Positions 1 through 64,000 of a stretch of 64,000 nucleotides of DNA are shown here, piece by piece. Source of the DNA: Pseudomonas alkylphenolica (lineage in GTDB: Bacteria; Pseudomonadota; Gammaproteobacteria; Pseudomonadales; Pseudomonadaceae); the NCBI RefSeq assembly GCF_000746525.1, contig NZ_CP009048.1, positions 4,405,501-4,469,500 on the forward strand, read 5' to 3'. A model generated the notes under the pieces. The model searched no databases. It saw nothing but the letters and a program-made list of their open reading frames with translations, and had not been told where the DNA came from. A program made the translations under genes and the position numbers. Each line of letters opens with the position of its first letter. Positions within the stretch are counted from its first letter, which is position 1.

Positions 1-848
1 TCGCCAACCTTGTAGACGATGCTGCCGCCAAACTGATCGCCATCCGCCCGGGACTCGCTGTTCTGCTCCAGTTGCTTGAGCAACAAAACTTTCTGCTCTT
101 CGCCCCCGCTCACACTGAGCTGATCAAGCATCATGTCGGTGCGGCCGACATAGAAACCATAGGGCGTCTTTTTCAAGTCACCGACCAGGCTCAGGTTCTT
201 CAGCTCCAGCTTCAAGCGCCCGCTTTGCTCATCATCATGGTTCAGGCTGAAGCTCGGCGCAGCACCACTGAATTTGATCTGCTCGCCATCGCGCGTGCCG
301 CTGGCCTGAATCGCCAGACCGGAAAACTTGGTCGTGGCCCCACCCACCTCGGTCACTTGCATCGGCGGCATGATCAGCGTGCCGTCTGTCGAGCCGTCGT
401 AGCCCAGGCTGTTCTGTCCGTATACCGGTGGCACCTCAGCGCTAGCGGCGAACCACTCGGCAGTGAAAGCGTCCTTTTCCAGGGCGTAGTTACTGGCCGC
501 CATCACTGGCATGAGTTTGAACGCCTTGACCCGGCTCCAGGGCAACGGGCCGTGCTCGATATGATCGACAAAGCCCAGCTCGAAACTCTCCGCCCCGTCA
601 GCGCCCTTGAGCTCGGTGACCTTGACCCGGTAACGCGCGGTGCTGGAGAACAGGTGTGATTCCAGCGATGCCAGCTCCAGGGTCACTTTGCCGCTCAAGC
701 CCGACGATTGCTTGAGCTGAACATTGGCTTGCGCCATGGCCTGTTCAAGCACTTCAGGCAATTGCTTGCCGGTGTACCAGGCGCCGGCCGTGCAGACTGC
801 AGCCACGGCAACTACCAGGCCTGAAAGTACACCCACTGTCTTCTTCAT
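1..848 (-). CDS. DUF945 (YdgA-like) family protein, C-terminus cut by window edge
   Basis: Reading the minus strand from the ATG at 848 gives a protein that begins with Met-Lys-Lys, a hydrophobic stretch of about 20 residues (signal anchor), and then a continuous open frame to the window edge. The layout (N-terminal anchor, then a long soluble domain rich in beta-type sequence with a GLxGKVTLELAS-like segment near residue 50) fits the YdgA/DUF945 family of inner-membrane-anchored proteins of unknown biochemical function. It lies 52 bp downstream of the oxaloacetate decarboxylase gene in the same direction. About 280 residues are visible and family members are longer, so the C-terminal part is missing. 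Family call moderate; function unknown. Confidence 0.7.
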   Translation of the reverse strand, partial: MKKTVGVLSGLVVAVAAVCTAGAWYTGKQLPEVLEQAMAQANVQLKQSSGLSGKVTLELASLESHLFSSTARYRVKVTELKGADGAESFELGFVDHIEHGPLPWSRVKAFKLMPVMAASNYALEKDAFTAEWFAASAEVPPVYGQNSLGYDGSTDGTLIMPPMQVTEVGGATTKFSGLAIQASGTRDGEQIKFSGAAPSFSLNHDDEQSGRLKLELKNLSLVGDLKKTPYGFYVGRTDMMLDQLSVSGGEEQKVLLLKQLEQNSESRADGDQFGGSIVYKVG

Positions 849-900
849 GAATTGTTCCGCTTGTCCATTTGTTGAGGGTTGTTGCAGCAAGGCCTGTGGC

Positions 901-1770
901 CTATTCGTTGACGTCCATGAACTCACGGGCCCAGACGATGTAGTCGCCAGGAACGGTGTAGGTATGGGTCAGCTCGGTAGCGCTCAGATCCGAGGCGCTG
1001 CTGGTGATCCGCCGTTGCTCACGCAGGCAGTCGTAGGTCGCCTTGATCGCGGCAAAGTAAGCGCCGTGGCCGTCTACGGCAATGCGCACACCCAGTTGCG
1101 CCAGGCGTGCATCATCGTGCAGTTGCGGGTTGCCGTAGGTCACCAGCATCAACGGTACGCTGAGGTGTTTGGCGATCTGTTCGAGGTGTTCGAAATCGCG
1201 GATGCCGACCATGCACAGCGCGTCGGCGCCGGCATTCTGATAAGCCACGGTGCGGGCAATCACTTCTTCGACCGGGATCAACGCGGCGTTGGTCCGGGCG
1301 ATGATCGACAGCTCCGGATCGACGCGCGCCTCCAGGGCCGCACGGATCTTGCCAACGCCCTCGGCAATGCTGATCAGGTCGGTGGACTTGCGTCCGAACT
1401 GGGCAGGCAGCAGGGTGTCTTCAATCGTCAGCGCAGCGATGCCGGCACGCTCAAGCTCAGTGACGGTACGCATGACGTTCAAGGCGTTGCCGTAGCCGTG
1501 GTCGGCGTCGGCAATCACCGGCAATTGCGCCACCCGGCCAATACGCGTGGCCTGCTCGGCGAACTCGCTGAGGGTGATCAGGGCAAAATCAGGTGCAGCC
1601 AGCACCTGCAGGGAAGCGACCGAACCACCGAGAATACCTACCTCGAAACCCAGGTCGGCGGCGATACGCGCCGACATCGGGTCAAACACGGAAGCCGTGT
1701 GGTAACAGGCAGGGGAAGCAAGGAGTTGACGAAACGCGCGACGCAGGTCTTGGTGGGAGGCTCTTGGCAT
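901..1770 (-). CDS. Oxaloacetate decarboxylase, PEP mutase/isocitrate lyase superfamily
   Basis: A 289-residue cytoplasmic enzyme of the PEP mutase/isocitrate lyase superfamily, closely resembling from memory the P. aeruginosa protein PA4872, characterised as an oxaloacetate decarboxylase (oxaloacetate to pyruvate plus CO2). Visible signatures are [20 protein letters not shown] near the N-terminus, the metal-binding DADHGYGN around residue 88, [12 protein letters not shown] and, late in the protein, VTYGNPQL. Length matches the family. It is oriented away from the AraC gene upstream and is followed by the DUF945 gene. Physiological role is inferred: control of oxaloacetate level or anaplerosis. 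Confidence 0.9.
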
Positions 1771-1862
1771 GGTCTTTCCAATCTATCGACTTCATTTATT
1801 CGACAGAACATACCACTGCAGGCCCTCTCGCCGACAGAGTCAGATACGCGGCGTTTCGCAGC

Positions 1863-2774
1863 TCAAGTGCGCTGTTGTGCTCGTTTCAGCGTTTCGCTGG
1901 GCAATTCCTTGAACAATTGCTGGTAGCTGCTGGAGAACCGTCCCAGGTGCCAGAACGACCAATGCATCGCCACTTCGGCCACGGTACTGCCACCCGCCCG
2001 CGCGCCCAGCAGTTCGCGGCGCGCACTGTTCAGGCGGCGCAAGCGCAGCCAGTGCGCCGGGGTCATGCCGGTAAAGGCCTTGAAGGCCTGCTGCAGCTGA
2101 CGCAACGACACCCCGGCGACCTGCGCCAGTTCCAGCAGGTTGAGGGTCTCTTCCGGACAATCGGCAGCCCACTCGCCGACCCGGCGCATGATCGTGCGCT
2201 CCTCGGTACGCCGCCACAGCGCGCCGCGATCCAGGCGGACACAGGCGTTGTCGAGAATGAACAGGCAATCTTCAAGCAGTTGCTCGGCCAGCGCTTCACG
2301 GTTCGGCAGGTCGCTCTCCTGGCCCAAACGCGTCAAGGTGCTGCTCAACCAGCGCCCGAACAGCGCGTTCTGCCCCGAATTGAGCGGCGCCATGAACAGC
2401 CCTTCGAGACGGGCGATGTCCAGGCTGTGACGCTGAACGAACTCGGGGCCGAACACCACCGCCACTTCCTGGTAGTTCTCCGGGGTGATCCAGATGTTGC
2501 GGCTCTCGCCGTTGAGCAGGTACAGGGTGTTGTCGGTGCGATCGAAACAAAACGCCAGGGCACCCGGCGGCGCACTGAAATTCTGCTCGACCCGGGTGTT
2601 CATGAATTCTTCGTAGATCTCCACGCCCTGCAGGTCCAGGCAACGCACTTGACCGGCGAAATGTCCGGGCGACATCTGCTGATAATGCTGGGTCCAGCTG
2701 GGTGTGGCACGCACTTGTTCGCCGACGTCGGCGGTGCTGAAAGCTTGTACCTGAAACGGACTTTCCGTTGTCAT
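1863..2774 (-). CDS. AraC family transcriptional regulator
   Basis: A 303-residue regulator with an N-terminal ligand-sensing region and a C-terminal AraC double helix-turn-helix (about residues 200-300; LLELAQVAGVSLRQLQQAFK, then TPAHWLRLRRLNSARREL and WHLGRFSSSYQQLF). The start was placed at the ATG preceded by AAAGAG rather than at an ATG 22 codons upstream, because the longer N-terminus is basic and lacks an SD. It is divergently transcribed from the glutamine-synthetase/polyamine-type cluster that begins 173 bp away, so it probably controls that cluster; its N-terminal half resembles the EutR-like subgroup, suggesting an amine ligand. The target and ligand are inference. Confidence 0.85.
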   Translation of the reverse strand: MTTESPFQVQAFSTADVGEQVRATPSWTQHYQQMSPGHFAGQVRCLDLQGVEIYEEFMNTRVEQNFSAPPGALAFCFDRTDNTLYLLNGESRNIWITPENYQEVAVVFGPEFVQRHSLDIARLEGLFMAPLNSGQNALFGRWLSSTLTRLGQESDLPNREALAEQLLEDCLFILDNACVRLDRGALWRRTEERTIMRRVGEWAADCPEETLNLLELAQVAGVSLRQLQQAFKAFTGMTPAHWLRLRRLNSARRELLGARAGGSTVAEVAMHWSFWHLGRFSSSYQQLFKELPSETLKRAQQRT

Positions 2775-2947
2775 GAGCGGCTCTTTATGCACTCTTTTGG
2801 TGCATTTTATCCTGCGAAAAGTGGATAGATGGATGTTCAAGGCTCACCCAAGATAGACCTCAACGCGCTGCAGGGGAAGTCGTCCAGACGGCATACCGGC
2901 CTTGATCGCTGGTCCTGGCGCGGAATAAAACCAATAACGAGGTCTTT

Positions 2948-5444
<2,497 letters not shown>

Positions 5445-5458
5445 ACCAGGGAGCCTCT

Positions 5459-6754
5459 ATGAATCCTGCTGCGCAACATGCCAGCTCTTACTACCGGGCA
5501 TCGGTCGCTGCGATGCCTGAACACCCGGTGCTGAGCGCTGAACTCAGTGCCGACGTGTGTGTGATCGGCGGCGGTTTCACCGGCGTCAACACCGCAATCG
5601 AACTGGCCCAGCGCGGCCTCTCGGTAATCCTCCTGGAAGCCCGTCGCATCGGCTGGGGTGCCAGTGGCCGCAACGGCGGCCAGCTGATCCGCGGCATCGG
5701 CCATGAGGTCGAAGGCTTTGCCCGTTACGTCGGCCAGGACGGGGTGAAATACCTGCAGCGTGCCGGCATCGAATCGGTCGAAGTGGTGGCCAAGCGCATC
5801 AACGAACACAACATCGACTGCGACCTGCGCTGGGGTTTCTGCGAACTGGCCAATACCCCGGCCCAGTTCGCCGCTTTCCGCGCCGAGCAGGACAGCCTGG
5901 CAGCCCTGGACTACCGCCATGAAACCCAACTGGTCGGCCCTGAGCGGATGCGCGAAGTGGTCGCCTCCTCGGTTTATGCCGGCGGCTTGATCGACCGTGG
6001 CTCGGGCCACCTGCACCCGCTCAACCTGGTGTTGGGCGAGGCGCGCGTGGCAGCCGCCCTCGGCGTACGGATCTTTGAACACAGCCCGGTGCTGGAGATC
6101 AACCACGGTGCCACCGTACAAGTGCGCTGTGCCCACGGCAGCGTGCGGGCCGGCAGCCTGGTGCTGGCGTGCAACGCTCACCTGGAAGAGCTCGAACCGC
6201 GCCTGAGCGGCAAGGTGCTGCCTGCTGGCAGTTACATCATCACCACCGAGCCTCTGTCGCCAACGCTGGCCAATGAACTGATCCCGCAGAACCTGGCGTT
6301 GTGTGACCAGAAAGTCGGCCTGGATTACTACCGGCTCACCGCGGATCGGCGCCTGCTGTTCGGCGGCGCCTGTCATTACTCCGGGCGCGACCCGCTGGAC
6401 ATTGCCGGGTACATGCGGCCGAAGATGCTCAAAGTGTTCCCGCAGTTGGCCGACACCCGCATCGAGTTCCAGTGGGGCGGCAAAATCGGCATCACTGCCA
6501 ACCGTTTCCCTCAGGTTGGCCGCCTGTCGCAGCACCCCAACGTGTACTACGCCATGGGCTATTCCGGGCATGGCCTGAACGTCACCCACTGGACTGCGCG
6601 CCTGCTGGCCGAGGCTATCGATGCCGGCCACAGCCAGGGCATGGATGTGTTCAGCGCCGTGCCGCACATGACCTTCCCCGGCGGCAAGGCCCTGCGCTCG
6701 CCGCTGCTGGCCCTGGGCATGATGTGGTACCGGCTGCGCGAGGTGCTGGGCTGA
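5459..6754 (+). CDS. FAD-dependent oxidoreductase, gamma-glutamylpolyamine oxidase (PuuB/PauB) type
   Basis: A 431-residue DAO-type flavoenzyme: Rossmann FAD-binding motif VIGGGFTGVNTAIELAQRG near residue 31, then ARRIGWGASGRNGGQLIRGI, and C-terminal GYSGHGLNVTHWTARLLAEA. This is the PuuB/PauB/OrdL pattern; these enzymes oxidise gamma-glutamylated amines to aldehydes. The start at 5459 is favoured over an ATG at 5441 that overlaps the previous stop, because AGGGAG lies about 6 nt before 5459. Together with the glutamine-synthetase-family gene it forms the first two steps of a gamma-glutamylation catabolic route; the aldehyde dehydrogenase and hydrolase are not in this window. Confidence 0.87.
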   Translation: MNPAAQHASSYYRASVAAMPEHPVLSAELSADVCVIGGGFTGVNTAIELAQRGLSVILLEARRIGWGASGRNGGQLIRGIGHEVEGFARYVGQDGVKYLQRAGIESVEVVAKRINEHNIDCDLRWGFCELANTPAQFAAFRAEQDSLAALDYRHETQLVGPERMREVVASSVYAGGLIDRGSGHLHPLNLVLGEARVAAALGVRIFEHSPVLEINHGATVQVRCAHGSVRAGSLVLACNAHLEELEPRLSGKVLPAGSYIITTEPLSPTLANELIPQNLALCDQKVGLDYYRLTADRRLLFGGACHYSGRDPLDIAGYMRPKMLKVFPQLADTRIEFQWGGKIGITANRFPQVGRLSQHPNVYYAMGYSGHGLNVTHWTARLLAEAIDAGHSQGMDVFSAVPHMTFPGGKALRSPLLALGMMWYRLREVLG

Positions 6755-6861
6755 ACCTTGCGCACAGTGCCCTACTCCAGGCCCTTGCCAGCGACTCAAT
6801 TACAGCTACTGTCAGTTAAGTTGCGGTTGCGCTGCGCAACGGGCATTGGAGGGGAGAAACG

Positions 6862-7257
6862 ATGAAAACGGTCAGCAAGCTCTGCTTGTCAGGCACGCTG
6901 CTGCTGGTGTTGGCCGGCTGCAGCAGCATCGATGCACGCACTACCGAATACGTCGGGGTTGCCCACGCGGCCCCCACCAACGCCGCCAATGTCGAGGTGC
7001 TGCGCCGCGAACCGCTGCGCCCGCATTCACGACTGGGTGAGATCCTGGTGGATGCCAGCGTCGAGCCGGCACCGCCGATCAGCGATGTCGAACAGAAGCT
7101 GCGTGACGAAGCCGCCAAGATTGGTGGCGATGCCGTGGTGGTGGTCTACGACCGAATCCAGCCGCAATCGGCCTATGTCAGCGGACCGCTGTGGGACCGT
7201 GACATCCACACGGTCGAAGGACGCAAACTCAAGGGTATCGTGATCAAGTACCAGTAG
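6862..7257 (+). CDS. Small lipoprotein of unknown function
   Basis: A 131-residue secreted lipoprotein. The N-terminus MKTVSKLCLSGTLLLVLAGC is a classic type II signal peptide with lipobox LAGC, so the mature protein starts at Cys20 and is probably anchored in the outer membrane. The rest contains RLGEILVDASVE and KIGGDAVVVVYDRI, a pattern shared with small envelope lipoproteins in which a glycine-rich strand carries a run of valines. A GGAGGGGAGA purine-rich sequence precedes the ATG. It stands alone between the amine cluster and a REPIN. Function not recognised. Confidence 0.75.
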   Translation: MKTVSKLCLSGTLLLVLAGCSSIDARTTEYVGVAHAAPTNAANVEVLRREPLRPHSRLGEILVDASVEPAPPISDVEQKLRDEAAKIGGDAVVVVYDRIQPQSAYVSGPLWDRDIHTVEGRKLKGIVIKYQ

Positions 7258-7265
7258 GGCGCGGC

Positions 7266-7337
7266 GGTGGGAGCGGGCTTGCCCCGCGATTGCAGACTGT
7301 CAGTTACATCGCATCGCGGGGCAAGCCCGCTCCCACC
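7266..7337. repeat. REPIN (paired REP palindrome)
   Basis: Two inverted copies of a REP element (GTGGGAGCGGGCTTGCCCCG and its complement) separated by a short spacer containing CTGTCAGTTACATCGC. This is the typical Pseudomonas REPIN and could fold as a long hairpin in the RNA of the lipoprotein gene or of the convergent LysM gene. Confidence 0.9.
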
Positions 7338-7372
7338 GTCACTCCCCCCGACTACCAAGGCACACCTTCAGC

Positions 7373-8059
7373 TCAGCTGGCAGCGGGTAGCACGCTCAGC
7401 GGATTTACCGGCTTGCCGTTCTGGCGAATCTCGAAGTACAGCTGCACGCGATCGGCATCCAGGTCTCCCGCTTCGGCGATCTTCTGGCCCTTGCTGACGG
7501 TTTGCCCTTCCTTGACCAGCAGCTTGCTGTTGTGGCCGTAAACGCTGGCGTGGGACGTCCCGTGCTGGAGGATGATCAGGTTGCCATAGCCGCGGATATT
7601 GGTGGCGAACGCCACCTTGCCGCCGAGGCTGGCGAAAACCGGCTGCCCCGGCGTCGCGGCAATGCGAATGCCCTTGCTGAGTTTATCGGCTGCCGAGTAG
7701 CGACCAATCACCGTGCCCTGCAGCGGCCACGCCCAACCGCGCAAGGTGACATTGGTAGCCGGGGCAACAGGCTTGCCCTTGCTGGCGGTTGTGGTCGTGG
7801 GGCGCGTCGTGGCTTTCGAGCCACCGAAGCGAATGGTCTGCCCCACATTCACCGCGTAAGGCGCACTGATGCCGTTGTAGCGCGCCAGCTCCTTGAAGCT
7901 CCAGCCATGGCGCGAGGCAATCGAATACAAGGTATCGCCGCGCTTTACCTTGTAGCTGCCGGTCATGACTTTGTTGGCGGAGACATGCGGACTGGGGGCG
8001 TGGGAACTACACGCCGAAATCGCCAGCATTACGGCGATCAGAACAAACCTCAAAAACAC
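7373..8059 (-). CDS. LysM and degenerate M23 peptidase domain lipoprotein (NlpD/ActS-like)
   Basis: A 228-residue lipoprotein: lipobox ISAC ends at Cys17, a LysM domain spans about residues 35-80 (YKVKRGDTLYSIASRHGW), a Thr-rich linker follows, and an M23-like domain fills the C-terminal 110 residues. The metal ligands of active M23 peptidases are missing: GIRIA stands where HxxxD enzymes have their first ligands and QLYFEIR replaces HxH. Such degenerate LytM proteins (NlpD, EnvC, ActS) activate amidases that split septal peptidoglycan instead of cutting it themselves. A second, longer paralogue (nlpD) is at 60.5-61.3 kb. Amidase partner not known. Confidence 0.85.
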   Translation of the reverse strand: MFLRFVLIAVMLAISACSSHAPSPHVSANKVMTGSYKVKRGDTLYSIASRHGWSFKELARYNGISAPYAVNVGQTIRFGGSKATTRPTTTTASKGKPVAPATNVTLRGWAWPLQGTVIGRYSAADKLSKGIRIAATPGQPVFASLGGKVAFATNIRGYGNLIILQHGTSHASVYGHNSKLLVKEGQTVSKGQKIAEAGDLDADRVQLYFEIRQNGKPVNPLSVLPAAS

Positions 8060-8278
8060 ACGACTTCCCTAATCCCGAAGGCACCATTGGAGAGGCGGCC
8101 ACTATAAATCAGTCTGAGCATTTCCAGTACATTGCCCGCAAGGCCTGACGACCATCTGATGGCCAGATAGATTCAGCCATGCAAACCTCCCCCGCCTCCA
8201 GCCCCTCAGCAGCCAGCAACATTTACTTACATTCGAGAGATATGAAAATATTTCTCAAATGCGACAGAGTGCATATAC

Positions 8279-8303
8279 GATTATCAATGATTCTCAATAA
8301 CAA
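8279..8303 (+). promoter_or_regulatory. Putative Fur box upstream of the TonB receptor gene
   Basis: GATTATCAATGATTCTCAAT lies in AT-rich sequence about 35-55 bp before the receptor ATG. It resembles overlapping Fur hexamers (GATAAT / ATCATT types) in imperfect form. Iron-repressed expression is expected for this receptor family; binding is not shown. Confidence 0.55.
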
Positions 8304-8335
8304 ATAATCTATTGTCTCATTAGGTCGCACTCAAC

Positions 8336-10549
8336 ATGGCAGGCTCGCTCTCCTCCACTCGTTCCTCCAGCTCCTTCATCGCTTCAGCCCTTGGCTTAGC
8401 CGTTGCGTCTTCAAGCAGTCTCGTGCTCGCCGAGCAATCGCAGCAAAAGCCCCTGCAACTGGACAACATCAACGTTGATGCCAAGCCCGGCAGCCCCTAC
8501 AAGACCGAGCACTCGGCATCGAGCAAAATCGCCACATCACTGCTTGATACGCCCCAGACCATCACTGTAGTGCCTGCCCAGGTGATTCAGGAGCAGCAAG
8601 CCCTGAGCCTTCGCCAAGTGCTGTCCAACGTCTCAGGCATCACCTTCAACGCTGGCGAAGGCGGCGGTGGCTCGGGTGACAGCATCAACATCCGTGGCTT
8701 CTCGGCCAACAGCAACATCCAGATTGACGGTTTGCGCGACAGCGCCCAGACCAATCGCACCGACACCTTCAATGTCGAGCAAGTCGAAGTGATCAAAGGG
8801 CCGAACTCGGTGTTCGGCGGTGCCGGCACAACCGGCGGCAGCATCAACATCATCAGCAAGCAGCCGCAGGATCGCGCCTTCACCCGCCTGGGTGGCAGTG
8901 TCGGTACCGACAATTACTACCGCATGACCCTGGACAGCAACCAGCCTCTGGAGGGCGTGGGTGATAACAGCGCCTTGCGGATCAACCTCATGGGCCACCA
9001 GAACGATGTCGCCGGTCGCGAAGAAATTGACCGTGAGCGCTGGGGGGTCGCCCCGTCCCTGCGCCTGGGTTTGAGCGAGTCCACGCGGCTGACGCTGAGT
9101 GCGTTCCATCAGGTGGACGACAACCTGCCTGACTATGGCGTACCGGCCCTCGACGGCAAGAAAATGGGTGGTGTCGATCGCGAAGACTATTTCGGCTGGA
9201 AAAACCTTGATAAAGAAGAGATCGAGCAAAGCTCCCTCACAGCCAACTTCGAGCACGACTTCAACGATAACCTGCGCCTGCAGAACCTCACCCGCTACAG
9301 CCATATCGCCCGTGACACCACGGTGTCCGCCTCGCACGTAAACACCGAGGGTGTCCCACCGGGCCGTTACCGTCCGGCAGGCCCACAGGGCTATGGCCGC
9401 GATGCGACCACCGAAATGTGGATCAACCAGACCAACCTGATCAGCAACTTCAATGTGCTGGGCATGCGTCATGACCTGGTCACTGGCGTGGAGGTCTCAC
9501 GAGAAACCCTGGACCTGAAGACCTACAACCATGGCCTTGGCACTACGTTGTACCCAGGCGAAGGTTACGACTTGAGCAATCCGCCCGGTCACTGGTCTGG
9601 CCCGATCAACAAGGCCACCAGCGGCTACACCGAGACTGAACTGACAAACCAGGCGCTCTATGTGTTCGATACCATCGCTCTGCATGAGCAATGGGACCTG
9701 AACCTGGGGCTGCGCTATGACAAGTTCAAAGGTGAAGCTCAGGGCTACTCCGCCGCTCATGTCAAAACCTCCGACTTCGAGTCCACCGACGAGAAGCTCA
9801 GCGGCCGCGCGGGCCTGGTTTACAAACCGACCGAGAACGGGCGCATCTACGTCGCCTGGGGCAACTCGTTCAACCCCTCCGCCGAAAGCCTGGCCTCCAC
9901 CGGTGGTGGCCTGACTGCCGCGACCGAAGACCTGGCGCCAGAGAAAAACGAGACCTGGGAACTGGGGACCAAATGGGAGCTGCTGGATAAGCGTCTGGAG
10001 CTGGATGCAGCGTTGTTCCGTGTAGAGAAGAGCAACGCCCGCGAAACCATGGCCGACGGTTCGACCCAACTGGCGGGTAAACAGCGCGTGCAAGGTGTGG
10101 AAGTGGGCGTGACCGGTCACATCACTGAACAATGGGATGTATTCGCCAACTACACCTTCCTCGACAGCGAAACCCTGGAAGCCGCCGACACCGCCGCTGG
10201 CATCGCCCGGGAAGGCCAGGCGCTTGGCAACACGCCACCGCGCTCGTTCAACCTCTGGACCACTTATGAGCTGCCCGCTGGCTGGACCCTTGGCTATGGC
10301 GCACGCTACGTCAGCGAGCGCAACGTAACCTCCAGCACCAGCGCCAAGCTTGATGCCTACTGGCTACACAATGCGATGGTGGCCTATCGGGTCAACGACA
10401 ACCTCGACCTGCAGCTGAACGTCAACAACCTGTTCGACAAAGACTACGTCGAACGTGTGCGCCAGCAGAACGGTACCGATGCACGCTCGTCGGCCATCGA
10501 ATATGGCGATGCCCGCTCGGCGATCCTCTCGGCTACCTACGCGTTCTAA
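8336..10549 (+). CDS. TonB-dependent siderophore receptor (Fiu/PiuA-like)
   Basis: A 737-residue outer-membrane receptor. After a signal peptide of about 32 residues comes a plug domain (TSLLDTPQTITVVPAQVIQE, then NIRGFSANSNIQIDGLRD and VEVIKGPNSVFGGAGTTGGS) followed by a long beta-barrel ending in the aromatic C-terminal signature SATYAF. The DGLRD and KGPNSVFGG segments and the overall size fit catecholate-type receptors such as Fiu and P. aeruginosa PiuA, which import ferric catechols and are routes for siderophore-linked beta-lactams. A Fur-box-like sequence lies upstream. The exact siderophore cannot be told by eye; no TonB, ABC or regulator gene is adjacent. Confidence 0.85.
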   Translation: MAGSLSSTRSSSSFIASALGLAVASSSSLVLAEQSQQKPLQLDNINVDAKPGSPYKTEHSASSKIATSLLDTPQTITVVPAQVIQEQQALSLRQVLSNVSGITFNAGEGGGGSGDSINIRGFSANSNIQIDGLRDSAQTNRTDTFNVEQVEVIKGPNSVFGGAGTTGGSINIISKQPQDRAFTRLGGSVGTDNYYRMTLDSNQPLEGVGDNSALRINLMGHQNDVAGREEIDRERWGVAPSLRLGLSESTRLTLSAFHQVDDNLPDYGVPALDGKKMGGVDREDYFGWKNLDKEEIEQSSLTANFEHDFNDNLRLQNLTRYSHIARDTTVSASHVNTEGVPPGRYRPAGPQGYGRDATTEMWINQTNLISNFNVLGMRHDLVTGVEVSRETLDLKTYNHGLGTTLYPGEGYDLSNPPGHWSGPINKATSGYTETELTNQALYVFDTIALHEQWDLNLGLRYDKFKGEAQGYSAAHVKTSDFESTDEKLSGRAGLVYKPTENGRIYVAWGNSFNPSAESLASTGGGLTAATEDLAPEKNETWELGTKWELLDKRLELDAALFRVEKSNARETMADGSTQLAGKQRVQGVEVGVTGHITEQWDVFANYTFLDSETLEAADTAAGIAREGQALGNTPPRSFNLWTTYELPAGWTLGYGARYVSERNVTSSTSAKLDAYWLHNAMVAYRVNDNLDLQLNVNNLFDKDYVERVRQQNGTDARSSAIEYGDARSAILSATYAF

Positions 10550-10556
10550 GGTAAGA

Positions 10557-10612
10557 GCCGGCTTGCCCTGCGATCGCGGTGTGTCAGTCACACCGCGCTC
10601 CAAGGCAAGCCC
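10557..10612. repeat. Degenerate REP-type inverted repeat
   Basis: GCCGGCTTGCCCTGCG is followed after a loop by an imperfect inverted GGCAAGCCCCGCC. It resembles the REPINs elsewhere in the window but has lost much of its symmetry; it may still act as a transcript-end hairpin for the receptor gene. Confidence 0.55.
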
Positions 10613-10638
10613 CGCCACCGGGCTCGACAGGCAAAACG

Positions 10639-10672
10639 AAAAAGCCCGCGACCTTTACAGGACGCGGGCTTT
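10639..10672 (-). terminator. Rho-independent terminator of tRNA-Lys
   Basis: An AAAGCCCGCG / CGCGGGCTTT stem with a loop of about 10 nt, followed in the minus direction by a T-rich run. It lies just beyond the 3' end of tRNA-Lys. Confidence 0.8.
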
Positions 10673-10685
10673 GACTTACAGCATA

Positions 10686-10761
10686 TGGTGGGTCGTGTAG
10701 GATTCGAACCTACGACCAATTGGTTAAAAGCCAACTGCTCTACCAACTGAGCTAACGACCC
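10686..10761 (-). tRNA. tRNA-Lys (anticodon TTT)
   Basis: The minus strand gives a complete 76-nt cloverleaf beginning GGGTCGTTAGCTCAGTTGGT and ending ACGACCCACCA. The anticodon loop CTTTTAA gives anticodon TTT (lysine), the T arm is GGTTCGAATCC, and CCA is encoded. It follows queC on the same strand after a 61-bp gap. Confidence 0.98.
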
Positions 10762-10822
10762 GTTGGATGGCGCGTATAATACTGATTTCTAACAGGAAAT
10801 CAACACCCCATCGCAAAATAAT

Positions 10823-11497
10823 TTAAAAATATCGTGTTGGGTCTTCTACACCCGCCGCTTTGAAGCCGTCAGCACGCAGGCGGCAGCTGTCGCATTTACC
10901 GCAGGCACGGCCTTCATCGTCAGCCTGGTAGCAGGACACCGTCAGGCTGTAGTCGACGCCGCGGGCCATACCGGCCTGGACGATCTGCGCCTTGCTCAGG
11001 TTCTGCAGCGGTGCCTGGATACGGAACCCCTGGCCTTCGACACCAGCCTTGGTGGCCAGGTTGGCCATGCGCTCGAATGCCTCGACAAATTCCGGACGGC
11101 AATCCGGATAACCGGAATAGTCCACGGCGTTGACGCCGATGAAAATATCCCGCGCTTCAAGCACCTCGGCCCAACCCAGGGCCAGGGACAGGAACACCGT
11201 ATTACGCGCCGGGACGTAAGTGACCGGGATCCCCTCGCTCGGAGCCTCAGGCACGTCGATGCTGCTGTCGGTCAGGGCCGAGCCGCCGATGCCGTCCAGG
11301 CTCAGGCCGATGACCTTGTGCTCGACCACACCCAGGTCACGGGCGACCCGCGCAGCGGCGTTCAGCTCCGCGCGATGGCGCTGACCATAGTCGAAGCTCA
11401 TGGTGTAGCACTTGTAACCTTCGGCCTTGGCCATGGCGACCACGGTGGCCGAGTCCAGGCCACCGGAAAGCAGAATTACCGCACGTTTCTCAGTCAT
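10823..11497 (-). CDS. queC: 7-cyano-7-deazaguanine synthase QueC
   Basis: A 224-residue enzyme that converts 7-carboxy-7-deazaguanine to preQ0 with ATP and ammonia, in queuosine biosynthesis. The PP-loop ATPase motif [12 protein letters not shown] is at residues 8-18, and the C-terminal zinc site appears as [17 protein letters not shown]. Length matches the family. It sits 15 bp downstream of queE on the same strand, which supplies its substrate, so the two are probably co-transcribed. Confidence 0.97.
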
Positions 11498-11512
11498 TGC
11501 ATCGCGCTCCTG

Positions 11513-12160
11513 TCAGCGTCCCGGCTCGTCGTTCCACAGCAGTTTGTGCAACTGCATCTGAAAACGAACCGGCAAATTATCAGCCACAATCCAGTCGGCG
11601 AGGTCGGTGGCGCTCACCTGATGGTGGCTCGGCGAGAACAGCACTTCACCTGCGCGTTTTTCCAGGCCGTACTGAATGAGTTTGGACACCGCCCAGTCGT
11701 AGTCTTCACGCGAACAGATGACGAACTTGACCTGATCATTGGCGGTCAGCAGCTCGATGTTCTCGTAACGGTTACGATGTGCTTCCTCGGAGCCTGGGGT
11801 TTTCAGGTCAACGACCCGGCTGACACGCGGATCCACTCTGGAAATATCCAGGGCGCCACTGGTCTCGAGCGAAACCTCATAGCCCGCGTCACACAGCTGC
11901 GTGAGTAAAGGAATGGCATTGGGCTGGGCCAGCGGTTCGCCGCCGGTGACGCAGACATAGCGCGGTTTGAAGCCTGCGACCTGCTCGAGGATCGAATCAA
12001 GGGTGCGGACAGTGCCGCCACTGAAGGCGTATTCACTGTCGCAATACTGGCAGCGCAGCGGGCAGCCGGTGAGACGGACAAAAACCGTGGGCAGGCCAGC
12101 GGTACGCGTTTCACCCTGCAAAGAGTAAAAAACTTCGGTAATTCGTAATGTGTCTTGCAT
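11513..12160 (-). CDS. queE: 7-carboxy-7-deazaguanine synthase QueE
   Basis: A 215-residue radical SAM enzyme that contracts the ring of 6-carboxytetrahydropterin to 7-carboxy-7-deazaguanine. The cluster motif is visible as CPLRCQYC (CxxxCxxC) near residue 31, preceded by FYSLQGET and followed by VCVTGGEPLAQ. The ATG at 12160 is preferred to an in-frame GTG three codons upstream because known QueE proteins begin MQDTLRI-like. Neither start has a strong SD. It precedes queC and lies downstream of the cpoB terminator, so the que pair probably has its own promoter. Confidence 0.95.
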   Translation of the reverse strand: MQDTLRITEVFYSLQGETRTAGLPTVFVRLTGCPLRCQYCDSEYAFSGGTVRTLDSILEQVAGFKPRYVCVTGGEPLAQPNAIPLLTQLCDAGYEVSLETSGALDISRVDPRVSRVVDLKTPGSEEAHRNRYENIELLTANDQVKFVICSREDYDWAVSKLIQYGLEKRAGEVLFSPSHHQVSATDLADWIVADNLPVRFQMQLHKLLWNDEPGR

Positions 12161-12274
12161 AGTCGCCACGGGCGTAACAGCTAAACAGGCTGTCCGCCTC
12201 CGTCAGGCACCGCTGAAAACCCGTCATCGCGTAGTTCACAGCAGCGTATTTCAATAAAAGGGCAGAGATTCTAA

Positions 12275-12307
12275 CGAAAAAACCCGCGACTAGCGCGGGT
12301 TTCTTTC
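12275..12307 (-). terminator. Rho-independent terminator of the tol-pal operon
   Basis: AACCCGCG-ACTA-GCGCGGGTT with flanking A and T runs, 14 bp beyond the cpoB stop. It separates the tol-pal-cpoB unit from queE. Confidence 0.85.
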
Positions 12308-12319
12308 TAAACGGCTGAC

Positions 12320-13135
12320 TCAGAGCTTCTGCAGATCGCGCTGGGCCAGTTGTGCAGCCGAAGTACCCGGGTATTGGGTAATGACTTGCTGCAGAATGCC
12401 TTTGACCCGGTCAGTGTGACCCAGGCGGCGCTCTACGTCGGCCAGCTTGTACAGCGAATCCGGCACCTTGTTGTGCTTGGGATACAGCTGGCTGACCTTG
12501 GCGAAGGCCTGCCCTGCCGCTTGCAGGTCGCCTTTGGCCAGGTTCACCTCACCCAGCCAGTACTGGGCGTTGCCGGCGTACTGACTGTTGGGGTATTTGC
12601 GCAGAAAGGCGTTGAACGCCTGGCTGGCCTTGTCGAAATCCTTGGCTTTGATCAGGTCAAAGGCAGCGTCGTAATAGAGCTTCTCTTTGGCCGGATCGCC
12701 AGGTTCGCTACTGGCTGCGGGCGGTTGCGCGGCGGCAGCACCTGCAGCAGCGCCGGCGGCGGCTTCGCCACCCGCTGGAGAATTCTGTGGAGCTTCGGCA
12801 GGAGCGCCGGTTCCAATACGCCGATCCAGGTCCTGGTAACGTTCCAGGCTTTCCTGTTTCATGCGCGCAACATCGTTTTGCAGCTCTTCGATGATGCCTT
12901 GTTGACGCGACAGCTGATCCTGCATCTGCTGCAGTTGCAGGAACAACTGACCCTGCGCCGAGGCAGGGGCGGTAACCCCTCCCCCGGCGTAGGCGCCGTT
13001 CGTACCATAACCCGATGGCGGATAGCTGCTTGCGCCGCTATAGCCAGCGTTGTCATCAACAACAGGAACCTCAGCCCAAGCCACGAGTGGCAGGCTGAGC
13101 GCCAGGACGGTTACAGCACGACGGCACATTCGCAT
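12320..13135 (-). CDS. cpoB: Cell division coordinator CpoB (YbgF)
   Basis: A 271-residue periplasmic protein. A signal peptide ends near VAWAEV; residues 60-95 form a trimerising coiled coil (LFLQLQQMQDQLSRQQGIIE); an Ala/Pro-rich linker follows; the C-terminal 120 residues carry TPR repeats (AFNAFLRKYPNSQYAGNAQY, QYPGTSAAQLAQRDL). CpoB links outer-membrane constriction by Tol-Pal with septal peptidoglycan synthesis by PBP1B. It is the last gene of the tol-pal operon, 6 bp after pal. Confidence 0.95.
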   Translation of the reverse strand: MRMCRRAVTVLALSLPLVAWAEVPVVDDNAGYSGASSYPPSGYGTNGAYAGGGVTAPASAQGQLFLQLQQMQDQLSRQQGIIEELQNDVARMKQESLERYQDLDRRIGTGAPAEAPQNSPAGGEAAAGAAAGAAAAQPPAASSEPGDPAKEKLYYDAAFDLIKAKDFDKASQAFNAFLRKYPNSQYAGNAQYWLGEVNLAKGDLQAAGQAFAKVSQLYPKHNKVPDSLYKLADVERRLGHTDRVKGILQQVITQYPGTSAAQLAQRDLQKL

Positions 13136-13141
13136 ATCGAA

Positions 13142-13639
13142 TTACTTACGCAGTTCGACGCGACGGTTCTGAGCCCAGGACTGCTCGTCGTTGCCGGTGG
13201 CAACTGGACGCTCTTCGCCGTAGGAAACCAGTTCCAGCTGGGCAGGAGAGACGCCTTGCAGAACCAGGTAGCGTTGAACGGCTTTCGCACGACGCTCGCC
13301 CAGAGCCATGTTGTATTCGCGAGTACCACGCTCGTCGGTGTTACCTTCCAGCACGACGCGAGCGCCGTTGCCTTTCAGGTCCTTGGCATGAACGTCCAGA
13401 GCGCGCATGGCTTCTGGCTTCAGGTCCGAGCTGTCGTATTCGAAGTAGAAGGTGGTGATTGCGCGCAGAGCTGCTTCTTCGCTCAGGCTGCCGTCAACAG
13501 CGCCAGTGTTGGCACCGTAGCCAGCGTTAGGGTCAACAGCGCCTTGACCAGCGTCGTCGCCGCCTTTCGAAGAGCAACCTACAGCTACGGCCATGGCCAG
13601 AGCCAGCGCAGCAAACTTACCAAACTTCAGCATTTCCAT
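13142..13639 (-). CDS. pal: Peptidoglycan-associated lipoprotein Pal (OprL)
   Basis: A 165-residue outer-membrane lipoprotein: signal peptide [20 protein letters not shown] with Cys22 as the lipidated residue, a Gly/Asp-rich linker, and an OmpA-like peptidoglycan-binding domain ([45 protein letters not shown]). The start eight codons into the longest frame is chosen because it gives the standard lipoprotein signal. Pal binds peptidoglycan and TolB during division. High synonymous-codon bias (CTG, CGC, GGT use) suggests strong expression. Confidence 0.97.
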
Positions 13640-13691
13640 CGTGAAACTCCTAATGAACCCCAATGTGTTAAGTAAAACGTAAAGCGCCGCG

Positions 13692-14993
13692 TCAGTTCAG
13701 GTAAGGGGACCAGGACGGTTCTCTGACTTCGCCTTGAGCGGTAGGAAGCGGGAGCCTCACGCGTCCGTTGAGAGAGACGAGCATCAAGACTCCCCGGCCC
13801 TGCTGGCGGGTGGCGTAGATTAGCATGGTGCCGTTGGGCGCAACAGTAGGAGACTCATCAAGACTTGTTTCAGAGAGAATCTTTACACTACCGCGTTGCA
13901 AATCTTGTGCAGCCACCTTGAAGTTGGTGAAACCTTGTTGACGATGAATCATCACCAGGGTCTTTTCATCCGCCGAAAGTTTAGGGTTGGCGTTGTAGTT
14001 GCCTACAAAAGTTACACGCTCGGCACCACCACCGGAAACATTGGTTTTATAGATCTGTGGTTTGCCGCCACGGTCGGAAGTGAAATAGATGGTCGAACCA
14101 TCTTTACCCCAGAACGGTTCGGTGTTGATACCAGGACCCGCAGTAACACGCGACAGCTGGCGCGAGCCCATGTTCATCACGTAGATGTCCGGGTTGCCGT
14201 CTTTGGACAGCACGAACGCCAGGCGCGAACCGTCCGGCGACCAGGCCGGAGCACCGTTGAGGCCTTCGAAGTTGGTGATCTGCTCACGACGACCGGTATC
14301 GATGTGCTGAACGAAGATGCGCGGACGCTTCTGCTCGAACGACACATAGGCGATACGTTTGCCATCGGGTGCAAAACGCGGCGACAGGATCGGCTCACGC
14401 GATTGCAGCAGGGTCACCGCACGCGCGCCGTCGTAGTCCGAACGCTGCAGGGTATAACGCGTGTTATTGGTGGAGAAACGCTCAGCGGTCACGTACAGCA
14501 TGCGGGTAGAGAACGCACCCTTGATGCCGGTGAGTTTCTCGAACGACTGGTCAGCGATGTAGTGAGACATGTCGCGCAGCTGATCGACACCGCCGGTGAC
14601 GCTGCCGGTCAGCACTTGCTGTTCGGTGGCGACGTTGAACAGTGCGTACTGCACCTGCAGGCGACCGCCGGCCGGCACAATGCTACCGACCATGACGTAC
14701 TGGGCGCCCAGAGCTTTCCAGTCACGGAAGATCACTTCACTGGCCTGGCTCGGCTGGCTGATCATGTTCTGCCGCGGGATCGGCGAGTAATAACCGGAGT
14801 TGCGCAGGTCATTACCGATAATGTCAGCCATGTCTTCCGGCAGCACGCTACCGCCCTGCAGACCGAAAGGCACGACTGCGATAGGCGTGGCACGGTCGCT
14901 GCCGCTGGTGACCAGAATGTTCTTTTCTTCTGCCACGGCCATTCCTGCTGCGCAGCAGAGAACGACCAGCAGTCCTCGAAGAAGTTTAATCAC
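13692..14993 (-). CDS. tolB: Tol-Pal system beta-propeller protein TolB
   Basis: A 433-residue periplasmic protein with signal peptide ([20 protein letters not shown]), N-terminal domain ([21 protein letters not shown]) and a six-bladed propeller with repeated [46 protein letters not shown] units. TolB shuttles between Pal and TolA to move Pal to the septum. Its start overlaps the tolA stop by 4 bp, indicating coupled translation. Confidence 0.97.
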
Positions 14994-16066
14994 AAGGCTA
15001 GATCCTCAGGTGTGAATGTCATCTTGAATGAACGATAGGGATTGAATTCGCTCGGTTTCAAGCCCTGCATCTCGGTTAAACGACCAATGTTCTTGACCGC
15101 GGCAACTGCCGAGCTGTCAAACGGACCATCGCCACTGGAGCGCGCTACGCTCACCGAGGTAATGGTGCCATCAGGCAGCATGCCAATCTGCAGAACCACC
15201 GTCATGTTCTTGCGCGCAGAAGGTGGACGTGCCCAGCCCTCGGCCGCACGTGCACGGATCAGGTCGTCGAAGTCGCCGGCTACCTGGTCACCCTGCTCGT
15301 CTGCCAATGCCTGTTGCCGCTCGGTGGTATCGGACAGAAGCTCGGCCAGGGCCTGGGCTTTCTTGTCTTCCGCCGCCTTGCGGGCTGCATCCTGGGCCTT
15401 CTTCTTGGCTGCATCAGCTGCAGCTTTCTTCTTGGCGTCTTCAGCGGCCTTTTTCTTCGCTTCTTCGGCCACGGCTTTCTTCTTGGCATCCTCGGCCGCC
15501 TTCTTCTTGGCGTCCTCGGCTGCTTTTTTCTTGGCTTCTTCAGCCGCCACTTTCTTGGCCTCTTCGTCAGCCTTTTTCTTGGCTTCCTCTTCGGCCTTCT
15601 TCTTGGCGATATCAGCCTGTTGCTTCTCGGCAGCCTTCTTGGCCTCTTCGGCTTTCTTGGCTTCGGCGGTTTTCTTCGCTTCGTCAGCCTTCTTGGCTTC
15701 CTCGGACTTCTTGGCCTCGGCTTCGGCGCGTGCTTCTTCCGCCTTTTGAGCAGCTTCTTCCTTCTTTTGTTCCGCAGCCTTCACTGCTTGCTGCTCGACC
15801 TTTTTCTGCTCCATCTGTTCTTCTTCGGTCTGGCGCGAAGCGGTTTTCTTCGCTTCACCCGCAATCTTCTGATTGGTCTGGGTGGTGGCCTGACTTTTCG
15901 ATTTCAGCTGGTACAGGGTTGCCTGGACAATAGGCTTGGACGGCGGCAACTCCGGGGTCATGGCAAAACTGACGAACAGCATGCCGAACACCAGAACGTG
16001 CAGCGCAATGGCCCAGACGCTGGGCCAGAAATAGCTTTCCGAGGCGGATGGCTCTCGCTGTTGCAT
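14990..16066 (-). CDS. tolA: Tol-Pal system protein TolA
   Basis: A 358-residue inner-membrane protein: one transmembrane helix at about residues 15-35 ([20 protein letters not shown]), a long Ala/Lys/Glu helical domain (about 75-250) built of repeated [15 protein letters not shown] units that spans the periplasm, and a C-terminal globular domain with the conserved two-component-like TonB-fold sequence. It is energised by TolQR and pulls on TolB/Pal. The DNA of the middle domain is internally repetitive (GCxAAGAAGxxx units) and a natural site for repeat-number change. Start directly abuts tolR. Confidence 0.96.
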
Positions 16067-16518
16067 CAGGGCGCCTCGGTAATCAGGCCAACGTTACCGA
16101 CACCTGCCTTCTGCAACCCGCCCATGGCACCCATGACCGCGCCGTAGTCGACGGACTTGTCGCCACGGATGAAGACCTGGGTCTGTTTGCCCTGGTCACG
16201 TCCGGCGGCGATGATTTTGGTCACGGCGTCGGTCATTTGCGGCAAGGTCATAGCCTTGTCCATCTGCTTTTCGGTGTCGACTTCGCTGCCAAGGTTCCAG
16301 AAGTAGGTCTTGTCAGCCTTGATCGAAATGGTCAGGACCTGGACGTTGTTGTCCTGCGGCAAGGCTTCGCTGGAAACCTTGGGCAGATCGACCTTCACGC
16401 CCTGGTTGAGCATCGGTGCGGTCACCATGAAAATGACCAGCAGTACCAACATCACGTCGATGTAAGGCACCACGTTCATCTCGGCGACCGGCTTGCGTTT
16501 GTGGCGAACTCGGGCCAT
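16066..16518 (-). CDS. tolR: Tol-Pal system proton-channel protein TolR
   Basis: A 150-residue ExbD/TolR protein. The N-terminal transmembrane helix contains the proton-carrying Asp in PYIDVMLVLLVIFMVTAP (Asp near residue 21), followed by a periplasmic dimer domain. With TolQ it converts proton motive force into movement of TolA. It lies 14 bp downstream of tolQ and its end meets the tolA start. Confidence 0.96.
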   Translation of the reverse strand: MARVRHKRKPVAEMNVVPYIDVMLVLLVIFMVTAPMLNQGVKVDLPKVSSEALPQDNNVQVLTISIKADKTYFWNLGSEVDTEKQMDKAMTLPQMTDAVTKIIAAGRDQGKQTQVFIRGDKSVDYGAVMGAMGGLQKAGVGNVGLITEAP

Positions 16519-16532
16519 GGGCTTTTACCTGA

Positions 16533-17228
16533 TCACTCTTCGCTGGTGTGCACTTTACGGTGCAGGATGGCCTGGAACTCGTCGGCGAACGTGTAGTAAC
16601 GGCCGATCAAGACTTCACTGCGGGCAGCGAAACGGTTGTAGGCAATAACCGCTGGAATCGCGGCAAACAGGCCGATCGCGGTAGCGATCAGGGCCTCGGC
16701 GATACCCGGGGCGACGGTAGCCAGGGTTGCCTGCTGGGCGCTGGCCAGGCCGCGGAAGGAGTTCATGATGCCCCACACGGTACCGAACAGACCGATGTAC
16801 GGGCTGGTGGAGCCGACGGTAGCCAGGAACGGCAGGCTCTGCTCGAGCTTCTCTTCCTCACGGGAGATGGCTACGCGCATCGCCCGGCCAACACCTTCCA
16901 TGACCGCATCAGGATCAACGCCAGGCTGCTGGCGCAGGCGGGAGAATTCCTTGAAGCCGGCACGGAAAACCTGCTCGACACCCGAGTCCGGGTCCGGGTT
17001 GCTGCCCGCCTGGCGGTACAGTTTGGACAGGTCGATTCCCGACCAGAAGCGCTCTTCGAAGCTTTCCAGGGCTCGACGACCGGCGCGCAGCATGGTGCTG
17101 CGCTGGAAAATCATGATCCATGACGTTACCGATGCGGCAACCAGAACCAGCATGACCAGCTGTACCACGATGCTGGCATTGCTGACCAGGCTCCACATGG
17201 AGGTATGGTCGACGACGTTAGCTTCCAC
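16533..17228 (-). CDS. tolQ: Tol-Pal system motor protein TolQ
   Basis: A 231-residue ExbB/TolQ protein with three transmembrane segments (about 16-38, 138-160 and 172-195) and the conserved cytoplasmic region. GSTSPYIGLFGTVWGIMNSF and APGIAEALIATAIGLFAAIP are diagnostic. It forms the pentameric motor around TolR. It starts 2 bp after the ybgC stop, so ybgC-tolQ-tolR-tolA-tolB-pal-cpoB is one operon. Confidence 0.97.
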   Translation of the reverse strand: MEANVVDHTSMWSLVSNASIVVQLVMLVLVAASVTSWIMIFQRSTMLRAGRRALESFEERFWSGIDLSKLYRQAGSNPDPDSGVEQVFRAGFKEFSRLRQQPGVDPDAVMEGVGRAMRVAISREEEKLEQSLPFLATVGSTSPYIGLFGTVWGIMNSFRGLASAQQATLATVAPGIAEALIATAIGLFAAIPAVIAYNRFAARSEVLIGRYYTFADEFQAILHRKVHTSEE

Positions 17229-17230
17229 GC

Positions 17231-17686
17231 TTAATCTCCTGCATTTGAATGAGTACCCGGATCGCCAGCCTCGGCAAAGGCCGTACGTAGCGCTGGGGGA
17301 ATGGCCCGGGGTTTGAAAGTATCGGCGCGCACACAGGCCACCAGGAACTGCCCTTCGCAGAGCAGCGTTGCATCTTTTTCGCGCCAGACCTGCTGCACGA
17401 AGCGCAGACTGGCGCGGTTCAATTCAAGCACTTGCGCGGTAACCCGCAATTCATCGTCCAGTCGCGCTGGCGCGTGATAGCGCGCCTCGCTGGAGTGGAC
17501 CACAAACAGCAGGTTGTCCTGCGCCAAGGCCGACTGGGCAAAGCCCAGTGCGCGTAACCGCTCGGTGCGGGCACGCTCCATGAATTTCAGGTAATTGACG
17601 TAATACACCACGCCGCCCGCATCAGTGTCTTCGTAATAGACCCGACAATGATGTGCGAACGGCTCAAGCCCATTTTGCGCGCGCAT
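17231..17686 (-). CDS. ybgC: Acyl-CoA thioesterase YbgC
   Basis: A 151-residue hot-dog fold thioesterase. The 4-hydroxybenzoyl-CoA thioesterase-type active site is seen as [20 protein letters not shown] with the catalytic Asp at about residue 21. YbgC acts on acyl-CoA or acyl-ACP and is linked to phospholipid metabolism. It is the first gene of the tol-pal operon; a 125-bp gap separates it from ruvB upstream and probably holds the operon promoter. Confidence 0.95.
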
Positions 17687-17811
17687 ACTCTAGTGCTTAC
17701 TCCTCAGCTTGCCAATCCGCTCCGGCAACTGTTTTTCATCGATTATGTCGTATTGCCAGCGTGGTCCTTCCATGACAGCCGATAGGACCACGAAAACAGC
17801 AGATAAATCTG

Positions 17812-18867
17812 TCATTCATCGGGCGGGGCGGAAAAACCTTCGCCATTGACCGACTCGCCGAGGCGATTGGGGATGTTCAGACCGAAGTGCAGGTAGGCAT
17901 GCCGGGTTACCACCCGCCCCCGCGGCGTGCGCATGATATAGCCCTGCTGGATCAGGTAGGGCTCGAGCACATCCTCGATGGTATGGCGCTCCTCACTGAT
18001 GGCCGCCGCCAAGCTGTCGACGCCGACTGGACCACCGTCGAACTTCTCGATCATGGTCAGCAGCAAGCGGCGGTCCTGGTGATCAAAACCGCGCTCGTCG
18101 ACATCCAGCAGGTTCAACGCCATGTCGGCGATCGGCTTGGTGATATGGCCCTTGCCCCGCACCTCGGCAAAATCGCGCACCCGGCGCAACAGGCGGTTGG
18201 CGATTCGCGGTGTGCCACGGGCCCGCCGGGCTATCTCGAAGGCACCTTCATCCTCAATCGGCAGACCGAGGATGCCACCGGAACGGCTGACGATGGTTGC
18301 CAGGTCTTCGGTGTTGTAGAACTCCAGGCGCTGGACGATACCGAAGCGGTCACGCAACGGATTGGTCAGCATGCCGGCGCGAGTGGTGGCGCCGACCAGG
18401 GTAAACGGCGGCAGGTCGAGCTTGATCGAGCGCGCCGCCGGCCCCTCGCCGATCATGATGTCGAGCTGGAAGTCCTCCATGGCCGGGTACAGCACTTCTT
18501 CGACAATGGGCGACAGACGGTGAATTTCGTCGATGAACAGCACGTCGTGCGGCTCAAGGTTGGTCAACAACGCCGCCAAATCACCCGGACGCTCGAGAAT
18601 GGGCCCTGAAGTACTCTTGATCGACACGCCCATTTCCTGAGCGATGATATTGGCCAAGGTGGTTTTACCCAGACCCGGCGGGCCGAAGATCAGGGTGTGA
18701 TCCAACGACTCGCTGCGCCCGCGCGCCGCCTCGATGAACAGGGCCATCTGCTCACGCACCACTGGCTGACCGATGTATTCGGCCAGGCGCAGCGGGCGGA
18801 TCGCCCGGTCCTGGACCTCTTCACGGTCACGCCCGGTGGCGGCTATCAGTCGATCGGCTTCTATCAC
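17812..18867 (-). CDS. ruvB: Holliday junction branch migration ATPase RuvB
   Basis: A 351-residue AAA+ helicase motor. Walker [10 protein letters not shown] is near residue 66, Walker B FIDEIHRL near 115, sensor region [19 protein letters not shown], and a C-terminal winged helix ([15 protein letters not shown]). It drives branch migration with RuvA in recombination repair. It directly follows ruvA with no gap. Confidence 0.98.
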
Positions 18868-19476
18868 TTAGATCATTCCCTTCAGGCTGCGACGGATCAG
18901 TTCTTCACTACTCAGCCCCTTGGCATCGACAGCAGCCACTGCCTTGCTGGCTTCCTGGGGCTTGTAACCCAGGGAGATCAAGGCACTGACGGCATCGGCT
19001 TCGGCACTGGAGACGGTGGCCAGCGGCAGCGGCCCATTGGGCACCAGGGCGAACATGGCCGGTGAGGTTTCCCAGGCTTTGAAACGGTCCTTGAGTTCGA
19101 CCAACAGGCGCTCGGCGGTCTTCTTGCCGACACCGGGCACTTTGACCAGGGCCGAAGCATCCTGAGCCTGGACGCAGCGCACCAGCTCATCGACATCCAG
19201 GCCCGACATCAGCGCCAGGGCCAGTTTGGGGCCGACGCCGTTGAGCCGGATCAGCTCACGAAACAGCTCTCGCTCGCGCTTCTCATGGAAGCCATAGAGC
19301 AGATGAGCATCCTCACGCACCACCAGGTGGGTGTGCAAGGTCACCGCCTCGCCCACCTTGGGCAGGCGGTACAGCGTGGTCATTGGCACTTCGAGCTCGT
19401 AGCCCAGGCCATTGACATCAACAATCAGGTGCGGCGGCTGCTTTTCAGCCAGAGTGCCGCGCAAACGTCCAATCAC
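18868..19476 (-). CDS. ruvA: Holliday junction DNA-binding protein RuvA
   Basis: A 202-residue protein with OB-fold N-terminus ([14 protein letters not shown]), helix-hairpin-helix motifs ([32 protein letters not shown]) and the C-terminal UBA-like domain ([16 protein letters not shown]). The start is a GTG with AAGGA about 8 nt upstream; longer in-frame ATGs give non-homologous leader sequence. RuvA tetramers hold the four-way junction for RuvB. Confidence 0.96.
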
Positions 19477-19584
19477 GTTGCAATCCTTCCTCATGGGCGC
19501 CGGCAAACAACCGGTCAACCCTAACAGCAAATGCAATGGCCGATGGCATTGCCCGGTCAAAATTTGTTTCAACGCATGATGCTA

Positions 19585-20109
19585 TCAGAGCCGCAAGCGT
19601 CCGCTACGGCTGCGCGCGGTGCCCAGGCCGTGCGGCAACAGGCTGGAGCGGGTGTGGGCATGGCACAGGGCGATGGCCAGGGCATCGGAGGCATCGATCT
19701 GCGGTTTCTGGGTCAGCTTGAGCAGATGCATGACCATCATCTGCACTTGTTCCTTGTTGGCCCCGCCTGTACCGGCGACGGCCTGCTTGACCTGGGTTGC
19801 GCTGTATTCGGCGATCTCCAGCCCTTCTTCAATGGCAGCGACAATGGCCGCGCCACGCGCCTGCCCCAGCTTCAGCGCCGAATCGGCGTTGCGCGCCATG
19901 AACACCCGTTCGATGCCCATGGTCACCGGGCCGTACTGGCTGATGATCTCTCGTACACCGCGAAACACGATCTGCAAGCGCTCCGGCAACTCGCCGCTAC
20001 CGGTTCGAATACACCCGGAAGCCACATATTCGCAGCCCCGAGGCCCCTGGCGCACCACGCCGTAGCCGGTGATGCGCGAGCCAGGGTCGATGCCAAGAAT
20101 CAGAGTCAT
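19585..20109 (-). CDS. ruvC: Holliday junction resolvase RuvC
   Basis: A 174-residue endonuclease. The N-terminal catalytic motif [15 protein letters not shown] supplies Asp7, with Glu in [11 protein letters not shown] and acidic residues near the C-terminus ([15 protein letters not shown]). It cuts Holliday junctions symmetrically. The start was moved 24 codons into the open frame to match the conserved [10 protein letters not shown] beginning. It lies 108 bp before ruvA and downstream of yebC. Confidence 0.97.
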
Positions 20110-20154
20110 AACGCCTGCATATTCAATGACGCATCTACGCGTCGTTGTAAAGAC

Positions 20155-20209
20155 AGAAGCCGGACCCGCTTGCAGCCGCAAGGCGACTGCAGGTGGATCC
20201 GGCTTCCAA
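20155..20209 (-). terminator. Inverted repeat between yebC and ruvC, possible terminator
   Basis: AGAAGCCGGA and TCCGGCTTCC form the outer arms of a hairpin just downstream of the yebC stop; an inner GC-rich repeat is also present. There is no long T run, so it may be an attenuator or processing site instead. Confidence 0.45.
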
Positions 20210-20226
20210 CCAGCCAGGGCTGTAGG

Positions 20227-20973
20227 TCAGCCGAGACTTTCCATGACTTCGTCGGGAATCTCGGCATTGGAATAGACGTTCTGCACGTCATCCAGATCCT
20301 CAAGCATATCGATCAGCTTGAGCACCTTTTGCGCGCCATCCAGGTCCAGTTCGGCACTGGTGGTCGGCTGCATGACGATTTCCGCATCCGCCGCCTTGAA
20401 GCCTGCTTCTTCCAGCGCGTTACGCACGGCATAGAAGCTGGCAAACGAGGTGAACACGTCAAAGGAGCCGTCTTCATTGCTGACCACATCGTCAGCATCG
20501 GCCTCCATCGCCGCCTCCATCAGCGCATCTTCATCAACGCCCGCGGCAAAGCTGATCTGCCCCTTGCGTTCGAACAGATAAGCCACCGACCCGTCGGTGC
20601 CAAGGTTGCCGCCACACTTGCTGAAGGCGTGACGCACGGCTGCAGCGGTACGGTTGCGGTTGTCGGTCATAGCCTCGACCATGATCGCCACGCCACCCGG
20701 ACCGTAGCCCTCGTAGCTGAGTTCTTCAACGTTATCGGCTTCGGTCGCGCCAGCGCCACGGGCAATCGCCCGGTCGATGATGTCGCGACTCATGTTGGCA
20801 CCGAGGGCCTTGTCCAGAGCCAGACGCAGACGCGGGTTGGAGCCCGGATCGCCGCCGCCCTGCTTGGCGGCGACGGTCAGTTCACGGATCCACTTGGTGA
20901 AGATCTTGCCCCGCTTGGCGTCTTGACGCTCTTTACGGTGCTTGATGTTTGCCCATTTGGAATGACCAGCCAT
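20227..20973 (-). CDS. yebC: YebC/PmpR-type transcriptional/translational regulator
   Basis: A 248-residue YebC family protein: [20 protein letters not shown] is the invariant start, followed by KANMSR-like [20 protein letters not shown] and [20 protein letters not shown]. Family members bind DNA as regulators (PmpR in P. aeruginosa quorum sensing) or help ribosomes at proline stretches. The start 16 codons into the longest frame gives this canonical N-terminus. Its neighbourhood beside ruvC is conserved in proteobacteria. Confidence 0.95.
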
Positions 20974-21061
20974 AACGACTCCGAATCCTTTGTAACAATG
21001 CCATGCACCTGCCCGGCGCAAACCGGGCAGGAACCATAAAATCAGTACTGCTTAACGCAAA

Positions 21062-21082
21062 GGCGCATCCATTTGGATGCGC
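21062..21082 (-). terminator. Hairpin between aspS and yebC
   Basis: GGCGCATCC-ATT-TGGATGCGCC, a perfect-stem hairpin 12 bp downstream of the aspS stop, without a T run. It may slow transcription or protect the 3' end of the aspS message. Confidence 0.5.
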
Positions 21083-21093
21083 CCGGGGTCCGC

Positions 21094-22869
<1,776 letters not shown>

Positions 22870-22963
22870 GATGGTGGTTTCGCTTCTCGTCATTCGTGTG
22901 TTCAGTGGAGGTCTTGACGCCACAAAGGGCTAATAGTGCAAGACCCTGCCGGTGCAATTCAAC

Positions 22964-23185
22964 TCAGTCGGCCTTGTCGCCGCCTGCAAGGTTCTTTTTC
23001 GCGCCGGTCTTGAAGTCGGTTTCATACCAGCCTGTACCGCCCAAGCGGAACCCCGGGGCAGAAATCAGCTTCTTCAGCTCGGGCTTCTGACACGCCGGGC
23101 AATCGGTCAGCGGGTCGGCGCTGATCTTCTGGAGGACTTCCATCTGGTGATCACAGGAAGCACATTGATAGTCGTACAGGGGCAT
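22964..23185 (-). CDS. FmdB family zinc-ribbon protein
   Basis: A 73-residue protein with the FmdB/CxxC pattern: MPLYDYQCASCDHQMEVLQK with a first CxxC at residues 8-11 and a second (CPACQK) near 34-37, which together bind zinc; a basic tail follows. FmdB proteins are proposed regulators but function is unsettled. It is the first of the minus-strand run toward aspS, 94 bp away. Confidence 0.9.
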   Translation of the reverse strand: MPLYDYQCASCDHQMEVLQKISADPLTDCPACQKPELKKLISAPGFRLGGTGWYETDFKTGAKKNLAGGDKAD

Positions 23186-23278
23186 AGGCGTGTCTCGTTA
23201 ACCACAGCGCAGGCTGGTTCAGGCAGTAAAGAGCGGGATTATATATGGTTAAGGAGTGCTGTGCAGCCCGGCAACCGA

Positions 23279-23608
23279 CTAGCGTGTCACCTGCGTGCCC
23301 AGCAGAAAGACCACACAGACCACCCGGATCAGGCCACTGAAATTTTTCACCCCGCCATAACGCAGGTGTACCTCGCGGTCCACGTAGGACAGCACGGCGT
23401 TGACCGAACACTGGTTGACCTCGGCGATCCGCTCAAGAATTCGCCAATAGACCTCTTCCAGTCGCAGACAAGTGGCAAATCCATTCAAGCGCACCGAGCG
23501 GGACAGCGGCTGGGCCAGGCCCATATTGAAGTTCGCCTCGAACGGATCGACCCCTTCCTTGCCCGGCCCGCCCGCCCCACGCCCTGCGCGATTCATCCAT
23601 GAAGACAT
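23279..23608 (-). CDS. Ribbon-helix-helix domain protein (RHH_4 type)
   Basis: A 109-residue protein. After a Gly-rich N-terminus, residues 50-95 (SRSVRLNGFATCLRLEEVYW, then RILERIAEVNQCSVNAVLSY) match the RHH_4 ribbon-helix-helix pattern of small DNA-binding proteins, with a hydrophobic C-terminus (GLIRVVCVVFLLG) that may pack on the dimer or touch membrane. Translation is assumed to start at the second in-frame ATG, 15 codons into the open frame; the first gives an Arg-rich leader. No obvious partner gene. Function unknown. Confidence 0.75.
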   Translation of the reverse strand: MSSWMNRAGRGAGGPGKEGVDPFEANFNMGLAQPLSRSVRLNGFATCLRLEEVYWRILERIAEVNQCSVNAVLSYVDREVHLRYGGVKNFSGLIRVVCVVFLLGTQVTR

Positions 23609-23856
23609 ACAAGCACCACGCGATCTGACTAACAGGGAAATAACCCTGAGCAATGGTTTTCACTCAGAGACATACCCTAATAAAGCGCTGTGGTGCGGTT
23701 TGCTTCCAGCAGACCGGCTTACTCTCGCTGTAGGATTGCTCGGCAAGACAACATGGATCGCATCACGATAGAACGCCTTCCTTATTAACGATCAATGCCC
23801 GGCCCCATGAGAGATCCGGGCATCTATGCCTAAGCACTTACTGCCCTGCCGGACTA

Positions 23857-24327
23857 TTAACCTTCCAGCAACGAGCGCAACATCCAGGCAGTCTTTTCGT
23901 GCACTTGCATGCGCTGGGTGAGCAGGTCTGCAGTCGGCTCGTCGCTGACTTTATCGAGCAGCGGGAAAATGCTGCGCGCCGTGCGGGTCACGGCCTCCTG
24001 CCCTTCCACCAGCTGTTTGATCATTTCCTCGGCAGGCGGCACGCCCTCTTCTTCCTTGATCGAAGACAAACGGGCGTAGATCGAATAAGCACCGGGCGCC
24101 GGAAAACCCAGGGCACGGATGCGTTCAGCAATGGAGTCCACGGCCAGGGCCAGTTCGTTATATTGCTCTTCAAACATCAAGTGCAATGTGCGAAAGGCCG
24201 GGCCGGTCACGTTCCAGTGGAAGTTATGGGTCTTCAGATAGAGTACATAAGTATCCGACAAGAGCCGCGACAACCCATCGACAATGGACTTGCGGTCTTC
24301 TTCGCTGATACCGATATCAATAGCCAT
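23857..24327 (-). CDS. Dps family ferritin-like DNA protection protein
   Basis: A 156-residue Dps/ferritin-like protein. The inter-subunit ferroxidase residues are seen in [15 protein letters not shown] (His33, His/Trp region) and [20 protein letters not shown] (Asp/Glu ligands). Such proteins oxidise and store iron with hydrogen peroxide and may coat DNA in stationary phase. The longest open frame carries 45 non-family residues; the start at [11 protein letters not shown] follows a GGGGAAT purine run. It stands alone. Confidence 0.9.
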
Positions 24328-24648
24328 GCGATTCCCCTTTCCATGATGTTTGATGATCAAGCAGGTACACCCCACTGTACCAAGACTTGTCACTGCCTGC
24401 AGTGCTGCACCTGCGACACGGCGCTGCAGGCGCCGACGGTTCTGGCCCGGAGCAGGCGACACACGGTTTGCCGATGATTTGAGAAGCCTTGGGCTTTGCT
24501 GTTAAATAGGCGGCGTGCCGCCCCTGACGATTGTCAGTGCAGGGGCGCATAGGCTGGCCTTTTCTCACGTTTTTGCGTTTTTCAAGCCAATGCGCGCCGT
24601 GATGTCAGCTCTTCCTGTGATATGCCTTATCAATGTGAGCCAACCAAC

Positions 24649-25236
24649 ATGTTCAAGATCGTCCACCTGTTGACGGGCGCTGCAGCTTTGCTGCTGTCCT
24701 TCATACCCAGTCTAAGAACCGATGCAGTGCCCCTGCTGCAGCAACCGGAGGCCATTTACCTGGCACTGTTCGGCCTGCTCAACCTGCTTCTCGCTCCCGT
24801 GGTCCCCCAGCACTACAAAGGCGCACGCCTGCACGTCCAGCGCCTGGCCAGTGTTTTGCTGGTACTGGCCGTGGTGCTGCAAACCCTGACCCTGCTGGCC
24901 CGCCCGGAACTAGGCAATCTGCCAGCGCTGAGCGTCACCCTGCTGGCCGTTGCGCTGCACTTGATCGCCGGCTTCCTCAAAAGCACCAGCGCGCGCAGCC
25001 AGCACACCCAGTACGACATGAGCAACCGCGATACCGGTACGGTCAAGTGGTTCAACACGTCCAAGGGCTTTGGCTTCATCTCCCGCGATTCGGGAGATGA
25101 CATTTTTGTCCACTTCCGCGCTATTCGCGGCGAAGGTCACCGTGTCCTGGTCGAAGGCCAGCGTGTGGAGTTCTCGGTGATGAATCGCGACAAAGGCCTG
25201 CAAGCCGAAGACGTGATCGCCGCCCCACGGCGCTGA
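24649..25236 (+). CDS. Membrane-anchored cold-shock domain protein
   Basis: A 195-residue two-part protein. Residues 1-115 contain four hydrophobic segments ([70 protein letters not shown]), so the N-terminus is a small membrane domain. Residues 130-195 form a complete CspA-type cold-shock domain with both RNA-binding motifs (KGFGFISRD and DIFVHFRAI). The arrangement places a nucleic-acid chaperone at the inner membrane. An alternative ATG nine codons earlier is possible. The combination recurs in pseudomonads, but its role is not established. Confidence 0.85.
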
Positions 25237-25247
25237 TCCCGTGACAA

Positions 25248-25285
25248 ATAAAAAACCGCGGCGCCTGGGCGACCGCGGTTTTTTT
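25248..25285 (+). terminator. Rho-independent terminator
   Basis: AAAAAACCGCGG / CCGCGGTTTTTTT arms after the cold-shock gene; the A and T runs on both sides make it usable by the converging slyX gene as well. Confidence 0.9.
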
Positions 25286-25303
25286 ATGCCTGAACGCTAG
25301 CGT

Positions 25304-25510
25304 TCAATAATGCGGTGGCGGGGCCTCTTCTTCACTGCTCTGGTATTGGCCGACCATTTCCTCGTAACGCTTGAGCAGTGCCGCCATCTGCAACTGCAGG
25401 CGCTCAACCACCCGCTGCTGCTCGACCAGCACATCATTAAGGGCCTGGATTGTATCGTCCTGGAAGGCCACACGGCTTTCCAGCTCGGTTACCCGCGCTT
25501 CAAGTGTCAT
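25304..25510 (-). CDS. slyX: SlyX family protein
   Basis: A 68-residue coiled-coil protein: [20 protein letters not shown] and [19 protein letters not shown] are the SlyX signature, with a short Pro/His C-terminal tail (APPPHY). Its function is unknown. It starts 3 bp after the HIT gene stop, so the two are probably co-transcribed. Confidence 0.93.
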
Positions 25511-25513
25511 TTC

Positions 25514-25939
25514 TCACACCTCGGCGAATGTGAAGTTGTCATCGAGCACTGTCGCCAGACGCTTGCGAACATCGGCAAGCTGCTCGGCGCTATAAGTAGT
25601 TGCCGGTTTGTTTCCCCAGACAGGAGCAGGCCAGGCCGGGTCGTTACGTCGCCGCACGATGACATGCATATGAAGTTGACTGACGACATTGCCCAGTGTG
25701 GCGACATTCATTTTATCGGCAGCAAAACTGTCCTTGAGGTTTTCGGCCAAGGCTGTGGTTTCTTTCCAGAGTTGCGCCTGATCACTGTCATCCAGTTGAA
25801 ACAATTCACTGATATCAGCACGACGCGGCACCAGAATAAACCAGGGATAGTTGGCGTCCTTGCTCAGCAACAGCCGACAAAGAGGAAAGTCCCCAAGCAC
25901 ATAGGTGTCTTCTTGAAGACGTGGATCCAGATCAAACAC
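25514..25939 (-). CDS. HIT family protein
   Basis: A 141-residue histidine-triad protein: the nucleotide-binding/hydrolase motif appears as QLHMHVIVR (HxHxH variant) near residue 95, with FILVPRRADISEL upstream. Members cleave nucleotide-phosphoramide or dinucleotide substrates. The start is a GTG in the VFDLDPRL context with GGAG about 7 nt upstream; longer ATG starts give a leader without homology. Followed by slyX. Confidence 0.88.
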   Translation of the reverse strand: MFDLDPRLQEDTYVLGDFPLCRLLLSKDANYPWFILVPRRADISELFQLDDSDQAQLWKETTALAENLKDSFAADKMNVATLGNVVSQLHMHVIVRRRNDPAWPAPVWGNKPATTYSAEQLADVRKRLATVLDDNFTFAEV

Positions 25940-26752
25940 AGGGTATCTCCTACAACTGTTTAATACCTGGCCCATGCACAGCCAACCCCGCGCCACAGAC
26001 CGAATGCTGCAGGATACCCCTGTTCGCGTAGCGGAGCATTGCCAGGTAGCCAGTAAAAAGTGGAAACGCACCGGTTTGGCCGCTTTTCTCCCTCCAGCTT
26101 TCGACAGACGTACCGGTAACAGCCCGCCGCCCCCGGAAACGCTACTTTTCGCACCAAAATGAGGCTTGCCTCATGCGCCTGGCACCCAAAGTATCCGCAA
26201 ACTACCCAGCACAGCGTTTCCACGGTAACGCTTTGACTTAAAGGACAGTTTTTCCCTTATTCCAGAACAACCCACGCAAACGAATCTTTCGATCTTAGCC
26301 CCCCGGATTTACGGCACTTGGCGGCCCTCTCACGGGAGGATGTGAAATTTTTGTGAACCACTCGCGCTTTTGAGCACGCTTGTTGCATTCTCATCCGCCA
26401 CAGTCGGCACGACAGCTGCAGTGATGCGGTGAAGCGCGACAAATAACAACAGTTGCATGGGTAAACCAGGGAGTACCGGGGCCGGGGGGCTAGATTGTTT
26501 TTACCTATCCTTAAGCCGTCCGGAACAGCGCTGGCGTTGTACGCCCCGTAAAATCGGGACGTGATTTGCGACAGGGACTTAACCGTTAGCGACATGACCG
26601 TAAAGTTACCGAAAGGTTCTTTGCCCCCATATCGCCAACTACAGTCTGCGTGATATACATTTCCGCCGACACAAAAAGAAAGAGCCGCGCCACATAAAAA
26701 AATCAATGGGCGACGGCAGTACTCTTCCTAAAAACCAAAGGAGCAAATCACG
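25940..26752. other. Long gene-free interval upstream of the OprD-family porin gene
   Basis: No supported coding sequence is seen in 813 bp; open frames here lack family resemblance and good starts. A perfect 16-bp palindrome (ATGAGGCTTGCCTCAT, 26159-26174), a CAAATAACAACAG stretch near 26440 resembling Crc/Hfq A-rich targets, and a run GGGGCCGGGGGGC near 26480 are the visible points of structure. An unrecognised sRNA or a long regulated porin leader is possible. Confidence 0.6.
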
Positions 26753-28066
26753 ATGCGCGTGATGAAGTGGAGCATAATCGCCCTGGCTGTTGCAGCAGGC
26801 ACCTCGCAAATGGCATTCGCCTCTTCGCAAAGTGAATCCAAGGGCTTTGTTGAAGACAGCTCGCTGAACGTCAAAACCCGCATGCTGTATTTCAGCCGTG
26901 ACCCACGCAACAGCACGGCTCCGACAGATGGTAGCCCACGACGCTCCGAAGAAACCGGCCTGGGCTTTCTCGGCACCTACGAGTCCGGCTTTACCCAAGG
27001 CGCTGTAGGCTTCGGTGTTGACGCCATCGGCATGCTCGGGATCAAACTGGACAGCGGCAAGGGCCGTGCCGGTACCGGTCAGTTCCCTACTGGATCTGAC
27101 GGTCGCTCCGAAGACTCCTTCTCTGAAGGCGGCGGCGCAGTCAAAATGCGCATCTCTGACACCGTCCTCAAGTACGGCACCCAGTTCACCGCCCTGCCGG
27201 TTCTGGCCACCGACGACAGCCGCCTGCTGCCAGAAACCATTGAAGGCTTCCTGCTCACCAGCAAGGAAATCAACGGCCTGGAGCTGAACGCCGGTCACTT
27301 CACCGCGCTCAACGCTCAATCGCAGTCGTATCACGACAGTATCGGTGGCAAGGATCGCCAGACAGGCATCAAGGGCCCTGGCCTGACCAGTGCCGACGTT
27401 CTCGGTGGTAGCTACTCCTTCACCGACAACCTGAGCGCCAGCCTCTACTACTCCAAAGTTGAAGATTACTGGCGCAAGTACTACGCCAACGTCAACTGGG
27501 CGCTGCCAATCAATGATGACCAAGGCCTGGTGTTCGATGTCAACTTCTATGACACCAAGAGCGACGGCGCTGCCCTGTATACCGCCTATGACGGCGACAA
27601 GCTGGACAACCAGGCATTCAGCCTGTCGGCGGCCTACAACATTGGCGCCCACACCTTCACCCTGGCTCACCAGCGTATAACCGGTGAAGGCGACTACGGC
27701 TATGGCATTGACGGTGGCGGCACGATCTTCCTGGCCAACTCCGTAGCCCGTTCCGACTTCAACGCCGAAGACGAGCGCTCCTGGCAGGCTCGCTACGACC
27801 TGAACATGGCCAGCTACGGCGTACCAGGCCTGAGTTTCATGACCCGTTACGTGACCGGTGAAGGTGCCAACGTCGAAGGCACCACCAACGGTAAAGAGTG
27901 GGAACGCGACATCGAAGCCAAGTACGTCCTGCAAGAAGGCCCTGCCAAGGACCTGAGCTTCCGCGTGCGTCAGGCCACCTACCGTTCCGCCGACGGCGTT
28001 TACTACGGTTCGTCCTCGCTGGACGAACTGCGTCTGATCGTCGAGTACCCGCTGAGCATCCTGTAA
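26753..28066 (+). CDS. OprD-family outer-membrane porin
   Basis: A 437-residue porin. The signal peptide is [20 protein letters not shown] (cleavage near AFA), then [20 protein letters not shown], the OprD-family start, and the C-terminal beta strand ends [14 protein letters not shown] with the usual terminal hydrophobic residue. OprD-type channels pass basic amino acids, small peptides or aromatic acids, and in P. aeruginosa carbapenems. The position next to proS matches oprD itself in P. aeruginosa, but loop sequences differ and OprQ-like identity is also possible. AAAGGAG precedes the ATG. Confidence 0.9.
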
Positions 28067-28093
28067 GCCCCGGGCTTTCAGTATCCCCAGTAC

Positions 28094-28126
28094 GAAAAAG
28101 CCCGGCATTGCCGGGCTTTTTCTTGT
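28094..28126 (+). terminator. Rho-independent terminator of the porin gene
   Basis: AAAAAGCCCGGC-ATT-GCCGGGCTTTTT 28 bp after the stop codon. Confidence 0.92.
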
Positions 28127-28236
28127 CTCGATTCGGGCTGACAACGCCTTCGTGCTCCGGCATCCTGTACGCCACCGAATCGCCCCCGTACAATGCGGGG
28201 TCATTTAAAGTCTTAAGCAACCGACAACGGCCTACC

Positions 28237-29952
28237 ATGCGCACCAGTCAATATTTGCTCGCTACCCAGAAAGAAACCCCTTCCGACGCGGTCGTCATCA
28301 GCCACCAGCTCATGCTGCGTGCCGGCATGATCCGCAAGCTCGCATCCGGCCTTTATACCTGGCTGCCGATGGGCCTTCGGGTAATGCGCAAGGTTGAGAC
28401 CGTGGTCCGCGAGGAAATGAACGCCGCTGGCGCCCTCGAAGTGCTGATGCCAAGCATCCAGCCTGCAGAGCTGTGGCAGGAATCCGGCCGCTGGGAACAG
28501 TACGGCCCTGAGCTGCTGCGTCTGAAAGACCGTCACGGTCGCGATTTCTGCGTGGGCCCGACCCATGAAGAAGTGATCACCGACCTGGCCCGCAACGAAC
28601 TCAACAGCTATAAACAGCTGCCATTGAACATGTACCAGATCCAGACCAAGTTCCGTGACGAAATCCGTCCGCGCTTCGGCCTGATGCGTGGCCGCGAATT
28701 CATCATGAAGGACGCTTACTCCTTCCATGCCGACCAGGCTTCCCTGCAGGATACCTACGACCGCATGCACCTGGCCTACAGCAACATCTTTACCCGCCTG
28801 GGCCTGGACTTCCGTCCTGTGCAAGCCGACACCGGCTCGATCGGCGGTAGCTACTCCCACGAATTCCATGTACTGGCCGAGTCCGGTGAAGACGATGTGA
28901 TCTTCAGCGACAGCTCCGACTACGCCGCCAACATCGAGAAGGCCGAGGCCATTCCACGGGAAACCGTGCGCCTTGCGCCAAGCGAAGAGTTGCGCCTGGT
29001 CGATACCCCGGACGCCAAGACCATCGCGCAACTGGTGGAAAACTACGGCCTGGCGATCGAAAAGACCGTCAAGACCCTGATCGTCCACGCGGCCGAAGAA
29101 GGCAAGCTGATTGCCCTGATCGTCCGTGGCGATCACGAACTGAACGAAATCAAGGCCGCCAACCTGCCGGAAGTCGCCAGCCCGCTGGTCATGGCCAGCG
29201 ACGAAGAACTGCGTGACGCCATCGGCGCTGGCGCAGGCTCGCTCGGCCCGCTGAACCTGCCGCTGCCATGCATCATCGACCGTTCGGTTGCGCTGATGAG
29301 CGACTTCGGCGTGGGTGCCAACATCGACGACAAGCACTATTTCGGCGTCAACTGGGAGCGTGACCTGCCCGTTCCACAAGTGGCCGACCTGCGTAACGTC
29401 GTCGAGGGCGACCCAAGCCCGGATGGCCAGGGTACCCTGGTGATCAAGCGCGGCATCGAAGTCGGGCACATCTTCCAGCTCGGCACCAAGTACAGCGAAG
29501 CACTCAAGTGCCAGGTACTGGGCGAAAACGGCAAGCCGGTGACCCTGAGCATGGGTTGCTACGGTATCGGCGTGTCCCGCGTGGTGGCTGCGGCTATCGA
29601 GCAGAACTACGACGAAAACGGCATCATCTGGAGCGACACCCTGGCCCCGTTCCAGGTCGCCCTGGTACCGCTGCGCTACGAAACCGAACAGGTTCGCGAA
29701 GCCACCGACAAGCTCTACGCCGAACTGACCGCCGCCGGTTTCGACGTGCTGCTGGACGACCGCGACAAAAAGACCAGCCCGGGGATCAAGTTTGCCGACA
29801 TGGAACTGATCGGCATTCCGCACCGCATTGTGGTCAGCGACCGCGGCCTGGCCGATGGCAACCTGGAATACAAGCACCGCACCGAACGTGACGCGCAACC
29901 GCTGCCAGTGGCCGAGGTGCTGTCGTTCCTGCAAGCCCGCATCCGCCGCTAA
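28237..29952 (+). CDS. proS: Prolyl-tRNA synthetase
   Basis: A 571-residue class II synthetase of the bacterial long type: motif 1 region ([20 protein letters not shown]), motif 2 ([20 protein letters not shown]), the central editing (INS) domain between motifs 2 and 3 that hydrolyses Ala-tRNA-Pro, motif 3 ([17 protein letters not shown]) and an anticodon-binding C-terminus. The start at 28237 ([13 protein letters not shown]) is the family N-terminus; the open frame extends upstream into the porin gene without support. Followed after 18 bp by a lipoprotein gene. Confidence 0.97.
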
Positions 29953-29970
29953 GCCAACGCAAGAGTAATC

Positions 29971-30924
29971 ATGTTCAAGCGAAGTACCTTTACCCTGGGG
30001 GGCGCCGCACTGAGCGGCGCCCTGTTGCTCAGCGGTTGCGCCAACCAGATGTCCCAGCGCAGCGAGCATGAGGAACGCATCGAGCGCAAGCTGCTCGAAC
30101 ACAGCCTGCAGATCGATGTCGGGGACCCGAAGGTACTCGAACTGCCCCAGCGGCGTGTGCGCATTCACGAACAGAAGAACTTCGAAGTCACCGAGTTCGA
30201 AGTCACCCGTCGATATGATCGCTACACGCCCTACCAACCCTGGCGGGAAGTCTACGAGATTCCCCTGGGCGCGGTGGCTGTAGTGGCCGGCGTCGGTGCC
30301 AACGTGGTCAATATTTTCGCGCTGGGCAACCTGCCCGATAGTGTTACCCGCGACTGGTTCAGCTACGGTGTCGACGGCCTCAACCCGTTCATGAACACCC
30401 AGTCCAATGGCCGCGCCCAGCAGAACCTTGCCGGGATCAACGAGGTCCAGAAGGACAAACGCCAGGAGTACACCAGCCTGCCGTGGAGCGATCGTCCGGT
30501 TGAGGTCAAGGCCGGCAAGGTCAACCATACGCTGACTACCGATCGCAACGGGGTGCTGTTGCTGAATCTGCTCGACAGCCCGTTCTCCGAGCAGAACCTG
30601 ACCCACATCGGCACCCTGCACCTGCAGGTCGCCGATGAAGACAACAACGTCCGTGGCGATGCCAGCCTGCTGATCAGCAGCACCTTGCGCAACAAGCTGG
30701 TGGAAGCCCACGACCTGATCTTCGACGACCTTGAAGACGATGAAGTCAGTCAGTGGGTGCACCGGGTCAAACGCCTATCTGAACTGGGCCTGGAAGAAGA
30801 AGCCAGCGAGCTGGAGCAGAGCCTGATCGAACTCACCCGCAACGATCCTGAGCTGCAACAGGAGTTTCTCCAGTCACTGACCAAGGATGCCGGCCGTCTG
30901 GTCGCCGACCCTGGCGTGCATTGA
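29971..30924 (+). CDS. Lipoprotein of unknown function downstream of proS
   Basis: A 317-residue predicted lipoprotein (signal MFKRSTFTLGGAALSGALLL, lipobox LSGC, Cys23). The mature part has a predicted helical hairpin (VYEIPLGAVAVVAGVGANVV, hydrophobic), a beta-rich middle with VNHTLTTDRNGVLLLNLLDS, and a Glu-rich helical C-terminus. The proS-adjacent position of a lipoprotein resembles P. aeruginosa PA0957. It lies 18 bp after proS and is probably co-transcribed; a REPIN follows. Function not recognised. Confidence 0.8.
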   Translation: MFKRSTFTLGGAALSGALLLSGCANQMSQRSEHEERIERKLLEHSLQIDVGDPKVLELPQRRVRIHEQKNFEVTEFEVTRRYDRYTPYQPWREVYEIPLGAVAVVAGVGANVVNIFALGNLPDSVTRDWFSYGVDGLNPFMNTQSNGRAQQNLAGINEVQKDKRQEYTSLPWSDRPVEVKAGKVNHTLTTDRNGVLLLNLLDSPFSEQNLTHIGTLHLQVADEDNNVRGDASLLISSTLRNKLVEAHDLIFDDLEDDEVSQWVHRVKRLSELGLEEEASELEQSLIELTRNDPELQQEFLQSLTKDAGRLVADPGVH

Positions 30925-30927
30925 TCT

Positions 30928-30993
30928 ATCGCGGGGCAAGCCCGCTCCCACCGGGATGATGAAAGTCCTGTGGGAGCGGGCTTGCCCCGCGAT
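30928..30993. repeat. REPIN (inverted arrangement)
   Basis: ATCGCGGGGCAAGCCCGCTC is followed by its inverted copy after a 17-bp spacer, lying between the convergent lipoprotein gene and dinB. The arms are outward-in relative to the 7.3-kb REPIN. Confidence 0.9.
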
Positions 30994-31004
30994 TGCATTC
31001 ACCC

Positions 31005-32069
31005 TCAGTCGCGACTAAACAGCTCCAGCTGCTCATGGCCCGCGCGCAAATCCTGCAAGCGCACGCCGATACCCAGCAGCCTCACCGGTTTGCCGCCACG
31101 GGCGAAGGCCTGGCTGAGCAATTGCTGATAACTGCCCAAGTCACGCCCGGCACCGGCCTGCTCCAGGGTGGTCTGGGTAAAATCGTGGAACTTCACTTTG
31201 ACGAAGGGTTTGCCCGGCCGGTAACTGTCATCGATACGCGCCATGCGTCCGGCCAGGGTCTCCAAAAGTTCCGGCAGTTTCTCCAGGCAGCTGGCCAGAT
31301 CGGGGAGATCCGTGTCGTAGGTGTTTTCGACACTGACTGATTGACGACGACTGTCGTTGTGCACCGCACGATCATCGATACCCCGCGCCAGCCCCCACAG
31401 ACGCTCGCCAAAACTGCCGAACTCGCGGGCCAGCGCCAGGCGACTCCAGTCGCGCAGCTCCAGGCAGTTAGTGATGCCCAGGCGGCCGAGCTTGTCCGCA
31501 GTCACCTTGCCCACGCCGTGCAATTTGCTGACCGGCAGCGCAGCAACAAACGCTTCGACTTCGTTGGGCGTGATCACAAACAAGCCGTTGGGCTTGCGCC
31601 AATCACTGGCGATCTTGGCCAGGAACTTGTTCGGCGCCACCCCGGCCGACACGGTGATGTGCAGTTGCTGGGCGACCCGGCGGCGAATATCCGCGGCAAT
31701 CCGCGTTGCGCTACCGGCAAACCAGGAGCTGTCCGAGACATCCAGGTAGGCTTCGTCCAGCGACAAGGGCTCGATCAGATCGGTGTAGTCGCGAAAGATC
31801 GTGTGTATTTCCCTGGATGCTTCTTTATAGGCATCCATGCGCGGCTTTACGATCAGCAGATCAGGGCACAGATTGAGAGCATGCCGGGACGACATTGCCG
31901 AACGCACACCATAGGCCCGCGCCTCGTAGTTACAGGTGGCGATGACCCCGCGGCGCTCAGCCGAGCCACCGACAGCCAGCGGCCGCCCGGCCAGACGCGG
32001 GTCGTCACGCATTTCAATAGCGGCGTAAAAGCAATCGCAATCAATATGGATGATCTTGCGCTGGGACAT
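31005..32069 (-). CDS. dinB: DNA polymerase IV
   Basis: A 354-residue Y-family translesion polymerase. Catalytic motifs are visible: IHIDCDCFYAAIE (first Asp pair), SLDEAYLDVSDS (Asp-Glu), and the little-finger domain; the C-terminus QLELFSRD contains a beta-clamp-binding motif (QLELF). It has no proofreading and gives error-prone bypass. Start at the second in-frame Met (MSQRKIIHIDCD). No convincing LexA box was identified in the AT-rich 200 bp upstream. Confidence 0.96.
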   Translation of the reverse strand: MSQRKIIHIDCDCFYAAIEMRDDPRLAGRPLAVGGSAERRGVIATCNYEARAYGVRSAMSSRHALNLCPDLLIVKPRMDAYKEASREIHTIFRDYTDLIEPLSLDEAYLDVSDSSWFAGSATRIAADIRRRVAQQLHITVSAGVAPNKFLAKIASDWRKPNGLFVITPNEVEAFVAALPVSKLHGVGKVTADKLGRLGITNCLELRDWSRLALAREFGSFGERLWGLARGIDDRAVHNDSRRQSVSVENTYDTDLPDLASCLEKLPELLETLAGRMARIDDSYRPGKPFVKVKFHDFTQTTLEQAGAGRDLGSYQQLLSQAFARGGKPVRLLGIGVRLQDLRAGHEQLELFSRD

Positions 32070-32251
32070 CGGCAACCGTAGCTACAGGTGAACAATCGTG
32101 TAGGCAGTATCTCATTCCACTGCGCCATACGCACCACAGGCACTGGATAAACATACACACTCATACCCTACAAGCCCCAGCACAGCTGCCTTGCAGTACT
32201 AAAAGAGAGCGCTAAGCATTTGAACAAAAAAGGATTTCTTGAAATGAGCGC

Positions 32252-32279
32252 TTGACACCCCGGCGCATAACTGTAGAAT
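32252..32279 (+). promoter_or_regulatory. Sigma-70 promoter of first tRNA-fMet gene
   Basis: TTGACA (32252-32257) and TAGAAT (32274-32279) separated by 16 bp, with a purine near 32286 as likely start, 13 bp before the tRNA gene. Confidence 0.85.
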
Positions 32280-32291
32280 TCATCTCACAGG

Positions 32292-32368
<77 letters not shown>

Positions 32369-32376
32369 GATTCAGG

Positions 32377-32410
32377 AAAGGCCACTCTTCGGAGTGGCCT
32401 TTTTCTTTGC
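32377..32410 (+). terminator. Terminator of tRNA-fMet copy 1
   Basis: AAAGGCCACTC-TTCG-GAGTGGCCTTT followed by a T-rich tract. Confidence 0.9.
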
Positions 32411-32459
32411 CTGAAGAAAGTGCTCGGGCATAAATTTATTGTAAATCAACAATTAAGCG

Positions 32460-32487
32460 TTGACAGCTGGTCCAAACGCTGTAGAAT
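32460..32487 (+). promoter_or_regulatory. Sigma-70 promoter of second tRNA-fMet gene
   Basis: TTGACA (32460-32465) and TAGAAT (32482-32487) separated by 16 bp, the same geometry as the first copy. Confidence 0.85.
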
Positions 32488-32499
32488 CCGCCCCACAGA

Positions 32500-32576
<77 letters not shown>

Positions 32577-32583
32577 AACAACA

Positions 32584-32618
32584 GAAAAGGCCACTTTGAA
32601 AAAAGTGGCCTTTTTTGC
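32584..32618 (+). terminator. Terminator of tRNA-fMet copy 2
   Basis: AAAAGGCCACTTT / AAAGTGGCCTTTTTT hairpin with T run directly after the tRNA. Confidence 0.9.
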
Positions 32619-32782
32619 ATCTGCGATTCAGCCCCCTCCCCACGCCCGCGCGGCAATATAAATATTCTTTAACTATCCTCTGGACAGGCAGTGGCCCGAT
32701 CATAGTCGCCACTACTTTCCATAGGGATTGGTACCTTGGCTGGATACGCTCCTCCTGGCGTGCACCCCCCACGAGGTGCTTG

Positions 32783-35425
32783 ATGCATAGCCAGACACCC
32801 GAAACACAAGCACCTGTCACCTCTGCGCTGCCCAACGCCGCCCAGCATTTACGCTGGCTTGACCGCTTGAGCCGTTATCGCCAGCCAATTGGCCTGGCGG
32901 TGACCTTGCTGTTGTTCACCATCGCCCTGATCGCTTGCCGTCATCTGCTCAGCGAGCTGGACATCTATGCCCTGCATGATTCGCTGCTCAGCGTGCCACC
33001 CACGGCCCTGGCCGGAGCATTCATGGCAACGATTGCAGGGTTCATCATCCTTTTGGGTTACGAGTGGTCTGCCAGTCGCTATGCCGGCGTTCAACTGCCG
33101 CCGCGGACCTTGGTCATGGGTGGTTTCAGCGCCTTCGCCATAGGCAACGCCATCGGCCTGTCACTGCTCTCCGGCGGATCGGTGCGTTACCGACTGTATG
33201 CCCGCCAGGGTATTGGTGCCGCTGAAGTCGCGCGCATGACCCTGTTCGCCAGCCTCTCGCTCGGTTGTGCGCTACCGCCGCTGGCAGCCCTGGCAACCCT
33301 GAGCAATCTGCCAGCAGCAGCGGCAGCCTTGCATCTTCCACAAGCACTGCTGGCCGGTATTGCACTGGCTGTGCTGGGCCTGGCTGCGCTGCTGGCCTAC
33401 GGCCTGTACCGTCGTCGTCTGCCGGAGCAGCCGCAGGTAGACAACCTGCTGGTGCGCATCGGCCGCCGCACCCTGCGCCTGCCCGGCGCACGCCTGACCT
33501 TCCTGCAATTGCTGATCACCGCCCTGGATGTTGCCGCCGCGGCGACGGTGCTGTACCTGCTATTGCCTGAAGCACCGCCCTTCGGCGCATTCCTGCTGGT
33601 GTACCTGCTGGCCCTGGCTGCGGGAGTGCTGAGTCATGTTCCCGGGGGCGTCGGGGTGTTCGAGGCGATTCTGCTGGCCGCTTTCGCCGATCAACTTGGT
33701 GCCGCGCCCCTGGCCGCCGCCCTGCTGCTCTATCGCCTGATCTACGTGGTACTGCCATTACTTCTGGCCTGCGCCCTGTTGCTGAGCAGCGAGGCACGGC
33801 GGTATCTGGTTACCCGTCAGGCCATCAAGGCAGCATCCGGACTGGCTGCCCCAGTGCTGGCAGTACTGGTGTTTCTCTCTGGTGTAGTGCTGCTGTTTTC
33901 CGGCGCCACCCCGGAAATCGACGAACGTCTCGAACACCTGGGCTTCCTTATTCCCCATCGCCTGATCGACGCCTCGCATTTCGGCGCCAGCCTGATTGGC
34001 GTGTTGTGCCTGCTGCTGGCCCAGGGCCTGCGCCGTCGCCTGTCCGCCGCCTGGATGCTGACCACCATCCTGCTGCTGGTCGGCGCCCTGCTCTCGCTGC
34101 TCAAGGGCTTTGACTGGGAAGAGGCCAGTATCCTGACCTTCACCGCCTGCCTGCTGGCACTGTTCCGGCGCTCCTTCTACCGCCCCAGCCGCTTGCTGGA
34201 GCTGCCCTTCTCACCGGTCTATCTGGCAGCCAGCGCTTGCGTCATTGGCGCGTCGATCTGGCTGTTGCTGTTCGCTTATCAGGACGTGCCCTATAGCCAT
34301 CAATTGTGGTGGCAATTCACCCTGGACGCCGACGCCCCGCGCGGCCTGCGCTCGGCCCTGGGCAGCGCGGTACTGCTGGTAGCGGTCGCCCTGACCTGGT
34401 TGCTGCGTACCGCGCGCCCGGTGATTCACCTGCCAAACACCGAAGAGCTGCAACGCGCCAACCGCATTCTGCAAGCCTCGGATCAACCCGACGGCGGCCT
34501 GGCGCTGACCGGGGACAAGGCGCTGCTGTTCCACCCCGATGACGATGCCTTCCTTATGTACGCTCACCGAGGCCGCAGCCTGGTCGCCCTGTACGATCCG
34601 ATCGGCCCGGCGCACAAACGTGCCGAAATGATCTGGCAGTTCCGCGACTTGTGTGACGTGCACCATGCCCGCCCGGTGTTCTACCAGGTGCGTGCCGAGA
34701 ACCTGCCGTTCTATATGGACATCGGCCTGACCGCGATCAAGCTCGGCGAAGAGGCGCGGGTCGATCTCAAACGCTTTGACCTGGATGCCAAGGGCAAGGA
34801 GATGAAAGACCTGCGCTACACCTGGAACCGCGGTGGTCGCGACGGCTTGAGCCTGGAAGTACATGAACCGGGGCAAGCCCCGCTTGAGGAGCTGAAGGTT
34901 ATCTCCGACGCCTGGCTGAGCGGCAAGAACGTGCGCGAGAAAGGCTTTTCTCTAGGCCGATTCAGCCCAGAATACCTGCAACATTTCCGGATTGCCCTGA
35001 TCCGCTTCGAGGGACGCCCGGTAGCCTTTGCCAACTTGCTGGAAACCCACAGCCGCGAACTGGCCAGCCTCGACCTGATGCGCGCCCATCCACAGGCGCC
35101 GAAGCTGACCATGGAGTTCATGATGATCGGTCTGATCCAGCACTATAAGCACCAGGCCTACGCCCGCTTCAGTCTGGGCATGGTGCCTCTTTCCGGACTG
35201 CAGCCGCGCCGTGGCGCACCGCTGACCCAACGCCTGGGCTCAATCGTGTTCCAGCGCGGCGAGCAGCTCTATAACTTCCAGGGCCTGAGACGCTTCAAGG
35301 ACAAGTTCCAGCCTGACTGGGAACCCCGTTACATGGCCGTGCCTGCCGGACTCGATCCGCTGGTGGCACTGGCTGACACTGCCGCCCTGATCGCCGGCGG
35401 CCTGACTGGATTGGTGAAACGCTGA
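32783..35425 (+). CDS. mprF: Bifunctional flippase/aminoacyl-phosphatidylglycerol synthase (MprF family)
   Basis: An 880-residue membrane protein: about 14 hydrophobic segments in residues 30-540 (lysylphosphatidylglycerol flippase-type domain) and a soluble C-terminal DUF2156/GNAT-fold domain (from about 560; LLFHPDDDAFLMYAHRGRSL, NRGGRDGLSLEVHEPG, FSLGMVPLSGLQPRRGAP) that transfers an aminoacyl group from tRNA to phosphatidylglycerol. Size and the gene that follows match P. aeruginosa PA0920, an alanyl-PG synthase that lowers membrane charge and raises resistance to acid and cationic agents. Start at the ATG preceded by GAGGTG; the frame opens 56 codons earlier without support. Alanyl versus lysyl specificity is inferred from context. 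Confidence 0.9.
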   Translation: MHSQTPETQAPVTSALPNAAQHLRWLDRLSRYRQPIGLAVTLLLFTIALIACRHLLSELDIYALHDSLLSVPPTALAGAFMATIAGFIILLGYEWSASRYAGVQLPPRTLVMGGFSAFAIGNAIGLSLLSGGSVRYRLYARQGIGAAEVARMTLFASLSLGCALPPLAALATLSNLPAAAAALHLPQALLAGIALAVLGLAALLAYGLYRRRLPEQPQVDNLLVRIGRRTLRLPGARLTFLQLLITALDVAAAATVLYLLLPEAPPFGAFLLVYLLALAAGVLSHVPGGVGVFEAILLAAFADQLGAAPLAAALLLYRLIYVVLPLLLACALLLSSEARRYLVTRQAIKAASGLAAPVLAVLVFLSGVVLLFSGATPEIDERLEHLGFLIPHRLIDASHFGASLIGVLCLLLAQGLRRRLSAAWMLTTILLLVGALLSLLKGFDWEEASILTFTACLLALFRRSFYRPSRLLELPFSPVYLAASACVIGASIWLLLFAYQDVPYSHQLWWQFTLDADAPRGLRSALGSAVLLVAVALTWLLRTARPVIHLPNTEELQRANRILQASDQPDGGLALTGDKALLFHPDDDAFLMYAHRGRSLVALYDPIGPAHKRAEMIWQFRDLCDVHHARPVFYQVRAENLPFYMDIGLTAIKLGEEARVDLKRFDLDAKGKEMKDLRYTWNRGGRDGLSLEVHEPGQAPLEELKVISDAWLSGKNVREKGFSLGRFSPEYLQHFRIALIRFEGRPVAFANLLETHSRELASLDLMRAHPQAPKLTMEFMMIGLIQHYKHQAYARFSLGMVPLSGLQPRRGAPLTQRLGSIVFQRGEQLYNFQGLRRFKDKFQPDWEPRYMAVPAGLDPLVALADTAALIAGGLTGLVKR

Positions 35426-36717
35426 TGATTCGACGCTATTGGTTACACCTTCTGGCCACACTGCTTCTTGGCTTGCTGGTCGCAGCCCTGGGCTTCTGGC
35501 TGTGGACCCGTCCGGCTCCTGAGCCACAGCTGGAACATCTGACCCAGCTTGATGGCAGCAGCCTGACCCGGGTCACCCCCGGCACCCATGCCAAAGCCCG
35601 CGTGGCCATCGCCGTACTCCCGGACCAGGCGCTGACCGACAAGCAACTGCTGAACCTGAGCCAGAGCGGCGAGGCGCAGATGGTTCAAGTGATCCTGCCG
35701 CCAGCCGACTGCACCTTGCAAAAAGCCGCCTTGCAACAGGCCCTGCAACAACTGCAAGGCCCGGCAACCCTGGTTGCCGGCATCGGCCCCGGTGCCGCGC
35801 AAGCCTGGGACTGGCTGGCTGGCCAAAGCGATGACAAAGCCCAGGCTATCTCAGTAGATTTCAGTGTTGAACGCCCGGGCTGCGCCACACCGCTGCCCAA
35901 GTCGGCGGCTCACGGCCACTGGAGCGTCGCCTGGAACGACAACCCGGACGACGCTAGCGCCGCCTTTGTACGCGATCAAGCCAACGCCGAAACCAGCATC
36001 AGCGATTACGACATCCACCTGCCGCAAGTGCTCAAGGCACAACTGACCCAGGCTCTGGTGGGTGAAGAAGGCAATGCCATGAGCATCCCGGTGGTCGAGG
36101 TCCCGGCAGGCCAGACCACCGACACCGTGACCCTGTTCCTCTCCGGCGACGGCGGCTGGCGTGACCTGGACCGCGACGTTGCCGGAGAGATGGCCAAGCT
36201 TGGCTATCCAGTGGTCGGCATCGACACCCTGCGCTACTACTGGCAGCACAAGACACCGGAACAAAGTGCCATTGACCTGTCGGAGCTGATGCAGCACTAC
36301 CGTCAGAAATGGGGCACCAAGCGCTTCGTACTGACCGGCTACTCGTTCGGCGCAGACGTCTTGCCTGCGATCTACAACCGTCTTCCCGCTGAAGACCAGC
36401 AACGTGTTGACGCAGTCATCCTGCTGGCTTTTGCCCGCAGCGGCAGTTTCGAGATCGAAGTTGAGGGCTGGCTGGGCAACGCCGGCAAGGAAGCGCCGAC
36501 CGGACCGGAAATGGCCAAGTTGCCGGCCGCGAAGGTGATCTGCATCTATGGCGAGGAAGAAGCCGATGAAAGTGGCTGCACCGACCACACCGCGGTTGGC
36601 GAGCGCCTGAAGCTGCCAGGCGGGCATCACTTTGACGAGAACTACCCGGCGCTGGCCAAGCGCTTGATCGGTGATATCGAAAATCGCCAGGGCAAGACCA
36701 GCGTTGCCGAGCACTGA
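35425..36717 (+). CDS. Alanyl-phosphatidylglycerol hydrolase-like protein (AcvB/VirJ family)
   Basis: A 430-residue exported protein with an N-terminal hydrophobic anchor (LLATLLLGLLVAALGFWLW) and a C-terminal alpha/beta-hydrolase domain of the VirJ type: nucleophile elbow GYSFGADVLP, preceded by LFLSGDGGWRDLDRDVAGEM and followed late by LPGGHHFDENY (His). It overlaps the synthase stop by one base (TGATG), so translation is coupled. The P. aeruginosa counterpart PA0919 removes alanine from alanyl-PG in the periplasm, making a synthesis/turnover pair. Confidence 0.9.
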   Translation: MIRRYWLHLLATLLLGLLVAALGFWLWTRPAPEPQLEHLTQLDGSSLTRVTPGTHAKARVAIAVLPDQALTDKQLLNLSQSGEAQMVQVILPPADCTLQKAALQQALQQLQGPATLVAGIGPGAAQAWDWLAGQSDDKAQAISVDFSVERPGCATPLPKSAAHGHWSVAWNDNPDDASAAFVRDQANAETSISDYDIHLPQVLKAQLTQALVGEEGNAMSIPVVEVPAGQTTDTVTLFLSGDGGWRDLDRDVAGEMAKLGYPVVGIDTLRYYWQHKTPEQSAIDLSELMQHYRQKWGTKRFVLTGYSFGADVLPAIYNRLPAEDQQRVDAVILLAFARSGSFEIEVEGWLGNAGKEAPTGPEMAKLPAAKVICIYGEEEADESGCTDHTAVGERLKLPGGHHFDENYPALAKRLIGDIENRQGKTSVAEH

Positions 36718-36740
36718 TTTGGGCAAGTAACTGTCTGCCA

Positions 36741-36810
36741 GTGGGAGCGGGCTTGCCCCGCGATAGCATGTTGTCAGCCACATCGCATCGCAGGGCAAGC
36801 CCGCTCCCAC
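36741..36810. repeat. REPIN (paired REP palindrome)
   Basis: GTGGGAGCGGGCTTGCCCCG and its inverted copy flank a spacer with TTGTCAGCCACATCGC, in the gap between the hydrolase gene and the convergent kup gene. Compared with the 7.3-kb copy it has one arm mismatch (GCAGGGC). Confidence 0.92.
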
Positions 36811-36818
36811 TGTGCAGG

Positions 36819-38717
36819 TCAAATCTCGACTTGCGTACCCAGCTCGATCACCCGATTCAACGGCAGGTTGAAGAAACGCAACGTGCCGTTGGCATTCTTC
36901 AACAGGAACGCAAACAACATTGCCCGCCAACGCGCCATCCCCACCAGGCGCGAAGGAATCACAGTCTCCCGGCTCAGGAAATAGGTGGTGCGCATCGGAC
37001 TGAAGTCCAGCCCCTCCAGATGGCACAGCTTCAGCGCTGCAGGCACATCGGGCTCATCCATGAAACCGAAATGCAGTAACACCCGGTAGAAGCCCTCACC
37101 ATAGGCTTCTACTTCGAACTGCTGCTGCGTCGGCACCCGCGGCGTATCCTCGCTGACCACCGTCAACAGCACCACCTGGTTGTGCAGCACCTGGTTATGC
37201 AACATGTTATGCAACAAGGCATGTGGCACGGCATCCGCTCGCGCCGTCAGGAACACTGCCGTGCCTTCGACCCGGTGCGGTGGCTGCACACGAATACTGC
37301 CAATGAACAGCGGCAGCGGCAGGCTGCCTTCATCCAGACGCTCGACGAGGATCTGTTTGCCACGCTTCCATGTGGTCATCAGCATGAACAGCGCAATCCC
37401 CGCCAGCACCGGAAAAGCTCCGCCCTGCACCACCTTGGGTACGTTGGCGGCAAAGAACAGGCCGTCGACAAACAGAAAACCGAGCAATACCGGTACCGCC
37501 AGCACCGGCGGCCATTTCCACAGCAGCAGCATGACCGTGGACACCAACAGGGTAGTCATCAGCATGGTCCCGGTCACCGCCACGCCATAGGCCGAGGCCA
37601 GCGCATCGGACGACTCGAAACCCAGCACCAGGAGGATCACCCCGACCATCAGCGCCCAGTTCACCGCGCCGATGTAGATCTGCCCCTGTTCGTGGCTTGA
37701 GGTGTGCTGGATCTGCATGCGCGGTACATAACCGAGCTGGATCGCCTGGCGCGTCAGGGAGAAGGCCCCGGAAATCACCGCCTGGGAGGCGATCACTGTC
37801 GCCAGGGTGGCCAGGCCGACCAAAGGAATCAGCGCCCAGGCGGGAGCCAACAGGTAGAAGGGGTTACGCGCTGCCTCAGGGTTCTGCAACAGCATGGCAC
37901 CCTGGCCGAAGTAATTCAGTACCAGCGCCGGCAGTACCAGGGCGAACCAGGCCCGGGCAATTGGCTTGCGCCCGAAGTGGCCCATGTCGGCATACAGTGC
38001 CTCGGCACCGGTCAGGGCCAGAACCACAGCACCGAGAATGGCCACCCCCATGCCCGGGTGAACAATGAAGAAGCGTACCGCCCAGACCGGGTTGAACGCC
38101 TTGAGCACCTCAGGGCTCTGGGAAATGCCGTGCACACCCAGCGCCGCCAGGACAACAAACCAGGCAACCATCACCGGCCCGAACAGAATGCCGATTCGCG
38201 CCGTACCGTGCTTCTGGATCAGAAACAACGCCACCAGCACCACCAAGGCTATTGGCACCACCCAGTGATCGATACCGTCGAAGGCCAGTTGCATGCCCTC
38301 CACCGCCGACAGCACCGAAATGGCCGGGGTGATCATGCTGTCACCATAAAACAATGCAGCGCCAATCAGGCCGCAGCCCACCATCAGCGCACGCAGTTTG
38401 GGATAAGGCGCCGAAGCCCGGCGTGCCAGCGCGGTAAGGGCCATGATGCCACCCTCGCCCTGGTTGTCGGCGCGCAGGATGAACAGCACGTACTTGATCG
38501 AGACCACCCAGATCAGCGACCAGAGGATCAACGCCAGGATACCCAGCACGCCGTCATGGTTGACCGGCACCCCATAGTCGCCGGAAAACACCTCCTTGAG
38601 GGTATACAAGGGACTGGTGCCAATATCGCCGTACACCACCCCTACCGCCGCCACCAACAGGCTCAGCGGCTTCGCCGCCGAATGCCCGGAATCAGCCTGA
38701 TCGCTTGCCTGAACCAT
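36819..38717 (-). CDS. kup: Low-affinity potassium transporter Kup
   Basis: A 632-residue K+/H+ symporter: about 12 transmembrane helices in residues 20-450, beginning with the diagnostic [20 protein letters not shown], then [14 protein letters not shown] and [19 protein letters not shown], and a cytosolic C-terminal domain of about 170 residues. It imports potassium under acid or low-pH conditions in enterics. It converges with the aminoacyl-PG operon, as in P. aeruginosa (PA0917). Confidence 0.96.
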
Positions 38718-38887
38718 CCGCTACTCCCGCAGCCTAGACCCTTGGGGCCGGAAAAACACACGCCAGACGCTGAGACTTTAGCGACCGCACCGCTGACGCC
38801 AACAGGACCCGATAGAAACACAGGCATATAGCCGCGAAGCATAGCCCAGGGTACAACGCATGGTTGCTAGCCAAGTGATATTACAGC

Positions 38888-38916
38888 CGTTAGGATTGCG
38901 CACTTTTCGATCAGGG
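38888..38916 (+). promoter_or_regulatory. Promoter-like repeat, copy A (upstream of kinase gene)
   Basis: TTAGGATTGCGCACTTTTCG plus GATCAGGG is nearly identical to copy B upstream of rimO (39886-39914). TAGGAT could be the -10 box; the transcript would start in the following GCGCAC. Confidence 0.6.
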
Positions 38917-38924
38917 AGCGGTAC

Positions 38925-39779
38925 ATGCGTCACCTCAGGAGCCTTACCCGAACGCTGCACAAACAGCACATTGAGGGCGTTACCTTTCATTTTGATCCGC
39001 ACCATCAGCACGAACTTTCCACCGCGGTTCGGCGCTTCTTCACAACACCCGAACAACACACCCCGCTGGACACGCCAGAAGCGACCCGCGGCGTCTTCCT
39101 GCTCGAAGGTGAGCGCAAATGGGTGCTTAAGCACAATCGCCTGATCCATTGGAAAAAGCAGCTGCAGAACTACCTGGGGCTGAAGAAGACTTTCGGCCTG
39201 CATGACCTGACCAACGAATTCATCAACCTGTCAGCGGTGGCCACCAAATCCGCTTGCGCCCCCAGTGTTGCCGCCTTTGGCTATAAAGGGCGCTTTCCAT
39301 TTCTCAAGGAAGAGTACTTGCTGGTCAGCTTTCTGGACGATCATTGCAGTGTTGATGATCGCTTGATCGCTCACCCTGAACAGGCCTCAACCTTGCTGCC
39401 ACAAGTCTTTGATCTGTTCGCGCGCATGCTCGACGAAGGCTTCGTGCACATGGACCCTCACCCGAAGAACATCCTGATCGCCCCCGATGGCCAGCTGCGC
39501 TTGATCGATTTCGAGTGTTGCGCACACGAGGTGATTGATCGCGATTTCAGTCTGGGTTTTTTAATGGGCTACTTTTTCCACTACTGGATCAAGCGCTTCA
39601 TCTGCATGGAAGACTATCGCACTTGCTGCGAAAACTACCTGAAGGTCAAACAGCCAACGTTGGACCGCAGTATTTTCATGCCTGTTTTCGAGCGCTTCCT
39701 CACCGGAAAAGTATCCCGCACAACACGTTACGCGATCCTCACCAGCCCGAAGGCGCAAGCGGCGTTCAAGGCGCAGTAA
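38925..39779 (+). CDS. WaaP/Kdo-kinase-like protein kinase-fold protein
   Basis: A 284-residue cytoplasmic protein with a compact kinase fold: a possible ATP-binding Lys in WVLKHNR (about residue 66), catalytic-loop HMDPHPKNILIAPDG (Asp and Asn at about 172-178), and LIDFECC in place of DFG. This HxDxxxxN plus DFE layout resembles lipopolysaccharide kinases (WaaP, KdkA) and related RIO-like kinases. The substrate could be an envelope sugar or a protein. It is preceded by GGGAG and by a promoter-like sequence that is nearly identical to that in front of rimO, and it sits between kup and rimO. Confidence 0.75.
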   Translation: MRHLRSLTRTLHKQHIEGVTFHFDPHHQHELSTAVRRFFTTPEQHTPLDTPEATRGVFLLEGERKWVLKHNRLIHWKKQLQNYLGLKKTFGLHDLTNEFINLSAVATKSACAPSVAAFGYKGRFPFLKEEYLLVSFLDDHCSVDDRLIAHPEQASTLLPQVFDLFARMLDEGFVHMDPHPKNILIAPDGQLRLIDFECCAHEVIDRDFSLGFLMGYFFHYWIKRFICMEDYRTCCENYLKVKQPTLDRSIFMPVFERFLTGKVSRTTRYAILTSPKAQAAFKAQ

Positions 39780-39885
39780 CCCCCAGGCACTCCAGCAGGC
39801 GGCAGCAAGCCGCTTTGCTGGAGTCCGGCATCGCCAAGCACTCGTCGTATTTCCCCGTTTAAAGCTGGTCAACTCCGTTGCGCAC

Positions 39886-39914
39886 CGCTAGAATTGCGCA
39901 CTTTTTGATCAGAG
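39886..39914 (+). promoter_or_regulatory. Promoter-like repeat, copy B (upstream of rimO)
   Basis: CTAGAATTGCGCACTTTTTG plus GATCAGAG matches copy A (38888-38916) at about 25 of 29 positions. TAGAAT is a good -10 hexamer. Confidence 0.65.
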
Positions 39915-39981
39915 GCGCTGCTAGCGCCCAACAGGACAGCGGCGCTTGCGTACGACTGTCCCCATTACACCGAGGTTAGTC

Positions 39982-41319
39982 ATGTCCACCACTCCTGCGC
40001 CAACCACGCCAAAGGTCGGCTTCGTTTCCCTAGGCTGCCCCAAAGCCCTGGTCGACTCCGAGCGCATCCTGACCCAGCTGCGCATGGAAGGCTATGAAGT
40101 CGTGCCCACCTATCAGGATGCCGATGTGGTGGTGGTCAACACCTGTGGCTTCATCGACAGCGCCAAGGCCGAGTCGCTTGAAGTGATCGGCGAAGCCATC
40201 AAGGAAAACGGCAAGGTCATCGTCACCGGTTGCATGGGTGTCGAGGAAGGCAGCATCCGTGACGTGCACCCGAGCGTACTGGCCGTGACCGGCCCGCAGC
40301 AGTACGAGCAGGTGGTCAACGCCGTGCACGAAGTGGTTCCGCCGCGTCAGGATCACAACCCGCTGATCGACCTGGTGCCGCCACAGGGCGTCAAGCTGAC
40401 CCCGCGCCACTACGCCTACCTGAAGATTTCCGAAGGCTGCAACCACAGCTGCAGCTTCTGCATCATCCCGTCGATGCGCGGCAAGCTGGTCAGCCGTCCG
40501 GTCGGCGAAGTCCTCAGCGAAGCCGAGCGCCTGGTCAAGGCCGGGGTCAAGGAGATCCTGGTGATCTCCCAGGACACCAGCGCCTATGGCGTCGACGTCA
40601 AATACAAGACCGACTTCTGGAACGGCCGCCCGGTCAAGACCCGCATGCTCGAACTGTGCGAAGCACTGAGCAGCCTGGGCGCCTGGGTTCGCCTGCACTA
40701 CGTTTATCCGTACCCGAACGTCGACGACATCATCCCGCTGATGGCTGCCGGCAAGATCTTGCCGTACCTGGACATCCCGTTCCAGCACGCCAGCCCGAAA
40801 GTACTCAAGTCGATGAAGCGTCCGGCCTTTGAAGACCGGACCCTGGCGCGCATCAAGAAGTGGCGCGAACAGTGCCCGCAGCTGATCATCCGCTCCACCT
40901 TCATCGTCGGCTTCCCGGGCGAAACCGAAGAAGACTTCCAGTACCTGCTCGACTGGCTGACCGAAGCCCAGCTCGACCGCGTCGGCTGCTTCCAGTACTC
41001 GCCCGTCGAAGGCGCACCAGCCAACGACCTGGGCCTGGAAGTCGTCCCCGATGAGATCAAGCAAGAGCGCTGGGATCGTTTCATGGCCCACCAGCAGGCG
41101 ATCAGCAGTGCCCGCCTGCAACTGCGCATCGGCCGCGAAATCGACGTGCTGATCGACGAAGTGGAAGAAGAAGGCTCGGTAGGCCGCAGCTACTTCGACG
41201 CCCCGGAGATCGACGGCAACGTGTTCATCGATGGCAACCACGGCTTCAAGCCGGGTGACACCGTACGCTGCCGGGTCACCGACGCCGACGAGTACGACAT
41301 GTGGGCTGAACCGATCTGA
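39982..41319 (+). CDS. rimO: Ribosomal protein S12 methylthiotransferase RimO
   Basis: A 445-residue radical SAM methylthiotransferase acting on Asp88 of ribosomal protein S12. N-terminal UPF0004 domain with Cys residues in [23 protein letters not shown] and [10 protein letters not shown]; the radical SAM motif is [11 protein letters not shown] (CxxxCxxC); C-terminal TRAM domain. The start is at [11 protein letters not shown] after GAGGT; the 12-codon longer frame has no SD. A strong terminator follows. Confidence 0.97.
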
Positions 41320-41337
41320 TCGCATCCTGCTGAAAAT

Positions 41338-41369
41338 AGCCCTGCCGACCCTGGCGGGGCTTTTTTTTG
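41338..41369 (+). terminator. Rho-independent terminator of rimO
   Basis: AGCCCTGCC-GACCCT-GGCGGGGCT with eight T residues. Confidence 0.92.
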
Positions 41370-41408
41370 CAACTATCGTTGTCTCTGTTGCCCAAGGAGA
41401 GCAGAGCG

Positions 41409-41879
41409 ATGTACCGGCATATCAGCGTGCACACCCCCAGATTAAGCGACTACCCGGAGCTGGCGCGTGTCTGGGAGGCGTCTGTGCGGGCAACCCATGA
41501 CTTCCTGCCTGACAGCTATATCTGTCTGTTGCGCGAACTGCTGGTCAGCCAGTATCTGGACGCGGTGATGCTGATCTGCTGCAAAGACGCCAAGCAGCGG
41601 ATTACCGGTTTTGCCGGGGTTGCCGCCGGACGCGTGGAAATGCTCTTTATAGATCCGGCTGTGCGTGGCCAGGGGCTGGGCAAACGCCTGTTGCACTACG
41701 CCATCGACGAACTCAACGCCGTTGGGCTCGATGTCAACGAACAAAACCCGCAGGCTCTGGGCTTCTATTTGCACCAGGGATTCGAGGTGGTCGGCCGTTC
41801 GGAAACAGATGGCATGGGCCAACCCTACCCCTTACTGCATCTGAGGCTGATTCAGACAAAAGCCGCTCAAACCGGCTGA
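41409..41879 (+). CDS. GNAT family N-acetyltransferase
   Basis: A 156-residue acetyltransferase: the acetyl-CoA loop is VRGQGLGKRLLHYAIDEL (Q/RxxGxG/A), preceded by VEMLFIDPA (beta4) and followed by LDVNEQNPQALGFYLHQGFE (V-N-x-Q-N typical of the YjaB/small GNAT group). Substrate unknown. AAGGAG lies upstream of the ATG at 41409; the frame opens earlier inside the rimO terminator without support. Confidence 0.9.
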   Translation: MYRHISVHTPRLSDYPELARVWEASVRATHDFLPDSYICLLRELLVSQYLDAVMLICCKDAKQRITGFAGVAAGRVEMLFIDPAVRGQGLGKRLLHYAIDELNAVGLDVNEQNPQALGFYLHQGFEVVGRSETDGMGQPYPLLHLRLIQTKAAQTG

Positions 41880-42009
41880 CAGAAGACGTCATACCTTTCT
41901 GAAATGCAGCGAAATCGCAGATAAATGGCCCGACGGGCGAATGTTGCCGGACCTGGGCCCGTCCGCACGGTTACAATGGGCATCTTTCCCTATGCCTACG
42001 GCTGTCGTC

Positions 42010-42720
42010 ATGTCTGAACCCATTCGCCTTTCCAAACGCCTCATTGAACTGGTCGGTTGCTCCCGACGGGAGGCCGAACTGTACATCGAAGGCGGCTGGG
42101 TCACCGTGGACGGTGCGGTGGTCGACGAGCCGCAATTCAAAGTGACCGAGCAGAAGGTCGAACTGCAGGCCGGTGCCCGCGCCGAAGCCCTGGAGCCGGT
42201 TACCCTGCTGCTCCACCAGCCGGCCGACCTGGACCTCGACAGCGCCTGCAACAGCATCACTGCCGACAGCCTGTCAGCAGATCACAGCCAGGGCCGCCGC
42301 CCGCTCAAAGGCCACTTCGCCCGCCTCAATAACGTGGCGCCTCTGCAACAAGGCGCCAGCGGCCTGCAGGTGTTCACTCAGGACTGGCGGATCACCCGCA
42401 AGCTCGAATCCGACCTGGCCAAGCTCGAACAGGAATACGTGGTTGAAGTCAGCGGCGACATGATCGCTCACGGCCTGGAACGCCTGAACCGCGGGTTCAC
42501 CTGGAAGGGCAAGGAGCTGCCGAAGATCAAGGCCAGTTGGCAGAACGAAACGCGCCTGCGCATGGTCCTGAAAAACCCGCAGCCTGGCCTGATCGCCTTG
42601 CTGTGCAGCAGCGTTGGGGTTACCCCGGTGAGCATGCGCCGGATTCGCCTGGGCGGTGTATCCATGAGCAAGTTGCCCCTGGGCCAGTGGCGCTATCTGG
42701 CGAACACCGAAAAATTCTAG
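42010..42720 (+). CDS. RluB/E/F-like pseudouridine synthase with substituted catalytic Asp
   Basis: A 236-residue RsuA/RluF-family protein. Residues 1-60 are an S4 RNA-binding domain (RLSKRLIELVGCSRREAELY, GGWVTVDG). In the catalytic domain, the block that is RLDRDSxGLxxLTND in active enzymes aligns as PLQQGASGLQVFTQD, so the universally required Asp is a Gln (residue 113, codon 42346-42348). Downstream motifs (LEQEYVVEVSG, LRMVLKNPQPGLIALLCSSV, RRIRLGGVSM) are retained. The frame is intact and ends with a normal C-terminus. It may bind rRNA without catalysis, or be a known divergent pseudomonad group. Confidence 0.8.
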   Translation: MSEPIRLSKRLIELVGCSRREAELYIEGGWVTVDGAVVDEPQFKVTEQKVELQAGARAEALEPVTLLLHQPADLDLDSACNSITADSLSADHSQGRRPLKGHFARLNNVAPLQQGASGLQVFTQDWRITRKLESDLAKLEQEYVVEVSGDMIAHGLERLNRGFTWKGKELPKIKASWQNETRLRMVLKNPQPGLIALLCSSVGVTPVSMRRIRLGGVSMSKLPLGQWRYLANTEKF

Positions 42721-42767
42721 CAACAAGGCGCCGCCACCCGGGCGACGCCCCGAACAGGATTGTCACC

Positions 42768-43229
42768 ATGATTCACAACGATGTACTGCGCAGCCTGCGC
42801 TACCTGCTGGACGTCAACGACGCCAAACTGACCGACATCATCAAGCTCAGCGGCTTCGACGTCGCCACCGACGACATCGTCGCCTATCTCAAGAAAGAAG
42901 ACGAAGAAGGCTTCGTGCGCTGCCCTGACGAAGTCATCGCGCACTTTCTCGATGGCCTGGTGATCTTCAAGCGCGGCAAGGACGACAGCCGCCCTGCGCT
43001 GCCGGTCGAACTGCCGGTGACCAACAACATCATCATGAAAAAACTGCGGGTGGCCTTCGAGCTCAAGGAAGACGACCTGCACGCGATCCTCAAGGCGGCT
43101 GACTTCCCGGTGTCCAAGCCAGAACTCAGCGCCCTGTTCCGCAAGGTCGGGCACAACAACTACCGTCCGTGCGGCGACCAACTGCTGCGTAATTTCCTCA
43201 AGGGCCTGACCCTGCGGGTCCGTGGCTGA
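42768..43229 (+). CDS. DUF1456 (YehS) family protein
   Basis: A 153-residue protein made of two similar halves: IHNDVLRSLRYLLDVNDAKL and NIIMKKLRVAFELKEDDLHA are the paired starts, and FLDGLVIFKRG / FLKGLTLRVRG the paired ends of the duplicated YehS domain. The halves are predicted helical; function unknown. It starts 47 bp after the pseudouridine-synthase-like gene and its end overlaps an upstream GTG of trmO, suggesting one operon. Confidence 0.93.
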   Translation: MIHNDVLRSLRYLLDVNDAKLTDIIKLSGFDVATDDIVAYLKKEDEEGFVRCPDEVIAHFLDGLVIFKRGKDDSRPALPVELPVTNNIIMKKLRVAFELKEDDLHAILKAADFPVSKPELSALFRKVGHNNYRPCGDQLLRNFLKGLTLRVRG

Positions 43230-43236
43230 GACGTCG

Positions 43237-43932
43237 ATGAACTACAGCGTCGCACCGATCGGTTTCGTCCGCTCCTGCTTCAAGGAAAAGTTCGCGATCC
43301 CGCGCCAGCCCCAGCTGGCGCCCGCTGCGCGCGGCGTGCTGGAACTGCTGCCGCCCTTCGACAACGGCGACGCGGTGGCCGGGCTCGAACAGGTCAGCCA
43401 TGTCTGGTTATTGTTCCTGTTCCACCAGGCCCTGGAAGACAAGCCACGGCTCAAGGTGCGTCCGCCACGGCTGGGCGGCAACACCTCCATGGGTGTGTTC
43501 GCCACCCGGGCGACGCACCGGCCCAACGGCATCGGCCAATCGGTGGTGCGACTTGAAAAGGTTGAGGCCGGACGTCTGCTGCTGTCGGGCATCGACCTGC
43601 TCGACGGCACCCCGGTGCTCGACATCAAGCCTTACGTGCCTTATGCCGACGCGGTGACGTGTGCGACCAACCAGATGGCCAGCGCGCCGCCAGCGCCGAT
43701 TCCGGTTGCCTGGAGTGACAGCGCCCTGCCCCAGGCCCATGAACACGCCCTGCGACTTGAAGAGCCGCTGGTTGAGCTGATCGAACAGTGTCTGGCCCAG
43801 GATCCGCGTCCGGCTTACCAGATCCCGCCACCGGAGCGTGTGTACGGGGTAAAGTTCTGGGATGTGCAGGTACGCTGGCACTATCCGCAGCCGGATCAGA
43901 TCCGGGTGCTGGAAGTGGTTCTGGATCTCTAA
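43237..43932 (+). CDS. trmO: tRNA (N6-threonylcarbamoyladenosine(37)-N6)-methyltransferase TrmO
   Basis: A 231-residue SAM-dependent methyltransferase of the TsaA/TrmO beta-barrel family. Signatures: PIGFVRSCFKEKFAIPRQPQ, LEQVSHVWLLFLFHQ, and FATRATHRPNGIGQSVVRLE. It methylates t6A37 of tRNA. The ATG at 43237 is seven bp beyond the DUF1456 stop; an alternative GTG at 43222 overlaps that gene. A REPIN and terminator follow. Confidence 0.93.
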   Translation: MNYSVAPIGFVRSCFKEKFAIPRQPQLAPAARGVLELLPPFDNGDAVAGLEQVSHVWLLFLFHQALEDKPRLKVRPPRLGGNTSMGVFATRATHRPNGIGQSVVRLEKVEAGRLLLSGIDLLDGTPVLDIKPYVPYADAVTCATNQMASAPPAPIPVAWSDSALPQAHEHALRLEEPLVELIEQCLAQDPRPAYQIPPPERVYGVKFWDVQVRWHYPQPDQIRVLEVVLDL

Positions 43933-43975
43933 AGTGCAACTGTCTTGACCTAGTGCTTAGATAGCAGACTCTCCG

Positions 43976-44045
43976 GTGGGAGCGGGCTTGCCCCGCGATT
44001 GCGGACTGTCAGTCATAGAGCATCGCGGGGCAAGCCCGCTCCTAC
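43976..44045. repeat. REPIN (paired REP palindrome)
   Basis: GTGGGAGCGGGCTTGCCCCG and its inverse flank a spacer with ACTGTCAGTCATAGAGC between the convergent trmO and fpr genes. One arm ends CTCCTAC instead of CTCCCAC. Confidence 0.92.
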
Positions 44046-44051
44046 AGGCAT

Positions 44052-44080
44052 AAAAAAAGCAGGCCGAGGCCTGCTTTCTT
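44052..44080. terminator. Bidirectional terminator between trmO and fpr
   Basis: AAAAAAAGCAGGCC-GA-GGCCTGCTTTCTT, with A and T runs on both sides, serves the converging genes. Confidence 0.85.
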
Positions 44081-44093
44081 GTTTCAGTGCTGC

Positions 44094-44873
44094 TTACTTC
44101 TCGACGAATGCACGCTCGATCAGGTAGTCACCCGGCTCACGCATACGCGCCGAAATCTTCAGGCCGAAGCTGTCGAGCACTTCGCTGGTTTCGTCCAGCA
44201 TGCTCGGGCTACCGCAGATCATCGCACGGTCGTCCTGCGGATTGATCGGTGGCAGACCGATGTCGCTGAACAGCTTGCCGCTGCGCATCAGGTCGGTCAG
44301 GCGGCCCTGGTTCTCGAACGGCTCGCGGGTCACGGTCGGGTAGTAGATCAGCTTGTCACGCAGCGCCTCGCCGAAGAACTCGTTCTGCGGCAGGTGCTCG
44401 GTGATGAATTCGCGGTAGGCGACTTCGTTGACGTAACGGACGCCGTGCACCAGGATCACTTTTTCAAAGCGCTCGTAGGTTTCCGGGTCCTGGATGACGC
44501 TCATGAACGGCGCCAGGCCAGTACCGGTGCTCAGCAGGTACAGGTGCTTGCCCGGGTTCAGGTCGTCGAGTACCAGCGTACCGGTAGGCTTCTTGCTGAT
44601 GATGATCTCATCGCCTTCCTTCAGGTGCTGCAACTGCGAGGTCAGCGGGCCGTCCGGCACCTTGATGCTGAAGAACTCCAGATGCTCTTCCCAGTTCGGG
44701 CTGGCGATCGAGTAGGCGCGCATGAGCGGGCGGCCGTTGGGCTGTTGCAGGCCGATCATCACGAACTGACCGTTCTCGAAGCGCAGGCCCGGATCGCGGG
44801 TGCACTTGAAGCTGAACAGGGTGTCATTCCAGTGGTGAACACTGAGGACACGTTCGTGGTTCATGTTGCTCAT
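44094..44873 (-). CDS. fpr: Ferredoxin/flavodoxin-NADP+ reductase Fpr
   Basis: A 259-residue FAD enzyme that exchanges electrons between NADPH and ferredoxin or flavodoxin. FAD-binding RPLMRAYSIASPNWEEHL, NADP-binding STGTGLAPFMSVIQDPETYE and C-terminal FVEK with the aromatic Phe near the end typical of subclass I bacterial enzymes. It is divergent from the LysR gene finR, as in P. putida, where FinR activates fpr under oxidative stress. Confidence 0.95.
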   Translation of the reverse strand: MSNMNHERVLSVHHWNDTLFSFKCTRDPGLRFENGQFVMIGLQQPNGRPLMRAYSIASPNWEEHLEFFSIKVPDGPLTSQLQHLKEGDEIIISKKPTGTLVLDDLNPGKHLYLLSTGTGLAPFMSVIQDPETYERFEKVILVHGVRYVNEVAYREFITEHLPQNEFFGEALRDKLIYYPTVTREPFENQGRLTDLMRSGKLFSDIGLPPINPQDDRAMICGSPSMLDETSEVLDSFGLKISARMREPGDYLIERAFVEK

Positions 44874-44992
44874 GTACGGGCTCCTGAAATAAAACGCAGC
44901 GCTAACCTAGAGCGCGATTGCGCGATAGTTTAGTGCGAGCGACAATATCTGTTAAATGAATTATCAAGATATGTCTTATCGGTTATATAGAT
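44874..44992. promoter_or_regulatory. Shared control region of fpr and finR
   Basis: An AT-rich 119-bp gap between divergent genes. ATATCT at 44945-44950 and AGATAT at 44967-44972 form an inverted pair with a 16-bp spacer, and AGATAT recurs at 44989-44994 overlapping the finR start. These are candidate FinR sites of LysR type; no footprint information is available here. Confidence 0.55.
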
Positions 44993-45919
44993 ATGCGATT
45001 TACACTTCGTCAGCTTCAGGTCTTCGTCGCCGTAGCCCAGCATCAAAGCGTCTCGCGAGCCGCGGGAATACTGGCGCTATCGCAGTCGGCCGCCAGTACC
45101 TCGATCACCGAACTTGAACGCCAGTCCAGCTGCCAGCTGTTCGACCGCGCCGGCAAACGCCTGAGCCTCAACGCCCTGGGTCATCAACTGCTGCCACAGG
45201 CAGTGGCGCTGCTCGACCAGGCCAAGGAAATCGAAGACCTGCTCAACGGCAAGTCCGGTTTCGGCTCACTAGCGGTCGGCGCCACCCTGACCATCGGTAA
45301 CTACCTGGCCACACTGCTGATCGGCAGTTTCATGCAGGTCCACCCGGAAAGTCAGGTCAAGCTCCACGTACAAAACACTGCGCATATCGTGCACCAGGTT
45401 GCCCATTATGAAATTGATCTGGGTCTAATCGAAGGCGACTGCAACCATCCTGATCTTGAAGTGCAACCTTGGGTTGAAGACGAACTGGTGGTGTTTTGCG
45501 CGCCACAGCACCCGCTGGCCCAGCGCGGCCAGGCCAGCCTGGAAGAGCTGACCCACGAAGCGTGGATTCTGCGTGAGCAAGGTTCCGGCACCCGCCTGAC
45601 CTTTGACCAGGCGATGCGTCACCACCGCTCCAACCTGAACATCCGCCTGGAGCTTGAGCACACCGAAGCGATCAAACGCGCTGTCGAATCGGGCCTGGGC
45701 ATCGGTTGCATCTCACGCCTGGCGTTGCGCGACGCTTTTCGTCGCGGCAGCCTGGTCGCAGTGGAAACACCGGAGCTGGACCTGGCCCGGCAGTTCTACT
45801 TCATCTGGCACAAGCAGAAGTACCAGACCTCTGCCATGCGCGAGTTTCTCGAGCTGTGCCGTACCTTTACCGCCGGTGTGCAGCGCAGTGACGAAATCGT
45901 CCTGCCCAACATTGCCTAG
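44993..45919 (+). CDS. finR: LysR family regulator FinR
   Basis: A 308-residue LysR protein: N-terminal winged HTH (MRFTLRQLQVFVAVAQHQSV, then SQSAASTSITELERQ) and a substrate-binding effector domain. The sequence and its divergent position beside fpr match FinR, an activator of fpr and sulfur/oxidative stress genes in P. putida. Its stop overlaps the convergent dgkA end by 4 bp. Confidence 0.9.
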   Translation: MRFTLRQLQVFVAVAQHQSVSRAAGILALSQSAASTSITELERQSSCQLFDRAGKRLSLNALGHQLLPQAVALLDQAKEIEDLLNGKSGFGSLAVGATLTIGNYLATLLIGSFMQVHPESQVKLHVQNTAHIVHQVAHYEIDLGLIEGDCNHPDLEVQPWVEDELVVFCAPQHPLAQRGQASLEELTHEAWILREQGSGTRLTFDQAMRHHRSNLNIRLELEHTEAIKRAVESGLGIGCISRLALRDAFRRGSLVAVETPELDLARQFYFIWHKQKYQTSAMREFLELCRTFTAGVQRSDEIVLPNIA

Positions 45920-46281
45920 ATAAGGATCACCGCCCAGACCACCGCCACCATTGTCAGGGCGACGAACTGGGCGGCACTGCCCATATCCTTGGCGTTTTTC
46001 GACAGCGGGTGGCGGTCGAGAGAAATCCGGTCGATCGCTGCCTCAACTGCCGAATTGAGCAATTCAACGATCAGGCCCAACAGGCACACGGCAATCAGAA
46101 TGGCCCGTTCGGCACGGCTGACATCCAGCCAGAACGCCAGCGGCACCAGCAGCACATTGAGCAGCACCAGCTGGCGGAAAGCCGCTTCACCGGTGAAAGC
46201 TGCGCGCAGACCGTCAAACGAATAGCCGGCAGCGTTGAAAATACGTTTGAGGCCGGTCTGGCCCTTGAAAGGCGATGACAT
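45916..46281 (-). CDS. dgkA: Diacylglycerol kinase DgkA
   Basis: A 121-residue integral membrane enzyme with three transmembrane helices. The conserved catalytic segment ELLNSAVEAAIDRIS near residue 70 and the N-terminal GLKRIFNAAGYSFDGLRAAF are diagnostic. It phosphorylates diacylglycerol formed during envelope glycan synthesis. It ends within the last bases of finR on the opposite strand. Confidence 0.95.
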   Translation of the reverse strand: MSSPFKGQTGLKRIFNAAGYSFDGLRAAFTGEAAFRQLVLLNVLLVPLAFWLDVSRAERAILIAVCLLGLIVELLNSAVEAAIDRISLDRHPLSKNAKDMGSAAQFVALTMVAVVWAVILI

Positions 46282-46359
46282 AGAAGGTCACTTCATCCAC
46301 TGAAAAAATGCGCTGCAGCCTAGTGCAGATCGGGTCAAAAAAGCGTGAAGGCCACGGCC

Positions 46360-47010
46360 TCAGCTCGCCGAAACCGATTCCAGTTGTTGCAGGAGCAGTG
46401 CCGCCTGAGTGCGGGTACGCACGCCGAGCTTTCGGAAAATCGCCGTGACGTGGGCCTTGATGGTCGCTTCCGAAACGTTCAGCTCGTAGGCGATCTGCTT
46501 GTTCAACAAGCCTTCGCAGACCATGGTCAACACCCGGAACTGCTGGGGGGTGAGACTGGCCAGGCCTTCACTGGCAGCCTTGGCTTCAGCCGATACGTCG
46601 ACTTTTTCAAAGGCTTGTGGCGGCCACCAGATGTCACCATCAAGGACCTTTTTCACCGCTTCCTGAATCACTTCCAGGGAGCTGGACTTGGGAATAAAGC
46701 CACTGGCGCCGAATTCGCGCGACTTCACCACCACCGCGGCTTCTTCCTGAGCCGAGACCATCACCACCGGAATCTGCGGGTACTGACCGCGCAACAGGAC
46801 CAGCCCGGAAAAACCGTAGGCACCTGGCATGTTGAGGTCCAGCAGCACCAGATCCCAATCGGACTTCTCGGCGAGGCGGGTTTCCAGTTCGGCAATGCTC
46901 GCCACTTCTACCAGGCGGACATCGGGCCCCAGGCCCAGGGTTACAGCCTGACGCAGGGCACTGCGAAACAGCGGGTGGTCATCGGCAATCAGGATTTCGT
47001 ACGTGGCCAT
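46360..47010 (-). CDS. Response regulator, NarL/LuxR family (ErdR-like)
   Basis: A 216-residue two-component response regulator: receiver domain with phospho-acceptor Asp in DLVLLDLNMPGAYGFSG (about residue 55) and Lys in GFIPKSSSL, and a C-terminal LuxR HTH (LTPQQFRVLTMVCEGLLNKQ, VSEATIKAHVTAIFRKLGV). It matches ErdR of pseudomonads, which controls acetate/ethanol oxidation genes. No sensor kinase is adjacent, in keeping with ErdR. The frame is open 52 codons upstream but only the MATYEILIADDHPLF start fits. Confidence 0.88.
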   Translation of the reverse strand: MATYEILIADDHPLFRSALRQAVTLGLGPDVRLVEVASIAELETRLAEKSDWDLVLLDLNMPGAYGFSGLVLLRGQYPQIPVVMVSAQEEAAVVVKSREFGASGFIPKSSSLEVIQEAVKKVLDGDIWWPPQAFEKVDVSAEAKAASEGLASLTPQQFRVLTMVCEGLLNKQIAYELNVSEATIKAHVTAIFRKLGVRTRTQAALLLQQLESVSAS

Positions 47011-47275
47011 CGATCTAATGATCCTGTTCTGTGCAGGCGCAGGGAGGAAGAATAGGCGCCTGGCGGGCAACTCAAGGTGCTGACGGCGGTGCCGCACACC
47101 CAAAAGGCACTTCAAGGCCAGGAAAAACTGTGTTTCAAGCCTTGTATATGCCCGAATCGGCGCCAAGGATGCCGAGCCAGAACCGGGTGGTCAAGTTGAT
47201 TGCCCGGTCCGGACAGGCACGCAATGGTCGCCAGCCTGCCCATTATGACCCAATGTGCGATATCTGCCCCTTGTA

Positions 47276-47986
47276 CTATAGGAAGGTATGCAAACGCTGG
47301 TGGACGGCATCCTGCTCATCAATTGACCACTGGTGCTTGGCACTCAGGTAGTGGGTACTGAACACATCCAGGTAAGCATCCAGGGCTTCGGCAGCACGCT
47401 GGTCCCCCGCCAGCTCCAGGCACATGGCCGCCACTTCGGCAGTGCAGAAATGATCGTCGCGCTTGGAGCGGCGCAAGCGGTAACGCGACAGCTGCTCCGG
47501 TTGCAGGCTGAGCACCGGGAAGCGATCGAGATAGGGGCTTTTGCGAAACATCTTGCGCGCCTCGGTCCAGGTCGCATCGAGGAGGATGAACAACGGCCGT
47601 TTGCCGGGCTCACGCACTACCTCGCTGACCACCCTTTGCGGCGCCACGAACTCACCGGGAAAGACGATGTAAGGCTGCCAGTGCGGCTGATCGAGCAAGG
47701 CCAGCAAAGCCTCATCGACCGAAGTACGCTGCCAGCCGAACGCCGAGGTGTCGGCGATCAGGTCGGCAATCAGCCAGCCGGTGTTACTCGGTTTCAATGG
47801 CTCGGTGTCGTGCATCAGCAGGCACATTGCCGAATCGGACGGCACCCGTGGACGCCAGGCACACAGGCAATGGCTGAAAATCACCCGGCACTGCGGGCAG
47901 CGTGGCGCCCGTGATCCGCGCGCAACGAAAGGTTTGACACTGCGCGCCAGGCGCTCGGCGCGCAGGCGCGATACGGCATGGCTCAT
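47276..47986 (-). CDS. DTW domain tRNA-uridine aminocarboxypropyltransferase (TapT-like)
   Basis: A 236-residue DTW-domain protein. Zn-binding Cys residues CPQCRVIFSHCLC lie at about 31-43 and the family core is LLDATWTEARKMFRKSPYLD with Asp-Ala-Thr-Trp. Homologues (TapT/YfiP) add the acp3 group to U47 of tRNA using SAM. The assignment to a particular subfamily is inferred. Confidence 0.85.
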   Translation of the reverse strand: MSHAVSRLRAERLARSVKPFVARGSRAPRCPQCRVIFSHCLCAWRPRVPSDSAMCLLMHDTEPLKPSNTGWLIADLIADTSAFGWQRTSVDEALLALLDQPHWQPYIVFPGEFVAPQRVVSEVVREPGKRPLFILLDATWTEARKMFRKSPYLDRFPVLSLQPEQLSRYRLRRSKRDDHFCTAEVAAMCLELAGDQRAAEALDAYLDVFSTHYLSAKHQWSIDEQDAVHQRLHTFL

Positions 47987-48224
47987 GGCAGCAGACTATA
48001 TAGGCAAGGAAAGGACGGCACTGCGCGGACTCGGCAAGACAGGAAAACCGCTGCAGTTTACCAGACCCGGTCTACCGGCAGACGGTATTTGCCGTGCAGC
48101 CATAGCGCCGACTCCCCTATAATCTGCAGCCTGACGCTACCCGCTGGCGCCACGACTTCGCGCGTGACGGAACACCGTGCGCAGTTGCCGGTCCAATTGC
48201 CAGTTACCGAACCAGGAGAAACCC

Positions 48225-48641
48225 ATGTTGCGCTTCATCGCCCCGTCCCTGAGCCTGCTGCTCGCCCTGCCCCTGGCTGCCAATGCGGCCTCCAAGCAGG
48301 AGTACGAGCTGAGCAAGATGCTGCAAAAAGTTGCCACTGAAAGCAGCGTGGGCACGCCGCGGGCGATCAACGAAGACATCCTCGACCAGGGTTACACCGT
48401 CGAAGGCAAGCAACTGATCAACCACCTCAGCGTACTTCCCAGCCACGCTGAAAAAATGAAGGCCGACCCAAACCGGGTGCGCAGCCAATTGGGTGACAGC
48501 GTCTGCAAGAACACCGGCTACCGTCAGTTGCTGGCCAAAGGTGCGGTGCTGACCTACCGCTTCACCGAGTACAAGACCAACCGCCCGGTCAGTGAACAGG
48601 CGTTCGATGCCAAGAGTTGTGGTGTGAAGCCAAGCAAGTAA
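48225..48641 (+). CDS. PA3611-like small secreted protein
   Basis: A 138-residue protein with signal peptide MLRFIAPSLSLLLALPLAAN (cleavage likely after NAA). The mature sequence (KQEYELSKMLQKVATESSVG, two Cys residues likely disulphide bonded) resembles P. aeruginosa PA3611, a structurally studied protein called quorum-sensing-regulated. Function unresolved. AGGAGAAACCC precedes the ATG. It converges with a small RHH gene two bp away. Confidence 0.85.
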   Translation: MLRFIAPSLSLLLALPLAANAASKQEYELSKMLQKVATESSVGTPRAINEDILDQGYTVEGKQLINHLSVLPSHAEKMKADPNRVRSQLGDSVCKNTGYRQLLAKGAVLTYRFTEYKTNRPVSEQAFDAKSCGVKPSK

Positions 48642-48643
48642 GC

Positions 48644-48844
48644 CTAAGCCACCTGCTCGCTGTCGCGCCGTTGCTTTTCATCGGCGCGCAGTTCGGCCAC
48701 CAGGGCCTGGACGTAACGTGAGTGCCGTACCCCACCCCCCAGGCGACGCAGGCACTCTTCTTCAAGGCTCAGGTTGTTGGCCTGGGCCGAGCGCTCGAGC
48801 AGCTCGAACAGCTGCGCATCGAGCTCCAGATTAAGCCGTTGCAT
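48644..48844 (-). CDS. Small Arc-type ribbon-helix-helix protein
   Basis: A 66-residue protein: the opening QRLNLELDAQLFELLERSAQ has the alternating strand and first helix, and ANNLSLEEECLRRL the turn and second helix of MetJ/Arc/FitA-type DNA-binding proteins. Start is the second in-frame ATG; the first adds six residues. No toxin gene is adjacent, so an antitoxin role is not supported. Confidence 0.75.
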   Translation of the reverse strand: MQRLNLELDAQLFELLERSAQANNLSLEEECLRRLGGGVRHSRYVQALVAELRADEKQRRDSEQVA

Positions 48845-49240
48845 GTGACAGCCTCCCTGCACCGCGACAGTCGCTCAGGCTTCCAGTTAACCAGACCCAT
48901 GCCAGGATCGGCTCCCGACTGACGAGCGGTCTGTTTCCAACCTGCCCCATCACGCTGCCCCAGCGAAGATCCTTTCGGCACAAATACCTGCCAGGGTCTA
49001 GATTGATAGCAAGCGCCCGCCCGTTTCAGGGCTCGCACCGGGGGATGCCTGCCGACGCCGTGCATTAGCATTGCTGAGCGACAACAACAAAGAGCCCATC
49101 ATCACTGCACTAAGACCTTGCAGGTCTACTGCAATGCTCGAGGCGCACACTCGAGCCACGGCAGCCAGCGACACACGTAGTGTCGCGGCCGGAAACCAAA
49201 CAGGTCCGGTCAGAGGTTTTGCTGCAGAAGGAGACGTTGA
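48845..49240. other. Gene-free gap upstream of the LOG-family gene
   Basis: Nearly 400 bp without a supported gene; open frames are short and unlike any family. GAAGGAGACGTTGA directly before 49241 is the ribosome-binding site of the next gene. No REPIN, terminator or tRNA was seen. Confidence 0.6.
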
Positions 49241-50359
49241 ATGCCTTACCAACCGAATGAACTGCTGTCGAGTCACTTCAAGAACCAGGGAATCGATCTG
49301 AGCAAGCTGGATGAACAACTGAAACTGGTTGCCCCCGACAGCCCCAACCTGTCGCTGTACCGTGACATGATGCTGACCGTCCTGCGCATGGCCCATGACG
49401 ACAGCAACCGCTGGAACGCCAAGATTACCCTGCAAGCCTTGCGCGAGCTGGACCATGCCTTCCGCACCCTTGAGCAGTACAAGGGCCGGCGCAAGGTCAC
49501 CGTGTTCGGTTCAGCCCGTACCCCGGTCGAACACCCGATGTATGCACTGGCCAGGGAACTGGGCGCGACCCTGGCCCGTTCCAACCTGATGGTCATCACC
49601 GGCGCTGGCGGTGGCATCATGGCCGCCGCACACGAAGGCGCAGGTGTCGATCACAGCCTGGGGTTCAACATCACCCTGCCGTTCGAGCAGCATGCCAACC
49701 CCACTGTAGACGGCACCGACAAGCTGCTGCCGTTTCACTTCTTCTTCATTCGCAAGCTGTTCTTCGTCAAGGAAGCGGATGCGCTGGTGCTGTGCCCAGG
49801 TGGCTTCGGCACACTGGATGAAGCGCTGGAAGTGCTCACCCTGATCCAGACCGGCAAGAGCCCGCTGGTGCCGGTGGTGCTCCTGGATTCTCCGGGCGGC
49901 ACCTTCTGGCAGGACGCACTGAATTTCATTACCCGGCAGTTGGAAGAAAACCGCTACATCCTGCCCAGCGACCTGAAGCTGCTGCGTCTGGTGCAGAGTG
50001 CCGAAGAAGCCGTGGAGGAGATCAACCAGTTCTACAGCAACTACCACTCCAGCCGCTGGCTGAAAAACCAGTTCGTGATTCGCATGCACCACCCGCTCAG
50101 CGAAGGCGCGTTGCTTGATCTACAGGAGGGGTTTGCCGATTTGCGCCTGAGTGGTCAGTACCACCAGCACGCGTATGCCGGCGAGCACCACGATGAGCCC
50201 CGCTTCAGTCACCTGACACGGCTAACCTTCGCCTTCAACGGCCGCGACCAGGGGCGCCTGCGCGAATTGGTGGACTTCATCAACCTGTCGGAAAACTGGG
50301 CCAAGCCCGAGCCGATGCACACCACGCAACGGGCCCGCGAAGCACTGAAAGTCACTTGA
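49241..50359 (+). CDS. LOG family (lysine-decarboxylase-like) Rossmann protein
   Basis: A 372-residue protein with the LOG/PpnN core: VTVFGSARTP (nucleotide fold start), GAGGGIMAAAHEGA, and CPGGFGTLDEALEVLT (PGGxGTxxE catalytic motif). LOG proteins release bases from nucleoside monophosphates; some make cytokinins. It is longer than plant-type LOGs, with an N-terminal extension of about 85 residues and a C-terminal region ending in a helical tail, resembling bacterial nucleotide-nucleosidase subgroups. Substrate unknown. It converges with recX. Confidence 0.85.
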   Translation: MPYQPNELLSSHFKNQGIDLSKLDEQLKLVAPDSPNLSLYRDMMLTVLRMAHDDSNRWNAKITLQALRELDHAFRTLEQYKGRRKVTVFGSARTPVEHPMYALARELGATLARSNLMVITGAGGGIMAAAHEGAGVDHSLGFNITLPFEQHANPTVDGTDKLLPFHFFFIRKLFFVKEADALVLCPGGFGTLDEALEVLTLIQTGKSPLVPVVLLDSPGGTFWQDALNFITRQLEENRYILPSDLKLLRLVQSAEEAVEEINQFYSNYHSSRWLKNQFVIRMHHPLSEGALLDLQEGFADLRLSGQYHQHAYAGEHHDEPRFSHLTRLTFAFNGRDQGRLRELVDFINLSENWAKPEPMHTTQRAREALKVT

Positions 50360-50366
50360 CCCTCAG

Positions 50367-50834
50367 TTAGTCGTCCAGCCCTCGGCCGCTCAACAGGCGG
50401 CCGACCATTTCCATGGAAAAACCACGGTAGACCAGAAAACGGGTTTGCTGTGCGCGGCTGCGCGGATCGATGGGTAACTGCCCGGAGAATTTGCGCTGCC
50501 AGACATCCTGCAACTGCCCCGCCCAATCCACACCGCTCTCGCGCAGGGCCTGGTCGATATCGCCGCGTTGCAGGCCGCGCTGGCTCAGCTCTTCGCGAAT
50601 GCGTGCCGGGCCGTAGCCGGAACGCGAGCGGTAGCTGATAAAGCTTTCCAGGTAACGGGCTTCACTGAGCAGGCCCTCTTCCGTCAAGCGGTCGAGCTCC
50701 TGGTCAATCAATTCGGGGGGAGCGCCGCGCTGACGCAACTTGCGCGTCAGCTCGACTCGACCGTGCTCGCGGCGTGCGAGCAGGTCCATGGCTGTCCGCC
50801 TTACGGCGACGGGAGTGTCGAGTACGACGGACAT
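50367..50834 (-). CDS. recX: RecA regulatory protein RecX
   Basis: A 155-residue helical protein of three tandem three-helix repeats: [40 protein letters not shown] and [14 protein letters not shown]. RecX caps and shortens RecA filaments. It lies 8 bp after recA on the same strand, the classic arrangement. Confidence 0.95.
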
Positions 50835-50842
50835 GGGGACGA

Positions 50843-51910
50843 TCAGTAGCCGGCTTCAGTTTCGGTTTCGTCTTCAGGCTCGGCGTTGACCGCTGCAGCC
50901 TTGCCAGCAGCCTCAACAGCACCGGCATTGAGCAGTTTGTCGCGGATCTGCTTCTCGAGAGTAGCGGCGATTTCCGGGTTGTCCTGAAGGAACTTGGCCG
51001 AGTTGGCCTTGCCCTGACCGATCTTGCTACCCTGGTAGCTGTACCAGGCACCGGATTTTTCCAGGAAGCCGTGCAGCACGCCGAGGTCAATGATCTCGCC
51101 GTTGCGGTAGATGCCCTTGCCGTAGAGGATCTGGAATTCAGCCTGACGGAACGGCGGTGCCACCTTGTTCTTGACGATCTTGACGCGGGTTTCGCTACCG
51201 ACCACTTCGTCGCCTTCCTTCACCGCGCCGGTACGGCGGATGTCGAGACGGACCGAAGCGTAGAACTTCAGCGCGTTACCACCGGTGGTGGTTTCCGGGC
51301 TGCCGAACATCACGCCGATCTTCATGCGGATCTGGTTGATGAAGATCACCAGGCAGTTGGCGTTCTTGATGTTACCGGTGATTTTACGCAGCGCCTGGGA
51401 CATCAGGCGGGCTTGCAGGCCGACGTGCATGTCGCCCATCTCGCCTTCGATCTCGGCCTTGGGTACCAGGGCGGCCACGGAGTCGACGATGATCACGTCA
51501 ACGGCGTTGGAGCGCACCAGCATGTCGGTGATTTCCAGGGCCTGTTCGCCAGTGTCAGGCTGCGAGACCAGCAGGTCGTCGACATTGACGCCGAGCTTGC
51601 CGGCGTACTCGGGATCGAGGGCGTGCTCGGCGTCGACGAATGCGCAGGTAGCGCCCATTTTCTGGGCCTGGGCGATGACCGACAGAGTCAGTGTGGTTTT
51701 ACCGGACGACTCAGGACCGTAGATCTCGACGATACGGCCTTTTGGCAGGCCGCCAATGCCCAAGGCAATGTCCAGGCCCAGGGAACCGGTGGAAATGGCC
51801 GGAATCGCCTGACGCTCGTGGTCGCCCATGCGCATGACCGCGCCTTTACCGAATTGACGCTCGATTTGCCCCAGGGCCGCAGCCAAGGCGCGCTTCTTGT
51901 TGTCGTCCAT
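50843..51910 (-). CDS. recA: Recombinase RecA
   Basis: A 355-residue recombinase: Walker [10 protein letters not shown], Walker [14 protein letters not shown]2 region [20 protein letters not shown] and an acidic C-terminal tail ([10 protein letters not shown]). RecA catalyses homologous pairing and LexA cleavage. Start at [13 protein letters not shown]; the in-frame extension of 14 codons is unsupported. A LexA-box-like sequence lies 43-58 bp upstream. Confidence 0.99.
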
Positions 51911-51952
51911 TGAAGTCCTCACGTAATCGATAGGGCCTGACGGCCAGAACAC

Positions 51953-51968
51953 CTGTATAAGTAGCCAG
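51953..51968 (-). promoter_or_regulatory. LexA-box-like operator of recA
   Basis: CTGGCTACTTATACAG on the minus strand, against the gamma-proteobacterial consensus CTGTATATATATACAG: both CTG and CAG halves are present, with a mismatch in the first half. Its place just upstream of recA fits SOS control. Confidence 0.65.
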
Positions 51969-52013
51969 TATTATTCCACAGGGTTTTGTTCCCGCCTACC
52001 CCCGAATTGCGAT

Positions 52014-52496
52014 TTACTCTGCACCAAGCTGTAACAAGCCCTCTAGCGCGGCGATTACCGTTTGTCGGCGTACCTCGTCGCGGTCGCCGTCGAAGTGCCG
52101 ACGCTCGCTGCTGACATGGCTGCCATCGGCCCAGGCCAGCCATACGGTACCCACCGGTTTGGCCGGCGACCCACCGTCCGGCCCGGCCACGCCACTGACC
52201 GCCACGGCGAACCGCGCACCGCTGGCAGCCTGGGCGCCGCGGACCATGGCCTCGACCACTTCCTGGCTGACCGCCCCGACCTCGGCGAACAGGGTTGGCG
52301 GCACCGCCAGCTGGCGGGTCTTCTGGGGGTTGGAGTAAGTCACATAACCGGCTTCGAACCAGGCCGAACTGCCCGGAATCCGCGTAATGGCCTCGGCGAT
52401 GCCGCCGCCGGTGCAAGACTCGGCAGTGGTCACCTGGGCATTGAAGCGGCGCAGGTGTTCACCCAGGCGGGCGGAAAGCGCAGTGATCGGGTCCAT
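52014..52496 (-). CDS. pncC: Nicotinamide-nucleotide amidohydrolase PncC (CinA C-terminal family)
   Basis: A 160-residue CinA C-domain protein without the N-terminal CinA part, as usual in gamma-proteobacteria: TAESCTGGGIAEAITRIPGS holds the catalytic Ser, and GVAGPDGGSPAKPVGTVWLA the conserved loop. It deamidates NMN to NaMN. It lies upstream of recA on the same strand, in the recX-recA-pncC order found beside tailocin loci. Confidence 0.94.
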   Translation of the reverse strand: MDPITALSARLGEHLRRFNAQVTTAESCTGGGIAEAITRIPGSSAWFEAGYVTYSNPQKTRQLAVPPTLFAEVGAVSQEVVEAMVRGAQAASGARFAVAVSGVAGPDGGSPAKPVGTVWLAWADGSHVSSERRHFDGDRDEVRRQTVIAALEGLLQLGAE

Positions 52497-52555
52497 GGCA
52501 AGCTCCTTGAAAGACTGTCGCCTACCCTACACCAGCTATCGTCCGACACAAATCC

Positions 52556-52984
52556 TCAGCGCTGCAGCGCGCGTACATAAGCCTGACAGGCCCGCAAGGC
52601 GATCAGTCCCCGATCACCGCGGTCGGTGATGGCGATAATTCGTCGAGCATGCGCTGGCTCAAGTCGGGCGCGTACGGGGTCATGATCCAGGCCGCCGGTG
52701 GCGGGGGCGGCAGGCACACCGGAGACGGCGTCGGCGCCAAGGAGGACTGACAGCCGTAAATCAGCAGTGGCAAGACGGTCACGCAGGCGCGCTTGAGTCT
52801 GTTGCGCATCGAGTAACTCCTGATAATGGGATTGATCGTTGGCCTGGATCTGCTGCTCCAGCACCTGACGCTGCTGACGCTCGCCAAGCGCCTGGCTGGC
52901 CAGGGCTTCGGCCAGTTGCTGGCGCTCCTGGGCGTGGGTCCGTGCCTGCTGCGCCAGTTGCGCGCTATATCGCCATGCCTGAGC
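52556..52984 (-). pseudogene. Truncated i-spanin Rz (prophage/tailocin lysis gene relic)
   Basis: The minus frame reads WRYSAQLAQQARTHAQERQQ, a long polar helix (QANDQSHYQELLDAQQTQAR), then DRLATADLRLSVLLGAD and the spanin-like tail ARRIIAITDRGDRGLIALRA, all typical of phage Rz. A TAG (52985-52987) replaces the expected N-terminal transmembrane anchor, so the gene is broken at its 5' end exactly where the excisionase-like gene begins on the other strand. A GTG at 52864 could give a 102-residue fragment without anchor. Rz normally joins the inner membrane to Rz1. The gene points toward pncC, as in tailocin lysis cassettes of fluorescent pseudomonads. Confidence 0.78.
52603..52809 (-). CDS. o-spanin Rz1-like lipoprotein nested within Rz
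   Basis: A 68-residue frame inside the Rz relic in a different reading frame: MRNRLKRACVTVLPLLIYGC is a lipoprotein signal with lipobox and Cys20, followed by a Pro-rich stretch (CLPPPPPAAW), exactly the Rz1 layout. Nesting inside Rz is the hallmark of spanin gene pairs. The reading frame is intact but its partner lacks its anchor, so it is probably non-functional in lysis. Confidence 0.75.
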   Translation of the reverse strand: MRNRLKRACVTVLPLLIYGCQSSLAPTPSPVCLPPPPPAAWIMTPYAPDLSQRMLDELSPSPTAVIGD

Positions 52985-52999
52985 CTAGCGCGCTGGGTA

Positions 53000-53173
53000 A
53001 TGATCAAACGTGCCGCCGAACTTACTGGGTACAGCGAAGACGCCATCCGCCACAAAGTGAAGGATGGCACCTGGGCACAAGGCCGCGTCTGGCGCAAAAC
53101 TCCGGACGGGCGAATCGCAATCAACATGGCAGAGTATGACAAATGGGCCGAGAGCGCATCACAAGTGGCCTAG
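53000..53173 (+). CDS. Excisionase-like small DNA-binding protein
   Basis: A 57-residue reading from ATG 53000: MIKRAAELTGYSEDAIRHKV and RVWRKTPDGRIAINMAEYDK match the DUF1233/excisionase pattern of small winged-helix proteins beside phage integrases. Family members usually start a few residues earlier (an in-frame ARWV precedes the Met), so the native start may have been lost at the junction with the Rz relic. It overlaps the integrase start by 31 bp, showing translational coupling. Confidence 0.75.
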   Translation: MIKRAAELTGYSEDAIRHKVKDGTWAQGRVWRKTPDGRIAINMAEYDKWAESASQVA

Positions 53174-54399
53174 AGGCCGAGCTGGCAAAGCACACCGGCA
53201 TTGAGATTCACGGCGGTAACCTGCGGATCGTCTTCATGTGGCGCCGCATACGCTGCCGTGAGTCTCTCGGCCTACCGGTGACCAAAGCCAACATCAAACA
53301 TGCCGCCCTGCTCAGGGCGGCAATTCTTCACGAGATCAAGCTGGGGACCTTTGAATATGGCCGTCACTTTCCCGACTCAAAGCACGCCGCGAACTACAGC
53401 AGCGCCAAGGACGAACGACTGAGCGTACTGGTAGAGCGTTACAAACCTCTGAAGGCAGTGGACATCACTCCAATGACCGAGGAAAAGTATGGCTATGCCT
53501 TGGACATCTGTGTCGAGCTGGTCGGCAAGGACCGCCTCGCTGGCATCTTGCTGCCCGAGGACATACAAGCGCTTCGCGCTCAATTGATCGAGACCCGGGC
53601 GCCGTCTACAGCCAACCATTACCTTGCTACGTTCTCCGGCTTCCTCACCTGGTGCGAGAGCAATGGCTACTGCAGGAGCGGACTCGCTGCGGCATGCACC
53701 CGGTTTGCCATGAGCGAAAAAGAGCCCGATCCGCTCACCCACGACGAATTCGACCAACTCCTCACAAAAGGGTGCCTACACCCACAAGACAAGGCGGCGA
53801 TCACGCTTGCCGTCTACACCGGCCTACGCCTCGGCGAATTGTGCGCACTGGCCTTGGAAGATATCGACCTGACGACCGGCAGGATCGATATCACTCGGGC
53901 CATCACCGCCACCGGCACCTTCAAGGTCCCCAAAACCGGCAAGCCGCGAACCGTACTGCTGATGCAGCCAGCGATCGAGGCGTGCGAAGTTCTGATGGGC
54001 ATTGTCGCTGGACACCCGAAGCGGCAAATCCGGGTGTACCAGAACCGCCATGAATGGCGGGACGAGTCAGTCATCCCCCTTCTATCACCTGGTACCCAGG
54101 CAAGGAAACGGGTGATCAACGTGTGGTTCGTGTCAACCGCCTGGAACACGAAGTGGGCCGCAATCCAGCGCCGCGCCGGGATCCGGGCCAGGCGACCGTA
54201 CCAAACGCGCCACACCTATGCATGCTGGTGCCTCACTGCTCGCGGGAACCTAGCATTCATCGCCAAACAAATGGGGCACAAAGACTTCACCATGCTTGTT
54301 GAGGTCTATGCAAAATGGATGGATGACGAGTCACCGACAGAACTGCAGCACATATGGACAGGCATTCGATTGCAAAGCACAAGAAATACCCGCCCATAA
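53143..54399 (+). CDS. Tyrosine-family site-specific integrase
   Basis: A 418-residue phage-type integrase. N-terminal arm-binding domain resembles DUF3596 (GLEAELAKHTGIEIHGGNLR), then a core-binding SAM-like domain, then the catalytic domain with all key residues: Arg229 (TGLRLGEL), Lys264, Tyr353/Arg356 (PYQTRHTYA, Tyr in place of the first His as in many phage members), His379 (GHKDF) and Tyr389 nucleophile. It overlaps the excisionase gene. It looks intact. The attachment sites are not proved; arm-like GTGGGGC repeats occur at 55.5-55.75 kb. Confidence 0.93.
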   Translation: MGRERITSGLEAELAKHTGIEIHGGNLRIVFMWRRIRCRESLGLPVTKANIKHAALLRAAILHEIKLGTFEYGRHFPDSKHAANYSSAKDERLSVLVERYKPLKAVDITPMTEEKYGYALDICVELVGKDRLAGILLPEDIQALRAQLIETRAPSTANHYLATFSGFLTWCESNGYCRSGLAAACTRFAMSEKEPDPLTHDEFDQLLTKGCLHPQDKAAITLAVYTGLRLGELCALALEDIDLTTGRIDITRAITATGTFKVPKTGKPRTVLLMQPAIEACEVLMGIVAGHPKRQIRVYQNRHEWRDESVIPLLSPGTQARKRVINVWFVSTAWNTKWAAIQRRAGIRARRPYQTRHTYACWCLTARGNLAFIAKQMGHKDFTMLVEVYAKWMDDESPTELQHIWTGIRLQSTRNTRP

Positions 54400-54400
54400 C

Positions 54401-54430
54401 AAAAAGCCCGGCATATAGCCGGGCTTTTTG
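54401..54430. terminator. Hairpin after integrase (bidirectional), copy 1
   Basis: AAAAAGCCCGGC-ATATA-GCCGGGCTTTTTG. With A and T runs on both sides it can end both integrase and the convergent minus-strand cargo. Nearly the same hairpin recurs at 55366-55394. Confidence 0.9.
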
Positions 54431-54445
54431 TTGTGGGATTGCAAA

Positions 54446-54622
54446 TCAGCACATCATGACGGGCTTCTCAATACCCAGCTCTGCGCAAGCATCCTTCAGG
54501 CTCTGATCAGCCTCTTGGAAACGACGTACGCGGGCTAGGGTGTAGTCGCGACCACTCAACCCGTCTTTACGAGGGGTCGTGGCATGCTTTTTCTGATACT
54601 CACTAGCGCTAAAGCTTTTCAT
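54446..54622 (-). CDS. 58-residue basic protein of unknown function
   Basis: MKSFSASEYQKKHATTPRKD followed by GLSGRDYTLARVRRFQEADQ and a C-terminal LGIEKPVMMC. The sequence is Lys/Arg-rich with one predicted amphipathic helix (YTLARVRRFQEADQSLKDAC). The ATG is preceded by AAGGAATCAGGTC. It starts 16 bp after the ClpP-like gene on the same strand, so it is probably the second gene of that unit. No family recognised. Confidence 0.6.
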   Translation of the reverse strand: MKSFSASEYQKKHATTPRKDGLSGRDYTLARVRRFQEADQSLKDACAELGIEKPVMMC

Positions 54623-54638
54623 GACCTGATTCCTTTCC

Positions 54639-55292
54639 TTATAAGGGAATAAAGCAATCTTTGTTGCTTTGATATGCTTCCAACATGTGCTGCAACACAT
54701 GTTTATACGTTGCCTGCGGCGTTGAGAATGTCGCTGTGTGAATCCCATTGAGGCCAAGATGATCGAGGTAACGATAGAACAGGTCATCAAACATATCTAC
54801 CTGTTCGCGAGCGCTATCTCGGATCGTTTTGTTCTTGAAGTCATCAATGAAGCAGTAATAGTCGCCATCTGGCCATCGCGGGCGGTGATACATGAGCACC
54901 GCAGGCTTCAGAGGATTAACAGAAACAACGCGACCTTCGCCTGGGTCATTCGCAAGGTTGACCGGGTCGAGGGCGAACCACAACCAGAGCACTGCGGCGC
55001 AACTCATTGCAAACCTGCCAACCGCAATCTCAACGTCAGCATTGGTACGAGCCAGAGCTTCAATGAGGTCCTGCAGCTGACCGACGTTCCCACCAGGATT
55101 TGCCCGCAAATAAATACGGATCTTTTTTCCAAGCGGAGCGTCCTGCAGCATCTGAATCAGAGGCCCTACTGACGCTGGGTCAATGCAGGTCAGCTCTACA
55201 GTTTCCCTGTCATCATTCTTAACGACATGAAGCTGTGACATCACAGACTCAGCAGCAGTTCCATCCTGCTCGGCGATCGCACCTACTTCCAT
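54639..55292 (-). CDS. Divergent ClpP/SDH-fold putative serine peptidase (mobile-element cargo)
   Basis: A 217-residue protein whose core aligns by eye with the ClpP/crotonase superfamily: oxyanion-hole strand and glycines in IRIYLRANPGGNVGQLQDLI (residues 58-77), VEIAVGRFAMSCAAVLWLW with candidate nucleophile Ser97, and VVSVNPLKPAVLMYHRP with candidate His136 where ClpP has its MIHQP His. The AMSCAA block is closer to the SDH/SppA-like AMSAGT pattern than to classic ClpP AASMGA. A 14-residue insertion lies between Ser and His; the Asp of the triad could not be placed with confidence. A good SD (AAGGG, 7 nt) supports the start. AT-rich codon use compared with neighbours suggests transfer. Role unknown; proteolysis is inferred. 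Confidence 0.65.
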   Translation of the reverse strand: MEVGAIAEQDGTAAESVMSQLHVVKNDDRETVELTCIDPASVGPLIQMLQDAPLGKKIRIYLRANPGGNVGQLQDLIEALARTNADVEIAVGRFAMSCAAVLWLWFALDPVNLANDPGEGRVVSVNPLKPAVLMYHRPRWPDGDYYCFIDDFKNKTIRDSAREQVDMFDDLFYRYLDHLGLNGIHTATFSTPQATYKHVLQHMLEAYQSNKDCFIPL

Positions 55293-55365
55293 GAGTGACC
55301 CTTAAATGACACGTTCTTTGCAAAAAGCCATTCAGAATAATGGCCATTTGCCATCTATACAGTCG

Positions 55366-55394
55366 AAAAAAGCCCGGCTATAGCCGGGCTTTTC
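55366..55394. terminator. Hairpin bordering the cargo module, copy 2
   Basis: AAAAAAGCCCGGC-TA-TAGCCGGGCTTTT, nearly identical in stem to copy 1 at 54401-54430. Confidence 0.85.
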
Positions 55395-55692
55395 GATCAT
55401 TCCTAAAAGTCAAACAGGAACGATGGAATGCGCGAATGTTCGGTCATGCGGCCATTTGATGTCAAGCAAAGCTTTGTGACACGACACATTTAATGGCAAA
55501 AAATTGATCTAAGTGGGGCGAATCGAATAGCTAATCGGCAATGTGACCCGGCTACGGTGGTGCGTGTGCCGCCTCTGCACCCGTGTTAACCTACGATCTT
55601 GCGCAAAATGGGAATGTAGGGACTCACCAATCAGGTGACACAGAATTTGACCAGGGCCATACGCGCCGTGGCATTTAGACCTGCAAATCGCA

Positions 55693-55730
55693 AAGCAGAA
55701 AGCAGAAAGCAGAAAGCAGAAAGCAGAAAG
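55693..55730. repeat. Tandem 7-bp repeat upstream of mutS
   Basis: Five perfect tandem copies of AAGCAGA plus a partial sixth (AAG), ending 46 bp before the mutS ATG. Short perfect arrays like this change length by slippage. Confidence 0.9.
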
Positions 55731-55776
55731 CCCCAAATTTGCCCCACAATTTTGAGACAGTCGCTCTAACCACCTG

Positions 55777-58356
55777 ATGAATAAAGCAATTTCCGATTTC
55801 TCCGCACACACCCCGATGATGCAGCAGTACTGGAAGCTGAAAAACCAGCATCCGGATCAACTGATGTTCTACCGCATGGGCGACTTCTACGAAATCTTCT
55901 ATGAAGATGCGAAGAAGGCCGCAAAACTCCTGGACATTACCCTGACTGCCCGCGGGCAATCGGCGGGCCAGTCGATCCCCATGTGCGGTATCCCCTTCCA
56001 CGCGGCCGAGGGCTACCTGGCCAAGCTGGTAAAGCTGGGCGAATCGGTGGTGATCTGCGAACAGATCGGCGACCCGGCCACCAGCAAGGGCCCGGTCGAG
56101 CGCCAGGTGGTGCGCATCATCACCCCGGGCACGGTCAGCGACGAGGCGCTGCTCGATGAGCGCCGCGACAACCTGATCGCCGCCGTACTGGGTGACGAGC
56201 GCCTGTTCGGCCTGGCCGTGCTGGATATCACCAGCGGCAACTTCACCGTGCTGGAGATCAAGGGCTGGGAAAACCTGCTGGCCGAGCTTGAACGCATCAA
56301 TCCGGTCGAGCTGCTGATCCCGGATGACTGGCCACAAGGCCTGCCGGCCGAAAAACGCCGTGGCGCCCGCCGCCGTGCGCCGTGGGACTTCGACCGCGAT
56401 TCGGCACGCAAGAGCCTCTGCCAGCAGTTCGCAACCCAGGACCTCAAAGGCTTCGGCTGCGAGAAGCTGACCCTGGCCATCGGCGCTGCCGGTTGCCTGC
56501 TGGGCTACGCCAAGGAAACCCAGCGCACTGCCCTGCCGCACCTGCGCAGCCTCAAGCATGAACGCCTGGACGATACCGTGGTGCTCGACGGCGCCAGCCG
56601 CCGTAACCTCGAACTGGACGTAAACCTGGCCGGTGGCCGCGACAATACCTTGCAGTCGGTCATCGACCGCTGCCAGACCGCCATGGGCAGCCGTCTGCTG
56701 ACGCGCTGGCTGAACCGTCCGCTGCGCGACCTGAAAGTGCTGCAGGCACGCCAGGGTTCGATTCGCTGCCTGCTCGACAGCTACCGCTTTGAAAAACTGC
56801 AGCCGCAGCTCAAGGAAATCGGCGACCTCGAACGGATCCTTGCCCGTATCGGCCTGCGCAACGCCCGTCCACGAGACCTGGCGCGCCTGCGCGATGCCTT
56901 GGGCGCTCTACCTGAATTGCAAAACGCTATGGCGGAGCTCGAAGCACCGCACCTGGCGCGCCTGGCGGCCATCACCGGCACCTACCCGGAACTGGCCGAC
57001 TTGCTGGAAAAAGCCATCATCGACAACCCGCCCGCGGTCATCCGTGACGGCGGTGTGCTGAAAACCGGCTACGACAGCGAACTGGACGAATTGCTGTCCA
57101 TGAGCGAGAACGCCGGCCAGTTCCTTATCGATCTGGAAGCACGGGAAAAAACCCGCACCGGCCTGGCCAACCTCAAGGTCGGCTACAACCGTGTGCATGG
57201 CTACTTCATCGAGCTGCCAAGCAAGCAGGCCGAACAGGCACCTGCCGACTACATTCGGCGGCAGACGCTCAAGGGTGCCGAACGCTTCATCACCCCGGAA
57301 CTGAAAGTCTTCGAAGACAAGGCGCTGTCGGCCAAGAGTCGCGCCCTTGCCCGCGAGAAGATGCTCTACGACGCGCTGCTGGAAACCTTGATCGGTCATT
57401 TGGCGCCCCTGCAAGACACCTCCGCGGCCTTGGCCGAGCTGGATGTGCTGAGCAACCTCGCCGAGCGCGCACTGAACCTGGACCTGAACTGCCCGTCCTT
57501 CGTCGACGAGCCGTGCATGCGCATCAGCCAGGGTCGCCACCCGGTGGTCGAGCAAGTACTGACCACACCGTTCGTGGCCAACGACCTGGCACTGGACGAC
57601 AACACCCGCATGCTGGTGATCACCGGCCCGAACATGGGCGGTAAATCCACCTACATGCGCCAGACGGCGCTGATTGTGCTGATGGCGCATATCGGCAGCT
57701 TCGTACCGGCAGCCAGCTGCGAGCTGTCACTGGTCGACCGCATTTTCACCCGTATCGGCTCCAGCGACGATCTGGCTGGCGGGCGCTCGACCTTCATGGT
57801 CGAAATGAGCGAAACCGCCAACATCCTGCACAACGCCACCGATCGCAGCCTGGTGCTGATGGACGAAGTCGGCCGTGGTACCAGTACCTTCGACGGCCTG
57901 TCCCTGGCCTGGGCTGCCGCCGAACGTCTGGCGCAACTGCGCGCCTACACGCTGTTTGCCACTCACTACTTTGAACTCACGGTGCTGCCGGAGAGCGAAC
58001 CTCTGGTGGCCAACGTGCACCTGAACGCCACCGAGCACAACGAGCGCATCGTGTTCCTGCACCATGTGCTGCCGGGCCCTGCCAGCCAGAGCTACGGCCT
58101 GGCCGTGGCGCAACTGGCGGGCGTACCGACGCCGGTGATCCAGCGCGCGCGCGAACACCTGGGCCGGCTGGAAACCGCCAGCCTGCCGCATGAAATGCCT
58201 GCAGTGCCAAAGGGTGCGCAAGATGTTCCGCACCAGAGCGACCTGTTTGCCAGCCTGCCACACCCGGCCATCGAGAAGCTCGGGAAGCTCGACCTGGACA
58301 ACATGACGCCGCGTCAAGCTATCGAAATGCTCTATACACTGAAGACTCTGTTATAA
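55777..58356 (+). CDS. mutS: DNA mismatch repair protein MutS
   Basis: An 859-residue mismatch-recognition ATPase. The mismatch-binding Phe-x-Glu motif is [14 protein letters not shown] (Phe near residue 36); connector, core and clamp follow; Walker [14 protein letters not shown] is near residue 616, Walker [16 protein letters not shown] near 695, and [10 protein letters not shown] after it. A C-terminal tetramer/beta-clamp region includes QSDLFASL, a clamp-binding motif. No strong SD is visible before the ATG. Loss gives hypermutators. Downstream is fdxA, as in other pseudomonads. Confidence 0.98.
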
Positions 58357-58496
58357 CGCGAGCCCGCACAAGCTGATAGAATCCCGCGCGGTTTGGCGGT
58401 GCTGCAGGTTACTAGCCTGGCCTGCAGCCGAACGACCAAACCGAGCGACCCTGTCTGGAAGGGTATCGCTGCCGTCGCCTGAGGAGAGAATTAGAA

Positions 58497-58820
58497 ATGA
58501 CCTTCGTCGTCACCGACAACTGCATCAAGTGCAAGTACACCGACTGCGTAGAAGTCTGTCCGGTGGACTGCTTCTACGAAGGCCCGAACTTCCTGGTCAT
58601 TCACCCGGATGAGTGCATCGACTGTGCACTGTGCGAGCCTGAATGCCCTGCCCAAGCCATTTTCTCGGAAGACGAAGTGCCAAGTGGCATGGAGAACTTC
58701 ATCGAGCTCAATGCCGAGCTGGCAGAGATCTGGCCAAACATCACCGAGCGTAAGGATGCCCTGCCGGACGCTGAAGAGTGGGATGGCAAACCAGGCAAGA
58801 TCGCCGATCTGGAGCGTTAA
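58497..58820 (+). CDS. fdxA: Ferredoxin FdxA (7Fe-8S type)
   Basis: A 107-residue ferredoxin with [18 protein letters not shown] and [12 protein letters not shown], the 3Fe-4S/4Fe-4S cluster pattern of Azotobacter/Pseudomonas FdI-like proteins, with an acidic tail. It carries low-potential electrons; Fpr, encoded 14 kb to the left, is a known partner for ferredoxins. A terminator follows 18 bp downstream. Confidence 0.96.
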
Positions 58821-58837
58821 GCACTCCGGCTCACTAA

Positions 58838-58864
58838 AAAAGGCCCCTGGAGGGCCTTTTTTTA
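58838..58864 (+). terminator. Rho-independent terminator of fdxA
   Basis: AAAAAGGCCCCT-GG-AGGGCCTTTTTTT directly after fdxA. Confidence 0.9.
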
Positions 58865-58878
58865 TGTTTATTGCAGGC

Positions 58879-59009
58879 AAAAAAAGGGGGCGGTTTAACC
58901 CGCCCACATTTTTTCCGTAGTCCCTTTGTTCCCTTTCATCATCCTGATGAATCGCGTCCTGCGATGTCCCTGGCCGTCATCCTTGATAGCCTGTGTCAGT
59001 CCGTAGACA
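58879..59009 (-). ncRNA. rsmZ: RsmZ small regulatory RNA
   Basis: The minus strand reads TGTCTACGGACTGACACAGG at the 5' end (a TGTC/GACA stem with GGA in the loop) and carries eight GGA motifs, several exposed in short hairpin loops, before a terminator GGGCGGGTTTAACCGCCCC-like stem and T run. This is the form of RsmZ, a decoy that titrates RsmA/RsmE translational repressors. The position between fdxA and rpoS matches rsmZ in fluorescent pseudomonads. A -10-like TAGTAT lies 9-14 bp before the 5' end. Length about 131 nt. Ends were placed by eye. Confidence 0.92.
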
Positions 59010-59183
59010 CAGTTGAGATACTAGCGTTTGCAGTATTTCCTTCAACAGGTCAAAGCTCTCAAAAAGCTGCAGAAATGTATCTGAAACAAACAATAGATTT
59101 GTTATTTATCAATAGCTTATAAAAATAACCACAGGGAAAACGACAACGTTTTACTAAAACCTATAGCGATGACTTACATAACG

Positions 59184-59201
59184 GGTAAGCGAAGGCTTAC
59201 A
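59184..59201 (-). promoter_or_regulatory. GacA upstream activating sequence of rsmZ
   Basis: TGTAAGCCTTCGCTTACC on the minus strand differs from the palindromic consensus TGTAAGN6CTTACA only in its last base. It is centred about 183 bp upstream of the presumed rsmZ start, as usual for GacA sites. Confidence 0.88.
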
Positions 59202-59304
59202 CGGAAAACAACAGTGCCAACAGCGATTGAGGCTTTCGACTAAACCCGGATGTTTCCCTGGTAACAACAGGAAATGCCTCCCTGTGGTCTGTTTCGTACA
59301 CAAA

Positions 59305-59338
59305 CAAAAACGCCTCGATCATGTCGAGGCGTTCTTTG
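59305..59338 (-). terminator. Rho-independent terminator of rpoS
   Basis: AACGCCTCGA-TCA-TGTCGAGGCGTT flanked by T/A runs; in the minus direction the T run follows the stem, 14 bp after the rpoS stop. Confidence 0.85.
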
Positions 59339-59351
59339 CTACAAGCAGTGC

Positions 59352-60359
59352 TTACTGGAACAGCGACTCACTGGACAGGCCATTCTTCTCGAGGATCTCA
59401 CGCAAGCGCTTGAGGCCCTCCACCTGGATCTGGCGAACTCGCTCACGGGTCAGGCCTATCTCCAGCCCGACATCTTCCAGAGTGCTGCTTTCGTGCCCAC
59501 GCAGGCCGAAACGGCGAATCACCACCTCGCGCTGCTTGTCCGTCAGCTCGCTCAGCCATTGGTCAATGCTCTGGGACAGGTCATCATCCTGGAGCAGCTC
59601 GCAAGGGTCGGTAGGGCGGTCGTCGGTCAGGGTATCGAGCAGGGTCTTGTCGGAGTCCGGCCCCAGGGACACATCCACCGACGATACACGCTCGTTGAGC
59701 CCGAGCATGCGTTTGACCTCTCCAACGGGTTTTTCCAGGAGGCTGGCGATCTCTTCCGGGGACGGTTCGTGATCGAGCTTCTGGGTCAGTTCGCGTGCCG
59801 CGCGCAGGTAAACGTTGAGCTCCTTGACCACATGAATCGGCAAGCGAATCGTGCGGGTCTGGTTCATGATTGCCCGTTCGATGGTTTGCCGGATCCACCA
59901 GGTGGCATAGGTAGAGAAACGGAAACCACGCTCAGGGTCGAATTTCTCGACCGCGCGAATCAACCCCAGGTTGCCCTCTTCGATCAGGTCCAGCAGCGAA
60001 AGCCCACGATTCACATAACGCCGGGCGATCTTCACCACCAGACGCAGGTTGCTCTCGATCATGCGCTTGCGCCCGGCCGGATCACCACTTTGCGAAAGGC
60101 GCGCAAAATGAACCTCTTCCTCTGGCGAGAGCAAAGGCGAAAAGCCGATTTCATTGAGGTACAACTGGGTTGCATCAAGCGCACGGGTATAATCGATGTA
60201 CTTGTGCTGCTTGAGCGTAGAGCCTTGTTTGGCCCTGGTCCGAACCGAAGATACAGCAGGTTCGTCTGACACCACATCCGTTTCCAAAACGATGCCCGTC
60301 TCCATCAGGAGCACTTCATCGTCGATGTCAAACTCCGGCACTTCTTTACTGAGAGCCAT
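59352..60359 (-). CDS. rpoS: RNA polymerase sigma factor RpoS
   Basis: A 335-residue sigma-70-type stationary-phase factor. Region 1.2 and 2 ([80 protein letters not shown]), region 3, and region 4 HTH ([36 protein letters not shown]). It directs the general stress response. It lies 107 bp downstream of nlpD, inside which an rpoS promoter is expected by analogy with other pseudomonads. Confidence 0.98.
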
Positions 60360-60466
60360 TGTTATAGTCCTTTGCTGAGTTCGAACTCAGACTCGAGCGG
60401 CGCCGATATCCTTGGCAACGCTGGAGCCTGTCCCCTCTACGCGAGGAACAGGCCGGGTACTAGCAA

Positions 60467-61348
60467 TCAACGACGCGGCAGGAATTGCAGCGGATCAACA
60501 GGTTTGCCCTGGCGGCGAATCTCAAAATGCAGCTTCACCCGGTCTGTGCCCGTGGAACCCATTTCGGCAATTGTCTGCCCAACTTTGACCTGCTGTCCCT
60601 CCCGAACCAAAAGCCTGCGGTTGTGACCGTAGGCACTGACGTAGGTGTCGCTGTGCTTGATGATGACCAACTCGCCGTAGCCCCGCAAGCCACTCCCGGC
60701 GTAGACAACTGAACCATCAGACGCAGCAAAAACAGGCTGTCCCAAATCACCGGCGATATCAATGCCTTTATTCAAACTGCCGTTTGAAGCAAATTTGCCA
60801 ATCAGCACACCCGTGGCCGGCCATGCCCAACCGCCTACGGCTCGCTCGGCAGCAGGCACCTGAGCCGGCGCGGTAGTGGTTACTACAGGCGCTGGCGTGG
60901 ATGTCACGGGAGTCGTCACAGGCGCTGTCGCAGGCTTGGCTGGAGTGCCGGCCGGGCGCGTGGTGATCGTGGTTTTACTCGAAGGCGATGATGAAGTGGT
61001 GACCACGGTGGTGGTCGCGCTGGCAGGTCCACTGGTGCGGCCATCGAAGCGGATCGCCTGGCCTGGGCGGATGGTATACGGTGCGGCGATGCCGTTGCGG
61101 GCAGCCAGGGCCTTGTAGTCCCAGCCATAACGAAAGGCGATGGAGTACAGGGTGTCACCAGGGCGCACCACATACTGGCCACTGGTGGTAACAGGACGCT
61201 TGGCCACCGGCGCGTTGCGATCGACCACTCGCGCACTGTTGGTCGACGTGCTGGAACAACCCGAAAGCAGTGAACCCGCGGCAAGTGCAATCACCAGAAG
61301 CTTGACGCTCGAAAATCCCCTGCGCTGCTGATTGATTGTGTGCCCCAC
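60467..61348 (-). CDS. nlpD: Amidase activator NlpD (LysM, degenerate LytM)
   Basis: A 293-residue outer-membrane lipoprotein: signal with lipobox GSLLSGC, LysM (YVVRPGDTLYSIAFRYGWDY), a Thr/Pro/Ala linker rich in TTVVT repeats, and a C-terminal LytM domain lacking catalytic ligands (NKGIDIAGDLGQPVFA, VKLHFEIRRQGKPVDPL). NlpD activates AmiC-type amidases. The start is a GTG at GHTINQQRR preceded by GAGGGAG; an upstream frame extension is unsupported. It precedes rpoS and follows pcm. Confidence 0.93.
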   Translation of the reverse strand: MGHTINQQRRGFSSVKLLVIALAAGSLLSGCSSTSTNSARVVDRNAPVAKRPVTTSGQYVVRPGDTLYSIAFRYGWDYKALAARNGIAAPYTIRPGQAIRFDGRTSGPASATTTVVTTSSSPSSKTTITTRPAGTPAKPATAPVTTPVTSTPAPVVTTTAPAQVPAAERAVGGWAWPATGVLIGKFASNGSLNKGIDIAGDLGQPVFAASDGSVVYAGSGLRGYGELVIIKHSDTYVSAYGHNRRLLVREGQQVKVGQTIAEMGSTGTDRVKLHFEIRRQGKPVDPLQFLPRR

Positions 61349-61528
61349 CCGCCGCTCCCTCTCATGGTGACTGTTGCGAAAATGCAATATTGTTTCAATT
61401 ATAACCGAGCACATGCGCCTTGCGGATGCCAGGCTTGCGCAAAATGTGAACCCTGACAGAACAGGGTAGCCCGCCAGATAGACAGGGCAATACCGGAGGA
61501 ATTCGCTGGTGCTGAAAAAAAGTCCTGA

Positions 61529-62942
<1,414 letters not shown>

Positions 62943-62955
<13 letters not shown>

Positions 62956-64000
62956 GGGCTGTCCGTCTGCCCTGCCGACACCAGATCAACAAGCTCGCGC
63001 ACCACCACGGTGGCAAAGCATCCGGCCGGAAGGACGAATTCCAGTTGCAGAATATCAGGCTCGGGATAATGCCACGTCAGACCGCCAATGGGCAGTCGCA
63101 GGATGCGGCGTTCGTGACTCATGCCCGCCCGCGCCAACCACTGGCACAACGACGCATGCTGCTCACCAATGCGCTGTTCGAGTTCGCCAGTGGCGCCGCT
63201 GGCGCCTGACTGCCCCTCGCCCCACAGCGGGCCGGTGGGATGCAGGTCAAGAATGGCCAGGCGCGGATCGGAACACTCCGCTTCGCCAGCCGGAAAAAAG
63301 CTACGGCTGTCGGTAAACGCCAACAGGTCGCCGACCTGGGCGCGTTGCCAGCTGCCGTCGGCTACGCGTTGCGCCAGCACCTGGTTGAACAGGTAACTGC
63401 GTGCACTGGAAAGCAGCCGTGAACGCACATTGCGCTGTTCCGGCAGCGCCTGGCGCCCGGCCCAGTCGCGGGCATCGTGAACATTACCGCCGGCATGGCC
63501 GAAGCGCTGGGTGCCAAAATAGTTGGGAACGCCCTGGCTACGCAGTTGCTCCAGGCGTGCATTCAACGCCGCATGATCGGCACTCAGAGCGGTCAGGCGC
63601 AAGGTGAAACCGTTGGCCGAATGGGCGCCGCGTTGCAGCTTGCGCGAGTGCCGGGTCTGTTTGAGGATGCTCAGGGTTTCATTTTCCGCCGCGTTCAGGT
63701 CCGGATCGGCCTTGCCCGGCAGGTGCAGGCTGAACCATTGACGGGTCAGGGCCTGACGATCCTTGAGACCGGCATAGCTGATGTTGCGTAGCGGCACACC
63801 AGCAGCCCGGGCCAGACGGCGCGCAGCTTCTTCGGTATTGAGGTCGCGTTTTTCGACCCACAGCCACAGGTGCTCACCATTGCCGGACAAGGGAATGTCG
63901 AGGACTTCGTCAACCTGGAAGTCTTCGGCGGTGGCCTTGAGAATCGCGCTGCCCAGCGCCGGGCTCGATGCACGCGGGCCGAGAAGTTCCAGTTCGGTCA
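62943..64000 (-). CDS. truD: tRNA pseudouridine(13) synthase TruD, first base beyond the window
   Basis: A 352-residue pseudouridine synthase acting on U13 of tRNA-Glu. The catalytic motif [17 protein letters not shown] contains the active Asp; [20 protein letters not shown] and [19 protein letters not shown] are TruD signatures. The minus strand ends TG-ACC-GAA at 64000, so only the A of the ATG lies outside the window (start at 64001). It begins the truD-surE-pcm-nlpD-rpoS block. Confidence 0.97.

Follow-up and report, generated by a model that had tools for sequence, protein, structure and literature searches.

Within the analyzed 64,000-nucleotide stretch of the Pseudomonas alkylphenolica chromosome (hereafter, the window), two adjacent genes were found which encode a putative serine peptidase with a predicted ClpP fold and a small basic protein, and which form a terminator-bounded unit on mobile DNA, consistently paired at the 28 loci compared. 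We propose that they constitute a mobile two-gene 'moron', whose products would bind each other, be expressed in the lysogen and act against other phages. Taken as a whole, we consider this proposal to be evenly balanced, and its defence part alone is held with less confidence than that.

The gene pair and its boundaries

Both genes lie on the minus strand and begin with ATG. The first (54639..55292; ORF 55292-54639) encodes a 217-aa protein and the second (54446..54622; ORF 54622-54446), separated from the stop codon of the first by 16 bp (54638-54623), a 58-aa basic protein, whose ORF is preceded by the ribosome-binding-type sequence AAAGGAATC; both ORFs, as well as their spacing, had been proposed in a sequence-only reading of this DNA and were confirmed. 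Together with the remains of a prophage, the pair sits between cinA and mutS in a segment of the Pseudomonas chromosome. Convergent with it is a tyrosine integrase gene with an open 418-aa frame (53143..54399, plus strand), and further genes encode an excisionase-like protein (52826..53173, plus strand), matching excisionase PHROGs from about residue 52 onward, and an Rz-like spanin (52559..52981, minus strand). The latter is a remnant of the otherwise missing prophage, with 52% identity over 144 aa to a protein of locus L001 which matches Rz PHROGs (L-numbers denote loci, i.e., the window's relatives as well as host and other Clp-like loci, and P-numbers the relatives' proteins). Just upstream of mutS (55685-55733), short tandem repeats with an AAAGCAG-type unit are present.

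An intrinsic-terminator hairpin (54393..54437) separates the pair from the integrase gene that converges on it, and a second, 82%-identical hairpin (55366..55393) precedes the peptidase gene, the two starts being 965 nt apart; the window, L002 and L003 each have such a look-alike hairpin pair, with a spacing of 964-965 nt. Terminators and promoters were analyzed for 21 of the 28 loci (L011, L021, L022, L024, L025, L035 and L038, mostly near-copies, were left out). A hairpin was found downstream of the small gene in 20 of these 21, the exception being the Vibrio plasmid, and upstream of the peptidase gene in seven, with a background of 25 terminator-type hairpins in 840 random windows from the same loci. 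The consensus scan missed these flanking hairpins, presumably since their stems run into the T-tract.

Promoter-like scores upstream of the pair total 180 for the 21 leaders, compared with 156.6 +/- 4.4 (maximum 170) in shuffles, and TAGAAT occurs in eight leaders where about one would be expected; taken singly, a leader beats 95% of its own shuffles in L028 only (1/21). In the case of the window, the leader (55293..55365, minus strand) has not kept the TATGAT/TATTAT of its close relatives, its score is similar to that of its shuffles, and a standard promoter scan of the window called no promoter for the gene pair, so the pair may be weakly expressed here.

Pairing, distribution and genomic settings

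In a database of 5.8 billion proteins, the large protein has 41 homologues and the small one 15 (E <= 1e-3). The 28 loci (27 fetched and the window) comprise 23 distinct pairs when exact duplicates and the truncated L038 are set aside, and the most distant peptidase measured, that of L030, shares 26% of its residues with the window's. Between the window and its close relatives L001, L002, L003 and L020, dN/dS amounts to 0.061-0.085 for the peptidase gene and 0.037-0.130 for the partner gene (the divergent L004, L005 and L007, for which no dS was obtainable, are excluded from these ratios). The concern that the 58-residue frame might not be conserved is answered by its 15 homologues, by ratios well below 1 and by its pairing with the peptidase. 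A chance frame was likewise ruled out, on the grounds of dN/dS, profile ranking and co-occurrence.

Among 398 genomes of the same genus, the peptidase was found in seven, and a 17-row partner profile was positive in exactly these seven, although in five of them by construction, as their own or an identical partner is part of the profile. In all seven the partner adjoins the peptidase on the same strand. Neither an orphan peptidase nor an orphan partner was detected in the 398 genomes, a result which for the remaining 391 does not follow from how the profile was made; these surveys scored only the best candidates (seven per genome for the peptidase and 16 for the partner), and misses are possible. 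The co-occurrence result is independent of three faint loci (L012, L030 and L068). Moreover, distances between peptidases and distances between partners, compared as matrices, are correlated (r = 0.93; maximum of 0.39 in 2000 permutations), for which inheritance as a unit accounts as well as binding would.

In a class-wide sample, three of 369 genomes matched, namely the window's own genome and those of L070 and L071, the latter two being judged more distant Clp-like proteins and left uncounted. Relatives of the peptidase in the protein database come also from Aeromonas, Vibrio, Enterobacter and Aliivibrio; for Aeromonas and Enterobacter the comparison covered the peptidase only, and pairing was seen in Pseudomonas, Vibrio and Pantoea. 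The gene pair is thus rare, patchily distributed and mobile.

The expectation that the two genes co-occur beside integrases or on mobile DNA was borne out, the pair being found at all 28 loci, many of them integrase-adjacent. An integrase gene adjoins the pair convergently in L001, L002, L003, L005, L006, L007, L021, L034, L036, L037 and L038; in L004 and L029 it lies upstream, pointing the same way as the pair. The convergent neighbour encodes a DNA methyltransferase in L028 and a replication protein in L030. In L002, L003, L005, L007, L020 and L021 the pair is localized beside mutS, and in L020 it is intact while the integrase is cut to residues 236-409. In L007 a second copy of the integrase gene's 3' end (residues 375-412) lies between mutS and the pair (L007:924-1037 and 2207-3478), so that the pair is flanked by two integrase 3' ends; the extra copy may represent an att site or be left over from repeated integration or an exchange of cassettes.

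The pair was also found on a Vibrio campbellii plasmid and a Pantoea conjugative plasmid, where the (incomplete) gene tables of the stretches concerned show no phage structural genes, as well as in Pseudomonas prophages and in the P. aeruginosa phage record OQ658367.1 (L011). In this deposit, the peptidase carries no annotation (L011:14201-14857) and its partner appears, with an earlier start, as a hypothetical protein of 70 aa; a 'putative Clp protease' distinct from the peptidase is encoded there between the genes for portal and head decoration. Some of the neighbours are of a defence type: type I restriction-modification genes are about 2 kb away from the pair in L022, its neighbour in L037 is a LeoA-like dynamin gene, and DNA methyltransferase genes, common in prophages anyway, are close to it in L006, L029 and L036. 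It should be stressed that, because neighbours were annotated in part, these are examples and not an enrichment.

The putative peptidase and its small partner

The predicted structure of the 217-aa protein matches ClpP among the structures covered by a Foldseek comparison, although a fold other than that of ClpP may match it better, and the fear that a crotonase fold might be lacking was not substantiated; the model therefore supports the fold of the product, which we regard as a putative ClpP-fold serine peptidase. The similarity is low, with 13-18% identity in structural alignments and a PF00574 score of 12.6 bits against the Pfam gathering cut-off of 20.2. All listed relatives are named 'hypothetical protein' except P0078 ('Clp protease/crotonase-like domain-containing protein') and P0067 ('ATP-dependent protease ClpP protease subunit').

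The N-P-G-G, A-M-S (Ser97) and M-Y-H (His136) blocks pointed out earlier are all present in the protein, the Pro of 'PGG' in the oxyanion-type N65-x-G67-G68 segment not being conserved among homologues. Invariant in an alignment of 107 sequences (including duplicates; 74 were retained by HH-suite) are N65, G67, G68, S97, A99, H136, P138, R139, F148, F168, D169, F172, Y207, N210 and D212. In a weak profile alignment (local hhalign, E 0.0065, probability 5.8%; the global run gave three columns), Ser97 and His136 fall on the Ser and His of ClpP, which was represented there by 24 of 30 ClpP loci, six, including the host's own L027, having been missed by the motif filter. From the Ser-His-Asp triad suggested at first, Ser and His stand as invariant residues, while the Asp does not fit as simply: the acid position of ClpP, an Asp ahead of the last helix, corresponds to K197/H198 (H198 is present in 102 of the 107 sequences), and the invariant D169 is located in a long helix of the model. 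The weak profile alignment together with the helix boundaries of the model point to K197/H198 as the acid site, and either H198 or D169 may be the third catalytic residue. A divergent branch of 185-188 aa (P0097, P0098 and P0099) is devoid of the H198 equivalent and retains a nearby His, which makes it informative about the third catalytic residue. There is also a 183-aa subfamily, which starts at the first core strand.

ORFs of the partner are present at all 28 loci, starting near or overlapping the peptidase stop and mostly equipped with a ribosome-binding-type sequence. They encode proteins of 52-67 aa, all basic (net charge +2 to +7; +3 in the window). The N-terminal half of the window's partner is variable and the conserved C-terminal half ends with G-I-E-x-P-x-M; no residue other than Met1 and a single Gly is shared by all of 17 diverse partners. 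A profile built from nine window-type partners served as a control; it was run against every frame segment of 40 aa or more in the 28 loci (6381 in total), and the 22 top-scoring segments were all partner ORFs, ten window-type loci scoring by construction or nearly so. Among the 18 other loci, four gave E <= 4e-8, five 0.014-0.025 and three 0.15-0.59; the partners of L034 and L038 were within background and those of L012, L030, L037 and L068 were missed. A 15-row profile finds 25 of the 28 partners with E <= 3e-13, some of these being contained in the profile, gives the L012 partner E 0.22 and does not recover those of L030 and L068, which are therefore assigned by position only.

Proposed function and comparison with known systems

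In the proposed model, the first gene would encode a ClpP-fold serine peptidase with Ser97 as nucleophile, His136 as base and N-x-G-G as oxyanion strand, and the small protein would most likely serve as its dedicated adaptor, gate or other regulator (e.g., an inhibitor), probably docking through its conserved C-terminal half, although the role of a substrate fits the data equally. Having its own terminator and, in many relatives, a promoter-like site, this self-contained cargo unit could remain active in a lysogen whose prophage is otherwise silent. The function given first place is defence or superinfection exclusion: by cleaving a host or phage target in a limited way, the pair would shield its lysogen from other phages. 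Protection is placed ahead of other roles since the pair is rare and mobile, persists in wrecked prophages and in some cases occupies a position of a defence type. More tentatively still, the pair might typify an anti-phage class in which a ClpP-fold peptidase without an AAA+ unfoldase, possibly with a Ser-His-His arrangement, is targeted or switched on by a C-terminally docking small basic protein.

The earlier remark that no ClpX-type ATPase is encoded nearby agrees with the host genome, where the nearest AAA_2 match above the cut-off is about 117 kb from the pair, and clpP with an adjacent AAA_2 gene (clpX by position) about 0.55 Mb away. Since no dedicated ATPase is close, host unfoldases would be required if the phage subunit hijacked the host Clp machinery, co-assembling with ClpP or capping it, with the small protein as an adaptor or inhibitor of ClpX or ClpA, and so redirecting proteolysis. 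The fold match to ClpP and the single clpP of the host (by PF00574) are in keeping with such a scheme, which we nevertheless find rather unlikely, given the very low similarity to ClpP in structural alignments and in Pfam score, and given that the proteins of the 183-aa subfamily, which start with the first core strand, do not have the axial-loop segment of ClpP.

Two further explanations were considered. Adjacent genes neither of which was found alone in 398 genomes, their presence on plasmids and a basic partner of near-constant size would also suit a toxin-antitoxin-like stability or abortive-infection pair, with a toxic peptidase and the small protein as its inhibitor. However, the peptidase is encoded before the partner, the reverse of the commoner toxin-antitoxin gene order, its toxicity is putative and PADLOC gave no match, and we regard this explanation as unlikely. 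Still less probable is a regulator of phage development, in which the peptidase would cleave a repressor, an antirepressor or a late-stage phage protein and the partner would be a substrate or cofactor: the position of the pair between the annotated antitermination protein and holin genes in L011, and in its near-copy L033 (with a Q-like match), speaks for it, but the pair is intact where the prophage is nearly gone (the window and L020), occurs on the plasmid stretches described above and occupies different spots in different phages. Protection of the lysogen is retained as the leading reading.

A parallel for such a role is the prophage exclusion cargo of the P2 old/tin type. In L030 the pair lies between the portal and replication genes of a P2-like element (the gpA-portal spot). 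P2 carries old and tin at this site, a hotspot of anti-phage systems according to PMC9122126; the likeness is one of position. The PADLOC 2023 profiles matched the two proteins with no family at E <= 1, on which ground a member of a defence system modelled there was rejected; the pair is a candidate prophage defence unit that these models do not include. Neither the pair nor an enzyme of this kind is described among the literature matches listed, a set thin in subscription journals and devoid of bioRxiv preprints.

With the ClpP-related phage head-maturation protease (NF045542), the peptidase shares a phage-encoded ClpP-type nature and a weak profile match; identity with it was ruled out by the score (16.7 bits against a cut-off of 120) and by the gene's position outside the head module. 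The SDH-family Clp-fold serine proteinases (NF047768, NCBIfam) are matched weakly over the Gly-Gly/Ser segment, with 11.5 bits against a cut-off of 250, and from the ClpP/SDH label initially given to the protein only the ClpP part, based on the structure match, was kept. ClpP itself (S14; PF00574) is resembled in the predicted fold, the N-x-G-G strand, the long helix after the His and the Ser/His positions of the weak profile alignment. ClpP is a tetradecamer working with an AAA+ unfoldase, and enzymes of its fold usually depend on ATP-driven unfoldases or take part in phage capsid maturation. It differs from ClpP in its low identity (13-18%) and a score below the Pfam cut-off, in a variable or absent N-terminal segment, in a third catalytic residue that may be H198 or D169, in having a small partner gene and in having no Clp ATPase gene nearby. 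A mobile enzyme with a predicted ClpP fold, accompanied by a single tiny protein in Pseudomonas prophages as well as on a Vibrio and a Pantoea plasmid, would offer a tractable two-gene system for asking how an enzyme of this fold is targeted without an ATPase of its own.
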